A DNA stretch of 64,000 nt from Diabrotica undecimpunctata. Its lineage: Eukaryota > Arthropoda > Insecta > Coleoptera > Chrysomelidae. Where the stretch lies: contig NC_092806.1 in assembly GCF_040954645.1 (NCBI RefSeq), positions 80,014,641-80,078,640 of the forward strand, written 5' to 3'. Both the position numbers and the translations under genes were made by a program. Shown here one piece after another: positions 1-64,000 of this stretch. How positions within the stretch are numbered: the stretch's first letter is position 1; each line of letters begins with the position of its first letter. Below the pieces are notes generated by a model. It worked only from the letters and a program-made list of their open reading frames with translations. It had not been told where the DNA came from and did no database searches.

Positions 1-480
1 GATCATGAAAAGAAAGACCACACTTGAAAGGGCTGAACAAGCCAGGTGAGAGAACAGACTACACAATAAATTTATCTTTACCTCACATCGACATAAAGGT
101 GCAAACTTTTCTTTTTGTTTTCATATTCTTCTTCTTCTTCTTAATTCTATAATAACGTCAGTTTTCCGAACCCCTTTCCCCCTTTTCCTTCCGAAAAGGA
201 ATCAGACCCTCCCCTAGATGTGTGCCGTTATTAGGTATACATTGTAGGACAAGCCCTAAGACCTTCTGCAAGAACACCCTTCCAGACTGCGCGGGATGTC
301 CCCATGTTTCGTTCTCTACCGGGGCCCGGTTTTCATGTGAACTCTATGCCGTTCTCGTGTGGTCCTGCCTTTCTGGTTGAATTCAACAATACTAGAAACA
401 CCTTCCCTAGTCGGTTTCGAACCTTTCCACCTCATTAAAAAAAAAAAAAGTCACCTGTCAATCAATCTTTGAAAGAATAA
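1..480. other. No recognisable gene
   Basis: No ORF, repeat boundary or family motif that I can name. There is a short A-run near 437. The 3' limit of the decayed LINE-A probably lies near 480-530. Confidence 0.4.
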
Positions 481-535
481 CTTAATAATAGACTGAGGGG
501 GTCTGTACACAACAATGAGAAAAGTATTAAGCTTT

Positions 536-820
536 TTACTGAAAGTAATATTCAGATTCAATGCAGAGGTGGTTAAATTTATTGTAGTCAACAAAATTGA
601 ATTTATACTGAAACGTTGTATTAATTAAAATTAATGTGCCTCCATGGATGCTTTCAGATATGCAAAATTTGGATATTATGGAGTAATTATTAATACAAAG
701 TGTTTCCAGACGATACAACCAGTGCTCAGTTAAAAGCACAAGATCTGGCCAATCATTTTCGCTAAGAAATACTTCCAGTTCCTCAACTTTATTGCGTACA
801 GAGCATTATGTTGTATAAAA
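536..820 (-). pseudogene. LINE-A ORF2 start: endonuclease fragment
   Basis: Minus-strand translation gives the opening of an AP-type LINE endonuclease: a run ending DLVLLTEHWL (the LTEHWL motif holds the catalytic E), then a GG-containing strand where LINE families have GGG. The reading frame must change near 790-820 to connect with the upstream ORF1, and the domain stops after about 95 residues. No reverse transcriptase follows, so the element is 3'-deleted. It is the continuation of the ORF1 fragments at 821-1221 and 2172-2614. Jockey/CR1-type assignment is an inference. Confidence 0.6.
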
Positions 821-1221
821 TAATAGAAAATTTATTAACGATATTAAATTTAGATTTACTGGTATCCAGTTTATCACCTACCACACTTACAATATCATTT
901 ATGTTATTTTTGTGCCCTGTATTGTCAAAGATTCTATTTGATTCTGGTTGGGATATACTAATTCCTTTCTTCAGACTTCTCATTTTTCCAATATGCTTCT
1001 TCATAACTCTATTTCTGTCTCTTTTCTTATAATGCACTGTTGTGAAATCACTCAAATCCTGCACATATTATTGGGCATCGGGAAATTTAGAGTCCTGTCC
1101 CATAGGCAAAGCGAGATTAATTATTTCATCCATTTTATTATTGTGATATTCACTTTCCACCTGTAGGTTAGGTGTGTTTGTTGACAAGTTATTTGTTTTT
1201 TATACAAAATTGTCGAAATCT
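821..1221 (-). pseudogene. LINE-A ORF1, C-terminal part
   Basis: Lysine-rich, low-complexity minus-strand ORF (789-1064 plus an upstream segment in another frame near 1065-1215). It sits between the zinc-finger half of ORF1 (2172-2614) and the endonuclease start. A stop lies between the two segments (PDAQ followed by stop, near 1060). No catalytic motif is expected in ORF1, whose role is RNA binding. The call rests on position and on continuity across the inserted 1222-2171 element. Confidence 0.45.
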
Positions 1222-2171
1222 GGGCCCTGATTCTATTTCATTTCGATGTCGAAATTTAAAAGCGACTACGCCATGACAGTCGCAATCGCTAGCGATTCTC
1301 ATTCATTTCGATTGTAGTTAAAACTGTAGATATTTACTTTATCATTTTGACACTGCTGAAAATTTGGGTTGGCCCTGTTGTTTATTGGCTGCACTATGCT
1401 TGTTGAATGTTTGTTGTTTGTTTTGTTTACGTTACGTGAACGTCGTGAACGTCTTTTTTTTTTCTTGTTTGAGTTGTTAAATCATAAATATTGGCCATTC
1501 TCAATTATATTTTGAATTGAAAGAAAAGATGGCAAGAAAAAAAAAGGCGATGTGCGAGATCCTTAAGTTATAACCACTAAGATTTGACTTAGTGGTTATA
1601 TTCTAATATATTTTTAAATTTACTGCAGCTTTGTAATACTAACCCTAAACATTTTGGGTATCCTAGAGGCATAAACACCTTCTTCCAAATATGGTTCTAA
1701 TACCCTTATTAAATAATTTGCAGCTTGTTTATTAAGCCGGAATTGCTGCCTAAATTGAGCATCACTTAGTGAAAAAGAATTTTGAGTATCCTGTAACATT
1801 CTTCTTATCCTCCGTTAAGAGCGTCGGATATCTATCCTCTCTAATTCCTCCAAAACTAGCAAATGTCCGTAAAACACAGCCATATCAATACTTTTTGCCT
1901 CAGTTTTCCTTGCAAGGATCAAAACACCGCCTACCTAAAGTTCACTTCTCCCAGTCCAGTCACTCCAGTCAGTCATGTCAGATTAATTTCGACTCGAAAT
2001 GAAATTTCAACCACTTTCTTGAAGTTGAAATTAATTTCGATAAGTCGAAAATTAGTGACGTCGTTTGGTTAGTTTAGCTGAAATCCACAAGGTTCGCAAA
2101 GTCGCATTTCGACGTCGCCATATTAATTTCGACATGTTTTGAGTCGAAATCTCAATTAGAATCAGGGCCCT
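1222..2171. mobile_element. Harbinger-like non-autonomous DNA transposon
   Basis: Flanked by an inverted repeat: GGGCCCTGATTCT at 1222 and its complement AGAATCAGGGCCC at 2158-2170. Further inside, both ends are rich in ATTTCGA/TCGAAAT motifs that keep the arms partly complementary. The minus strand around 1640-1850 translates to FRLNKQAANYLIRVLEPYL, the N-terminal signature of PIF/Harbinger transposases, followed upstream by stops. I could not find a clean 3-bp target duplication, so the exact ends may be off by a few bases. It lies inside LINE-A and is therefore younger than it. Confidence 0.55.
1640..1860 (-). pseudogene. Harbinger transposase N-terminal remnant
   Basis: About 60 readable residues on the minus strand (LSDAQFRQQFRLNKQAANYL and onward) with a stop in the upstream stretch. 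The pattern F..QFR.....NYL...L.P.L is characteristic of the HARBI1/PIF transposase N-terminus. The DDE core is absent, so this copy cannot move itself. Confidence 0.5.
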
Positions 2172-2614
2172 GATTGAATTGGTTGTTTATATTTATTTTC
2201 AATGTTTTTATTTTGTGGGTCATTAAGTTTAATTGGTATTTTATTTTTATCTTTGGTGTGATAGTTTTTTAACTCCGTCTTATTAGATTTTAAAAGTTCA
2301 ATATTATTTAACAGTAATTTATACTTATCTTCTTTTTCCTCCAATAAGTGCCTTAGCATTTTATTTTCTCACTGCAATAGATTCATGGGTTCAGTAACAT
2401 CAGATTGTTTTTCACAACACACCATACGCGTGTCACATATTTTAGAACATTTTAACATGCTTTTAATGGCACAGGAAATATGATAACTTTTTCCGCACAC
2501 CACACATACTATCGTTTTATTTGGCTTAGTATTACAACATTTAAATATTTTATCTTCAAATGCTCCCTCATCTATTTGAGCGAGAAGTGACGGCACATTC
2601 ACACCGTCCGACAT
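2172..2614 (-). pseudogene. LINE-A ORF1, N-terminal zinc-finger part
   Basis: Starts [11 protein letters not shown] at 2614. It has a Cys-rich PHD-like region of about residues 27-70 (KCCN, CVVCGKSYHISC, C...C, VCC), a layout seen in ORF1 of insect LINEs. An in-frame stop at 2369-2371 is followed by a Lys-rich, coiled-coil-like segment in the same frame to the edge of the inserted element. A single nonsense change, not a frameshift, separates the two parts. Confidence 0.6.
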
Positions 2615-2620
2615 TTTGAA

Positions 2621-4173
<1,553 letters not shown>

Positions 4174-4199
4174 TATATATATATATATATATATATATA
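4174..4199. repeat. Short (TA)n array
   Basis: Thirteen TA units directly abutting the left terminus of mariner-A. Confidence 0.9.
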
Positions 4200-4552
4200 C
4201 AGAGTGTCCCGGAAAATAGTGCGTTCCTTAACGATATGTGCAGATTGCAGCATTTAAAACAAAAAAGTCTTATAACATTTTTTTATGAAGTTAAGCGTTT
4301 TCAAAAAAAAAAAAATTATTAATTTTAATCCATTTGATTATTGTTCGCAGAAAAGGAAATACAGCCGGCAACGTTGCGTTCCTTGTTATTCTTCGTTAAT
4401 TACTGTAAATCAGCTATTATGAATCATCGATCGTTAGGCTTAATATGTATTGATACTGATAACAGTGATAGACAAAAAGCATGTATTTGTTTTTATTAAA
4501 TATTTAATAATTAAAGTTTGAATACTGTTTTTACTTACATGGAAAATTATTA

Positions 4553-5400
4553 TTACAATAAATGTTCGAAATGGCCATTATTTGCACAGATACACGCCTT
4601 TATTCGACGAATACAATTAATCTTAATATTATAAGTATGTAAATTATGTCTGATTATTTCAGCAGCATCAAAAATTCGTTGTCGCAATTGAGCTTCTGTT
4701 TTAATTTCATCCTGGTTGTCGTATACTAATGATTTTAGATGTCCCCAAAAATAAAAGTCCATAACATTGCATTCTGGTGTTCTGGGTGGCCACAGAACGT
4801 GTCCATTTCTACCGATCCAACGACGAGGAAAAGTGAGGAAATCTTTAATATGTCTCGTAAAATGTGCTGGAGCCCCGTCATGAAGAAACCACATTTCAGA
4901 GCGTATTTGTAACGGAACTTCTTCAAGAAGTATCGGTAGAACATGCTGCAAAAAATTTAAATAGGATTCTCCATTCAATCTTCTGGGAAGTTCGTACGGT
5001 CCAATCAGACGATTACCAATAATCCCAGCCCATAAATTTATACTAAATTGTTTTTGAAAATTTGTCCTACGTATAGCATACGGGTTTTCATCACTCCACA
5101 CGTGACAATTGTGAAAATTAAACATACCATTTCTCGTAAAACAAGCTTCATCTGCACACAACACTTTGCACGGAAATTCGGGTTCTCTGGCGATTTTGTT
5201 TTAAAACCATCTACAAAATCTTAATCTTCGAGGTAAATCGCCTTGGTGTAAATCTTGCACTCGTTGGTAATGGTAAGGATGTAACAGTTGTTTCGTAAAT
5301 GTCTTGTGAACAATTTTTTTTGAAATGCCAACCATTCTAGCCACAGATCGAGTACTTACTCTTGGATTATTACTGACTATATAGTAGTCAAAAAGCTAGT
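4553..5400 (-). pseudogene. Mariner-A transposase, C-terminal DDE part
   Basis: Cut-and-paste transposase of the Tc1/mariner superfamily. From about 5395 downward the minus strand reads a second helix-turn-helix (NNPRVSTRSVARMVGIS), the linker HPYHYQRVQDL, then the catalytic core. The core has the first D in LCADEACF, the second D in FLHDGAPAHF, and an acidic residue in RTPECNVMDF. Spacing from the second D to the E is 34 residues. A stop between RFCRWF and NKIAREP (near 5202) breaks the frame; the ORF resumes at 5164 and ends NNGHFEHLL. The matching N-terminus lies at 9308-9506, beyond the LINE. Confidence 0.8.
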
Positions 5401-5676
5401 CTCAGCGTACACACCTTAATTAACTTTCCTGTAAATAAATCATAATATCTTAAGTTAAACAGTGAAACTAATTATAAATCTAGTATCAATTTAAAGCTAA
5501 TTTTTTACACAATTGTGTAATAGTTGGTTAATCTCCAATTAACAGAAAATGACTCAGTGTTTTTGCCCTTTTTTGTGGTAATTTACAAGTCACGAAAAAC
5601 TGTCTATTATCTGTAGGCAAAAATTGATAAAACTCATTACAGTGACAGGACCGGCTTTCAAATTTTAATTTAGAAA

Positions 5677-6322
5677 ATGAAGTGTATAGAATGCAAGAAA
5701 GATGGTACTGAAGAAGAAATGCTTTATTGTGATAGCTGTGACCGACCAGTTCGCAAAGATACTCATTGTTCTGGTCTGTGTTCATCAGAAATTAGGGTTA
5801 TGGAGTTAAAGAAGAATCGTGTTCTACAGTTTTTGTGCCAAAAGTGTAAATCTGGAATGAAACTTGTTCCAAAACTGTTCAAATTAATTGAAAAACTGCA
5901 GAATGAGGTTAATGATATGAAATTGCAGAATTCTAAAAACCAAGAAGAGGATATTGTGAGATATTTGAAAGACAAAAGAGAATGAACAACTTAATCATTC
6001 ATAATCTAGGTGAATCTGTGGATAGAAGAAATGCTGCTTCTGATGATTTGGCTACTGTGACCTCAATTATCAAAGATATTACTCAAAAGGATATTAAAGT
6101 TGTCAAAGCTGTTAGATTTGGTAAGAAAAACAAAAATGGTGCTCGTTCTCTAAAAATTGTATTAACAAATACTTTTGATGTAAAGAATATTTAAAAAAAT
6201 AAGATTCACGTTACCAAAGCAAGAAAAATATTTATAAATTCTGATTTAACCCCCCAGCAACTCAGCAAACTCAATGAAGTCAAAGAGGACCACAAAAAAA
6301 CGCCAAGAACAAGGTGAGAAAG
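5677..6322 (+). pseudogene. LINE-B copy 1 ORF1
   Basis: Starts MKCIECKKDG with a PHD-like zinc finger (CIEC, CDSCDRPVRKDTHC, CQKC; residues about 3-58). A coiled-coil-like segment follows (LIEKLQNEVNDMKLQNSKN, residues about 71-89). A stop at 5983-5985 is bypassed by a frame change into RMNNLIIHNLGESVD and on to VVKAVRFGKKNKNG and the DLTPQQ motif. That order is typical of ORF1p of Jockey/CR1-type LINEs: finger, coil, then an RNA-binding RRM-like fold. A second stop at 6192-6194 precedes the last portion. Confidence 0.7.
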
Positions 6323-6419
6323 ATTTATTTATAAGATATATTAAGGGTATACCTGAAATTTGCAAAAATGATAATTCCACACAAAAAAACTAGACACAAC
6401 GAAACATATAAGCACACCT

Positions 6420-9200
6420 CCGTTATCAATTTATTATCAAAATGTTGGTGGATTAAGAACAAAACTAAAGTCTCTGGAAATTGCCATAGCTCAATGTAAT
6501 TATCATATAATCATTTTGGTGGAAACTTGGTTAACTTGTGAATATGGCGATGCAGAATTAGGACTTATTGGTTATAACGTGTTTAGAAATGATCGTAATC
6601 CTGCTTCTACAGGAAAAACTAGGGGTGGAGGTGCGCAGAAAGTGATAATCCCCGATTGTGAAGTAGAACAAATGTTTGTATCACTGAAAGTTAATAATAA
6701 GTGCATAGTTTTGGGTGGAGTTTATATCCCTCCTGCATCCGACCTAAAAGTATACATGTTGCACTGCAGTTCAGTTGAATATGTGATGGAGAAGTGTGAA
6801 AACTTGTTACTGTGTGGTGATTATAATTTGCCAAATGCTTCCTGGGGTAATGACAACTTTGGATTAAATGTTGAATGCCCTGAAGACTATCCTGCTGTGT
6901 ATTTGGCTATTTCTTTTGGTTATTTTAATATGTTTGAAATAAACAATTTACCTAATAGTCGTAATGTCTTTCTAGATTTAGTATTTACTAATTTAAATAA
7001 TGTTGATGTAGTTATTCCACTTGATTCACTATTTGATAATAGTATCCACCATTCACCTATAATTGTAGAATTAATGGTTTTGAAAAGCATGATCAACTGA
7101 ACTACGAGGAATTTTATTATGATTTTAAAAATGCAAATTACATTGGACTAAATGATTACTTTGCAAATTTAAATTGGGACTTACTTTTATCAGATGATGT
7201 GAATTACAGCTTAGCAGTATTTTATGATTTTATGTTTATAGGTTTTGACTTCTTTGTTCCGATCAAAAAATTTAAAACAAGTTCGTTTCCGATTTGGTTT
7301 AATGGTAAATTAAGGAAGTTGATATATTTAAAAAAGAAAATACATAAGCAGTATAAATTTTTTGGTAGAAGGGATGATTATTTAAGATTTTCTCAGTTAA
7401 GAAATGAATGTAAACAAGTCTCCTCTCAATGTTATAGTAACTATTTGAATAATATTGAGAATGGGATTCTATCTAATCCTTGACATTTTTGGAAGTATAT
7501 CAATAATAAACGTAACAGTTATAATCTGCCATCTAATATGTTCTACGGTGATAGTACAAGTGATAATGCTCAAGACGTAGTTAATCTATTTGGTAAGTTT
7601 TTCTCAACTACATATTCTAATTCTAAAATTAATCAGACCCCAATTTTTAACTATCAGCAGAGTGTAAATGTGAATAATTATAGTATTGAGGTCTCTGACA
7701 TAATTGATAGTGTTTTAAAGATGCCTTGGAAATTATCGCTTGGACCAGATTGTTTGCCAGCTTATGTTCTCAAGCATTGCATTTTTACTCTTGTAAAACC
7801 TATCTGCTACTTATTTAATTCCTCATTGAGTACCGGCTTCTTTTCTGATCTTTGGAAGACTAGTTATTTAACACCAATTTTCAAATCTGGTAATAAAAAT
7901 GATGTTGAAAATTATCGAGCGGTTTGTAACCAATCTGTATTACCCAAACTTTTTGAGTGTCTTGTAAATAACTTTTTGACATGGAATTGTAAAGATTTAA
8001 TTGATGTTGGACAACATGGCTTTTCTAAAGGTAAGTCTACATGCACGAACTTAATATTGTATACGAATTTTATAGCTAATTCAGTGGAACAGAAGGGTCA
8101 GGTTGACGCTATCTACACAGACTTCTCAAAAGCCTTCGATAGAGTTAACCATGATCTGCTTATTGCTAAATTAAATGGCTATGGATTTGCAGGTAAAATA
8201 ATTGAGTGGATAGGTAGTTATATATCTGGTAGATGTCAGTATGTTAAATATGGAAATTGTTTATCTCAACGAGTATCTGTAACCTCAGGAGTTCCTCAGG
8301 GGCATCATATTGGACCTCTCTTATTTAATATATTTGTTAATGATATATCCTCAGTGATTAAAAATAGTAAATTTCTAATGTTTGCTGATGACCTTAAAAT
8401 ATTTCGAATAGTTAATGACCTAGTTGATGCCTCTTTCTTACAGAATGACATTAAAAGCTTAGCTAGTTGGTGTGAGGCAAACATGCTATACTTAAATATA
8501 CAAAAATGTTTTAAAATTACTTTTGGAAGAACAAGAGAGTTTGTAAATTATGATTATTGTATAAATAATGTACATTTAGAGGCACGTCATAATATTAAAG
8601 ATTTAGGTATAAATTTTGATTCTAAACTAACTTTTAAATATCACATTAACGAAACTTCAGCTAAAGCTTTAAAAATGTTGGGATTTATTCTTAGAAACTG
8701 TAATCAGTTTTCAGTACAAACTTTAAAAATGTTATACTGTAGTTTAGTTCGATCAGTTTTGGAGTATGGTTCTCTCATTTGGTCTCCTTCATATAACAGT
8801 GACATCTACAGTATCTAGAGAGTTCAAAATAAATAAATTCTTGAGGGTATGTGCTTACAAAATTGGTTTTATTAGACATCAATACACATATGATGATGTA
8901 CTGTCAATACTAAATATCTCATCACTACATGATAGAAGATGTCAAGCGGATTTATGTTTCCTTTTTAAAATTATAAATGGATATGTTCAAGATCCAGAGT
9001 TACTAAGTTTAATAAATTTTAATGTTAATACTAGAAGAACTCGTAACACTGAGATTTTCAACATTCCATTCCACACTACGAATTATGGCCAAAATGAACC
9101 CATTACAAAAATTTTACGAACTGCCAATGAGCACAGCAATAGTTTAGAGTTATTTGGAATATCTACAGCAACATTTAAGAAATCATTTGAGAGATTTTGA
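6420..9200 (+). pseudogene. LINE-B copy 1 ORF2: endonuclease plus reverse transcriptase
   Basis: Would nick target DNA and prime reverse transcription there. Endonuclease signatures in order: YYQNVGGLRTKLKSL, VETWL, RGGG, GGVYIPP, CGDYNLP, LDLVFTN, HHSPI. Reverse transcriptase: SKAFDRVNHDLL, SGVPQGHHIGPLLFN (the usual GS is GH), MFADDLKIF (catalytic FADD), then LEYGSLIWSPS. No RNase H domain follows. Breaks: the endonuclease seems to lack a short segment after RGGG; frameshift near 7085; TGA at 7481-7483; TAG at 8816-8818; and a 4-bp duplication near 8832 absent from copy 2. RT block 7538-8815 is otherwise open. Confidence 0.85.
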
Positions 9201-9307
9201 GCATTATTTAATAACTTAAGCTACTACTTTAATTGAATTTTGTTTGATTTTAATTTTGGTTTGTTTTTTATTAACGCAACCTATATATAAGCTTTGTAAA
9301 GGTTGAC

Positions 9308-9506
9308 TTCGTGTTCTACTGCTAGTTTTTTTAGGTATCACACAACCCGTCTCTAATAACCTTTGGGACACGTTCACAAAACTTCGGACATTAGGATGTC
9401 CTCGTTCGGGATAGCGTTCAACATAAAGTCTAACAGCCCTATTACTGTCACAGTGGGCTTCACCGTACGTAATTAACATATCGTGATACTCGCGAATCGA
9501 AAACAT
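9308..9506 (-). pseudogene. Mariner-A transposase, N-terminal HTH part
   Basis: Starts MFSIREYHDMLITYGEAH at 9506, then NRAVRLYVERYPERGHPN and RLLETGCV, the first helix-turn-helix of insect mariner-type transposases that binds the terminal repeat. Readable sequence stops near RTRS where LINE-B copy 1 joins; the rest is at 4553-5400. Confidence 0.75.
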
Positions 9507-9795
9507 GACAATACTATTTATTCTTGAGCTACGGGTAATTACAACTGTTTACAAATAATGTACCTTTTCTGTATCAAAATAAATTAAACTATCGCATTCT
9601 GCCCATACCTTTTGGAGCGCAACGTAGCCGGATATATTTGCTTTTCTGTGGACACTAATCACATGGATTAAATTTAATATATATTTTTTTTTGAAAACGG
9701 TTGACTTTATAAAAAAATGTTAAGTATAAGACTTTTTGTTTTAAATGCTACACTCAGCCCATACCTTTAAGGAACGCACTATTTTCCGGGACACC

Positions 9796-9798
<3 letters not shown>

Positions 9799-9862
<64 letters not shown>
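9799..9862. repeat. (TA)n microsatellite
   Basis: About 64 bp of TA repeat starting at the right end of mariner-A and separating it from LINE-B copy 2. Confidence 0.95.
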
Positions 9863-9865
<3 letters not shown>

Positions 9866-9991
9866 ATTTTTACAGAAATATGACGTCAACCTTTACAAAG
9901 CTTATATATAGGTTGCGTTAATAAAAAACAAACCAAAATTAAAATCAAACAAAATTCAATTAAAGTAGTAGCTTAAGTTATTAAATAATGC

Positions 9992-10391
9992 TCAAAATCT
10001 CTCAAATGATTTCTTAAATGTTGCTGTAGATATTCCAAATAACTCTAAACTATTCCTGTGCTCATTGGCAGTTCGTAAAATTTTTGTAATGGGTTCATTT
10101 TGGCCATAATTCGTAGTGTGGAATGGAGTGTTGAAAATCTCAGTGTTACGAGTTCTTCTAGTATTAACATTAAAATTTATTAAACTTAGTAACTCTGGAT
10201 CTTGAACATATCCATTTATAATTTTAAAAAGGAAACATAAATCCGCTTGACATCTTCTATCATGTAGTGATGAGATATTTAGTATTGACAGTATATCATC
10301 ATATGTGTATTGATGTCTAATATAACCAATTTTGTAAGCACATACCCTCAAGAATTTATTTTGAACTCTCTCGATACTGTAGATGTCACTG
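9992..10391 (-). pseudogene. LINE-B copy 2 ORF2, C-terminal part
   Basis: Minus-strand ORF beginning inside the segment SIERVQNKFLRVCAYKIGY and running to the LINE stop (KKSFERF). It matches 8806-9200 of copy 1. Sequence CGAGAG here replaces the TAGAG stop of copy 1, and the four extra bases are absent. Cut at 10391 by Gypsy-1. Confidence 0.75.
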
Positions 10392-11076
10392 TGTGATGGG
10401 TAGCTCTTTCGGGGCGACAGACTCAGTAAAACACAGGTTTGAAATAAAAATAAATCTATTAAGTATATATATACAATAAATAAAAACTAAAAAAAAGGAA
10501 TTCTACGTTGTATACTTATAAAACAAAAATAAAATGAATTCTACGTTTCCGTCTCGGTCCCGCGATGAATGAATTCCCCGGTAAACACCTATAAAAGAAA
10601 GGAAACTAATTAGTACTACTAATATAGTTGCTTTCGCTTCAATTCAGCGAAAGCTCCGTATATGCTCGCAAACAAAATATTTAGCTGTGCAGACCCACGG
10701 CAATGTTCAATACACAATGCCGACGGGTTCCGCTTGGCTAAGGACAGAGTATGATCCTCAATACGGAAATCTCTGTCCCGGTTGGTTCTGTGCAGATCCA
10801 CGGTAATGCTCAATACGCAATGCCGATGGGTTCCGCTTGGTTAGGGACAGAGTATGATCCTCAATACGGAACTATCTCTGTCCAGAATGTCTCGCTGGTT
10901 CACTACACCGGCGAGTCAGGGAGCCTAGAGCGCTAGCTACAAGACTGTCTAATTCCGCTATTCACACGCCTTAAATAGCCGTTTGAATTCCCCTACGCCG
11001 TCACGTTGTAGAAGTGGATGCGCAAATATTGACACTCCCACGGTTCGAACTGTTAAACGATGAGAGGATCGTTACA
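10392..11076 (-). repeat. Gypsy-1 3' LTR
   Basis: 685 bp. Contains two tandem copies of a 103-bp unit (10687-10789 and 10790-10892, opening GTGCAGAYCCACGG) with about ten differences between units. The same duplication is in the other LTR, so it predates insertion. Confidence 0.9.
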
Positions 11077-11090
11077 CCCCCTTCTCTTTG
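11077..11090 (-). promoter_or_regulatory. Gypsy-1 polypurine tract
   Basis: Minus strand reads CAAAGAGAAGGGGG directly against the 3' LTR, the expected place for plus-strand DNA priming. Confidence 0.8.
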
Positions 11091-11175
11091 AAAAAAAAAA
11101 AAAGTAACATACCTTTTTTTTGTGTATATGGTGTCTACAGCCTCGTGATGCCATCTATCCCTCTCGGTATCTTTA

Positions 11176-14100
11176 TTACAATCTTCCTCCCCACGGTTTT
11201 AAATCTTTTACATGCGCCGTCGTCTGCTTGCGGCTACTACTATCGGCCAATTTCAGTTTTACTATTACTGGTGATATCACTGACGTTACTATGTATGGTC
11301 CTGAGTACTTCGGCGCTAGTTTGCTGGTGAAAGCTGCACTGGCTGATGATAGATGGTGTTCCTTTTTCATGACTCGATCTCCTGGATGCGGCTGCCAGTC
11401 TCTTCGTCTTAGATCGTAATGTTTCTTTTGGTCCTCGAAAGCGTGTTCCATGTGCACTTTCGCTAGTTCTCTTAACGCTTCTAACTTGTTTAAGTTTTCT
11501 GCATACCCCTGTATATCTTGTCCATTTGTCGCCTCTGTTATGTCTAATTCCCTTCCGAAATTAAGAAGCGCTGGTGAAAATCCTGTTGAATCGTGTCTTG
11601 ACGAATTTATGGCGTAGCAGAATTCTGGTATGAATTTGTCCCAGTCTTTATGGTTATCCTCCACGTAAGTAGCTATCATCGTTTTCAGTACTTTGTTCGT
11701 TCGTTCTACTGGATTGCACTGAGGTGAGTACGGCGGTGTTAGAATGTGATTTATGTTATAGGACTTTAGGAACGCCTTAAAATTTCCGCTTGTAAATTGC
11801 GCGCCGTTGTCCGAGATGATTTTCTTCGGGATACCGAATTGCATGACTACTTTAGATCGTAGAGTGTCGATGATTGAGTTCGTAGATGCTGCTCTTATTG
11901 GCTGGGCGACGACCCATTTGGTAAACCGGTCTTGCACGACTATTAAGAAAATGTTTCCTTTTGCAGATCTTGGGAATGGTCCCATTAAATCAACTGAGAC
12001 AGTATGCCAAGGCTTTTCTACAGTGGACGGTTGCATTTTCCCGGCTGGTTGCATTTGAGACGGTTTATATTGGAGGCACTTCGTACAGGCTCTAACGTAG
12101 TCTGCAATTTGTTTAAACATCTTAGGCCAATAGTACTTTTGCGCTATTCGGCAAATTGTTTTTGCAATTCCTAAGTGGCCTGCTGTGGTCGAGTCATGAT
12201 TTTCCTCCAAAATATCTTTCCTTTTATATCTTGGTACGCATAATTTCCATGGGTTATTAAACTCTGGGTCGGCTAAATTACGGCTGTTCCAAACGTGTTT
12301 ATATAATTTCCCGTTTGATATTTGTAAATCCGGGAAATCGTCTGGGTTCTGGAGTACATTCGTATATAAATTATCGTACCAACTGCATGATTCCAGTTCT
12401 GATGCTAATAATTCCGACTCTGGTTCTTCGCTCTGGTTTTCTTGTGGTTGTCGTGACAAAGCATCTGCTACCTTGTTGAGGACTCCCTTTCTATATATTA
12501 CCTCGAAATCGTACTGTTGCAGTTCTAAACTCCACCTGGCTAACCGACCTGACGGGTTTTTAAGGTTCTTCAGCCATTTGAGGGACTGATGGTCTGATAT
12601 GACCTTAAAATTGTATCCTTCTATATACGGCCTCATTTGCTTTATCCCGTACACGATGGATAGACATTCTTTTTCTGTTGTGGAATATTTTGTCTCGGCT
12701 GGTGTGAGGGTTCGACTAGCATATGCAATTACTTTATCCTGGCCGTCGTATTTCTGTGTTAGTGCAACTCCAAGTCCACAGTTCGACGCATCTGTTTGCA
12801 GGTAAAATGTTTTCGAAAAATCGGGGCATGCTAATACTGGGGCCGATGTAAGTTTTGATTTTAGCTCTTCAAACGCGTTTTCCTGCTTATCGGTCCATTT
12901 CCATCTTATCTTCTTCTTCAGAAGCATGTTTAGCGGTCCTGCTATTGTCGAATAGTTCTCTATGAATCGGCGGTACCATGATGTTATTCCTAGGAACCGG
13001 CGGAGTTGACGCACATTTCTCGGTGCTGTAAGTCCGGTTATAGCGTTGGTTTTCTCCGGGTCGGTTTTTATTCCTTCTGCTCCAACCACATGTCCTAAGT
13101 ATTTGAGTTCTGACTGGCAAAACGTGCATTTCTCGAAGTTCAGCTGTAATCTGGCTTCTTTCAGTCTTCGGAAAACTTCATGTAGGTGATTTAAATGCTC
13201 TTGGAGCGTTTTAGATATTACTACGATATCATCCAAGTAGGCAAACGCGAATTCCATATCGGGAGGTATTACCTTATCCAGTAGGCGTTGGAAAGTGGCT
13301 CCTGCGGAATGCAGTCCGAATGGGGTGGTTTTGAACTGAAAATGGCCTTTTCCGGGTACGCTGAATGCTGTCACTGAGCGGCTTGTTTCTTCTAGGGGTA
13401 TTTGAAAATATCGATTCAAATCGAGGGTCGATATAAAATTTGCTTCCTTAAGTCTATCCAGAATTTCCGATATTCTGGGTAACGGATATGCGTCCTTATC
13501 TGATAGTTCGTTGACTTTTCTAAAGTCAATGCAAAATCTGTACGAGTTATCCTTTTTCCTAACTAGTACAATCGGTGAACTCCAACCACTTGTGGAGGGT
13601 TCGATGGTTCCTTCTTTTAACATCTTGTCCACTTCTTGGTTGATGATCTGTAGCATTGCGGGATTGTGCCGCCTATAAGGCTGCTTGACTGGATCGCACT
13701 TTTTCTTCAATTTTATTTCGTGTCTTATTAAGTTGGTGGGTCCTGTTATATTCTCAAACTCCCTTAGTTCTTTTCTTAGGAACCTTTCTAACTCCGTATT
13801 TTGAGTGGAGTCTTTTAAAGTGTTACATGTCTCTTCTTGATGTTGTATGTATTGTTTGGTCGTATGTTTATCGAATTTAAGTTCGATAGAATGGTTCCTG
13901 AGGAATTCCACTCCTATTAATGCATCTTCCGTCAACCCTGGCATTACTATGAATGTTTGTCGGGTTTGTAACTTATCGATCTCGCATTCAATTGTCAACT
14001 TCTGGTTAAGCTCAATTGACGCTCCATTTGCTAGTCTTGTTCTCCCGCTGTAGCTATCTAGAGAGTCCTTGTATATCTGAGCTATTCTATCCCCGACGTA

Positions 14101-14346
14101 ATTTTTAGTAGTTCCTGTGTCGATGAGCGCTCTGTATGTTCTTTGCCCTATTTTTAGTGATGCGAACAGTCGAATGTCATTGCTTGCTGGCTGTGTAACG
14201 GCGAAAACGAATGGAGTCGAATCTTGTTTTACAGACTGGGACGACTCCTTGTTTCTCCAGTCTGTAATTCGTTTCCCTGACGCCTGAAACAGCAGTCGCT
14301 GCTGTAAACCCCTTCTCTGCCGCAATGCGAACAAAACTTTTTCCAT
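11176..14346 (-). CDS. pol: Gypsy-1 Pol polyprotein
   Basis: 1056-residue open frame, reached from Gag by -1 frameshift. Order: aspartic protease (ALIDTGTT, DTG at residues 76-78); reverse transcriptase (LDLNRYFQIP near 308, YLDD at 370-373); RNase H (TDASNCGLG near 518, SDHQSLKWL, ADALSR); integrase with an HHCC zinc finger (H..H....C..C around GHLGIAKTI and ACTKCLQYK) and a DDE core (SVDLMGPFP, SDNGAQF, NPVERTNK). The C-terminus has the usual basic integrase tail (HVKDLKPWGGRL). All catalytic residues are present and there are no stops. The ATG at 14346 is probably not used; translation enters at the slip site near 14271. Confidence 0.92.
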   Translation of the reverse strand: MEKVLFALRQRRGLQQRLLFQASGKRITDWRNKESSQSVKQDSTPFVFAVTQPASNDIRLFASLKIGQRTYRALIDTGTTKNYVGDRIAQIYKDSLDSYSGRTRLANGASIELNQKLTIECEIDKLQTRQTFIVMPGLTEDALIGVEFLRNHSIELKFDKHTTKQYIQHQEETCNTLKDSTQNTELERFLRKELREFENITGPTNLIRHEIKLKKKCDPVKQPYRRHNPAMLQIINQEVDKMLKEGTIEPSTSGWSSPIVLVRKKDNSYRFCIDFRKVNELSDKDAYPLPRISEILDRLKEANFISTLDLNRYFQIPLEETSRSVTAFSVPGKGHFQFKTTPFGLHSAGATFQRLLDKVIPPDMEFAFAYLDDIVVISKTLQEHLNHLHEVFRRLKEARLQLNFEKCTFCQSELKYLGHVVGAEGIKTDPEKTNAITGLTAPRNVRQLRRFLGITSWYRRFIENYSTIAGPLNMLLKKKIRWKWTDKQENAFEELKSKLTSAPVLACPDFSKTFYLQTDASNCGLGVALTQKYDGQDKVIAYASRTLTPAETKYSTTEKECLSIVYGIKQMRPYIEGYNFKVISDHQSLKWLKNLKNPSGRLARWSLELQQYDFEVIYRKGVLNKVADALSRQPQENQSEEPESELLASELESCSWYDNLYTNVLQNPDDFPDLQISNGKLYKHVWNSRNLADPEFNNPWKLCVPRYKRKDILEENHDSTTAGHLGIAKTICRIAQKYYWPKMFKQIADYVRACTKCLQYKPSQMQPAGKMQPSTVEKPWHTVSVDLMGPFPRSAKGNIFLIVVQDRFTKWVVAQPIRAASTNSIIDTLRSKVVMQFGIPKKIISDNGAQFTSGNFKAFLKSYNINHILTPPYSPQCNPVERTNKVLKTMIATYVEDNHKDWDKFIPEFCYAINSSRHDSTGFSPALLNFGRELDITEATNGQDIQGYAENLNKLEALRELAKVHMEHAFEDQKKHYDLRRRDWQPHPGDRVMKKEHHLSSASAAFTSKLAPKYSGPYIVTSVISPVIVKLKLADSSSRKQTTAHVKDLKPWGGRL
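14229..14277 (-). promoter_or_regulatory. Gypsy-1 gag-pol -1 frameshift signal
   Basis: On the minus strand the heptamer GGGAAAC (14271-14277) lies in the phase G GGA AAC of the gag frame. Three nucleotides later starts a perfect 11-bp stem, TTACAGACTGG with CCAGTCTGTAA (arms 14257-14267 and 14229-14239), with a 17-nt loop. The gag stop codon TAA is the last triplet of the stem. Pol is in the -1 frame relative to gag, as the site requires. Confidence 0.85.
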
Positions 14347-15254
14347 GGGTTTTTGCAGTTTTTACGGCTGTGACCTGGCATCTTGCATCTAAAGCATGCC
14401 GTTTTCGCATCGTACTCCGCTTGCTCCGTGCGTCTCCAGTTTCCACGGCAAATCTGATTTGCTCGGGTCTTTTCGTCTTCTAGAGCTTCGTATTCTTGAG
14501 CTAAATCCTGTAATTCGGCTAAGTTTCCGAAATCCCGGCGGCGAGCATAAAGCTTATATTCTGGTAACAAATTTTTGTATATCCTTTCGAGTTCTTGGTT
14601 TTTGGAAAAAGAGCCTTCTCGTCTGATTAATGTTTGAATCTCCGTGATATATCTATCTACTGGTTCGTTCTGTCTCTGTCTTCTGTTTCGGATTTCCTCT
14701 TCTAGTTGTAGCAAATATCCCCTGGGATAGAAAGCTTTTTTAAAATCTTCGTTGAAATCTGTCCATGACTTCCAATTTTTGTTATTGTTTCTGTACCATA
14801 ACAAAGCGTGGTCTCCTAATAATTCAGGTAATGCTCTTAGTAGATCTTGTTTATCGATCTCGTAGGCCAAGCTTAATTCGTCTATCCTCTCTAAGAATTC
14901 TATTGCATCCGAATGTTTCTTGTCGAAGTGTGTGTTCCACTTTCGTACTTGATTTAGCAATTCTGGTTGCCCCATTTGTTTCGTTATTGTTAATTCCTGT
15001 AATAGTCTTCGGATGCCCGAAATTTCCTGGGTCAGTGTGTCGGATTCTGTTCCCTTGGAAATTTTTTCTTTTGGGATTGTTCCTGTAGCTTCCTCGCGAT
15101 TTTTAAAATAGGTTCTGAGTCGTGCTCTCAATTCGTCGACGGTTCCCTTGGGATCTAAGCCGCATTTTTCGGCCTCGCTCTGCAATTCCTCTTTGCAAAG
15201 TCGATTTATCCACGACGTACCTGTTACTGAGTCTGTGTCTTTATCTGTCGGCAT
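14229..15254 (-). CDS. gag: Gypsy-1 Gag with N-terminal SAP-like domain
   Basis: 341 residues. Residues about 14-48 (WINRLCKEELQSEAEKCGL and following) match a SAP motif, a helix-extended-helix DNA/RNA-binding fold. The capsid-like core (about 100-260) has the gag pattern ALLWYRN...W..F...F. The C-terminus has one standard CCHC knuckle (CFRCKMPGHSRKNC) and a second finger-like motif, CSHCGREGVYSSDCC. Start ATG 15254 lies just after the primer site. It overlaps pol by 118 bp in the -1 frame. Confidence 0.85.
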   Translation of the reverse strand: MPTDKDTDSVTGTSWINRLCKEELQSEAEKCGLDPKGTVDELRARLRTYFKNREEATGTIPKEKISKGTESDTLTQEISGIRRLLQELTITKQMGQPELLNQVRKWNTHFDKKHSDAIEFLERIDELSLAYEIDKQDLLRALPELLGDHALLWYRNNNKNWKSWTDFNEDFKKAFYPRGYLLQLEEEIRNRRQRQNEPVDRYITEIQTLIRREGSFSKNQELERIYKNLLPEYKLYARRRDFGNLAELQDLAQEYEALEDEKTRANQICRGNWRRTEQAEYDAKTACFRCKMPGHSRKNCKNPWKKFCSHCGREGVYSSDCCFRRQGNELQTGETRSRPSL

Positions 15255-15267
15255 GTTATTAATTTTT

Positions 15268-15279
15268 GCTCGGGCGCCA
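15268..15279 (-). promoter_or_regulatory. Gypsy-1 primer binding site
   Basis: Minus strand TGGCGCCCGAGC, three bases (AAC) after the 5' LTR. It starts with TGGCGCCC, the start of sites complementary to lysine-tRNA 3' ends in known retroelements; the tRNA assignment is inferred. Confidence 0.7.
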
Positions 15280-15282
15280 GTT

Positions 15283-15857
15283 TGTGATGGGTAGCTCTTT
15301 CGGGGCGACAGACTCAGTAAAACACAGGTTTGAAATAAAAATAAATCTATTAAGTATATATATACAATAAATAAAAACTAAAAAAAAGGAATTCTACGTT
15401 GTATACTTATAAAACAAAAATAAAATGAATTCTACGTTTCCGTCTCGGTCCCGCGATGAATGAATTCCCCGGTAAACACCTATAAAAGAAAGGAAACTAA
15501 TTAGTACTACTAATATACTTGCTTTCGCTTCAATTCAGCGAAAGCTCCGTATATGCTCGCAAACAAAATATTTAGCTGTGCAGACCCACGGCAATGTTCA
15601 ATACACAATGCCGACGGGTTCCGCTTGGCTAAGGACAGAGTATGATCCTCAATACGGAAATCTCTGTCCCGGTTGGTTCTGTGCAGATCCACGGTAATGC
15701 TCAATACGCAATGCCGATGGGTTCCGCTTGGTTAGGGACAGAGTATGATCCTCAATACGGAACTATCTCTGTCCAGAATGTCTCGCTGGTTCACTACACC
15801 GGCGAGTCAGGGAGCCTAGAGCGCTAGCTACAAGACTGTCTAATTCCGCTATTCACA
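15283..15857 (-). repeat. Gypsy-1 5' LTR, proximal part
   Basis: 575 bp (including one CACA duplication copy), matching 10392-10966 of the 3' LTR. It ends at the insertion of the gag-protease element; the remainder of the LTR is at 20910-21019. Confidence 0.9.
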
Positions 15858-17293
15858 TGTCCTCGACGCATCAAGGAATTTGGATATCGGTTAAAATACT
15901 TGGGAATTCCAAGGTTGGCCAAATCCAAATTTCTAATTGATTCGATGCAGGGAAATTCCACTTTCGCTACGTAAAACAAAGGATTTGTTTTACATAAAAG
16001 CAGGTAGATTTTCTCTCATCGATCAGTCGAGCTTGCCTCTTCTACTGTAGACCTAGTCGGTGCTATTATTGTTCCTACTAAGTTATTGTTTTATTTCTGA
16101 TTTATTATATACCATTTTTATTTTAGCATTATTGTATATTCAGACCTTTTCAGGTTAGAATATTACTTTGATCTATATTTGTTCATATACTGATTGTTTG
16201 ATATTTTAATTGGTTATTTTGATTGTTTATTTTTCTTGTATTTTGTGTCTAAGTTGTTCTTCCGTAAGTTAAGAACACTTAGAAATATTTATCTTGCTTT
16301 TTATATTTTATATTTTGATTTGTACTTTGTCTAAGTAGTTCTTTCCGGTAAGTCAAAGAACTCTTAGAAATATTTCTCTGAATATTTGACTTGTTATTTT
16401 AATTGTTTGTCTAAGCCGTTCTTTTCCGGTAAGTCAAAGAACTCTTAGAAATATTTTCATAATCATTGTTGCATTATTATTTCCGATATTTTATCTAAGA
16501 TATTTTTCTTAAGTTAAGAAAATACTTAATACATTTGTTTCTTTCATTTTCTATTTTATGCTAAGTTGTTTCTTCCGTAAGTCAAGAAACACTTAGCAAT
16601 ATTTTCACATCTTTTCTATATTTGATTTTTCTTATTTTCTTTTATAAGTCGTTTCTTCCGTAAGTCAAGAAACACTTATAAATATTTGTGCATTTATTTT
16701 ACTATATTTGATTCTCTTGTTTATTTTCTATTCTAAGTTGTTTCTTCCGTAAGTCAAGAAACACTTAGACATATTTCTATAATCTGTTTCATTTTTGCAT
16801 TTCTCGTTTTATATTTTGAGTATTTTATTTTTCCACTCTAAGTCGTTTCTTCCGTAAGTTAAGAAACACTTAGAAATATTTCCATATTTTACTCTCACAT
16901 TTACATATTTCATTTATCTATATTTCTGTCCTAAGTTGTTTCTTCCGTAAGTCAAGAAACACTTAGAAACATTTTTTTCTTTGCATTATATTTTTATACC
17001 ATTTAATTTAATTGTTTACTAAGTTATTCCTTCCGTAAGCCAAGGAATACTTAGATCATTTTTACCTATCTGTTTTTCCATTTTTGCTCTGTTACTTTGT
17101 AACTGTTCCTTGGAACCGTTACCTATAACAGATATTTGTCACTGGAACTGTTATTTATAACAGCGGTAGTATTTAACCTTTATACCAGCGACAAACCAAA
17201 GATGGTGAATACCCGATCCAATTCCGGGGATAGGAAGAAGCCCGAAGAGCCGGCGATGGGTCCTACAGGCCCAAATGCCCCCTCTCGGCAACA
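15858..17293 (+). repeat. 5' LTR of the gag-protease element
   Basis: 1436 bp, TGTCCTCG...GGCAACA. Contains the ten-hairpin array (16249-17054) and, at its 3' end, the first 92 bp of gag. The ATG at 17202 lies inside the LTR. Confidence 0.92.
16249..17054 (+). repeat. Array of ten covarying hairpins (5' LTR copy)
   Basis: Ten units of about 34-38 bp at 16249, 16331, 16411, 16495, 16561, 16644, 16733, 16838, 16931 and 17019, separated by AT-rich spacers that do not resemble each other closely. Typical unit: CTAAGTTGTTTCTT, loop CCGTAAGTC, AAGAAACACTTAG (one bulged T in the 5' arm). Changes are paired. Unit 6 has A...T where others have C...G at the outermost pair. Unit 10 has ATTCCTT with AAGGAAT. 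Unit 1 has GTTCTT with AAGAAC. Unit 2 has AGTTCTTT with AAAGAACT. Nine units keep GTAAG in the loop; unit 4 does not. Two further stems follow at about 17099 and 17155. Confidence 0.9.
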
Positions 17294-18137
17294 TGGCGCC
17301 CAACCCACTAAAACCGAATCCACGACCCCAGGACCGTCTTCGAGCCAGCCTTCCACAGCTGACTTCATCTCTGCCCTTATGCAAGCGATGACGGCCCTAT
17401 CGACCACTCAAGGCACCACACCCCAGATGCCTCATCCTGAGCCACCGAAGCCCAGGATTTCATATATGAAGCCCCCTCAGTTCTCAGGCCGAGACACTGA
17501 AAACCCTCTCAGCTTTCTAACCAAAGCCGAGACCTTCTTAATCAAACATAAGGTAGACGAGGACCAATGGATCGACTACCTCATAGACAATTCCCTCCAC
17601 GGCGATGCGAAGAAATGGGCTCAGAAATTCTCATACACGGACCTGCCATACACCACATTTCGAGACCGTCTACTAAGGAGATACAATGACCCTGCCGCAA
17701 TTTCAACCCTGACGTCGAAGCTTCATGGAGAACATCAACGTAGAGACGAATCCACGGAGGAGTTCATTAACCAGAAATCTGCCTTATTCAGACGTCTCAT
17801 GCCACATACCCCCGAGGACCAGAGGTGTATAACGATAGCGAACTTACTGAGACCCGACATCGCGATCTGCCTGAGAGCGAACATCCCCAGAACCGAGGAA
17901 GACCTTCTGACAATCGCCCAGGGCATGGAATGTGACATCCGCCGGACCGGCAAACCCCAGCAGCAGCAGCAGCAACAACAGCCGTACCGTCCCCTACGTC
18001 AGGATAACGCTCCACGACACCCTGAGGCGATAGACCAATGGAGGAACCCCAGCGGACAGTACAGGATGCCATCAATGGATCAACCACCACCTCCAACCCC
18101 ACAGAACCAGGGAAACGCCAATCGGGGCGCCAACTGA
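17202..18137 (+). CDS. gag: Gag of the gag-protease element, starting inside the LTR
   Basis: 311 residues from ATG 17202 (context CAAAG before ATG; an upstream in-frame ATG at 17136 is possible but adds a hydrophobic stretch not expected in Gag). The first 30 residues come from the LTR, and codon 31 onward reads through the primer binding site. Order: disordered Pro/Ser/Thr-rich N-terminus (about 1-105); gag capsid-like core (about 110-265: PPQFSGRD, FLTKAETFL, WIDYLIDNSLHGDAKKWAQ, F...LLRRYND); a Q8-9 run; a Pro/Asn/Gln-rich tail. No CCHC knuckle. It assembles RNA-containing particles by family analogy. Confidence 0.85.
   Translation: MVNTRSNSGDRKKPEEPAMGPTGPNAPSRQHGAQPTKTESTTPGPSSSQPSTADFISALMQAMTALSTTQGTTPQMPHPEPPKPRISYMKPPQFSGRDTENPLSFLTKAETFLIKHKVDEDQWIDYLIDNSLHGDAKKWAQKFSYTDLPYTTFRDRLLRRYNDPAAISTLTSKLHGEHQRRDESTEEFINQKSALFRRLMPHTPEDQRCITIANLLRPDIAICLRANIPRTEEDLLTIAQGMECDIRRTGKPQQQQQQQQPYRPLRQDNAPRHPEAIDQWRNPSGQYRMPSMDQPPPPTPQNQGNANRGAN
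17294..17305 (+). promoter_or_regulatory. Primer binding site of the gag-protease element
   Basis: TGGCGCCCAACC immediately after the 5' LTR, the lysine-tRNA-type start TGGCGCCC. It is also codons 31-34 of gag (H-G-A-Q). Confidence 0.85.
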
Positions 18138-19126
18138 ACCCTGTTGTGAAGATGGTGCCCCAACTGAATCCTATTCAGGTACAACCCTCGACAGCAGGCC
18201 TCCCCCAACTCTATGGAAGGATCAACGGGCAGCAAGTGAAGATTTTGGTCGACACCGGTGCCTCCGGGAACTTCGTTCACCAGAGGTTGATCCAGAGACG
18301 GGACCTGCAACGAGGACCAGGACTGGTTCAGCTGGCATGCACGGGCAGCACATCCCGCACCCTAGGGACTGCTGCAGTCAATATGAACATTGACACTCTG
18401 GACACGACTGTAAACTGCATGGTTATGGAGGATTTGAACCACGACGTTGTGTTAGGGATGCCTTGGTTGGAGCAGGAAGAGGCCAATGTAGACATACCCC
18501 GAAAATGTCTACACGCTGGTACTGCCTGCCGAACCACCATCTACTGGGCGACCCCAGCAGAAATGCAAGCCAAACCACAACAGCTGGAATTCCATCAAAC
18601 CCCATCCCAACAAGCAGAGCAGTCAACCCAAGAGGACAATGAAATATTAGACAACCGTCCACGTCAGCCGACCACTGAAGAAACCGAAACAGCGGACATC
18701 AGTACAGGCACGCCCGAAGAAGAAGAAGCCTACGGCGTTCAATTACTAGAGACGATGGAGGACGTCGACGAGGAGGAAGAACCTAGCCTGACAGCAGATG
18801 ACATGCCAGACGCCGAATGCCTTCTATTGATAGAGACAATGGAGCACGGCGACGAGGAGGAGGACACCGACCCCATCCTCGACGGTCCGGTCGACATACC
18901 ACTCCGAGAGGAAATCCGGAGAAGTCACCGGACACACAAGAGAAAGAAACGACTTCGAAGACGCGAGCAGCAAACCTCCGAAGACGTACCCAGGAGCGAG
19001 ATTGAAGAGAATCTCCTCCAAGAGTTCACGATGGTGGACGATGCTGACCATAGGACCCTGACCCCTCCGGACGGACGGGATGAAGGAACCACAGCGCAGC
19101 CGACCGCCAAAGATGAACAAGGATAA
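18038..19126 (+). CDS. pro: Retropepsin-like protease ORF with acidic tail
   Basis: 362-residue frame in -1 relative to gag, overlapping it by 100 bp; entry is expected at the slip site 18110-18116 rather than at ATG 18038. Residues about 58-155 form a retroviral-type aspartic protease: LYGRINGQQVKILVDTGASG (catalytic DTG), NFVHQRLI, then DVVLGMPWLEQ, the flap-end motif of gypsy proteases. After that come about 200 residues rich in Gln, Glu and Asp with repeated LLETMED/LLIETMEHG segments (two copies about 47 residues apart), then a basic patch (RSHRTHKRKKRLRRREQQ). No polymerase motif. Tail function is unknown. Confidence 0.8.
   Translation: MEEPQRTVQDAINGSTTTSNPTEPGKRQSGRQLNPVVKMVPQLNPIQVQPSTAGLPQLYGRINGQQVKILVDTGASGNFVHQRLIQRRDLQRGPGLVQLACTGSTSRTLGTAAVNMNIDTLDTTVNCMVMEDLNHDVVLGMPWLEQEEANVDIPRKCLHAGTACRTTIYWATPAEMQAKPQQLEFHQTPSQQAEQSTQEDNEILDNRPRQPTTEETETADISTGTPEEEEAYGVQLLETMEDVDEEEEPSLTADDMPDAECLLLIETMEHGDEEEDTDPILDGPVDIPLREEIRRSHRTHKRKKRLRRREQQTSEDVPRSEIEENLLQEFTMVDDADHRTLTPPDGRDEGTTAQPTAKDEQG
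18110..18161 (+). promoter_or_regulatory. gag-pro -1 frameshift signal
   Basis: GGGAAAC at 18110-18116 in the phase G GGA AAC of gag. A 7-nt spacer (GCCAATC) precedes GGGGCGCC (18124-18131), which pairs with GGTGCCCC (18154-18161): eight pairs with one G-U. This is the standard heptamer-spacer-stem geometry. The gag stop is in the loop. Confidence 0.87.
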
Positions 19127-19469
19127 GGTCCCATTACGACACGTGGAGATATCAAGGTGAATTGAGTAGCCTTATATCTTCACGACGTCGTAGGACCTCC
19201 TCAGGGTGAATAAAGTAGCCCTGACGGAAGCAGACGAGCCACCCGGCACACCTGGACCAACTGGACCACCTGGGCCTACTGGACCATATACAATTAAGTT
19301 CAAATATCTTAAGTACAATATCTTAGTTTTTTTTTATCTTAAGTCTTTTACATTATATTCTTTTAGGGTAAAAATTTTATTATTGTATTTTTTTTTATTC
19401 TTAAATTGTATTTTTCTATTGTTTTAATAAATTTTCTTAGCACCGTTAGGTCTTTCAGAGGAGGGGGGA
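19127..19469 (+). other. 3' tail of the gag-protease element and polypurine tract
   Basis: Contains two look-alike hairpins, AAGG-TGAATTGAGTAG-CCTT (19154-19173) and AGGG-TGAATAAAGTAG-CCCT (19203-19222), whose stems differ by a matched pair. A short collagen-like coding run follows (GTPGPTGPPGPTGP, 19239-19288) in a 73-residue ORF. The tract CAGAGGAGGGGGGA (19456-19469) abuts the 3' LTR. Confidence 0.7.
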
Positions 19470-20905
19470 TGTCCTCGACGCATCAAGGAATTTGGATATC
19501 GGTTAAAATACTTGGGAATTCCAAGGTTGGCCAAATCCAAATTTCTAATTGATTCGATGCAGGGAAATTCCACTTTCGCTACGTAAAACAAAGGATTTGT
19601 TTTACATAAAAGCAGGTAGATTTTCTCTCATTGATCAGTCGAGCTTGCCTCTTCTACTGTAGACCTAGTCGGTGCTATTATTGTTCCTACTAAGTTATTG
19701 TTTTATTTCTGATTTATTATATACCATTTTTATTTTAGCATTATTGTATATTCAGACCTTTTCAGGTTAGAATATTACTTTGATCTATATTTGTTCATAT
19801 ACTGATTGTTTGATATTTTAATTGGTTATTTTGATTGTTTATTTTTCTTGTATTTTGTGTCTAAGTTGTTCTTCCGTAAGTTAAGAACACTTAGAAATAT
19901 TTATCTTGCTTTTTATATTTTATATTTTGATTTGTACTTTGTCTAAGTAGTTCTTTCCGGTAAGTCAAAGAACTCTTAGAAATATTTCTCTGAATATTTG
20001 ACTTGTTATTTTAATTGTTTGTCTAAGCCGTTCTTTTCCGGTAAGTCAAAGAACTCTTAGAAATATTTTCATAATCATTGTTGCATTATTATTTCCGATA
20101 TTTTATCTAAGATATTTTTCTTAAGTTAAGAAAATACTTAATACATTTGTTTCTTTCATTTTCTATTTTATGCTAAGTTGTTTCTTCCGTAAGTCAAGAA
20201 ACACTTAGCAATATTTTCACATCTTTTCTATATTTGATTTTTCTTATTTTCTTTTATAAGTCGTTTCTTCCGTAAGTCAAGAAACACTTATAAATATTTG
20301 TGCATTTATTTTACTATATTTGATTCTCTTGTTTATTTTCTATTCTAAGTTGTTTCTTCCGTAAGTCAAGAAACACTTAGACATATTTCTATAATCTGTT
20401 TCATTTTTGCATTTCTCGTTTTATATTTTGAGTATTTTATTTTTCCACTCTAAGTCGTTTCTTCCGTAAGTTAAGAAACACTTAGAAATATTTCCATATT
20501 TTACTCTCACATTTACATATTTCATTTATCTATATTTCTGTCCTAAGTTGTTTCTTCCGTAAGTCAAGAAACACTTAGAAACATTTTTTTCTTTGCATTA
20601 TATTTTTATACCATTTAATTTAATTGTTTACTAAGTTATTCCTTCCGTAAGCCAAGGAATACTTAGATCATTTTTACCTATCTGTTTTTCCATTTTTGCT
20701 CTGTTACTTTGTAACTGTTCCTTGGAACCGTTACCTATAACAGATATTTGTCACTGGAACTGTTATTTATAACAGCGGTAGTATTTAACCTTTATACCAG
20801 CGACAAACCAAAGATGGTGAATACCCGATCCAATTCCGGGGATAGGAAGAAGCCCGAAGAGCCGGCGATGGGTCCTACAGGCCCAAATGCCCCCTCTCGG
20901 CAACA
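19470..20905 (+). repeat. 3' LTR of the gag-protease element
   Basis: 1436 bp, collinear with the 5' LTR at a constant offset of 3612 bp. Repeats the hairpin array at 19861-20666 and the truncated gag start at 20814. Confidence 0.92.
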
Positions 20906-20909
20906 CACA

Positions 20910-21019
20910 CGCCTTAAATAGCCGTTTGAATTCCCCTACGCCGTCACGTTGTAGAAGTGGATGCGCAAATATTGACACTCCCACGGTTCGAACTGTTAAA
21001 CGATGAGAGGATCGTTACA
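20910..21019 (-). repeat. Gypsy-1 5' LTR, distal part
   Basis: 110 bp matching 10967-11076 of the 3' LTR. Together with 15283-15857 it makes a 685-bp LTR, exactly the length of its partner. Confidence 0.9.
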
Positions 21020-22252
21020 ACTGTTATATGAAGGAGACCAAATGAGAGAACCATACTCCAAAACTGATCGAACTAAACTACAGTATAACATTTTTAAAGT
21101 TTGTACTGAAAACTGATTACAGTTTCTAAGAATAAATCCCAACATTTTTAAAGCTTTAGCTGAAGTTTCGTTAATGTGATATTTAAAAGTTAGTTTAGAA
21201 TCAAAATTTATACCTAAATCTTTAATATTATGACGTGCCTCTAAAGGTACATTATTTATACAATAATCATAATTTACAAACTCTCTTGTTCTTCCAAAAG
21301 TAATTTTAAAACATTTTTGTATATTTAAGTATAGCATGTTTGCCTCACACCAACTAGCTAAGCTTTTAATGTCATTCTGTAACAAAGAGGCATCAACTAG
21401 GTCATTAACTATTCGAAATATTTTAAGGTCATCAGCAAACATTAGAAATTTACTATTTTTAATCACTGAGGATATATCATTAACAAATATATTAAATAAG
21501 AGAGGTCCAATATGATGCCCCTGAGGAACTCCTGAGGTTACAGATACTCGTTGAGATAAACAATTTCCATATTTAACATACTGACATCTACCAGATATAT
21601 AACTACCTATCCACTCAATTATTTTACCTGCAAATCCATAGCCATTTAATTTAGCAATAAGCAGATCATGGTTAACTCTATCGAAGGCTTTTGAGAAGTC
21701 TGTGTAGATAGCGTCAACCTGACCCTTCTGTTCCACTGAATTAGCTATAAAATTCGTATACAATATTAAGTTCGTGCATGTAGACTTACCTTTAGAAAAG
21801 CCATGTTGTCCAACATCAATTAAATCTTTACAATTCCATGTCAAAAAGTTATTTACAAGACACTCAAAAAGTTTGGGTAATACAGATTGGTTACAAACCG
21901 CTCGATAATTTTCAACATCATTTTTATTACCAGATTTGAAAATTGGTGTTAAATAACTAGTCTTCCAAAGATCAGGAAAGAAGCCGGTACTCAATGAGGA
22001 ATTAAATAAGTAGCAGATAGGTTTTACAAGAGTAAAAATGCAATGCTTGAGAACATAAGCTGGCAAACAATCTGGTCCAAGCGATAATTTCCAAGGCATC
22101 TTTAAAACACTATCAATTATGTCAGAGACCTCAATACTATAATTATTCACATTTACACTCTGCTGATAGTTAAAAATTGGGGTCTGATTAATTTTAGAAT
22201 TAGAATATGTAGTTGAGAAAAACTTACCAAATAGATTAACTACGTCTTGAGT
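21020..22252 (-). pseudogene. LINE-B copy 2 ORF2, reverse transcriptase part
   Basis: Open minus-strand frame from the truncation point at 22252 to the Gypsy-1 insertion. Contains SKAFDRVNHDLL, SGVPQGHHIGPLLFN and MFADDLKIF, as in copy 1. The endonuclease is missing because of 5' truncation. Confidence 0.85.
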
Positions 22253-22261
22253 AAGTACTAC

Positions 22262-22339
22262 GTTAAGTATAAGACTTTTTGTTTTAAATGCTACACTCAG
22301 CCCATACCTTTAAGGAACGCACTATTTTCCGGGACACCC

Positions 22340-22341
<2 letters not shown>
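22262..22341. mobile_element. Solo mariner-A right terminus
   Basis: 80 bp that read the same as 9719-9798 (GTTAAGTATAAGAC ... CGGGACACCCTG), ending in TA repeat as mariner-A does. No transposase sequence is attached; LINE-B copy 2 starts 10 bp to the left. Confidence 0.75.

Positions 22342-22403
<62 letters not shown>
22342..22403. repeat. (TA)n microsatellite
   Basis: About 60 bp of TA with one interruption, between the mariner terminus and the long foldback element. Confidence 0.95.
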
Positions 22404-22407
<4 letters not shown>

Positions 22408-23299
22408 TTGAACGAATTTAAAACGGAACATACAATTTAATATATGTCTGTTTGAACTGCATTTGAAATAGTGGACCAATATAAAACTTGGACAAAAATA
22501 AATCCATACCCGGTGATAGACATTGTATAAAATATCGTTCAACTATCTGTCTCCTTTAAAGGAAAGAGGAGCTTGCCTAATAGTCGGAGAGATAGAGCCG
22601 AAATTTTGAACTGATCAGTAATATGACATTTCTCTATTGGAATATATTCATTGTAACTGGGTTAAGACTTTGTCTTACAGGCGGACGCCCCTCGTGGTAC
22701 AGGGGATGGCTATACAGGGATGAAGTTGTAATTTTTTTCGGAAAAATTAACGATCGATAATATGGCTGAAAATTTGCCCAAAGTAAGATCTTGGTATAAC
22801 TAGACGAAATCCCAAAGGGCGGACGCGAGAGTGGATACATAAGGGGTGGCGGACAGGGATGAAATTGCAATTTTTTGGGGAAAAATTAACGATAAGTAAT
22901 ATGTCCGCCATTTTCATGGCTCATTATTTAGCCCCTAAAAACTCTAAATCCAAAAGAGCGGACAGCTGGGTTGGTACAGAGAGCCATAAAACGGGGTCAA
23001 AGGTACCACTTGCCTGCGCATTTTAGGTCTCGGTAACAATTTTCAAACTGATTTTATTATGATATTTTTATACCGATTGATTTGAAAATTTGTATGCTCA
23101 CTTCTGTTACTATTCTGAAAAGCGTCAAGTAGAGTTTTCCTCAAAATTTTCCAAAAAAATTTCCGTAAATGAAAATTTTCGTAATTTTTTGAGGTAAAAT
23201 CTAATTTGTAGAATCCTTTCGATTTTCTGTCAGTTATACCATGAATTTTTCCAAAAATTTTCAAACGATTTTTCCGATAAGAAAAAAAAATTTAGAAAA

Positions 23300-23888
23300 A
23301 CTTTAAAAATTTCGTCATTTTTCTCACTCTCACTGATGTCATCACATTCATCATCTTCGTCACTTTCACTTTCAATAATATCACATTCATTATCTGCTTC
23401 ATTTTCAATCACTACTTCTCGAATTGATTCTGACATCTGAGGTCCACTAAACCATTTGAATTTATATGTTTCATCTTCAAACTCCCAACCATGTTCTTCA
23501 ACAATCAATTCTGTTGGTACTTTTTTATGAGCATTTGTCCAAATATTTGAAATATAATGGGCTCGCAGTAGATGTTGGTGTAATTCATCTTGACATGGTG
23601 GTAAGCTTGAAGCATCGAAATTTTTTAGTTTTTTTTTTTTAAAGGCTCGTTCATATCATGCAACTTATACTGCCGGTTAAATAGTGAAAATCTGACATCG
23701 TTTACTTTTCTTTTTGGAATTGTTCTCGTCAGTCCTGTTCCATATAAGTGACATATGAAAGTTTCTAAGGTTTCAAAAACTTCATTACAATCGAAGTCAG
23801 TTTCACCAAGTTGGATAAAAGCATCTTGATACTTATTACATTTAGCGCATGCGTCTAGAATTACTGATCTAAATGGAACGCGCATCAT
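23300..23888 (-). pseudogene. Captured gene fragment, unknown insect protein family
   Basis: Minus-strand frame from MMRVPFRSVILDA (23888) to a poly-A-encoded KKK run at about 23630, continuing after a one-frame slip as SLPPCQDELHQHLLRAHYIS, then HGWEFEDETYKFKWF and an Asp/Glu/Ser-rich tail (DIIESESDEDDECDD). The LPPCQD.L..H..RA.Y....W signature recurs, to my memory, in uncharacterised insect proteins found near transposons. I know no function. The frame break is in an 11-12 nt homopolymer, so a sequencing error is possible. Confidence 0.5.
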
Positions 23889-25047
23889 TATTATTTTAAT
23901 ATTTTAAAATAATAATGATGCAAAATTAATGTCCAAACAGAATTTGTAAAATTATAAATTATAATTAACTAATGAAAAAAAAAATTCAATTAATTTGAAA
24001 GTTAAAAAAAATATTGAAAATATCTAAGTACAAAGTAAATTTCAAAACTTAAAAAATTGATAATTCCACTATTGATTTTTATTAATAATTATTTGTAAAA
24101 TGTTAAAGGAATTCTACAAATTGAATTTTACCTATTGATAAATAGAAATAATATATTTTGTATTTGATTATTAATGTAATAATAAATCAAATTTTTCTTA
24201 TATCTGAACAACCATTATTTATGCAATATAAATTTAAAAACCTTTTTATTGTAATAAAAAATAAGTAAAATTACTATTTGTTATACCAAAAATATTTAAT
24301 AGTTAACATTATAAAATTACTTTAATTTAATAAAATATCAAATATCAAACATTTATTCAATTAAAAATTAATTCGTAAAATATTTATATTTAAGAAAAAA
24401 ATGTGATTTGTAAAGTAAATATGACTTTAGTTTGAAAAAAAAAACATTATCATAATATCATTTTAAAACTACAAAATATTCTATAAAAGATTCAGACGAT
24501 GACGTAGAGTTTTATCAAATGTTTTAGAAAAGTTTTTCTAATTTTTTTTTTCTTATCGTAAAAATCGTTTGAAAATTTTTTGAAAAAAATCATGGTATAA
24601 CTTACAGAAAATCGAAAGGATTTTATAAATTAGATTTTACCTCAAAAAATTACGAAAATTTTCATTTACGGAAATTTTTTTGGAAAATTTTGAGGAAAAC
24701 TCTACTTGACGCTTCTCAGAATAGTAACAGAAGTGAGCATACAAATTTTCAAATCAATCGGTATAAAAATATTATAATAAAATCAGTTTGAAAATTGTTA
24801 CCGAGACCTAAAATGCGCAGGCAAGTGGTACATTTGACCCCGTTTTATGGCTCTCTGTACCAACCCAGCTGTCCGCCCTTTTGGATTTAGAGTTTTTAGG
24901 GGCTAAATAATGAGCCATGAAAATGGCGGACATATTACTTATCGTTAATTTTTCCCCAAAAAATTGCAATTTCACCCCTGTCCGTCACCCCTTATGTATC
25001 CACTCTCGTGTCCGCCCTTTGGGATTTCGTCTGGTTATACCAAGATC

Positions 25048-25533
25048 AGAACCTGGTCTGGTTTGGTTATACCAAGACCACAGAATGGTTAAGTGCTATG
25101 TATGGTCCATATTGTTATACGGCATGGAGACATGGACGTTGAAAATATCTTCCATTAACAAGTTGGAAGCCTTCGAAATGTGGACCTTGCGAAGAATGTT
25201 CCGCATACCATGGACAGATAGGGTGAGAAACGAGGAAGTCCTAAGAAGAGCAAATACTGAGAGAGAATTGCTCAGCTTGATCAAGGCACGAAAGATTGGA
25301 TACCTGGGCCACATCCTGAGAGGGGAAAAATACGCTATCCCTCAACTAATTATCCAAGGAAAGATTGAGGGCAAGAGAGGAGTAGGTCGCAAACAAATGT
25401 CGTGGCTGCGAAATATAAAGAACTGGACAGGCGTAACTAACACTGGCGAACTTTTGCATGCCGCAAAAGACAGACGTCTGACCTTAAGATAATTCGCCAA
25501 CGCACTATAGGTGCACGGCACCATAAGAAGAAG
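25048..25533 (+). mobile_element. 5'-truncated RTE-type LINE fragment with 11-bp duplication
   Basis: Inserted into the right arm of the foldback element: target duplication ATACCAAGATC at 25037-25047 and 25534-25544, with the left arm uninterrupted at the matching place. Encodes the end of an RTE-like ORF2 (YGMETWTLK, RRMFRIPWTDRVRNEEVL, KIGYLGHILRGE, RGVGRKQMSWLRNI) and finishes in an AAGAAG tail. Confidence 0.85.
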
Positions 25534-25996
25534 ATACCAAGATCTTACTCTGGGCAAATTTTCAGCCATATTATAGATCGTTAATTTTTCTGAAAAAAAT
25601 TACAACTTTATTCCTGTATAGCCACCCCCTGTATCACGAGGGGCGTCCGCCTGTAAGGCAAAGTCTTAACCCAGTTACAATGAATATATTCCAATAGAGA
25701 AATGTCATATTACTGATCAGTTCAAAATTTCGGCTCTATCTCTTGGACTATAAGGAAGCGATAAGTGGTTTGACAGCATAATAACTGCTTGTGTAGTCTA
25801 GTTTTCACAGTGATTCTAGGCAACCTATTTGGGTGGAGTTTTGACTTGTTCTTGAATGAATTCAGAATCAAGCAGCCCGCTGAAGTATTGGATTTTTATA
25901 ATATAATTATTTGACCACCTTTTGTTGGCCAACCACCTAGAGCGGAGTTGAGCCGAAATACATTGATTTCGTATGTTCCGTTTTAAATTCGTTCAA

Positions 25997-26000
<4 letters not shown>

Positions 26001-26060
<60 letters not shown>
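26001..26060. repeat. (TA)n microsatellite
   Basis: About 60 bp of TA between the two inverted-repeat elements. Confidence 0.95.
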
Positions 26061-26065
<5 letters not shown>

Positions 26066-26730
26066 AGCTCTTAAATATTGGGGAAATCTGCAAGAAAGAC
26101 TCTAATGAGTATCAATTGTTTCGCCGAACGTTTTCGCCAAAGAGAATTAATTTGGCTTCTTCAGGGCTGAAAGAGAATAAATTATAATTAGCTACCATAT
26201 ATTATCTATTAAAACATTATTGATCTTACCGTAACTTAGAATTGTAGAGTTAGAATACTTTGCTAGTAACATAGTGGTGTTTTTTTTTACTATGTGCAAA
26301 AAAAGTTTTTTTAAGGTTTGAAATGTATGGTAGCTTTGAACTTAACACGCAAAGGTATACCCAAGGTTAATCGAAAAACCCAATGTAACTACATTTAAAA
26401 GGAGGTAATTCTTTGAATTGTCGGCAATAACTAAATTTTTGATTTTTAGAAAGTTTAAAAGTGAGGTTCTGTTTTAGCCAGAACGCAAGCGCTGACAAAT
26501 TCAGTAGTTCTTATGAATCTTTATATTTTTTAATATTCTAACTCTACAATTCTAAGTTACGGTAAGATCAATAATGTTTTAATAGATAATATATGGTAGC
26601 TAATTATAATTTATTCTCTTTCAGCCCTGAAGAAGCCAAATTAATTCTCTCTGGCGAAAACGTTCGGTGAAACAATTGATACTCATTAGAGTCTTTTTTG
26701 CAGATTTCCCCAATATTTAAGAGTTTACTA
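26061..26730. mobile_element. Small foldback element with hammerhead-like motifs
   Basis: About 197-bp inverted arms (26061-26258 and 26533-26730) with few differences, separated by about 275 bp. Each arm carries CTGAAGA, A, GCCAAA, a 9-nt loop, TTTGGC (CTCTGGC-type change on the right), GAAA. The left motif is on the minus strand (26132-26164), the right on the plus strand (26627-26659). No coding capacity. (TA)n lies on both sides. Confidence 0.75.
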
Positions 26731-26760
26731 TTTTACTTATCTGCAAAGATTAAATTTCTT

Positions 26761-26764
<4 letters not shown>

Positions 26765-26830
<66 letters not shown>
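26765..26830. repeat. (TA)n microsatellite
   Basis: About 66 bp of TA repeat to the right of the small foldback element. Confidence 0.95.
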
Positions 26831-26833
<3 letters not shown>

Positions 26834-27300
26834 CATACTTTCATACTTTTTCTTTTCCAACCAAAGAAAAATAAATAAAAAAAAATCCATCCAAATAAAA
26901 TTTCAAGATAGCAATATAGACAAATTGTATATAGGTTATGGTGAGAGCATTGCGCGTGTCCAACATACCTAGCAACGTGTGCGGAAAGTTAATGCCTGTT
27001 TTTGAGGGTCCGTACATAGTAAACAATGAGAATGGGATAAATAGTTATGAGTTGAAGCACATAGAATCAGACAAGATTAGGGGAATTTATAATATCAACG
27101 ATGTTTACAAATATTATGAATAAAATGCTGGTATTGTTTTTGCATAGAGAAAAATCCCTGCATAATTCAGTAATTTTTATCATATGCAAAGGCGGGGATT
27201 TGTCATACTTTTTCTTTTCCAACCAAAGAAAAATAAATAAAAAAAATCCATCCAAATAAAATTTCAAGATAGCAATATAGACAAATTGTATATAGTAATT
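26828..27300 (+). mobile_element. Degenerate LTR element remnant
   Basis: A roughly 100-bp direct repeat starting TGTCATACTTT occurs at 26828 and at 27199. Between them is an integrase tail and then AAAGGCGGGGATT directly before the second copy, which reads as polypurine tract followed by LTR start. Most of the interior is missing. Confidence 0.5.
26939..27123 (+). pseudogene. Integrase C-terminal fragment
   Basis: 61 residues: VRALRVSN, KLMPVFEGPYIVNNENGINS, RGIYNINDVYKYYE. The pattern K..P.F.GPY.V......Y.L.......G.YNI.DV..Y is the SH3-like integrase tail of gypsy-type elements. Confidence 0.55.
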
Positions 27301-27499
27301 TAAGATAAGATTTAGTGTAGATAAGAATAGAAATTTGTTTGGCAAACGACCCTTTTCCATTTCAAACAAAATTATCAAAAAACCTTTGTTTAGAATTAGA
27401 AGACATTTTACCTGTAAGTTAATCTTTTCATTGTTTGTATAGTCGAGTACCTATTAAATGACCATATTTTAATCTTTTGAAATATGTATAAATGATGTA

Positions 27500-28315
27500 T
27501 TGAAAAAAACCAATTTTAAAGTAAGCTATTTAGTTTTCTCTGAAACCGAAATTAGGCTTTTCCAAAATCATGGTAAACACAATTTAAGCTTTTTGATTGG
27601 ACGGTCGTTTTTAAATGCCGATCGCCGGCTTCAATTTTCTGAAATTATGCAGGATTTATGTATCCGCAATCCACATTTCATCAATCAAATCCTTTTTTCC
27701 GATGAAGCCACATTTTTTATACATGGTACCGTGAATCGTCAAAATTGCAGATATTGGAGTCAAGAAAACCCACATTGGATGACTGAGTCACACACGCAAT
27801 ATCCTCAGAAAGTAAATGTATGGGCAGGGATCATTAATGACAGAATCATTGGCCCTTTTTTCTTTGAAGAAAAACTAACAGAAGAACGTTATTTAACTTT
27901 TTTGAGAAATCAACTTATACCTGTCTTTGCTAACATGTATCCAAATGCCAATAATCCAAATTTACCTAGTGAAAATATCTTGTTTCAACAAGATGGAGCC
28001 CCTTCGCATTACGCACGTGAAGTACGTCAATTTTTAAATCATTGCTTTCCCAGGAGGTGCATCGGAAGACGAGGTTTTATAGAGTGGCCAGCAAGGTCGC
28101 CAGATCTAATACCTCTAGACTTTTTCCTGTGGGGTTATATTAAATCAAAAGTTTATGTCAATAGACCCCAAAACTTACAGGACTTAAAAGATAGAATTAG
28201 GCATGAAATGAGTCTAATTACTCCAGAAGTCATCCGCAATGTACTTGATAAATGTGTCCGTAGATTCGCATATTGTCAAGAAACCGATTCATGGCATTTG
28301 GAACATTTAATTTAA
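27500..28315 (+). pseudogene. Mariner-B transposase, DDE part
   Basis: 271-residue frame lacking the N-terminal helix-turn-helix domain. Core: ILFSDEATFF (first D), ILFQQDGAPSHY (second D), WPARSPDLIPLDFFLWGYIK (third D, 36 residues after the second), ending WHLEHLI. All three catalytic acids are present. It is related to, but a different subfamily from, mariner-A. I found no terminal repeats with confidence; the left part is probably lost. Confidence 0.8.
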
Positions 28316-28392
28316 AATAATTATGCATAATTTGGTTGCTTTAAAGTACATTATTAATTAAATCATTAGTTGTAATTTAGTGGGAAAAGTTT

Positions 28393-29852
28393 AGAATGGG
28401 AAAGCAAGTGGACCAGAGGGAGTAACTACGGAATTAATAAAGAATGGCTCAGAGAAATTACACAGAATGATCACGGTGATATTTAACGAATATATTAATG
28501 GACATCCAACACCAGATGAATGGAAAACAGCATATATGACCCCAATATATAAAAAAGGTGACAGGAGAAATTGTAAAAACTATAGAGGGATATCGGTCAC
28601 AAGTTCAATGAGTCGACTATACGGTCGAATACTACGGGACCTGATAGAGGAAGATTATCAATCGTCTGAAGACGAAGAACAAGGAGGATTTAGAGCAGGT
28701 CGTTTATGTACAGATAACATCTTCTGTCTTAAACAAATTATAGAAAAGAAAATTGTGACAAATAGAGAGTTACATATGACTTTTGTAGATCTTGAGAAGG
28801 CATATGACACAGTCTCGCTAAATAAACTATGGGAAGTCCTGGGCACATCAAACATACATCAAACATTGGTTAGTGCTCTCAAAGATCTATATTATGGTTC
28901 AAACTCCCAAATGAAATTCGGAAACCTCTTAGCTGAAAAATTTGCAGTTACTAAGGGTCTCAGACAAGGATGTTGTATCTCTCCGACTCTATTTAAGATT
29001 TATATCTCTGCAGCTCTGAAACAATGGAAAAGGAAAGTCAAAGGAATGGGTATAAAATTGAACGATCAGGATTACATATATACTTTACAGTTTGCAGATG
29101 ATCAGGTGGTGATCTCAAATGACAAAGATGACATGGAATACATGCTTAGAAAACTAATTGAAGAATACCAGAAATGGGGATTAAATATCAATTTAGAAAA
29201 GACAAAATACCTCTCAATTGGAGCTGAAGCAGAACAACTCGATATCGATGACAATCAAAAAATAAATCCATGCAACGAATATAAATACCTGGGCGTCATC
29301 TTCGACCGTAGTGGAAAAGACGAACGAGAAATAGAACATCGAATTGTACAAGCACGAAGAGCTATAGCATGTTTGAACGGAATTCTATGGAGTAAAGAAA
29401 TATCAAAGAAAAGAAAATGGAACATCTATGAGACAATGGTTAAAACTAGCCTACTTTATGGAGCTGAGACATGGAGAATAACCGAAAAATATAAGAAAAA
29501 GGTCGAAGCCACGGAAATGGATGCCATCAGAAGATCGATGAGAATATCAAGAGCCGACAGAATACGGAATGAAGTGATAAAACAACAAATGGGTATAGAG
29601 GGCACTATAGTTGAGGATATTGAGAGAAAACAGCTCATATGGTATGGGCATGTGAGCCGAATGGGGGACGAAAGATTGCCTAAAAAAACGATGATGTGGC
29701 AACCCCCAGAGAAGAGGAAACGAGGAAGACCACCACAGAGCTGGAACCTGGGAGTTAGGAAAGCGATTAGCGCTCGAAATCTGAACGAAAACCTAACTCA
29801 AGACAGAATACAGTGGCGTTTGGGAGTCGGACAACGTCGTAAGACGTTATAA
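28393..29852 (+). CDS. RTE-type reverse transcriptase, 5'-truncated but open
   Basis: About 486 residues without a stop from GKASGPEGVTTELIKNG to the end RRKTL. Motifs: AYMTPIYKKGDRRNCKNYRG, FRAGRLCTDNIF, FVDLEKAYDTV, KGLRQGCCISPTLFKIY, LQFADDQVVIS (catalytic FADD), YLGVIFDRSGKD, WYGHVSRMGDERLPK, KRGRPPQSWNLG. Endonuclease and first RT strands are missing. It ends eight bases before a (TA)n array, fitting RTE elements, which often finish in short tandem repeats. A young copy, judging by the open frame. Confidence 0.85.
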
Positions 29853-29858
29853 AAAACC

Positions 29859-29859
<1 letters not shown>

Positions 29860-29937
<78 letters not shown>
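29860..29937. repeat. (TA)n microsatellite
   Basis: About 78 bp of TA repeat at the 3' end of the RTE element. Confidence 0.95.
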
Positions 29938-29940
<3 letters not shown>

Positions 29941-30636
29941 TAAAAAAAATTGTTTTTGTACGCTTAAAAAAATATTTTAGTTAAAAATGTAATGTCGTTA
30001 AATAGAGAATTAAATTCTCGTTTAAATGTGTCGCATTATACCGATTTCTATTTAAAAAAATTAATGATTACATCACTACACCTACACCGGTGACATCATC
30101 CCTACTCCATGTACGTTATAACATGGGTATTTTATAACAAACATCGACCTGCTTCGGGATTTCCCTCAAAACTCGACGGTTCTCGAAATAATGATAATAT
30201 TCTATAATTTAGCTGTTCACTGTATATTAATTAATGAATAGTCTAGTTTGTTTAAACAATTCGTGAAAAAATAATTTTCTTCCAAAAATCTTTTTTTTTT
30301 TAATACTAGTATCATTAATAATCATTGAAAAAATCGCGTTTTTTTCATTAAATTGTTAATAATTAAAAACGGCTCTAAATTCAAGGCAGGAAACAAGTAG
30401 GTTTTCTTTCTAGAGGTCTACAATAACTAAAAAGTTGTCAGCGACCTGGATTATTGAGTGTCGCGAACATGGTCTATTTTTTGCTTATTTCCCTGGAGTA
30501 TATATTTGATTAACATCTGTGTAATTTCTCTGTCGCTTCCTCGCTGGTTGTGCATATTGCTATGATAGCAGTATTAAAGGTAAATGTTGCAATTGTATTA
30601 TTTTCTAGGACAATAATATAACACGTATACAAAAGG
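29938..30636. other. AT-rich stretch without recognisable gene
   Basis: No ORF above 60 residues with a known motif and no clear inverted or direct repeat. Confidence 0.5.
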
Positions 30637-30823
30637 TAAAGACACTTCTTTGTGGCAGCCCTGCTATAATTTCTTTCAGTTCCGTGTATGTATCTTCCTG
30701 TTTAATTCTGAAATATCTTTCCAAGATGCAGGATTCAATTATTTGAGAGTATCGTTTTGGTAAATATAGTCTTAGTTTATAGTTATGGCGTCTTTGCCAT
30801 ACTTTATTATATACCTGAGTCAC
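30637..30823 (-). pseudogene. Jockey-type reverse transcriptase fragment
   Basis: About 60 residues: TQVYNKVWQRR (decayed AFDKVWH), LRLYLPKRYSQIIES, LERYFRIKQEDTYTEL, AGLPQRSV (decayed AGVPQGSV). These are consecutive RT motifs of Jockey-clade LINEs. Truncated on both sides. Confidence 0.65.
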
Positions 30824-31092
30824 ATCCTAAATTGTCCATCATATTATTCTTCATGATCCATATTTCACATATATTTCTATACATCAAATTTCTATATATT
30901 TTTTAATTTTGTCGTGGAAATACCAAATTATATTGTCGAAATAAAATAGGGTAATCAAATTACATTTCTGAGAAAGGCTGATCCATTTCCTGCTATTCTC
31001 TTTGCTGTTTCTATTGTTGACAAACAAATTTGTCCCATTTGCATTTGTTGAAATGAAAAACTCCAGAAAGTAATAGAATTATAATTTTTTAG

Positions 31093-32875
31093 GAAAGCCA
31101 ATCTTGATTATGTGGATGAAATTTCGAACACGGCACTTGAAAGTGAAGTTCATCCTTCAACGAGTACGTATGTGTAAGAACTTTTTGATATGTTGTTTAT
31201 TAAATATTTCTTAACGAAATTACAAAAAGTTCTATCTTGTTTGAATTTTTCCGTAAGCAAAAAACCATTGACTCTCTTAATAACAAAATTGCTTTTTTGT
31301 AGACATGGCCAAGTGGATTCTGGAATTCGAACAGAAGTCGTTTCTAAAGAGTTTCAGATTCTTGAAAAATCAGGGCAAATGGAAACTTTGTAAGTAAAAT
31401 ATATTTTCGGCAGAGTTGGAGCATAAACATTTTATTTTTAGGTCATCTTCTAAAATTTGTGGAAGAAGAATTATAGACGTCTATCATTTTTCCAAAGCTC
31501 TGCTAAGTTTTACACACTGTGGACTATTTTCTTGTGATGGTAGCACAGTAGAGCTGTTAAAAGAAACCAGAAAGGGATTGGAATCAACTTTTTTATTTCA
31601 ATGTAATATCTGCAAATCGACTGTGGAAGTTTCAACGGATGATCCACATGCGCAACAGATTCCAATCAATACTGCTGCTGTAACTGGAGTGATATCGGTT
31701 GGGTTAGGATATTCCAGTTTAAAAGAATGGTGTTCGACCCTTAATATGTCAGTGATGTTAGAGAGCATCTACAAAAAAACAGAAGAGAAGCTCATGGACA
31801 GTTTCTATAATATAGCCATGGAGTTGATGTTAGCTGCTGGAAAAGAGGAAGAAAGTGGGGGTGAAGGGGGTGAAGTTGATCCAGAAGACAACAAAGCTGT
31901 TATTAGTGTAATAGCTGATGGTGCATGGGCAAGAAGATCAAATAAATCTGTATTTTCGGCCAATTCGGGTGTGGCTTGTATTATCGGAAAAAGAACTGGT
32001 AAGCTATTGTACTTAGGTGTAAAAAACAAGTATTGTTGTGTGTGTGCGTCAAAAAATCCTATTACTCCACACGTATGTTACAAAAATTATAACAGTATTT
32101 CGACTGCGATGGAAAGTGCAATTGTTGTAGAAGGTTTTGTAGAAGAACAGAGCATACAAATGCATAACTTAAAATATAAATATTTTATTGCTGATGGTGA
32201 CAGCAGTACATACAAAAAAATATGTGAAGCCAAGCCGTACGGCAATAACTTTTTTATTGAGAAAATCGAGTGCAAAAACCATGTGTTACGCAATTTTGTC
32301 AATCGATTAAGAGAACAGTCTTCAAAAAAACACAGTTCTGCGGGAAAAGCTATTCCTTTACTATTAAGATCTGTACTGAAAAGTAATATACAACGCCTAC
32401 GAACGGCAATTGACTGTGCTGTCAAATATCACCGGGAAAACAATTCCAGTGACAATCTAAAAATTCTTCGTTTACAACAAGATATGAAAACACTGCGTAT
32501 TACGTGTTCGGTGATCAAAAAAATTGTGCCCCTTATTTTTGTAAAAAACAAAATTTGGACCAGGAAATTAATTACATTCCTGAAATGCAAGAGTGTGGTT
32601 TGTTGTCCGATATTATATCATTCAACAATAGGCTTAAATATCAGCAACAAGTTTGATAAAAAGTGCCACCAATAATAACGCCGAAACCTTCAATTCTATT
32701 ATAACAAAATTTGTTGGAGGTAAACGTGTAAATCACACCAAGAGAGGTGGCTATCGGTTAAGATGTTTGGCGGCAGCAGCCGCAGTAAAAGCAACTGGTT
32801 ATTATAAAAATTTATTTGCTCAAAAAAAATTTAAAAATGGGTCCAACAAACAAAAAGACAAAAAAATATATTAAA
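31093..32875 (+). pseudogene. Mutator-type transposase, spliced and frameshifted
   Basis: Two small exons precede the main one. Exon 31093-31167 (KANLDYVDEISNT...) ends before GTATGT; exon 31303-31389 (THGQVDSGIRTEVV...) lies between TTTTTTTGTAG and GTAAGT; the main exon starts at 31442 after TTTTTAG. Codon phases match across both introns. The main exon has a Cys-rich section (FQCNICKSTVEV), the acidic motifs ISVIADGAWARRS and KYFIADGDSSTYKK, and IECKNHVLRNF (CxxH type), as in insect Mutator-like transposases. Single-base frame breaks near 32520 (A-run) and 32650. The frame then reads LIKSATNNNAETFNSIITKF and FVGGKRVN. Confidence 0.65.
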
Positions 32876-33648
32876 AAACAAAGTAATAATCAGTCTGATA
32901 AAGACTATGACCTAAATGCAGAAGAGTTAGTTCAGTTGTCAGATGAAGACTTCGAAGCAAAAAAACTGAAATTTAAAAAAAAAAATTACAAAAAAATATC
33001 TCAGAAAGAACAGAGATTTTTAATAATACAACGACTCAAAATAACAGTGCTGCATGGTTTATTGAACGTCAACAACGATTAACGTCCAGCAATTTCGGAA
33101 AAATATGTAAATTTCGAGACAAAACAGACAGAACTAAAAGAGTGGAAGCAATATTGAATCCAACGTTTTGTGGAAATAGATTTACGGAATACGGAATTGC
33201 GAACGAACCTAAAGCAAAAGAAATATTAGAAACAATTTTAAATATAAATATTGAACTATCAGGCCTTTTCATACATAATGAATATTCCTTTCTTGCAGCT
33301 AGTCCTGATGGTTTAATAGGTGACTCAGGCGTAGTCGAAATCAAATGTCCATATAAAGCAAGAGAACTTACGCCTGAAGAAGCTATTGAACAAAAAAAAC
33401 TTCAATTTTGCCAACTAATTGATAGTCAATTGCATTTGAAACCAACTGATTCCTATTACTATCAAGTGCAAGGACAGTTATTTATATCTAATAGAGAATA
33501 CTGTTACTTTGCAATATGGACCCCAAAAGGTATTTTATTCGAAAAGATCTATAAAGATGTAAAACTGTGGGAAAATATGCTACCAAACTTGCAAAATTTT
33601 TATTATAATTTTTATCTGAAACAGCTTCTAAAGAAGCATTACACATAA
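32876..33648 (+). pseudogene. YqaJ-type PD-(D/E)XK nuclease domain fused downstream
   Basis: Linker ELVQLSDEDFEAKKLKF, a frame break near 33020, then WFIERQQRLTSSNFGKICKF and a 168-residue frame. Nuclease signature: FLAASPDGLIGDSGVVEIKC (catalytic D, then E-x-K) and YYYQVQGQLFIS, as in phage-type YqaJ/lambda-exonuclease folds. It continues in the same orientation with no splice signal or stop-start between it and the transposase, so the ancestral protein was probably one fusion. Present decay (at least three frame breaks over the fusion) means this copy is dead. Confidence 0.7.
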
Positions 33649-34718
33649 TTCTATTATGTGAATTTGATAGTAATATGCGTGATTTCTCTTTAAAATATAT
33701 ATATTATCTTTCACTTCCATATACTTTAGTATTTTCTTCTCTATTGCATCTTTAGGCCATAAATCTTTGCTGAAATTGGTCATTTAATTTGGACAATAAT
33801 ATTACCTATGAGTCGATCAGGTGTTGCAGCTAAAAAACGATATTCCTGATGAACAAACATTTCTGATGGGCAAATATCTAAAGCAAGCATTTCGTTTAAT
33901 TCTTGTCCTGCAATGGATTGTTTTTCTATTCTATAGGCTGTGAAATTATTTTCTTTATAAGCATTTGAAATAATGTCTTTGGCAACCTAATAGACGTAAA
34001 TCCTTTCATTTTAATTTCATAAATGTTTTTATTCACCACATATCAAAATTTTTCATTTCAGAATATTTATCATCAAACTGTAATCTACGTTCAAAGCCAA
34101 TCAGTAAAAAAAGTAACAAAAAAAACAAACAAAAGAAAATATAAGACAAAAAAAAACGAATTCAGCTATACTGTGACCTCAAAATATCTTGTTATACATT
34201 ATTTTGTAATAAAATTTTATAAAAGTTTGTCTTCGATTTGATTGTTATGATTTACAGGACGATTATTTGTTACCTGTTTGTACCTTTGCTAAGTTGTGAA
34301 TTAATTATTCAATAAATAATATTACTCTGGTATACTCGTATTATTCTAATTACCCCATTACCGCACTGAATATAAGACCACCCGCTCGCTTTATTGTATA
34401 GACCCAAGACTTTTCACCACAGGGGGTGGGTGTCCCGGTTGTAAGTAGGTATAAAGCTCAACTCTAGTACAAGATGACGTTTAGAATATTCTTCATGAAT
34501 GGATTTTGTTTTCGTAAAGAAAGATATTTTTGAAATATAGATTCCACTGGATTTAACCGTTAGGATTTTCGAGGATAAGCCTTAAGGGCATCGTAGATAT
34601 TACAGTTGAGTTTCCTCGAACTGTAACTATGGCGGCTGGGAGAGACCCTTCGGCCGGGTTCAAGAGAGAAATACAGGTTCCAATTTCCTTAAATACTAAT
34701 TCCAGTGTATCACAATTA
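33649..34718. other. AT-rich stretch without recognisable gene
   Basis: Nothing named. A Lys-rich 72-residue ORF at 34023-34241 has no motif. AATAAA near 34313 could be a poly(A) signal. I could not find the outer ends of the Mutator-type element here. Confidence 0.45.
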
Positions 34719-36009
34719 GGTATCTAAATTTTTACAAATTTTAAGTAAGCCATGACAGAATTGTCTAAAACAGACATTTCTCCATTACTGATTATTAATC
34801 CGGTGATTAATGTAACAATGTAACAAATAAAAAAGAAAAATAATTTATTAATAAATTTTACAACACAAAACACAACATTTATGGAGAAATTAAAAACCAC
34901 TTTTAATAAAATATTTTTAATATTTAATTACATAAGGTATTCAAAATGATCTCCTGAAACATTTATGCACGCCTGAAAACGGTCATTGGTAAGAGTCACT
35001 TACATTACGAAGCATTTGTAAACTAACACTTCGAAATAAGTTTCCCATTCTGTCTTTCATCTCATCTCTTGTTGTTGGAGGTATTTTATAAACTTCATTC
35101 TTAACGTAACCCCAAAAAATAAGTCCATATCAGGAAACTGATTGTCAAGTTCACCTTGAATCAATGCATAATAGTGAACAGGAGCACCGTCATGCAAAAA
35201 CCACATTTGTTCAAACGAAGTGGAACGTCTTCCAATAATATGGGCAATTAATTTACTAAAAAAACTAAATATATCTCACCATTTAGATTTTCTTCAAAAA
35301 AATATGGTCTCACGACATGGTTACCAACAATACCTCCTCACACGTTCAGCGACCATCTACTTTGACTGTGTCTATCTATGTGGTATCGGTTAATTGTGGC
35401 ATAATAATGAAAGTTATGCTTATTAACAGAACCGTATTTATGAAACGTAGATTCATCTCCATATAGTACATTATCGATGAAAGCTACCTGTTGATTCATT
35501 CTAAGGTCCATTCACTAAATACGATTCTGTGTTCAAAATCTTCTTGAATTAATTCTTGGTGCAATTGATTACGATAAGGGTACATTCTGTTTTTTGCACA
35601 GAGTAGTAAGTTAGTTCATTTTCTTTGGAAATATGTACTCTGTATACTTGTATGTGGATTTTTAAGTAACTGCCAGCAACACATTTATTTAATTTTTCGT
35701 TCTCAGAGTAGTACTTTTTGTTCGTTCGTGTTTTTTATAAATAACTGAACCGTTGCGTTTAAACCTATCCCTCAATCTTTTAAATCTTGCTGTTTTAGGC
35801 TGTCATCTATCAGGAAACCATTCATGATAAATTCCTACTTATAATAACGCATGTTTAGCATTCCTCCAATATCCAGATCATATCTACAATTTCCTTAACA
35901 GTAAAATTCATTTCAACTATTTTAGTAAGTTTATACACAAACAATTATGGTGAACTGTCAGTTCTAGACAATTCATGACTTACTTAAAATTTGTAAAAAT
36001 TTAGACACC
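34719..36009 (-). mobile_element. Mariner-C with about 50-bp inverted ends
   Basis: Left end GGTATCTAAATTTTTACAAA (34719) and right end the complement of GGTGTCTAAATTTTTACAAA (to 36009). They are complementary over about 50 bp (through AATTTTAAGTAAG and AATTGTCTA). TA at 34717-34718 and 36010-36011. 1291 bp, a normal size. Confidence 0.85.
34960..35640 (-). pseudogene. Mariner-C transposase remnant
   Basis: Minus strand gives pieces of the DDE core in changing frames: GDESTFHKYGSVNKHNF, WSLNVRGGIVGNHVVRPYFF, ENLNGEIYL, then the remains of the W-FL-DGAP and PLD-WGY regions. Several indels and stops. Clearly inactive and older than mariner-A. Confidence 0.65.
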
Positions 36010-36122
36010 TAATTAATAATTTGCTTTTAAAAATAAAAATATCTCAAAACTAATAAATTTATTCGTAGGGAATATTAAATAAAATTGAAGTATGTGTAAT
36101 GGTACTTTTCGATAGTCACATA

Positions 36123-36191
36123 GAATACAGGGTGTTCTATATAAAATTACTGAGAACATAATGTACTTGCGTTTTGACTCACCCTGTATTC
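36123..36191. repeat. 69-bp element with 12-bp inverted ends
   Basis: GAATACAGGGTG (36123-36134) and its complement CACCCTGTATTC (36180-36191). A similar AGGGTGTTGCC/CACCCTGTAAA pair lies at about 36412 and 36484. Possibly miniature mariner-type derivatives. Confidence 0.5.
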
Positions 36192-36596
36192 GATATAAAG
36201 AAATTCAGCAATATCAATCATTTTTAAAAATTTTGACAATTAATAAAAAAATAGAACATGGTTATTGTGTTTCTTTGTAATTATACAGTTATACTTGTTA
36301 CGATTTTCATAGAAAAGTGGTTATAACTTTGTAAATATTCTGTACAACAGAACAAAACTTTATATGGTTGTGATAAGGAAGTGAAGATTTTGAATATAAA
36401 ATTAAATATAGGGTGTTGCCTAAAATTTCTGTTATTAACTTTTATTGCTATCTATTATTACAGTGGATCTACTGAACTTTAATCACCCTGTAAATATCCT
36501 ATATAACATATACAATCTAACAACATACAATAATAGAAAATTGAAATTTCCTGTTTTAATAACATTATTAAAGTTGATACATTCTTCTGTTTCCAG

Positions 36597-36757
36597 AGAA
36601 CATTAAGTAGATATTTTGATATGACTCATGCAACTGCCCAATTAGCTCCTACATTTATAAGCAAAGTTAATACCGCTGTACAGCTATTGCTAATTGGATC
36701 AACATTAGCTGCTCCAGTGTTTAATTATGTTGGACATCCTGCTTTGGAGGCATTATG
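36597..36757 (+). CDS. CRLS1: Cardiolipin synthase exon (CRLS1-like)
   Basis: 161-bp exon between CTGTTTCCAG and GTAATT, phase 0 at the start and phase 2 at the end. Encodes [47 protein letters not shown], matching from memory the conserved late exon of animal mitochondrial cardiolipin synthase (CDP-alcohol phosphatidyltransferase family, inner mitochondrial membrane; makes cardiolipin from CDP-diacylglycerol and phosphatidylglycerol). One predicted membrane segment ([15 protein letters not shown]). A terminal W codon is split by the donor, as expected before the last exon. Other exons are not seen in the window, so the gene must span long, repeat-filled introns. Confidence 0.85.
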
Positions 36758-36758
36758 G

Positions 36759-36762
<4 letters not shown>

Positions 36763-36808
<46 letters not shown>
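36763..36808. repeat. (TA)n microsatellite in intron
   Basis: About 46 bp of TA beginning five bases after the cardiolipin synthase exon's splice donor. Confidence 0.95.
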
Positions 36809-36812
<4 letters not shown>

Positions 36813-37036
36813 CCGCCATCATTTTGAACTCTTTTCACGTTGCAGTAGTATGCTATCATATTCAAATTATAAGTCGTGTATATTCGTTGAGTGTATCTTT
36901 TTAGGCTTGACACCGTTGTCAGTTTTTTAATATTTCGATTTTTTTATATATTTAATTTTTTACACTTACCAGACAGTTTAACCTCTATAGGTAAAATCAT
37001 TGTTTCTTGCGTCAATACAGTATCACTAGATGTTGC

Positions 37037-37040
<4 letters not shown>

Positions 37041-37086
<46 letters not shown>
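37041..37086. repeat. (TA)n microsatellite
   Basis: About 46 bp of TA repeat. The sequence from 36809 to 37530 around it has no gene I can see. Confidence 0.95.
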
Positions 37087-37090
<4 letters not shown>

Positions 37091-37529
37091 TTAAAACACA
37101 GTATGTACATAAATATCGATCGGTTTGGGTAGGGTTCAAAGACCGACATACAAACTTACTGACCAGTTTAGGGTTCTCGGATTTAATAGGTATATTATAG
37201 TTTAGTTGCATATTTAATTTAGCAGGTAATTTTTCCCAGATAATTTTGAAAAATCATAAGTGAACGATCGAAACGAATTTTTGCGCTGCCAGCAACAGGT
37301 AAGTAATACTTGTATTATTATGGTAAAATTCATTTTGATTTACTTTAGTATGTCTTTATTACTGTAATATTTCTACTTAGCAAAATTTTAAATAACTGTT
37401 TAAACTAAATATATATTTGTATACCTAATCGTAAGGTTTTTTCGAAAGACACTTCCCTAGTTTAAAAATTAACTTTTTTTGCAAAATCTGTTTTAAAAAT
37501 ACTATGTTAAAAATATTGCAAAACATGCA

Positions 37530-37860
37530 CAACCATAGGAGAATGAATTTATGCTTTGCTTTCTTCGTCTAGCCATTCACGCCCACATCTGAACATAAGC
37601 CTCTTCAAGTCTTCCTTTCCATTGTTTTTTATTGTACGCTACTTGTAGCCAATTTTTCCCGGCAGTCCTTTTCAGATCATTTGTCCATCTCATAGGAGGT
37701 CTGCCTCTGGGTCTTTTGTGTTGGTATGGTCTCCAGGTTAAAATTGATCTGTGCCATTTGTTTAGATCGCTCCTAGCTACATGTCCAGCGTATTCCCATT
37801 TCAACTTTAATGATTTTTGCACCACATCGGTGACTTTGGTTTTCTGTCTTATCCATGTGT
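37530..37860 (-). pseudogene. RTE-type LINE ORF2 tail fragment
   Basis: Minus strand: VQKSLKLKWEYAGHVARSD, KRPRGRPPMRWTNDLKR, WLQVAYNKKQWKGRLEEAYV. This is the conserved C-terminal end of RTE-like ORF2 proteins. Short, 5'-truncated. Ends 20 bp before a predicted exon of the downstream gene. Confidence 0.75.
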
Positions 37861-37971
37861 TTGCTTTGCTTTGCTTTAGGAAATGGAAAACATGTGAGTA
37901 ACGATCGACTCTTCATAAAAGAAGAGAGTCCACCTCCAAGCCTTATAAATGGAATGGAATTTCTTTTGGAG

Positions 37972-40355
37972 GTAAATACTACAATTATACTCGTACAAGG
38001 TGTGTACGGGCATAATTAAAAATTTTAAAATATCTTTCATTCAACATTCCCTCAAATTCTAATATAATCGACTAATAGTACATTATAATTTTTTATTTTC
38101 AATTTATTGTACTGTCTGACACTACACAGAATTTTTTTTTTGTTCTAATGGAGTAATAAAACATACATTTATTTTAAATTTTAGATGATTTTTGCTAATT
38201 AACTTCTTACGAGAAGGGGTTCTGTGTGAGACATTTATTACACGAGTACTATAATGTCTCACTAGTCCAAAGGATATCAAATTTTATTTAATTTTGTTGA
38301 AATATTTAACACATTTTGCCTGTTAAACTACAATGATAATTCCTCATAACGATTTAAATTATTTGCTTGTTGAAAAAAAAAACAAATTTACATTTGTAAT
38401 TTGAGAAATTAATTTTATACTTATTGCCGTTTTCACTTACAAACAAGAAGTCGTTATCACAATGACATGGTCAATGGTTAAATGAATTTTATAATTATAA
38501 GTTTTCTACTCTGTCTATTCTGACTTTTTCTATAACTTATTAGCAGCAAAGACAATTTAATACAGTTTTGATACCTATTTATGTTTTCAAAATTTGTGTG
38601 GTTTGTAAGGCCATCCTTTCTGGGTATCACACACAAATATTTTGAACTATTTTGTTGAGTAGCTTTGCTTTCATTTTAAATTTCACTTAGGTAATTATAA
38701 TTGTTTAGTTTCACTTAAATAAAATTACTTGCATTTGCCAAAATTCTATTTAATATTTTACATTCCGGACTTTTATAATATAATTTTTAGTTTGGTACCT
38801 ATTGATTGGAATTTTGTTTAAATTGTTTTTTTGTACTTATTGCCCTTTTTAAATTGATAACATTTAAAATAGTTTTTTCTGTTATTTTTGTATAGATATT
38901 GTTTCTACACCAAATAAAACCAAAATTTTTTGACCTGATTCAATAATAACTTCAGGATATGCTTTTACATTTGTCATTTATGTTATACACATTTTAGTAT
39001 AGTCCTTAGTAATAAATAATACATTTTTAATTCTTTTATATTCAACTTTTTGTAGTTGTACAGTTTTAATTCCATTAATTATTGTTACGTAAACATGCCA
39101 ATTAATAATAAGAAATTGCGGAAAGGACAATTACAAATTCATAGCCGAAAAGGTGTTTTAAAAAAAATTTTCGCAATAAAATTTATTTTAATTTTATTTT
39201 AACTTTCTCTGTGAACGATTTCCGTAGTGCAAATCGAAAAGTCAGTATTTTTTATGTAATAATGTATTTATAATTACAAACCAACTGTGGCTAATCCCAT
39301 ATAAACATAACACTTAATTTAAACATGCCACAAGACAATAGTTTCAGAACCTTATTAAAATTTATTTGTTTGGAACGTACAATTTCAAAATACAGTAACA
39401 ACTAAAAGCTGTTAATATAATTTAACAAATATGTATAGTCTTTCTATACATCGTCATCATATTGGATAATTCAGGGTCGTAACTTTTTCGCCTTTAGAAA
39501 AGCATATCCTTACAGTCCATGTTGTGAGGCCGCTCCCGTATGAAAAAATTTCTGATTTGGTTTCTTTGCTGATTCCTGCTCAAAAATGTCCCCTTTAAAC
39601 AAATCAGAACGGCGCCAAAAGCTTATCTTTTTTGCTCCAGATATTTTTTTAGTTTTTTTAGGTCATTTTAAACACAAGAAGGTCTCTTTTAAAATCTGAA
39701 TAATGCGAGAATACGCATTTTCGAGGCTTAAAAACTCGTATGTAAATTATTATTTTAAAAGACTACTTAAACGTCTAGTGGACGCGCATAATAAGTAATT
39801 AAAAAACAACGGTCTAAATTGAAATAAGCCCCGATTATTCGCCAGAATCATAAAACTGAATGTTTAAATTTCAATTTAGGCACTTGGCAACCTCAAAAAT
39901 AATAATTTACATGAGTGTTTAAGCCTCGAAAATGCATATTTTCGCATTTTTCAGATTTTAAATAGCTTATAACTCGAAAACTGTCAACTTTTTAAGAAAT
40001 TTTTAAAACTTTTAAAAATGACAAGAAATCTTTTTTATTTAAAATGACCCAAACATAAAAACATATTTTCCGGGGCAAAAAAGGTAATCTTTTGAATTTG
40101 TTTAAAAAAACTGTTTTAATTTCTGCCCAAAAAATTCTTCCGGTAGCCTTCTCATTTATTTAAAGGGGATATTTTTGAACAGGGATCAGCAAATAAACTG
40201 TGTGCGTCTTTCACAATAAATCGTTGGGTTTATTCTGTCTTCTTGTCTTCTGTCTTGTACTCTCTGATGAACTTTTACAATATTTAGTTAAGTAATACGA
40301 AATTACAATAAAAATATAATTTACATGTACATACCTTAACATAATATTATTTTAG
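37972..40355 (+). other. Intron of the recombinase gene with a degenerate foldback repeat
   Basis: Very AT-rich. At about 39560-40200 inverted arms are visible: GAATCAGC-type and GATCAGCAAAT ends, CCCCTTTAAA with TTTAAAGGGG, and GCATTTTCGAGGCTTAA with TTAAGCCTCGAAAATGC. About 640 bp, diverged, probably a MITE. Nothing else recognised. Confidence 0.55.
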
Positions 40356-42841
40356 GATTTATTCTACGATTCTGAAAAGGATCTTGCGTATTCGCCAAGT
40401 AATCAAAGTAGCGATAATTTAAAAGTAAGTCAGGTAAATATATAATTTTAACATAGTACTAACACTCTAAATTTTAGGGAAGTTATACTAAGTCACACAG
40501 AATAACTCACAAGGAAAGCCAAAGTATTAAGAAAGAACAAGTGTTTCAGGCAACATAGCTGTTGAAATTTTATGTTAACAGTCTTTAATGCAATATGATT
40601 TTTCAAGGTCCAAGGTCTAGAAGTTGATAAACAAAATCAAAACTTTCCCGATGAAATAGATGTAGACATACATGATATTAACAAAATAAGTTTCGATAAT
40701 GTAAGTGTTAATAATCATAATCACATTCCGGTAGTTGAAGTTAATTGTGAAATTAATCAAATAGTAAAAATGGATACAAGTACAGCGCCATCTACTTCGA
40801 CTGCATCAAAACAAACCAGATTAAAGAATTATTGTTATTTTTGTGAAAATCTTGTTTTAAATTTTAGTAGACATCTTGTAACTGCACACCCTTTGGAAAT
40901 AGAAGTTCAAGAGATTTTGTCCAAACCGGCCAAAAGTAGAGAGAAAAGAATTAATTGGACTAATTAGAAAAAAAGGAAATTATTTAAATTCGCAGGTTCA
41001 TTTTAAACCCATGAAAAAAACGAACATACCTTGCGATTAAGATAATTATATTCCATGTGAATTTTGTTTCGGGATTTACGTGTCTAGGAAGTTATGGCAT
41101 CATAAAAAGGTATGTCAAAAAAGATTAAACAAAAGTAAGACAATAAAAAGTCAACTTTTATTTAAACTTGGAGTCGACAATGGACTACAATCAAAAGTGT
41201 TTCCAACTATGAGGTTAGATAATGTCTCAATGATAGCTAAAAAAGACACATTAATTTGTGCATTTTGCATTGTGTTTATGCTAATGTTGCCACTGCTGAA
41301 GTTGAAGCAAATTTCAAAACTATGATACAGCTTTTACAATCTAATTGGAAATTTGATATTTCAACAAAAGTATCAAATCATTTAATCATGCAAAAATGGA
41401 ACAACATTACCGTTGTTCCGCTCCGCTCAAGTTATTAAAGGACTATCTTACTAAACAAGCAGAGATAACTACCAGAAAGTTAAAATCGGATTTAAACGAC
41501 AAGGATTCGTACAAGATATTATTAGAAACAATTTTTTGTAGACTTATACTACTTAATAGGAAAAGACCTGGAGAGTTACAACGATTATTTTTAGATACTT
41601 ACCTTAACTCGGAAAAAGACAAACAACAAAACTACGAGAAATTTTCGGAGGCTTTACTATCTTCTGAAAAATTACTGATGAAAAGCTTTGAACGAATTGT
41701 AATTAGAGGGAAACAAGATCGTGGCGTCCCTGTCTTAATAATCCCAGATGTGCAGGAACATATTAAAATTATTCTCGATGCTAGAAATAATTTTATTAAT
41801 CAGCAGAACAGCTATTTTTTCGCCAGTGTCAAAAATAATGACAAACCAATTATTGGGTATAAAGTATTGTCAAATTATGCTTTTTCATGTAAAGCAGAAA
41901 ATCCTAAGGCATTGACGTCAACAAGACTTAGAAAACACATGGCCACTTTAACGCAATTATTTGAGATGAAGGAAAGCGATTTAGAGCTGTCTACTTTTAT
42001 GGGGCATACGTCAGAAGTTCATAAAAAATCTTACAGACTACCTGATGATGTTTATCAAACAGCAAAAATAACAAAAATTTTACTACTGATGGAGAAGGGC
42101 CAGGCAGTTAAATTTACATCTGAAAATACATCCGAAGAAGTGGATGAAGCAGAGGAATTGAGAGACCTTCATAGGTCACCTGAGCTTACACCTGAACCTA
42201 TTACCAGTAAATTTGGCCGTGATAAAGAGAAAAGCTGCAAACCAATTCAGAGGGAACGTTGGACAGAATTGCAAAAACACACTGTAACAGAACAATTCCA
42301 GCTTCACATTACCAATAAAAAAGCACCGAAGGAAAATGAGTGTAAATAATTAACTCTTAGCCGGATAAGGTGTGCCCATCGGACACACTTATAGATATGT
42401 TACTGTATATTTCGAAAATCACAGTATATTATTACCTCAAAAATTAGGACTTTGTCTACTTTAAAGTAAACTTATTGAAGACAACAACTATTATTTTGAA
42501 CTAACCAAAATAAACTATAAAAAAATAAAATTATTTTTACTAACGTAATCGAACAGTGTGTGTCCGCCGGACACAATTTGCTATTGGATGCAGTTACGCC
42601 ACTGGTCATCAATATTTATCGACTATCGGTTACGTGAAGTACCAAACAAGCTCTGACTTGTCTGACTAGTCATTCAGTTGCATTTTTGCTAGCCTAGATT
42701 GCAGTTTACTTTGTTTGATATTTTTCATATTTTCGTAGTCCTGTAGTTTCGGGTAAGTTTTTCAATTTATTTTACTGGTATTTATTCTTTACGTAGAAAT
42801 ATCTTCACGTAGTTTTCACACATCTACTAAACTATATAATA

Positions 42842-44075
42842 TCATCATCATCACTGGCTCGACAAACCTTTTTGGGTCTTGGCCTGTTCTAGGATTCTTC
42901 TCCATTCCGATCTGTTTCGTGCTTTTTTTCTCCAGTTTTTTATTTTTAAGGTTGTTATATCATTTTCTATTTGTTCTAAGTATCTCAGTTTCGGTCTTCC
43001 TCTTGTTCTTTTTCCTACTGGCATCTGTTTGAATATTTTGTTTGGTATTTCGCCTTCTTCCATTCTTTCTACATGTCCTATCCAACGCAGCCCCTCCTAT
43101 TTTGATGAATGTTATAATATCCGGATCCTGGTATATTTTGTATAGTTCAGAGTTGTATCGTCTTCGCCATATTCCGTTTTCTTTTGTGCCCTTATATATG
43201 TGTCGCAAGATTTTTCTTTCGAAGGTGGCTAACAACGTTTCCTCTCTTTTAGTAAGTGTCCAGGTTTCTGAGCCATATGTGAGTACCGGTCTTATTAGGG
43301 TTTTATATATTTGGCATTTTGTCTTTCTTGCGACGTTATCTGATCTTAGGTGTCTAATTAAGCCATGGTAACATTTATTTGCAATAAATATTCGCCTCTT
43401 CACTTCCTCCGTAACGTTATTATCAGACGTGACTAGGGATCCCAAGTATATAAAGTTTTTTATCTCCTCTATGTTGTATTCTCCTATTGTTATATTTTGT
43501 GGCTGCCTTATTTCTGCGTTTTTTCTTACCTGCATATATTTTGTTTTGGTCTGATTGATTTTAAGACCACTATTTTGTGCAGCTCGTTCTATTTGGTTGT
43601 ATGCCTCTATCATGTCTCTTCTTGATCTTGCGATTATGTCAACATCATCTGCAAATGCTAGTATTTGCACGCTTTTATTAATGATTGTTCCTCGTGTATT
43701 GACTGTTGTGTCCCTCAGTATTTTCTCGAGCACGATGTTGAACAAGATGCATGATAGAGCGTCTCCCTGGCGTAGTCCCTTTTTCACATCTATTGTTTCC
43801 GTTAATTCATTTTGTATCCGGATTCTACTTTCTACTTTTAGAGATTCTTTTATCAGTTCTATTAGTTGTGTTGGTATATTAAATTCTTTCATTGCTTTTA
43901 TTAAGAATTCTCGGTTTATATTGTCGTATGCGCTTTCAAAGTCTATGAAGAGATGATGGGTGTCGATGTTATATTCACTTGTTTTTTCGAGGATCTGTCG
44001 CAGAACAAATATCTGGTCTATTGTTGACTTCTGTCTACAGAAGCCACTTTGGTATTTGCCAACTATTTTTTCAGC

Positions 44076-44078
<3 letters not shown>
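42842..44078 (-). pseudogene. RTE-like LINE reverse transcriptase inside piggyBac
   Basis: 310-residue minus-strand frame plus upstream and downstream pieces. Upstream about 43893-44070: CRQKSTIDQIFVLRQILEKT and FIDFESAYDNINREFL. Main frame: VKKGLRQGDALSCILFNIVL, ILAFADDVDIIARS (FADD), SGLKINQTKTKYM, NFIYLGSLVTSDNN, TYGSETWTL. A frame change near 43050 precedes RTRGRPKLRYLEQIENDI. It finishes in ATC repeats (ATCATCATCATC at 42841). 5'-truncated at a (TA)n. Confidence 0.8.

Positions 44079-44134
<56 letters not shown>
44079..44134. repeat. (TA)n microsatellite
   Basis: About 56 bp of TA at the 5' limit of the RTE-like fragment. Confidence 0.95.
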
Positions 44135-44136
<2 letters not shown>

Positions 44137-44139
44137 GTG

Positions 44140-44476
44140 ATTCTACAGTATTCACTGCCTTCCCTCGCTCAACCGTTTCCCTCTCTCTCTGTTGTTCCAT
44201 TCTCCATCGTTCAGTCCTCTCTTACTCTACTTCGTTCCTCCAGGATTTTCGGGGTCGTCCTCTTTTCCTCCTTCCTATGGGGCTCCATTCGGTTATTTTC
44301 TTTATCCATCTGCTGTCGCGGAATGCCTGCGAAGATGCTGCAGAGTAACAAGAATGGATAGGAGAAGTAATGACGAAATAAAGCAAAGAACATCAATAGA
44401 AACAGACATACTAACATATATAGAACAAAGAAGACTAAAGTGGTATGGACATGTAAGAAGAACTAGCGATAGCAGC

Positions 44477-44480
<4 letters not shown>
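44140..44480. pseudogene. Two LINE ORF2 tail fragments, head to head
   Basis: Minus strand about 44345-44140 reads RRKRGRPRKSWRNEVE and ERWRMEQQRE. Plus strand 44340-44480 reads RMDRRSNDEIKQRTS and IEQRRLKWYGHVRRTSDSSR. Both are pieces of the WYGHV...KRGRP tail of RTE-type ORF2 in opposite orientation, suggesting an inversion or two insertions. Confidence 0.6.

Positions 44481-44523
<43 letters not shown>
44481..44523. repeat. (TA)n microsatellite
   Basis: About 43 bp of TA repeat just upstream of the piggyBac transposase start. Confidence 0.95.
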
Positions 44524-44528
<5 letters not shown>

Positions 44529-44534
44529 GTAAAT

Positions 44535-46530
44535 ATGACCAAAAGAAAGTTAACCGTAACGGAGCTTGTAGATATAATTGAGAACTTGTCTGATTTTGAT
44601 GAAGACGAACACTATCTAGCGGATTTAGACGACGAGTCCGAATCAGATGATGATTATTTGTCGAAAGCTAGTGTAGAGAAGGATGAACAAATATCAGAGG
44701 AAAATCCATGTAAGTATTAAATAAAACGTAGATATCGACTAGAAAACTTTATAATAAAATTTGAGCTATTGAAGAACACATCAGAAACAGTCAACCAGAA
44801 ATGTATGTTGCAAAAGATAAAACTGAGTGGTTATCACAACCTTTTCCGACTGGACGAACACGAATTCAGAATATGGTAAAAGGACCATTACACACAGTTC
44901 AACTTCCACCTGGAACACTCATTAAAGAACTAATAGATACATTTCGCTTATATTTGACTGAAAATATTGTGGATGACATTGTCCGTTACACCAATATAGA
45001 GGCTCATCCTGTATTGCAAAATAAACCATGGAAGTCCTGTGATAGAATTAAAATGTATGCTTTCTTTGGCCTCCTGTTCACCGCTGGATATCTAAAATCA
45101 AACTATGCAAGTTATAAAGCTTTGTGGAATTCAGTTTATAGACCACAGATTTTTCGAGTCATTATGGGTATAAATATGTTCAAAGAGCTTTTACGTTTTA
45201 TTCATTTCGACAAGATCCGAGAGACGTAAAAAAGATAAACTGGCTGCTATACGGAATATATGGAATAAAATATTAGGAAATTTGAAAAAGCATTATTTGC
45301 CAGGATGAAATATAATAATCGACGAGCAGTTGATACCTTATCGTGGAAGATGTCCGTTCAAACAGTATATTCCCACAAAACCCGAAGTATGGGATGAAAA
45401 TATGGTGGGCATGTGACTCAGAAACTTTTTATCCTCTAAATGCGATTCCATATCTCGGCAAAGAAGGTAACCAAGTAGCTACTGGTTTGGTACGTAAAGT
45501 AGTAGAATCACTAAGCGAACCTTATTACCAAACCAACAGGGACATAACATTATGGCTTATATTTCTAACATATATGGCTTATAATATGCTATCTAATGGT
45601 TTAACAATTGTTGGCACAGTTAGAAAAAATAAAAGGTTTATTCCTCCTGAATTTCAACCATGTAAGAACAAGGAGCAATAATTGTCTTCTACAATTGGAT
45701 TCACAAAAAAGGCGACAATGGTATCATACGTGCCTAAGCCTAAGAAAAGTGTCATAGTGTTGTCAACAATGCAATACTCGAATGACACTGGAGAAGAGGT
45801 GAACCATAAACCAGAGATTATTCTCTACTATAATAAAACAAAAGATGGAGTTGACTTGCTTGACCAGATGGTGCATCAATATATGTGCAAACGTAGAACA
45901 AACCGTTGGACTTTTCCATTTTTTATGAACATGTTGGATGTATGCTGTCTAGCATCTTATGTTATCTGGACCAACCTGCATCCAAAATGGAACATAAAAA
46001 GACACGAAAAAAGATGTCTATTCATAATTGAAACAGCAGAACAATTTATAAAGCCCCATATTATCCGCAGATCAAACGTAGGACTGTCTAAATCAACCAG
46101 ATCCCTTTTGGCGAACTTTGCAGGAGAAGCAACTGCCACAAATGCTGCATACATGGAGTTGACTTGCTTGACCAGATGGTGCATCAATATATGTGCAAAC
46201 GTAGAACAAACCGTTGGACTTTTGCATATTTTATGAACATGTTGGATGTATGCTGTCTAGCATCTTATGTTATCTGGACCAACCTGCATCCAAAATGGAA
46301 CATAAAAAGACACGAAAAAAGATGTCTATTCATAATTGAAACAGCAGAACAATTTATAAAGCCCCATATTATCCGCAGATCAAACGTAGGACTGTCTAAA
46401 TCAACCAGATCCCTTTTGGCGAACTTTGCAGGAGAAGCAACTGCCACAAATGCTACAACTCAGTCAACAAAAAAGAAGATGTTACTTATGTCCATCAAAA
46501 GAATCAAGAACACGAAAACAAACGTATAAT
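44535..46530 (+). pseudogene. piggyBac transposase (broken)
   Basis: Starts MTKRKLTVTELVDIIENLSD with an acidic N-terminus. After a stop at 44718-44720 the frame resumes: FPTGRTRIQNMVKGPLHTVQ, YTNIEAHPVL, IKMYAFFGLLFTAGYLKSN. Near 45320 [20 protein letters not shown] carries the first catalytic D in a shifted frame. Then [38 protein letters not shown] (the second-D region TNRDITL is decayed), and DGVDLLDQMVHQYMCKRRTN with the third D. It binds TTAA-flanked ends by family analogy. At least four frame breaks and a 308-bp tandem duplication of the C-terminal part. Confidence 0.85.
45847..46461 (+). repeat. 308-bp tandem duplication in the piggyBac transposase
   Basis: GGAGTTGACTTGCTTGACC at 45847 recurs at 46155. 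The copies run in parallel to GCAACTGCCACAAATGCT and differ by only a few bases (for example CCATTTTT versus GCATATTT). The 308-bp period is not a multiple of three, so it shifts the frame. Confidence 0.9.
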
Positions 46531-46859
46531 AGTCATATATATATTGTAGATACTTTAGAATTATTATAGGTTAAGATATGCAATGTTTTTTTAATTTTTA
46601 TAAAGCAAGCACTCAATAATTATTACTTTATTAGTAAAAAATAAATATTCAAAAGATTTGATACACATTTAATTAATTATAACATGAAATGCCGTAATAT
46701 TGTTGCCGTGTGTCCGTTGGACACACTCTGTCCTACTACGTTAGAAAAAATAAGTGTCCGGATAAGGGTTGATAAAAAAATATTCCGATCTACTGCACAA
46801 TAAAGACTGGCAAAAGATTAAAGTCTTTATTCATAACGCATATTCAAAAAATAAGTGAA

Positions 46860-48290
46860 TCGTCATTTTAAAATCTGAATATATTCAGTAGTTTTACTTT
46901 TGAGAAATACGAGAAAAACTTTTTAACACCTTAGTTGCGTTTAAATCTTTATAAACTTTTGTTTGTTTCAAAATTCATTGTAACACGTTCGTCTCCAATA
47001 AAATATGTTGATGTACACATGGTGCCGGTTAGTTTTTTAAAATGAATTAATTTTTGATTACATTATGTTTGTTTATGTAGAATATATTGTTTTTTGTTTC
47101 AAATTAAATTTAAAATATATTGTATGTAACTGTATGTATATTAAGTGCTACCAGTGCACTATCATGTTTATTTGTTTTCTATTAAAATAATAAAAAACTA
47201 TATAAATGTATAATTTTTATTTATAATTATAAAATTTATGGAAATGTTGCCAAAGTTAAAAATACGTAAAGAAAAATAAAAAAATAATAAAAAACTTCCA
47301 CTTTTATTTCATTTTTATTTTTTATTTATGATTTATTATAATGAATAACTGAAACTAATTTGCAGCACCTAGTTTTCCGTAGAACAGTTTTTGGAAAATT
47401 TTAAGGTAAATGGTGGACTGCCGGTTTTTAATAGGTAGATACTTGGGATTTGGTCCTTAAAGACTCTCAATGACCGAAAGTTTAAAATCGCAAAGGGAAA
47501 TCTTCTTTTAATATCTACTGCTATATAGAAAATATGCATTCAGCAAGATGAGCTGAAAAATATGCACTTGTTTAACTTTTTCTACCACCTTAGACTCTTA
47601 TATTCGCATGAATAGTAGCTCAGCATTTGTTCACGTAAGTTTGTACCACATTTATATTTATTATATTAAGCAATTAACTTTCTCAGATACCAATCCTCTT
47701 TTTGATCTAGTTCTAACCATCTGATAACCAAATTCCGAATATACATATCATGTATATGTCTTGTTTATCTCTGCACTTGGTCACACATATTCCTTCAGGA
47801 CTATAAATACCGACCACTTCACGTTTTTTTAGTTTCCTTGACAAGTGGGGATTGTCTATTCGGTTATTTCTTAACATGAGCTATGAGCAATTGTCTAGTC
47901 AAGTCCAAGTCAATACTATTATAGAAGTTATCCGTACTTTTCCAGTAGTCATTCAGACGGTTTATCTTAATTGTCCCCATACAACGCAATCCTTGATTTT
48001 TCTAAACGACTTTGTGCTAGTACTTCGTCAGAATTAATTAGGGTCACTCATCGTCCTCGTCAGATGCTTTTAACAATGATTGTAATTCAGCAGTGGTCAA
48101 TCTACGTTTATGTTCACATCTAGCTTTTTATATGTCGAAGGCACATTATTTACATCCATTTTTTTACAAATACTATAACTCACAATCACTTTTACAGAGG
48201 TAATTAACAATAAAAACGTACTACTAGACTCTATCAACTTACGACTTCCAATACTATAAGGGCACTTAAGGCAGAATACATTTTTAACTC
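46860..48290. other. AT-rich stretch without recognisable gene
   Basis: No family motif. ORF 47852-48037 (+) has no feature I can name. This follows the last piece of the recombinase gene; an ATTAAA-type signal at 47182 is possible but weak. Confidence 0.45.
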
Positions 48291-48299
48291 AAAAATAGT

Positions 48300-49100
48300 T
48301 CCTGTATAAGTAAAATTGTTTTTTGATGGACTTCATGTGCACGCTAGACATATTGCAGTTTTGCCATCACATTCTTCACAGTATGTTTTAACTTTTTTAA
48401 CTTTTCTATCGGCCTTTCTACTAGTCATGCTTCTTCTTAAAATTTTGTAACATCTTTACACTTTCTTCTCTTTTTATTATCTACATAGCTTTGCCTGAAA
48501 TGGTATTTTTTGGGTGTAACTGGTCGTGAGGGTTCCAACATTTCTTTATTTGCAAATGTCTTCGCGAGCTCCAGTCTGAACTCAAGGATGGGTTGTCGCT
48601 TTTTTCACGGTTTCTATTATTTAGCAACTACGCATTGACTACTGCGGTATTAAATATTAATTCCACTGCCACTTTCCGGTACCACTTCAGAATTTTGCGT
48701 ATTGGGCTTTGGTAAGAAGCCATTTGATCACTAAAATCAACACTCTTTTTCATTAAGTTATAATCGAGAATAGCTCGTGGTTTTAGCACTTGTGTATAAT
48801 TTTTCTTTTCTCTTGATTAAACCAAGATACAACTATTATGTTTAAATGTTGTAAGGATTAAAACTGGTCATTTGTCGACCCATTTTATCAATTATAAAAT
48901 CAATAATAGGGTGAAGTTTCATCGTAAGTAACCGGTTGCAACTTTTTTAATCGAGATTTTGGTTTTACATGTTTTTATAGTAGAACATCTGCACATGATT
49001 TCGTTTCTTGAAACATGATTTCAATTCATCGACCAATATTCTAAAAAAGGTGTTTTTACGTCGTCCGGAATATTATAAACTGGTTCTCTTTCACAAAGCA
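48300..49100 (-). pseudogene. Second piggyBac transposase remnant
   Basis: Minus strand about 48790-48620 reads LKKSVDFSDQMASYQSPIRK and LKWYRKVAVELIFNTAVVN, the third-acid region of PGBD-type transposases (usual form GVD..DQ..S.Y...RK..KWYRK). About 48430-48340 reads KVKKVKTYCEECDGKTAICL, the C-terminal Cys-rich domain. About 49100-49000 reads NGEPVYNIPDDVKTPFLEYW. Frames change several times; unlike the piggyBac at 42-46 kb. Confidence 0.65.
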
Positions 49101-49439
49101 TTGGAAATATGTTTTACATTCTATATTTAGAAAAATCTTTTACTGCAACTCTTGTTTGATCTCTAAACTAAATTAATACACAAAACAAATAATCAATTTT
49201 TTATAGAAATGCAGATCCCTGTTGGATTTTTATCAGTGCAGCATGAGTCACTGGTGTCTCGTATATCCGGACCTCTTATCGCATTACAAACATAATTCTC
49301 AATTAGCAGTGCGGTACCAGATATATTTAGGTCCTATAATCTTGAAGTCGTAATAAGACCATAAGACCGACCGTATGTAATAAATAAATAAAGTGCTTTC
49401 AGTGTTTTAGTGCTTGATTATTATTATCTGGTTGGTATT

Positions 49440-49830
49440 CTTTAAAAATAAGATAAGTACTCTGCAAATGTTGACATTTTTTCCTGGTCTGATCTTACTC
49501 AACTAACATCATCTTTCTTAATTGGTGGGTTGTGTTCTTCAGATCTCTTTAAGTGTTTTTGTTGCTATCCATACTGAATAATCTTTAGACAATGTACTAA
49601 TGTAGTGTTCAAATGTGGCATTGTGTGCTTCATGTAGCGCTGATCTTAATTGTCTGATTAGTCGATTATGTTTGTGTTTGTCATTAAGATTTCGGCTTCT
49701 TTGCCATCTAACCCTTGCTCTTTGTTTTTCGACTATTAGTTGTATAATATAATTCGGAGTGTTATTTGTGTTTTCTTGCTTTGGAAGTGTTGATCGTGTA
49801 GCACCATATTAAATAGTAGAAGATGAAAAC
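49440..49830 (-). pseudogene. Jockey-type LINE fragment, post-endonuclease region
   Basis: Minus strand: PNYIIQLIVEKQRARVRWQR, NRLIRQLRSALHEAHN, TFEHYISTLSKDYSVWIATK. This is the linker between endonuclease and RT of Jockey-clade LINEs. Truncated on both sides. On the + strand a short later piece (about 49950-50050, AVKRLEWGKEVSLDQISAG) resembles the pre-RT region of another LINE. Confidence 0.6.
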
Positions 49831-50774
49831 GGCACCATATTCATCCACAAAAAAAGGAAACGCGCTAAAGATATCTGGAACAACTGTTTTATGCTATAAG
49901 AGATGAAAAGAGCCGGAAATTTCCAAAACAGGTGAACAAGGCACCATAGAGGGGAAGTAGAATTAGCTGTGAAACGGCTTGAATGGGGAAAAGAAGTAAG
50001 CTTAGACCAAATATCAGCAGGAATTATTCAACCAATTGTGGAAAAAAATTAAATGAATAACAATATTCAAAACATTTACAGAAAAGGCGGTGACCCGCAA
50101 AAATTTTAAGAACTTCTTTAATAGTCTCTAGTCAACGATTTCCTAATCATGTTAAAAAAAATACACCAAATGCACTGTATATACTAACCCAAGTCTTCAA
50201 CATACTTTGCAGTTATGTATTACGATCAACTTAAAGGTTATGTACGACTCCCTTTGTAAAGGTACACAGGTGTGAACCCGTGCGGAAAAAAGTTTTGTCA
50301 TACTGTTACATTATATTACGTTTTACCGTTGAATATTTTATGGTCCCCTTTGGGTTATAAAATGAATGATCGACTTTTTCCCGCAAAGATGCAAGCCTAT
50401 GTAGCTTTACAAAGAGAGTCGTTTTCTGGGTATTAAAGAACCGTCTATGGCCATCACATAATTTTACGCCAATATTTCACGTTCTACGACGCATTCCACG
50501 TTTTAAACACTGTCTTGTTTAGTTTTTTCTGCCATTCTATTTGTTAAATCCTATCCCATTCACGTCAAAGCGTCAAGGAGCAGTAAATGTGTGCAGTGAA
50601 CGGGAGGCATATGTCTAACAGTGAACGTTGGAGCTTTTTCGCGTTTATCATGTATAGAGTAGTTAACTAAAAGTGGACGTATGCATAGACATGTATGACG
50701 TAATCGTATGTTATTTGTTAAATGCTGTTCCGTAATATGCCACACACCTCTGTGCGTTAATACTGCGCGTTAAT
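49831..50774. other. Stretch without recognisable gene
   Basis: Apart from the short LINE-like piece near 50000 I see nothing that can be named. CATTCTATTTGTTAAATCCTATC near 50535 looks like a stray partial unit of the tandem repeat that follows. Confidence 0.4.
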
Positions 50775-51105
50775 CTCATTGTATTCTATTAGTTAAACTC
50801 TATCATTTGAGGTACTGAACATCACGATTGAACTAATAGGACCGCAGACACATAACTAAGGCCTTTTTGACAGGTATTTTATTTTTCTATCTCATTGTAT
50901 TCGATTGGTTAAATCCTATTATTTGAGTTACTGTACGTCACGATTAGACTTATAGAAACGAAGATATATAACTAAGGCCTTTTTGACTGGTACTGTATTT
51001 GATTTTACTGTCTTATTGTATTTAATTGGTCAAATCCTATCATTTAGGACGCTGTACGTCACGATTGGACCAATTGGAGCAAAGATACAATAGGTAGTTG
51101 CAATA
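50775..51105. repeat. Three diverged tandem units of about 115-122 bp
   Basis: Units start at 50776 (CTCATTGTATTCTATTAG), 50891 (CTCATTGTATTCGATTGG) and 51013 (CTTATTGTATTTAATTGG). Each continues through a CACGATT...AC-AAT segment; the first two share AACTAAGGCCTTTTTGAC. ATTGG/CCAAT at the ends of each unit are partly inverted. Confidence 0.75.
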
Positions 51106-51600
51106 TATTATGATAACCCGTTACTTTTAACCGAATATGATGCCAGAATGATTTATGGGTGAACAAAATATATATATTCTTAAATTTACTATTTCGTTGT
51201 GGGTAATATTATATTCAACAGCGATGCCAAATTTCTGATGCTAAAATGATTGATAATGAAAGTGGGATATACATTTTCATGTATATAATGGCAGCGAGTA
51301 AACGGTAAAACCCTGAACTAAATATATATAATATTTTCACTGTATCATCATTTTAGACTCGAACATTTTCTGGAATAAACTTATATAACTCAGTAAGGGA
51401 TAAAAAGAGAAAGCGGATATTTTAAAATACCAATACGGTATCAAAACTCTAATCAATGAGATGGTTAAAATTCTTGTAACAAGTACAGGAAAAAAGTTAT
51501 TAAGGTCTTGTAAAGTAGCGTCGATATACAGATGCTACTTTGCAAAACGATGCTAAATTGATGGTAAAAGCATAATGTATCGATGCGAAAATGATAGTAG

Positions 51601-51604
<4 letters not shown>

Positions 51605-51676
<72 letters not shown>
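51605..51676. repeat. (TA)n microsatellite
   Basis: About 72 bp of TA repeat, left of the 22-bp-stem hairpin. Confidence 0.95.
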
Positions 51677-51677
<1 letters not shown>

Positions 51678-51735
51678 CTGTTTTGGATGGGTTGGAGTCA
51701 ATAAAAGGGCTCCAACTCGTCCAAAATAGTTATAT
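51677..51735. repeat. Isolated hairpin between two (TA)n arrays
   Basis: Arms AACTGTTTTGGATGGGTTGG and the complement of AACTATTTTGGACGAGTTGG (22 pairs in all, loop about 14 nt). The three differences are all compatible with G-U pairs on the + strand transcript. Confidence 0.7.
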
Positions 51736-51773
51736 ATTTTTTCCAAACGAGTCACAAGTACTTCCTTTTTTTT

Positions 51774-51873
<100 letters not shown>

Positions 51874-52099
51874 ATGTATATATAGTGAAACTTCTCCATG
51901 GACGGAGGATTTATTGTCTGTTGTGTAGAGTTATCGCTTAATCAATTGAAATAAAAAAGGGTTCGATTTGCTTGATCTTTAGATTTTCGTACATATTTGC
52001 ATATATAAGCATGTATACAAATAAAATACTAATGTTAAAAAGGTATTTATGTCTTAAACCTAGAGCTAAGATTAATATGAAACTCATCAGTCTTCCGGG

Positions 52100-53500
52100 T
52101 TGAACCGCGTTGATTTTCATTGCGCCGAGCTTTCGACATCCTATCTGATGTCTTCTTCAGGCCTTCCGAGGTCTCAGTCTCCTGAGCCCCTAGACACTAC
52201 TACACTGATCAATATTCACTTCACTACTACGACTGGGAACAGGGGACGGTTCATTTATACCGTCGATGGTGACGTGGCCTGGTTGGAGGTTGGCGTGTGG
52301 GTTAGGGTGGGGATTGGCGCGGGAGTTAGTGCGAACATTTCCGACAGTGGGATTTTGATTCCAGGATGGAGGGGACGATATTTTCTTTATGAGAGGTCTC
52401 CATGTAGAAGGTAACCCTATGGCGTCATCTCTTTTATTAAGACAATTGGGCCTTTTTTCTATCTCTATGACTTCTCAGATAATTCTTGGTTGGTAGAAGC
52501 GGATGGGGGCTGTGTTTCTGGAGTTTTTAAAATCAATTTTGTGACCTGTATGAAGATGGTATTTACCTAGAGCTGAAATTGAATCGGAATTGCGAACAGA
52601 AATTGAATGTTCATAAATCCTATTTTGGATTCTACGATTTGTTTGGCCTGTATAGGATATAACAGCCTGCACAAGGAATTTCATAAACTCCGTGTTGTTC
52701 ATTTGGATTGTTGTCTTTGATTGATCGAACAAGAGATGAAAGTTTTTGTTATGAAGTAAATATTGTTTTTATTCCTCTTGATTTAAGAATTTTGTCGATT
52801 TTGTCAGTGACACCATAGATGTAAGCAAGAAAAGATTTCATATGATAGGGGTCCGAGTCTTTGGATTGAGATCGAGTGGGAGATTGATGTCTGTGGATGC
52901 TCCTATTGATGTGATTTTCGCGGTAACCGTTTTGGATGAGGGATTTTTTTACACAGCTCAGCTCAGCACAACAAGAGAGCTCACCGGGTCTACTTGCATC
53001 ATCGCAAAGGCGTATTGATCTGGAGACAAGGGTATTAATGACTGAATTGATTTGTGAAGGTGGATGGTGAGAGTTGGCACGCAAGTAACGATTGGTATGT
53101 GTGGGTTTTCGATAAACAGAGTAATGAAAACCTTGGGATTGGTTTTTCTTTATGATAACATCGAGAAACGGTAGGGATGAATCAGTTTCCATCTCCATCA
53201 TGAACTGGATACTAGGATGTATACCATTCAGATGCGTTTGAAAAGACACCAAATCAACCTTGTCATGGGGCCAAATGACCAATGTATCGTCAACATATCG
53301 TAGCCAACAGGTGGGTTTGAGCATTGATGTGGATAGTGCTCTGGTCTCGAAGTCTTCCATAAAGATATTAGCAATTACTGGAGATAGACGGGAGCCCATT
53401 GGGTCATCATTTATTTGTCTGTTGAATTGATTTTGGAAGATAAAATAGGTATTGGACATATAATGTTTAATGAGGGATAAGTGGTCTTGTTGGATACTGT
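52100..53500 (-). pseudogene. Penelope-like element PLE-1 (RT and GIY-YIG)
   Basis: Minus strand from about 53500: DDPMGSRLSPVIANIFMEDF (palm motif), WLRYVDDTLVIWP (catalytic YVDD), SLPFLDVIIKKN, VYRKPTHTNRYL, then after frame breaks GVYEIPCAGC and SYTGQTNRRIQNRI (GIY-YIG endonuclease) and RFYQPRII. Stops at 52749 and a frame change near 52680. 5'-truncated. It ends in a 3' region with a hammerhead-like hairpin (52131-52160). Penelope enzymes copy their RNA at a nick made by the GIY-YIG domain. Confidence 0.85.
52131..52160 (-). other. Hammerhead-core-like hairpin of PLE-1
   Basis: Minus strand: CTGAAGA, A, GACATC, AGATAG, GATGTC, GAAA. Stem of six perfect pairs. One extra A compared with the strict hammerhead core; stems I and III and the cleavage base were not established. 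Confidence 0.45.
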
Positions 53501-55489
53501 ATTTAGTTTTTTAAATCTACCACTCCTACGATCTCCCACTCTGTATAAAAATTCAAGCCCTAATCAAATAGCTCGATATTACATCACTTGTATAGCACCT
53601 CCCGAACAAGCCAGTCAGACGAGTCCGGTAAGTTTACTTACTTATTATCTATCTATTTGTCTATCTTGTAACTGTTTATAAACAGTTAAGCCGCTAATTT
53701 AAATTATCCGTTAGTATTATAGACTTTGGTGTCGATTCTGTTTGCCTCTGTCGTTGTGATTGTGATTACGTGTCGCCAAACGTGCAACGTATTGTTTCTT
53801 TAATTGCTGCAATTGGCTATCAATATCGTGCTGTTACTGGCGTCTACATGCAGTACTTAATTTTATCTTTACCTGTTTGGACACGCGACGATTGTGTAGA
53901 AACAGCCTTCGTTAGATGTACTTGACCACAACTACCGGCCTTTTGTATTGTAAGTACCTCTAGTCAAATCATCTTGGTCAACTCTAGCTCGAAGGTTTTT
54001 TGATCAAAACACTACCGTTTGCCTGTTGAAATAATACCGTTCTTAAGGATTTCACTTAGAACGTACATCCATCTAAATACCTCTTGTGAATTGTCTGCTT
54101 TCTACAACACAAGTAGCGAGCCAGACCCAGCCGGTGCACCTTTTGTCTTCTTTAGCATCTATTCATAAAAAAAAAATTAACGCTGAAAAAATTTTGAAAA
54201 TTTACCCAAAGATGATTTTTTGGGTAAAATTATTACCATTCCCTTAAAAAATGTTTTTACTTGCTTTCGATTTCGTCGTTTAATTGATTTATTGGTTCAA
54301 TTGAGCATGGTGTTTTTGCAAAATTCAACTCATATCAGGTATCAGATAATCAAAGGCCAGCGCACATGCGCTCGAAAAATGACACCCAGAATTTGTGTTA
54401 ATAGCTTAGATGCGACGTGTAGCGTTTTCGAAGACCGTTTTTACGATTAGGGCGCCTTTAGTGGGTATCAATATCCGCTTTCTGTTACAATATAATAGTG
54501 GTACATCCTTAACTACAATATACATATAGGATTGTTGTTCCCCAGAATCCTACATAACGAAGCCAGTGGGTATAACAAAATACAACTCGTATCAGGTATT
54601 AGATATCAAACACAGGACACACAAGAGGTACTGATTTCGAACTTTGATGAAATCCCGTTAATTTTGTTCGAAAATATTCTAAATAATCTCTTTAAGAGTA
54701 TCGTCACAATTCCGGCAAAGTGCCCACCTACGGAATCCTTATGTTAAACAGAGTTTTGATTATTTCGACCTCCTATCGCATATTTTATTTTTACATTTTC
54801 TCTAATCTTGTATTCTTTGTATGTATTTAACTAAATTTTCATTTGATTGCATGCCTATTTATTTCAACGCACAGTTAATCCGTTGCAAAGAGAACTTAGG
54901 TTAGTTAAGACCGTTTTCATGTTTTTATCTGTATACAGTCGATCCACCGGATCTTTGCATAACGTCATCATTCTTATTATCGGAAATAAACCAAAACATG
55001 TGAGCCAAACGTACGCCGGTTATGAGAATTAGAAAATAGCTAATATTACAATGGACCTTTTGATACTTCTCTTTTATTTCATTTATTCCATTTGGAAAAC
55101 TTGGTAGGTATACATTTATGAACGTGTTTTTCCAATATTTGGAAATCTATAGGTTATCCAATAACATCTACAATAAATAAATATTTAAATCGTATTAATC
55201 AAAAATTAAAGTGTTTTTATTGAATATAAGCAAATATATCGTGCTGACATAACGTGAGATCATGTTCTTGTTGTCGGTAAATTTAGGTTTAGATTTAAGA
55301 AGGTTACAAAATAAAATGGTAACAAAAAATGCGATATGAGAAGGCTAAAATGTAAGGAAACAAAATAGACAGTCGCACGGGTCCTTTAGAGAAGCTAAGT
55401 AACATGGAGCAAACATAATGAGAAGTATTACACCAGAATATATGTGAAACCTTAAACAAGATCGGAAAAGAACATCTAATAGAAAAAAA
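53501..55489. other. Stretch without recognisable gene
   Basis: A possible exon ends at about 53630 (PTLYKNSSPNQIARYYITC..., then GTAAGT) but matches nothing I know. A diverged direct repeat is visible: CAACTCATATCAGGTATCAG at 54326 and CAACTCGTATCAGGTATTAG at 54583. No family motif elsewhere. Confidence 0.4.
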
Positions 55490-55690
55490 GAGAAGATGAA
55501 AAGTTGGATGAATGACAATATACTGCAACTCATGAAATAAAGAAAAATCAAAGAAAAACAAAAGAATGTGCAATAATATTCAGAGACAAATAAGAACTGA
55601 AATACGAAAGGCCAAAGAAAATTGGTTAAAATCACAGTGTTAAGAGATAAGAGTTATTGGAAGAAAAACACGATACTTTTAAAATACATA
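55490..55690 (+). pseudogene. LINE pre-RT fragment
   Basis: Plus strand in one frame: KSWMNDNILQLMK, then QRQIRTEIRKAKENWLKSQ. The pattern W....IL.L......R.I..EIR.AKE.....C is the region just before the RT of RTE-type LINEs. Decayed, with stops. Antisense ORFs here (55304-55635) that look membrane-like are shadows. Confidence 0.55.
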
Positions 55691-56179
55691 AAAGGTTAAA
55701 CAAATAGTCTTCAGAAATCCAATACAGCTAACATGATGGAGCTGGACTCCATTATCTTAATCATTTTGTTTATTCAATGTTAAATATGGTTTTCAGACTT
55801 ACGTAATCACTTTGTTTTAAAAAATGTACATATAAAAATAACCAGAACAAAATTCAATTAAAGAAAATTATTTTTATAATAAATTGAAAAATAGAAAACT
55901 TTTGAGCACAGTAAAAAAACAATTTATTTTAAATATTTATTGAAGCTAACAATATAACATTAAAAACTTTTGTTTTCAAAACTTAATTTATTTTAAACCA
56001 CAAAATTTATTTTAAATTATTATCAATACAGGTGCTCCGGCCAGAGTGCCTTTCTCAAGTGATCTATTTTTGGTATGTGTTTACACTTAATAGTCTTTAA
56101 CTGAATAAGTTGAGGAGGGAACAACTGTTTGTCTCAAGATGGTCATTCAAATTATGTCTGTATTTTTTAATTTGTTGAT

Positions 56180-58000
56180 TTCCATAGATTCTAATAAAGA
56201 TAGCTTAAGGCCTTTATTTTGAATGTGAAGAATTTGAAATTAAAATAATGATTATGGTCTAGAAGGTGAAGTGCGTAGGTAGAATCTGTTTTTCTATTAT
56301 CGAAAACCCGTTTATGTTCTGCTATACGTTTGATAAAACTTCTACCAGTTTGACCGATGTAAGTTTTTGGGCAGGCACATTGAAGTTTGTATACACCGCT
56401 GTATAATTGCTTTTTCTTTTGGCTCTTGTTGTTCTTAATATATTTGCCTAAGTTATTGTTTGTTCTAAAAGCTGGTGTTATTCCTTTCTTTTTATGTGTT
56501 TGACTATTTTTGTTGATATCTTGCCTGTATAATGTAATCGAGCAGAAAGGACTGGGTTTTTTCACTGGTGATGGAAATACTAATTTCAGGGCTTTCTTAT
56601 GTAATTTTTGATTTAAAATTTTATTTATTGTGTGTTCGCTGTACCCATTGTTTACTGCTATTTGCTTAATGATATTCAGTTCTATCTCGAAGTTATTTTT
56701 TGACATGGAAATTTCTATTAATCTATGTAAGATGCTATGGTAGGCAGCCAACTTATGTTGTGTAGGATGGGATGATGAATTGTATATAGCCGTGTCAGTA
56801 TGGGCAGGTTTATGAAATACGGAGAATTCATGTTTGTTTTTAAGTCTGATAATTTTTATATCTAGAAAATTTATAGATTGACTTTGTTCTGTTTCGATTG
56901 TGAATTCAATATTACTATGGAGTGAATTAATATGCGATAAGAATTGGTCAAGTTGTCTGTTAGTTCCTGTAAAACGGTAAAACCAGTACATCATCTACGT
57001 ATCTCCACCAATACATAAACTGTTTGAATATGGGATGTTTTGTAATCTTTGTTTCTAGATGCTCCATAAAAATATCTGATAGTAATGGGCTTATAGGATT
57101 ACGCATTGTAAGTCCTGCACTGTTATTTGTATATATTTGATTATTAAATTCAAAGTAGTATTGGGTTATGCAAATTTCAAGATGTAAAATTTCAGACGTA
57201 ATAATTGGATTTGTAAGTTTTTGGTCTAAAAGGTCTTTTACTAGAACAAAAGTTTCTGTAGGAGGAATACTAGGAAAAAGGTTTTTGACGTCAAAAAAAA
57301 TTAATTTTGAGTTGTTACGTAATTTAAAATCTTTTATTTTATTAACTAGTTTTACTGTATTTTTTACGGTAAATTGAAGTGAAAATTTAGTGTGTTCTAA
57401 AATAATCTCTAATTATAGTGATATATATCTGATAGTTTCTATTACGGAGCTGTATAAAAAGAAACTACAGGTCTTATTGGGTGATCAGGTTTATGTACTT
57501 TAATAAAAGAGTATAATTAGGAGGCTTTGGGTTCATGATGTTAAGGTATTTCTGTTCTATTGAATTTAATATTGATTTTGAAATTTCTAACGCTAGTTTA
57601 ATTTATTTTTGATACTTTTCCGTTGGATGTTTGTTTATTGTTTTAATATTTTGATTATAAAAAGTTTTATTGTTTTGTTATTATGTTCTATTTAATCTAT
57701 AGCAATAGTAGTGTTACGTTTGCCTGCTTTTGTAAACTGTAAATATTCTAAAGTTTTTTGATTACTATGTTGAGGTAAGTTGTGTTTAAATCCTTTCTCT
57801 TAAAGTTGTATTTCACTATTACTAAATTTAGTATCTGTTAAATTTATAAATCTATTAAAAAAATTATGAGCAAATACAGAAATGTGAATAGTGCTAATGA
57901 CAATAATGGGGATTATTATATTCCCAAAAAAGATTAAGACCACTGGGATTGGAAGTGATAGATGCAACTGTTTCAAAATTGACACATGCGTTTAAAAAGA
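56180..58000 (-). pseudogene. Penelope-like element PLE-2 (RT and GIY-YIG)
   Basis: Minus strand, N- to C-terminal. 57985-57750: SLPIPVV, INLTDTKFSNSEIQLL. About 57500: KVHKPDHPIRPVVSFYTAP. 57380-57180: FFDVKNLFPSIPPTETFVLV. 57150-56970: NPISPLLSDIFMEHLETKI and WWRYVDDVLVLPF (YVDD). 56994-56191: SINFLDIKIIRLKN, FHKPAHTDTAIY, YSGVYKLQCACPKTYIGQTG (GIY-YIG). Nearly full coding length but with frame breaks near 56965, 57440 and 57790. A different subfamily from PLE-1. Confidence 0.85.
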
Positions 58001-58119
58001 GAATCGCATCTTATCGTTTTAATATTAATAAAAAAATGGATTATTATGAATTTTTAACAGATGTTAAACCCAAAGTTTTGATCATCTGGATGGATATCTA
58101 CATCAACACAATACCATAA

Positions 58120-59440
58120 AGGTAAATTTTGAAATATTTTGTTTTTATCTATCAAAACACTTCATTAAGAATATGCCTTGGAGCCTTCAGATCTAGCCCT
58201 ACAGAAAGCATATATGTCGAATCGTGTGAACCCCCTCTAAATATTAGAAGACAACGTCTACTAAACTCCTATTTTGCTAAGGTCTCTGCAAACCCAAATA
58301 ATATATCTTTCCAACTTATTAAATATTTTCAATTAACAGCACAGCACAATTAACAGGAGCACACAGTAGAGCTACTGCCAATTCATCACTACAGTTTCTA
58401 TTGCCACTCTTAGAAAATATTGACCTAAATCTTACCACCCCCATTATTCAGCCCAATACTCCACCTTGGCTAAAAATATTACCTGACTTTAACGTAAATT
58501 TGTGCAGATATAAGAAAATGGAAACCTCCACGATACTCATGAAACAAACTTTTAACGACATAATTAATAGAGGCAAGTTTGATAACATAATATTCATTCA
58601 CAGATGCATCTAAAGACGAAGAAAGTGTCGGATGTGCTGTTACTTCCACAAATAACAGACTAGCAATGTATAGACTACCCAAGATGACCAGTATATTCAC
58701 AGCAGAACTCTACGCTATACTTAAAGCTCTAGAGGTTCCAATGCAGGGTACCAAAAACTAAATCAAACATTTCGATGATATGGAATCCTTCACATGTTGG
58801 TATTAAAGGAAATGAGAATGCTGACCACGCAGCAAATGAAGCACGTCGCTCTGACCTTACAGATGAAAAAGTCCAAATGTTTCAAGATATAATAATTGAA
58901 ATTAAAAAGTTATCTACCTCAATGTGGCAAAATCAATGGAACAGGTGCACTACCCAACTAAAGTCCATCCAACCAAACATTTTAGGACCTAGAATTTTTA
59001 CCACGGAAAGAAAATCGAAGACCATCATTAGAAGGCTTAGAATTGGGCACACCCGGCCAACCCACGGATATCTGATGGTTCCCGAAGAACCTCAAAACTG
59101 CCAATATTGCAACTCCCATCTAAGTGTACACCATATACTTGTGGAATGTAACCAGTACGCAGCAGCACGGATCAAACATGGTATCCACGGAAGTTTATCT
59201 GATATCTTAAAATCCAAAAACAATATGTCTAATGTGATAGAGTTGCTTAAAAACTGTAAATTATATCACCTGTTGTAATTGTATCACCTATCTATATTTC
59301 AATTTTGTAATCATCCGCTAGTTTTTTATTTTCTTTTTTTTTTAGATATCAATGTAACTTAATTTATTGCTTTCTGTAATACAGTTCCTCGTGCCAATGG
59401 CCACAGCAGCCGAGACATGTAATTTGAAATAAAAAAAAAG
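58120..59440 (+). pseudogene. I/Nimb-type LINE 3' part with RNase H
   Basis: End of RT at 58129-58353 (LRICLGAFRSSPTESIYVES, EPPLNIRRQRLL). RNase H in two frames: 58590-58750 (FTDASKDEESVGCAV, FTAELYAILKALE) and 58775 onward (WNPSHVGIKGNENADHAANE). C-terminal tail has a CCHC-like cluster (CQYCNSHLSVHHILVEC). The frame breaks near 58400, 58605 and 58760. A poly-A-like run near 59430 could be the 3' end. The order RT then RNase H points to the I group rather than Jockey/RTE. Confidence 0.8.
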
Positions 59441-60845
59441 ACAAAGTTTGTGTCGTACAATCTAAAAAGGGAGTCTCGAATATGTTTTCCAGTCGTCACC
59501 ACTATAGTTAAGTAGATCATCCAAACTATTCCAATATTTATATAACATGTTTCTCTCGTTTCTTATATTTGAACACAAAACCAAACTATAAGTATGCGAA
59601 TTCGTTTGTGTGGGACTCTCAACGAACTTGTTTATTATTTAGCTTAACAAGTTTCAATAGGAATAAGCCAACGACTTGCGAGCTAGTAAAGTCTCATAGA
59701 CCTTGCCTGGTACAATCTAGTGTTAATATATCATTAGTAGTGGAGGCAGTTAGCCACAGATCTGCAACCGGTGTCAATGAAAGTAGGGAGAATATAAGAG
59801 TATAGAAACATCGTTAATGTGAACAGTATGTGCTCAAGAAGGTTTCGTGAACGTGTTGAACAATTTAGTAAAGATATTAAAAACTTGAAACGCGATATTG
59901 TGTCTTATGAAAATTCAAAACAAATAAAAAATTTGAAGCCAAATATTATACAGTTAAAAAGCAATTATCAAAATAAGCTTTGCATATTTAAAAACTTTTC
60001 ACGATTTAGTATAACTGATGCGCTTGCATAGTGGAAAAGTTTATTCATCAGAAGGAGACCAATACCATACCGTACATTAGAAGATGTGTTGACCCATTGG
60101 AACTATTGCATTATTGGCCTCTACTACCCAAGAAATTGTGCATGATTTTGAAATTCGTACTCAAATTCCGTGTTTTGTTCATTTTAATCGTCCTGAATGG
60201 AGAACAGAGGAAGAAGAATTTGCTCCTGTTCAATCCAGTTGTCGTTTATGCAAGTCTGCACTGGAAAATTTAAGTTTTTTTTATTACTTAAATAAAACAT
60301 GTAAGAAACAAATCTTTATTGCATAATAAAATTGTTATATAAGTAAAATACATTAGATAAGGCACATACACTATTATTATTTAAATGGTAAAGACATTTG
60401 GGCTCCATTTTCTCCAAAGCTGGTTGTTCATCAATTTCCGTAACTGGTGCTAAACTATACTTTTTTATGTATTAAGCCTTTTCTCTTCCTTTGACATAAG
60501 CGATATCACGATATTAAGACCACGATAATTATTTATTAACGATACAGCTTGTTTAGGAAAATCTAGATGCAAGAACCATATTGGATATAGTGGTTTGAAG
60601 AAATTATGACTAATTTTTTTATCATCAAAAGGTGCCAACTCGGTAATTTATTTTTCTCGGTATTAAAACCTTGTATATTTACTATTGGTTAACATAATAA
60701 AGTCTGACTTTGTACGGTATCTAACTTGTATTTATAAAACAATTTTCAGTCATTCGCATGAGAGAGGTTCGCATGTAATGCCATAGCTAGCACATGATCT
60801 CACACATATTACCTTTATAATTGTTTTACTATTTTAGTTCGGGGA
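59441..60845. other. Region with small unassigned ORFs
   Basis: ORFs at 59819-60031 (coiled-coil-like, MCSRRFRERVEQFSKDIKNL), 60031-60273 and 60114-60326 (EEEFAPVQSSCRLCKSALEN, a possible CxxC) lie in changing frames. They may be one decayed protein, possibly part of the adjacent Maverick-like remnant; I cannot name it. 60330-60845: nothing seen. Confidence 0.4.
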
Positions 60846-61210
60846 TTATATTATGTAAATTATTTTTCGTGTAATATCAGACAATAAGCCGAGATATTGA
60901 TTCAGCGCCATGTGATAAGAACTTTCTTGCAAATTGCCAAAAATTTCATAAAGTTTCGCAAATCGATTTGTTTTAAAATCTAATCGTAGGTCATTATAGG
61001 GATATCTTTCAGAAGTTAAAAACACTTTAATATTTTTTGTGCAGTGATCAAATTTACTCATATCTTTTCTTAATTTCGATTTTCTGTTATTTTGGAAAAC
61101 AACGATATTCTGTTAATTTAAAAGTTGTAAAAGTCCTGATTCATCTTCATCACCATTATATTTTGTGTGTGATCCTTCTTCTTTCCATATTAAATAACTA
61201 GAGAAAGATT
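60846..61210 (-). pseudogene. Maverick-associated protein fragment (tentative)
   Basis: Minus strand: WKEEGSHTKYNGDEDESGLL, then IKVFLTSERYPYNDLRLDFK, NRFAKLYEIFGNLQ. The TSERYPYNDL.LDF..NR.A.LYE pattern recurs, to my memory, in insect proteins next to Maverick/Polinton-type integrases. Two frames. Function unknown. Confidence 0.4.
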
Positions 61211-61261
61211 CTTCTGTTATAGTATATATCACCCTTCGTTGTCCTTTAGAAGAAGATACCA

Positions 61262-61623
61262 AACATTAAATCACAAGTCGTACACGAACTGCATACGAAC
61301 CAGCAAAGAAAATTTAGACGGAGACATGTAATCATCAAAGGATTAAATGATCTCATTCAAGCAGATTTAGCTATAATGACTTCTTATGTCAAAGTAAATA
61401 ATGGATACCAGTATATTCTCGTTGTAATTAATGCGTTTAGTAAATTTGTGTGGGCTGAACCGGTTAAACGGAAAACATGGACTAAAATTACTAAAGCCAT
61501 GGAAAAAATTTTGAATCAAAAGAAAAAAAAAATCCTTCAAACAGATTTGAGTAAAAAGTTTTACAATTCGCAGTTTCGTGAGCTCATGATGTCACGTGGT
61601 ATTAACCACTTAAGTATATTCTA
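61262..61623 (+). pseudogene. Maverick/Polinton-type integrase fragment
   Basis: Upstream VHELHTNQQRKFRRRHVIIK and LNDLIQADLAIM (first D), then VNNGYQYILVVINAFSKFVW, ILQTDLSKKFYN (second D) and a break after RELMMSRGINHLS, before the glutamate. rve-type integrase core; the A-D-L-A...Y.K.N.GY.YIL.VI..FSK..W form is that of Maverick/Polinton elements rather than gypsy. Truncated and probably dead. Confidence 0.6.
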
Positions 61624-61789
61624 AAAGAATCCATTGCCCAGTGAATCATAAGAACAATAAAATGAATGTTGTGGAAGCACTTCAGCTTGCAAGGTACCTA
61701 CAAATGGTTGAATAATCTGATATAGTAAAAAATATAATAATACTAGACATTCGACTACAGATACTATTTCTAGTAAACTCAATGAGAAG

Positions 61790-61970
61790 AATGCCAAGAA
61801 TATACCTGCATATTGATTTTGAAAACTCCAGAACCATAGCCTCCATCCGCTTCTATAGACCAAGAATTATCCGAGAAGCCATAGAAATTAGAAAAAGGCC
61901 AAATTGTCTTAATAAAAGAGATGACGCTATACGGTTACCTTCTACATGGAGACTACAATGTTAAGATTAA
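61790..61970 (+). pseudogene. PLE-1-family C-terminal fragment
   Basis: IDFENSRTIASIRFYRPRII, then REAIEIRKRPNCLNKRDDAI, RLPSTW. Matches the end of the PLE-1 GIY-YIG protein (DFKNSRNTAPIRFYQPRII). Confidence 0.75.
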
Positions 61971-62189
61971 ACTGAATTCAAAAGTTTACATACTCCAATG
62001 TTAGTTTTATTTGTGAAATCTTTTAATTTCTTTTACTCCTGATGAAACTATAAAATAAATGGAGAAATATTGAGTCTTGAAAAAAACAAAGATTTTTATT
62101 ATAGACCACTATACCTGATATTTCCTACAGATTTATAAATTATTTATTGGTCGAAATAATCACTTTTAATATTTATATATCATTATATA
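61971..62189. other. No gene recognised
   Basis: AT-rich link between two PLE pieces. Confidence 0.4.
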
Positions 62190-63176
62190 TTAGCATTACC
62201 AAGCACAGGGATAAATGATATACTTTGGTATTTCAATAGTTACAACCCCTACATTCAATTCACATTAGAATGTGAAGATACTACAGGTTCAGTACCTTTT
62301 TTAGATACCAAATTAATACGAAAAGGTACCCATTTACTGGTTGATTGGTATAGAAAACCTCTCAGTTCAGGCAGATATCTCAATTATTGGTCATACCATA
62401 AATATTCAATGAAACTTAATTTAGTTAAAGAAATGAAAAATCGTGTCCTTAAAATCAGCGATACCGCTTTCCATACAAAAAATCTAAAAATCCTTTATAA
62501 CCTATTCATTGAAAACTCATACCCAAGTATACTACTAAAGAAAATTTTGTTTAACACTCCACAAAATTTAACTAGTCATTTAAGAAACGAAGAAAATCTG
62601 TCTGTATCACAAGATAGAATTGGACCTGTAGATCCTTTACCAAAACAAACTACAATTAGATATGTATCTCTTCCATACATTAAGGACATTGGACAGAAAC
62701 TAAGTAGAATTTTTTCATCAATTAATAATATCAAAATTGCACATAAAACGGTACTAACAGTTAACAACGTTTTTTCTAAACTTAAAGACCAATCCGCACT
62801 CTTGTCTTTAACGGATGTTGTTTACTGTATACCGTGCGGATCATGTGAACAAGTATACTATGGTCAAACATCAAGATGCCCTAAAAACCGCATTACATCC
62901 CACAAGTCAGATAATAGACTGCATCCTGAAAAAAGTGCATTGGGTGAACATGTATTTAAAAATGGACATCAGATAGATTATAATAACATCAAAGTAGTAG
63001 AACAGGAAAGTAACATCACCAAAAGACTTTTTCTTGAAATGGCCTACATTTGCCAAAATAACAATGCAATGAATCATAGAACAGATATTGGTCATCTAAA
63101 TGAAATGTTCTCCTATTTGTTACTACTAGATAAATGCAATAATAACACAAACAATAATTTATCAATTGACATTTAA
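62190..63176 (+). pseudogene. Penelope-like element PLE-3 (RT end and GIY-YIG)
   Basis: Open for about 325 residues but 5'-truncated: GINDILWYFNSYNPYIQFTL, VPFLDTKLIRKG, WYRKPLSSGRYLNY, then linker, VVYCIPCGSCEQVYYGQTSR (GIY-YIG), LGEHVFKNGHQIDYNNIKVV, FLEMAYICQNN. The YVDD part of the RT is missing. The open frame suggests a fairly young insertion. The hairpin at 63424-63452 is in its 3' region. Confidence 0.8.
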
Positions 63177-63423
63177 AAGAATTTTGTCAGATTAATGTCA
63201 TGTATTTATTTAGAATAATTAAGTGTTTTTGGATGTACAGTAATTTTTTAAATTTTTAAACATAAAATTAGGTTTTATATATTAAAAAAGATGAGAGACT
63301 ATGATAAATTTTATCAACATTATAATACATCTTCGTTGATACAACCTCATTAAGTTTGTAAGTAGTGAATTTTTTAATTAATTATACCAACGCCAACAAT
63401 TTATTCATCACATTTGTAGCTCC

Positions 63424-63452
63424 CTGATGAAAGACATAACCAATGTCCGAAA
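63424..63452 (+). other. Hammerhead-core-like hairpin of PLE-3
   Basis: CTGATGA, AA, GACAT, AACCA, ATGTC, C, GAAA. Five-pair stem. Resembles the PLE-1 and small-foldback motifs. Confidence 0.4.
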
Positions 63453-63529
63453 GCTTGGAATAAAAATTTAAAAGAGTACACGTTTCATTTTTTATTGCTG
63501 CAAACCCACTATTTAACGTTTACTTCTTT

Positions 63530-63841
<312 letters not shown>

Positions 63842-64000
63842 TTTATATATAAAACTTGTAAAATGTCACATTTTGATTTAATTTTCCATATATCTGTTAC
63901 ATGTTTTCAGACATCTGTCAATGGTGAATAAATCTTCTTCTTTTTTGTTACTAAACAAAAAAGAATTTTTAAACAAAATTTTATTTTTGGCAATATAATT

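What the first reader, a model, noticed from the sequence alone, without database searches (positions are those of the whole stretch)
16249..17054. Ten-unit array of covarying hairpins in the LTR, loops showing a splice-donor core
Seen directly: ten hairpins spaced about 65-105 bp apart, each about 34-38 nt, with unrelated AT-rich spacers. Stem differences between units are paired (C-G to A-T in unit 6; GTTT/AAAC to ATTC/GAAT in unit 10; unit 1 and 2 variants), so pairing, not sequence, is kept. Nine loops keep GTAAG, most as CCGTAAGT or CCGGTAAGT, complementary to the U1 snRNA 5' end. Inference: an RNA (or cruciform) structure under selection that may bind U1 or a protein, block premature polyadenylation, mark the RNA for packaging, or shape translation of gag, whose ATG lies 150 nt downstream. 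The array is doubled in the 3' LTR (19861-20666). I know of no described LTR with this design.
Basis: partly seen in the sequence, partly recalled or inferred. Interest (0 to 1): 0.9.

Follow-up and report, generated by a model that had tools for sequence, protein, structure and literature searches.

The report
Conserved hairpin array in beetle retrotransposon leader
A family of jumping genes in the southern corn rootworm beetle carries a string of about five to eleven small, evolutionarily protected hairpins in the RNA stretch ahead of its first gene, probably a repeated docking site for a protein, which is an unusual design for such elements.

Summary
The array is real: 18 of 31 strict hairpins in the 64 kb lie in its two copies. 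It sits in the LTR of a young Ty3/gypsy-type element (15858-20905) with gag and protease but no RT or integrase, in a genome inferred to be Diabrotica undecimpunctata. All 111 keep at least 5 units. Stems and loops collect tip-branch mutations like spacers but about three times fewer internal-branch ones (stem 43:138, spacer 207:239, p=1e-7), so they are under purifying selection. The small 5' bulge is kept as a shape (831 of 917 hairpins) while its letter drifts. Double Watson-Crick changes make up 4 of 14 shared but 2 of 93 singleton variants. The leader is purged of upstream AUGs (1.5 against 11.7 expected), so ribosomes probably scan through the array. I read it as an RNA-level, multivalent protein-binding array, most likely for Gag recognition and packaging. 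No ligand is known; DNA-level action is not excluded (internal G-U and A-C changes are equal). The U1/splice-donor reading is possible but weaker.

The parts
15858..17293 (+). 5' LTR (1436 bp), TG...CA ends, contains promoter-like motifs, array and the first 92 nt of gag
   Evidence: self-blastn 99.93% to the 3' copy; one mismatch at 16020
15854..15857 (+). target-site duplication CACA, left copy (right copy 20906-20909)
   Evidence: the empty site is the undisturbed LTR of the host element at 10963
15993..16027 (+). TATA-like CATAAAAG and initiator-like TCAGT; inferred start of transcription near 16025
   Evidence: sequence; the motif pair is found in 106 of 116 sequences, span 35 nt in 92 and 31 nt in 14; start site not shown
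16026..17201 (+). inferred 5' leader of the gag RNA, 1176 nt, T-rich, one upstream ATG (16558)
   Evidence: 1 ATG against 12.1 expected on +, 22 against 18.7 on -; 111 leaders 1.5 against 11.7
16249..16282 (+). hairpin unit 1 (6-bp inner stem)
16331..16367 (+). hairpin unit 2 (loop CCGGTAAGTC; paired insertion in the inner stem)
16411..16448 (+). hairpin unit 3 (2x1 internal loop instead of a 1-nt bulge)
16496..16528 (+). hairpin unit 4, degenerate loop CTTAAGTT in this copy
   Evidence: CCTTAAGTT or CCGTAAGTT in some relatives
16561..16596 (+). hairpin unit 5 (G-C instead of T-A at 16560/16597)
16644..16679 (+). hairpin unit 6 (A-T instead of C-G at its base)
16733..16768 (+). hairpin unit 7
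16838..16873 (+). hairpin unit 8 (paired changes at 16837/16874 and 16838/16873 in relatives)
16931..16966 (+). hairpin unit 9
17019..17054 (+). hairpin unit 10 (two paired changes in the inner stem)
17088..17197 (+). further small predicted hairpins between the array and the gag ATG
   Evidence: MFE fold; not tested for conservation by pairs
17202..18137 (+). gag ORF (Ty3_capsid PF19259, Retrotrans_gag), starts inside the LTR, no CCHC knuckle
17294..17304 (+). primer binding site TGGCGCCCAAC, inside gag
   Evidence: sequence; tRNA-Lys type is recalled, not tested
18110..18116 (+). -1 frameshift heptamer GGGAAAC in the right phase between gag and protease
   Evidence: frameshifting inferred
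18038..19126 (+). protease ORF with acidic tail; no RT, RNase H or integrase domain found
   Evidence: Pfam gag-asp_proteas 2.1e-12 and no RT or integrase family; one longer relative carries RNase H and integrase
19457..19469 (+). polypurine tract AGAGGAGGGGGGA
19470..20905 (+). 3' LTR with the second copy of the array (19861-20666)

Best explanation
The array is an RNA-level, repeated recognition element in the translated 5' leader of a Ty3/gypsy-type LTR retrotransposon family. A typical unit is a hairpin of about 13 pairs in two stem halves, with a one-nucleotide 5' bulge and a nearly invariant C-N-GUAAG loop core. Units stand apart on U-rich spacers like beads on a string. Shown here: the units, their retention in the leaders sampled, purifying selection on stems and loops, a bulge kept in shape but not in letter, and an AUG-purged leader. 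Inferred: the RNA strand is the working form; several units are bound together by a multivalent protein; the likeliest ligand is the element's own Gag, marking genomic RNA for packaging, also for internally deleted copies such as this one that must be served in trans. Small hairpins (-11 to -16 kcal/mol, unit 4 -6) would let ribosomes scan through, so one RNA can be both gag mRNA and packaged genome. Estimated odds: selected structure 0.9, RNA-level 0.7, Gag/packaging as the function 0.35.
For: Selection: internal:tip changes are stem 43:138, loop 17:63, against spacer 207:239 and pre-array 124:119; tip changes per site in these classes are 0.54-0.71, so the mutation rate is not lower in hairpins (Fisher against spacer 9.6e-8 and 2.4e-5). 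A tree-free count agrees: stem 17 shared to 92 single, spacer 117 to 114, p=3e-10; loop 12 to 36, p=0.001. Structure: the interruption is 1x0 in 831, 2x1 in 82 and 2x2 in 4 of 917 strict hairpins, while bulge letters change like spacers (16:21, p=0.73). Pairing: arm swaps; double Watson-Crick changes in 4 of 14 shared against 2 of 93 singleton variants, p=0.0025. RNA: the AUG purge is strand-specific; new ATGs appear on tips (16 of 711 changes) more than on internal branches (2 of 374), p=0.043, with nine control trinucleotides at p 0.14-1. Trans use: this copy shows no RT/IN yet its LTRs differ at 1 of 1436 sites, and a piece (L011) between two array hits 6.0 kb apart encodes RNase H and integrase. 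Redundancy: some whole-unit losses are shared, one pattern by 10 loci and a 6-unit pattern by 2 (segmental copies not excluded).
Against: Strand: internal Watson-Crick to G-U and to A-C changes are equal (10 and 10; tips 34 and 37), so pair changes do not single out the + RNA, and the - strand folds as well. Pair-keeping changes on internal against tip branches reach only p=0.056. Stems are also conserved in sequence, so pairing is not the only thing kept. The hairpin finder behind the bulge count asks for an interruption unless the stem runs 10 pairs or more, so shorter bulge-free hairpins would be missed. The pre-array leader also has fewer shared variants than spacers in the tree-free count (p=0.017). 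No CCHC knuckle was found in Gag, so the usual packaging domain is missing, and no binding was tested. Transcript ends, splicing and poly(A) site are unknown. Nothing outside this one genome was available: no confirmed relative in viral contigs or genome contigs.
Confidence: 0.42

Rival explanations
1. DNA-level array: repeated binding sites for a chromatin or transcription protein in the LTR, working like the 12-site Su(Hw) insulator in the gypsy 5' UTR (or an enhancer), or a cruciform.
For: The gypsy insulator has the same plan: many sites separated by AT-rich DNA in a transcribed leader (PMC2374998, passages read). Internal G-U and A-C changes are equal, as DNA-level selection predicts. Both strands fold equally.
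Against: The Su(Hw) core TGCATA does not occur in the LTR on either strand and the 12-bp consensus has 0 matches. Complementary arms, paired indels and a one-sided bulge of free letter are not needed by a sequence-reading DNA protein (inference). The AUG purge shows that the + RNA of this region is itself under selection.
Confidence: 0.2
2. U1 snRNP docking: GTAAG loops bind U1 to stop premature poly(A) or to tune splicing, as the structured major splice donor does in foamy virus LTRs.
For: GTAAG is nearly invariant in nine units (909-916 of 913-918 letters per position); no AATAAA or ATTAAA on the + strand of the LTR; foamy precedent for a U1 site inside LTR R controlled by structure (PMC3694450, abstract and passages).
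Against: The nine loops give 4.6-9.3 kcal/mol of U1 pairing against 14.0 for the consensus, and -1 is C in seven of nine. The C at -2 is nearly as invariant (902 of 912). Unit 4 lacks GT in 91 of 96 leaders that have it. The AUG purge of the whole leader argues that gag RNA is not spliced there.
Confidence: 0.13
3. Translation control only: the units let or help ribosomes cross a long U-rich leader (shunt, IRES, or regulated start), with a host RNA-binding protein as ligand.
For: AUG-poor 1.2-kb leader directly before the gag ATG; hairpins of -11 to -16 kcal/mol, unit 4 -6.
Against: Scanning needs no repeated sequence-specific hairpins; conserved loop letters imply a ligand (inference).
Confidence: 0.15
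4. Mutational by-product: tandem duplication plus palindrome correction or template switching keeps arms complementary with no function.
For: Units are apparently gained and lost whole (gap runs of about one or two units); the spacers after units 5 and 6 are homologous.
Against: Tip mutations are about as frequent in stems as in spacers and mostly unpaired (2 double Watson-Crick of 93 singletons), while internal changes are depleted threefold. Correction would tend to erase the interruption, which is present in all 917 strict hairpins counted, the finder's limit being that bulge-free stems under 10 pairs are missed. Unit-specific arms are not homogenised.
Confidence: 0.05

Closest known systems
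Ty1 5' leader (TIPIRT domain) and retroviral packaging/dimerisation signals
   Same: Structured RNA at the 5' end overlapping the start of gag, with hairpins whose mutation hurts retrotransposition and whose compensatory changes rescue it; an internally deleted mini-Ty1 is mobilised in trans (PMC5454406, passages).
   Different: A few different hairpins and a pseudoknot within 380 nt, not ten near-equal units over 0.8 kb; here there is no evidence yet for Gag binding.
Drosophila gypsy insulator (12 Su(Hw) sites in the 5' UTR)
   Same: Repeated motif with AT-rich spacers in the leader of a gypsy element (PMC2374998, passages).
   Different: The element is 340 bp and its sites share a TGCATA core that is absent here; hairpins are not part of its description in the passages seen.
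Foamy virus R-region splice donor with U1-controlled poly(A)
   Same: U1-complementary site in LTR-encoded structured RNA, present in both LTRs (PMC3694450).
   Different: One donor with a known poly(A) signal; here nine loops, no canonical poly(A) hexamer in the window LTR and a weak U1 fit.
Non-autonomous LTR elements that keep gag (recalled class)
   Same: LTR, PBS, PPT, gag and protease kept, RT and integrase lost.
   Different: Ordinary in this respect; the array is shared with longer relatives, not specific to the deletion form.

Membership tests
Ty3/gypsy LTR retrotransposon | direct LTRs with TG...CA ends, short target-site duplication, PBS and PPT | tested here: met
Ty3/gypsy LTR retrotransposon | Ty3-type capsid and aspartic protease | tested here: met
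   PF19259 2e-9, PF13975 2.1e-12
Ty3/gypsy LTR retrotransposon | RT, RNase H and integrase (RNase H before integrase) | tested here: not met
   not found in this copy; RNase H then integrase found in one longer relative, L011, so this copy is read as a non-autonomous derivative of the lineage; RT itself lay outside the piece read, and L012 and L013 were fetched but not analysed
Gypsy-type Su(Hw) insulator | cluster of Su(Hw) consensus sites | tested here: not met
   0 consensus matches on either strand, 0 TGCATA in the LTR
Gypsy-type Su(Hw) insulator | enhancer-blocking activity | not testable with these tools
   needs a reporter assay
Retroviral/Ty1-like packaging signal | conserved structure in the 5' leader near gag | tested here: met
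   that the RNA form is the selected one is inferred
Retroviral/Ty1-like packaging signal | Gag binding and need for RNA encapsidation | not testable with these tools
   no binding or particle data
U1-dependent LTR poly(A) control | strong U1 complementarity | tested here: inconclusive
   5-7 bp, -2.6 to -9.3 kcal/mol over the ten units, consensus -14.0
U1-dependent LTR poly(A) control | canonical poly(A) signal in the LTR to be suppressed | tested here: not met
   no AATAAA/ATTAAA on the + strand of the window LTR; variant signals not excluded; 40 of 116 family leader segments have one or two
Rfam families | match to a described RNA family | tested here: not met
   15858-20905 at E up to 1: only two hits to one family, far below its cut-off and outside the array

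The most novel reading that the evidence does not exclude
A previously undescribed kind of retroelement cis-signal: a long, scanning-compatible leader built as five to eleven interchangeable bulged hairpins with one nearly invariant loop, read by a multivalent protein, so that the number of units can change freely while unit identity is selected. It could give a Gag without zinc knuckles its RNA specificity.
Probability: 0.3. Interest if true: 0.8.

Novelty: new variant of a known kind. Interest (0 to 1): 0.62.

Why it matters
How Ty3/gypsy elements choose their RNA is poorly known outside yeast (recalled). Here one genome offers 111 distinct natural variants of one modular leader, with selected and neutral mutations separable, so the ligand and the rules of recognition can be tested with short leader pieces alone. 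It also shows a simple way, tip against internal changes among element copies, to tell functional hairpins in repeats from mutational by-products. The apparent lack of a CCHC knuckle in Gag makes the question of RNA choice sharper.

Tried and rejected
Related DNA elsewhere: a 16-mer loop pattern gave two stretches in viral contigs (L001, L002); with the unit model L002 scored 18 bits (E 0.57) and L001 had no hit up to E 10, so both were dropped as chance. Gag and other patterns gave no confirmed relative there or in genome contigs. Protein searches found two D. undecimpunctata proteins and no others at E 0.001. Rfam: nothing relevant. GNRA tetraloop reading of CGUAAG: pair probability 0.34-0.74 in nine units, and the second loop letter is invariant although GNRA allows any, so it is not adopted. 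Dispersed miniature hairpins: in the window the best model hit outside the two LTRs has E 0.26. miRNA-like precursors: stems too short (recalled size rule, not searched). MAFFT places units 1-3 out of pairing register, so mixes substitutions and paired indels; the hand-set structure was used for claims.

Rows dropped: from 116 sequences (115 loci plus the window), L034, L036, L089 (under 300 nt of leader matched; cause not examined) and L010 (the window's own 3' LTR) were left out and one identical copy was collapsed, giving 111. L001, L002 and the internal pieces L011-L013 were not in the 116. Sampling was by nearness to two queries: 25 of 40 array hits (8 given as loci, 17 fetched) and 90 of 150 scored gag hits (30 as loci, 60 fetched), so copy counts are not genome totals. 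The genome searches listed 1118 and 4152 candidates but scored 40 and 150.

Full report
What is there. The window lies in contig C4 (163,134,084 bases) of a 1.74-Gb assembly. The only proteins found close to its gag are from Diabrotica undecimpunctata, on a contig of the same length, so the host is inferred to be that leaf beetle. The finding sits in a complete-looking LTR element at 15858-20905. The LTRs are 1436 bp and differ at one base. CACA is duplicated on both sides, and the undisturbed empty site survives in the other LTR of the older minus-strand element that was hit. A PBS follows the 5' LTR and a polypurine tract precedes the 3' LTR. The gag ORF (Ty3_capsid) starts inside the LTR at 17202. 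A protease ORF follows in the -1 frame, with a GGGAAAC heptamer in the right phase. No RT, RNase H or integrase was found in this copy. Several pairs of array hits in the genome lie 5.6-6.0 kb apart instead of 3.6 kb, and a piece between one such pair (L011) encodes RNase H and integrase; two similar pieces (L012, L013) were fetched but not analysed. So this copy is read as a young internally deleted derivative.

The unit. Ten units occur in each LTR. The general form is C-TAAG, two letters, a 6-8 bp inner stem, a loop of 9-11 nt (5 nt in unit 4), the inner stem back, one letter, CTTA-G. In most units one of the two 5' letters can pair with the single 3' letter, leaving a one-nucleotide 5' bulge. 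Differences between units are mainly paired: unit 10 differs by two pairs in the inner stem, units 6 and 5 by one pair each in the outer stem, units 1-3 by a paired deletion, units 2-3 by a further paired insertion, and unit 2 by A-T for T-A next to the bulge (hand alignment). Own arms pair better than swapped arms: 1 of 200,000 swaps does as well; rank 1 of 120 for five distinct units, 1 of 720 for six, 2 of 5040 for seven. Over 167 distinct GTAAG units from the family the mean inner stem is 6.2 pairs with own arms and 4.2 with swapped arms. On the MAFFT alignment 6 of 14 pairs have changes on both sides and 0 of 500 shuffles reach this, but that alignment is out of register for units 1-3.

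The leader. A TATA-like box at 15993 and an initiator-like TCAGT near 16025 recur in 106 of 116 sequences (span 35 nt in 92, 31 nt in 14), so the array should lie in a leader of about 1176 nt. That leader has one ATG where 12.1 are expected, while the opposite strand has 22 where 18.7 are expected. With its 3' LTR copy it has the lowest ratio among 630 window-strand tests of the 64 kb. Over 111 leaders the mean is 1.5 against 11.7, and only two ATG columns are common (16558 in 89 loci, 16185 in 54). New ATGs arise on tip branches (16 of 711 changes) more than on internal ones (2 of 374; p=0.043, one of ten trinucleotides tried). This says that ribosomes probably scan the unspliced leader. It ties the array to translated RNA, though it does not prove that the hairpins act as RNA.

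Selection. I compared 111 distinct leaders, 71-100% identical to the window's by best local match. In copies of a transposable element, mutations on terminal branches are largely post-insertion and neutral, while those on internal branches passed through active elements (established reasoning; not tested here). Tip changes per site are similar in stems (0.575), loops (0.708) and spacers (0.687). Internal changes per site are 0.179, 0.191 and 0.595. The ratio in stems (43:138) and loops (17:63) resembles that of the gag coding start (16:49) and differs from spacers (207:239), with p=9.6e-8 and 2.4e-5. A count of shared against single variants without any tree agrees (stem p=3e-10, loop p=0.001); there the bulge (p=0.34) and 3' flank (p=0.55) do not differ from spacers, while pre-array (p=0.017) and gag start (p=0.049) do. 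The recurring 3' flank is not constrained on the tree either (19:25, p=0.75). So stems and loops are functional parts, and neutral duplication with palindrome repair is not enough.

Structure or sequence. Both are kept. Among variants shared by at least three loci at paired sites, 4 of 14 are double Watson-Crick changes, 5 are G-U, 2 A-C and 3 others; among 93 singletons the counts are 2, 25, 28 and 38. Pairing is kept in 9 of 14 shared and 27 of 93 single variants (p=0.014). On the tree, pair-keeping changes are 26 of 46 internal and 50 of 128 tip (p=0.056). The bulge is the clearest sign: its letters are as free as spacer (16:21, p=0.73) but the interruption is 1x0 in 831 of 917 strict hairpins, 2x1 in 82 and 2x2 in 4. 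The finder would list a bulge-free hairpin only if it had 10 or more pairs in a row, and none was listed. Against a pure RNA reading, internal changes to G-U and to A-C are 10 and 10, and either strand folds equally.

Loop. Over nine units in 111 leaders the letters at GTAAG are 99% or more invariant, and so nearly is the C two places before it (902 of 912). The place before G is mostly C (686) or G (210). The two letters after GTAAG vary (4 internal changes each). Unit 4 has T in 90, G in 5 and C in 1 of 96 leaders at the place of the G of GTAAG. U1 pairing would explain GTAAG but not the C, the rarity of G at -1, or unit 4. A GNRA cap would explain C and GUAAG in part but not the fixed second letter. 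A protein that reads the loop is the simplest account (inference).

Number of units. The strict search finds 0-10 TAAG-loop hairpins per sequence (0 in 1, 1 in 2, 3 in 1, 4 in 1, 5 in 4, 6 in 10, 7 in 16, 8 in 34, 9 in 26, 10 in 21 of 116). The covariance model, run on 26 chosen loci, finds 11 in L120, L111 and L039 among others. In the 111 leaders all keep at least 5 of the window's ten units by alignment. Gap runs remove about one or two whole units, and some patterns are shared (0110111111 in 10 loci, 1111001111 in 6, 0000111111 in 2), so lineages with fewer units seem to have multiplied, although segmental copies are not excluded. This fits a redundant multivalent array.

Mechanism. I favour an RNA binding array in the gag leader. 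Gag is the first candidate because the signal is in cis on genomic RNA, is kept in a deletion derivative that needs proteins from other copies, and no CCHC knuckle was found in the + frames of any of 116 sequences or of the window's gag and protease region (many loci hold only part of gag), so specificity must come from elsewhere. A host protein serving translation, stability or export is the main RNA-level alternative. DNA-level action like the gypsy insulator is the main other rival, though no Su(Hw) consensus occurs in the LTR. U1 docking is possible, with foamy virus as precedent (PMC3694450), but fits the details less well.

Novelty. Searches of the open-access library listed no paper that, from title or abstract start, describes such an array; most subscription papers and Repbase are not in it, so prior notice cannot be ruled out. 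Papers were seen as follows: PMC3694450 outline, abstract and passages, PMC2374998 passages, PMC5454406 passages, PMC8982398 passages (on gypsy elements and genome size in Diabrotica), PMC5902531 passages; the rest only as listings. Structured retroelement leaders are known; a long modular array of one selected hairpin is, as far as I can tell, a new variant.

Noticed in passing
10392-21019: The element is inserted in the LTR of an older minus-strand element (pol-like ORF 11176-14346, gypsy type by eye, not searched) whose LTRs carry a 103-bp tandem repeat; an inverted fragment pair (7569-8800 / 21020-22251) flanks it, so the region is a nest of insertions.
   Followed up: partly
about 18058-19002 (by comparison with P0001): A database gene model of a relative joins gag to the tail of the protease ORF as if an intron were removed; whether RNA supports this is unknown.
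   Followed up: no
18110-18116: GGGAAAC slippery heptamer in the right phase for -1 frameshifting from gag to protease.
   Followed up: partly
15858-16030: U3 folds into strong hairpins (-56.6 kcal/mol for 15858-16030), including a perfect 10-bp stem just before the TATA-like box (not compared with shuffles).
   Followed up: no
19426-19431: AATAAA lies 38 bp upstream of the 3' LTR while the LTR + strand has no AATAAA or ATTAAA, so 3' end formation is unclear.
   Followed up: no
16558: The single upstream ATG, at a column with ATG in 89 of 111 leaders, opens a 12-codon uORF that spans hairpin unit 5.
   Followed up: partly
45845-46454: A direct duplication of about 302-308 bp (99%) whose translation looks like a piggyBac-type transposase (name recalled from the letters, not searched).
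   Followed up: no
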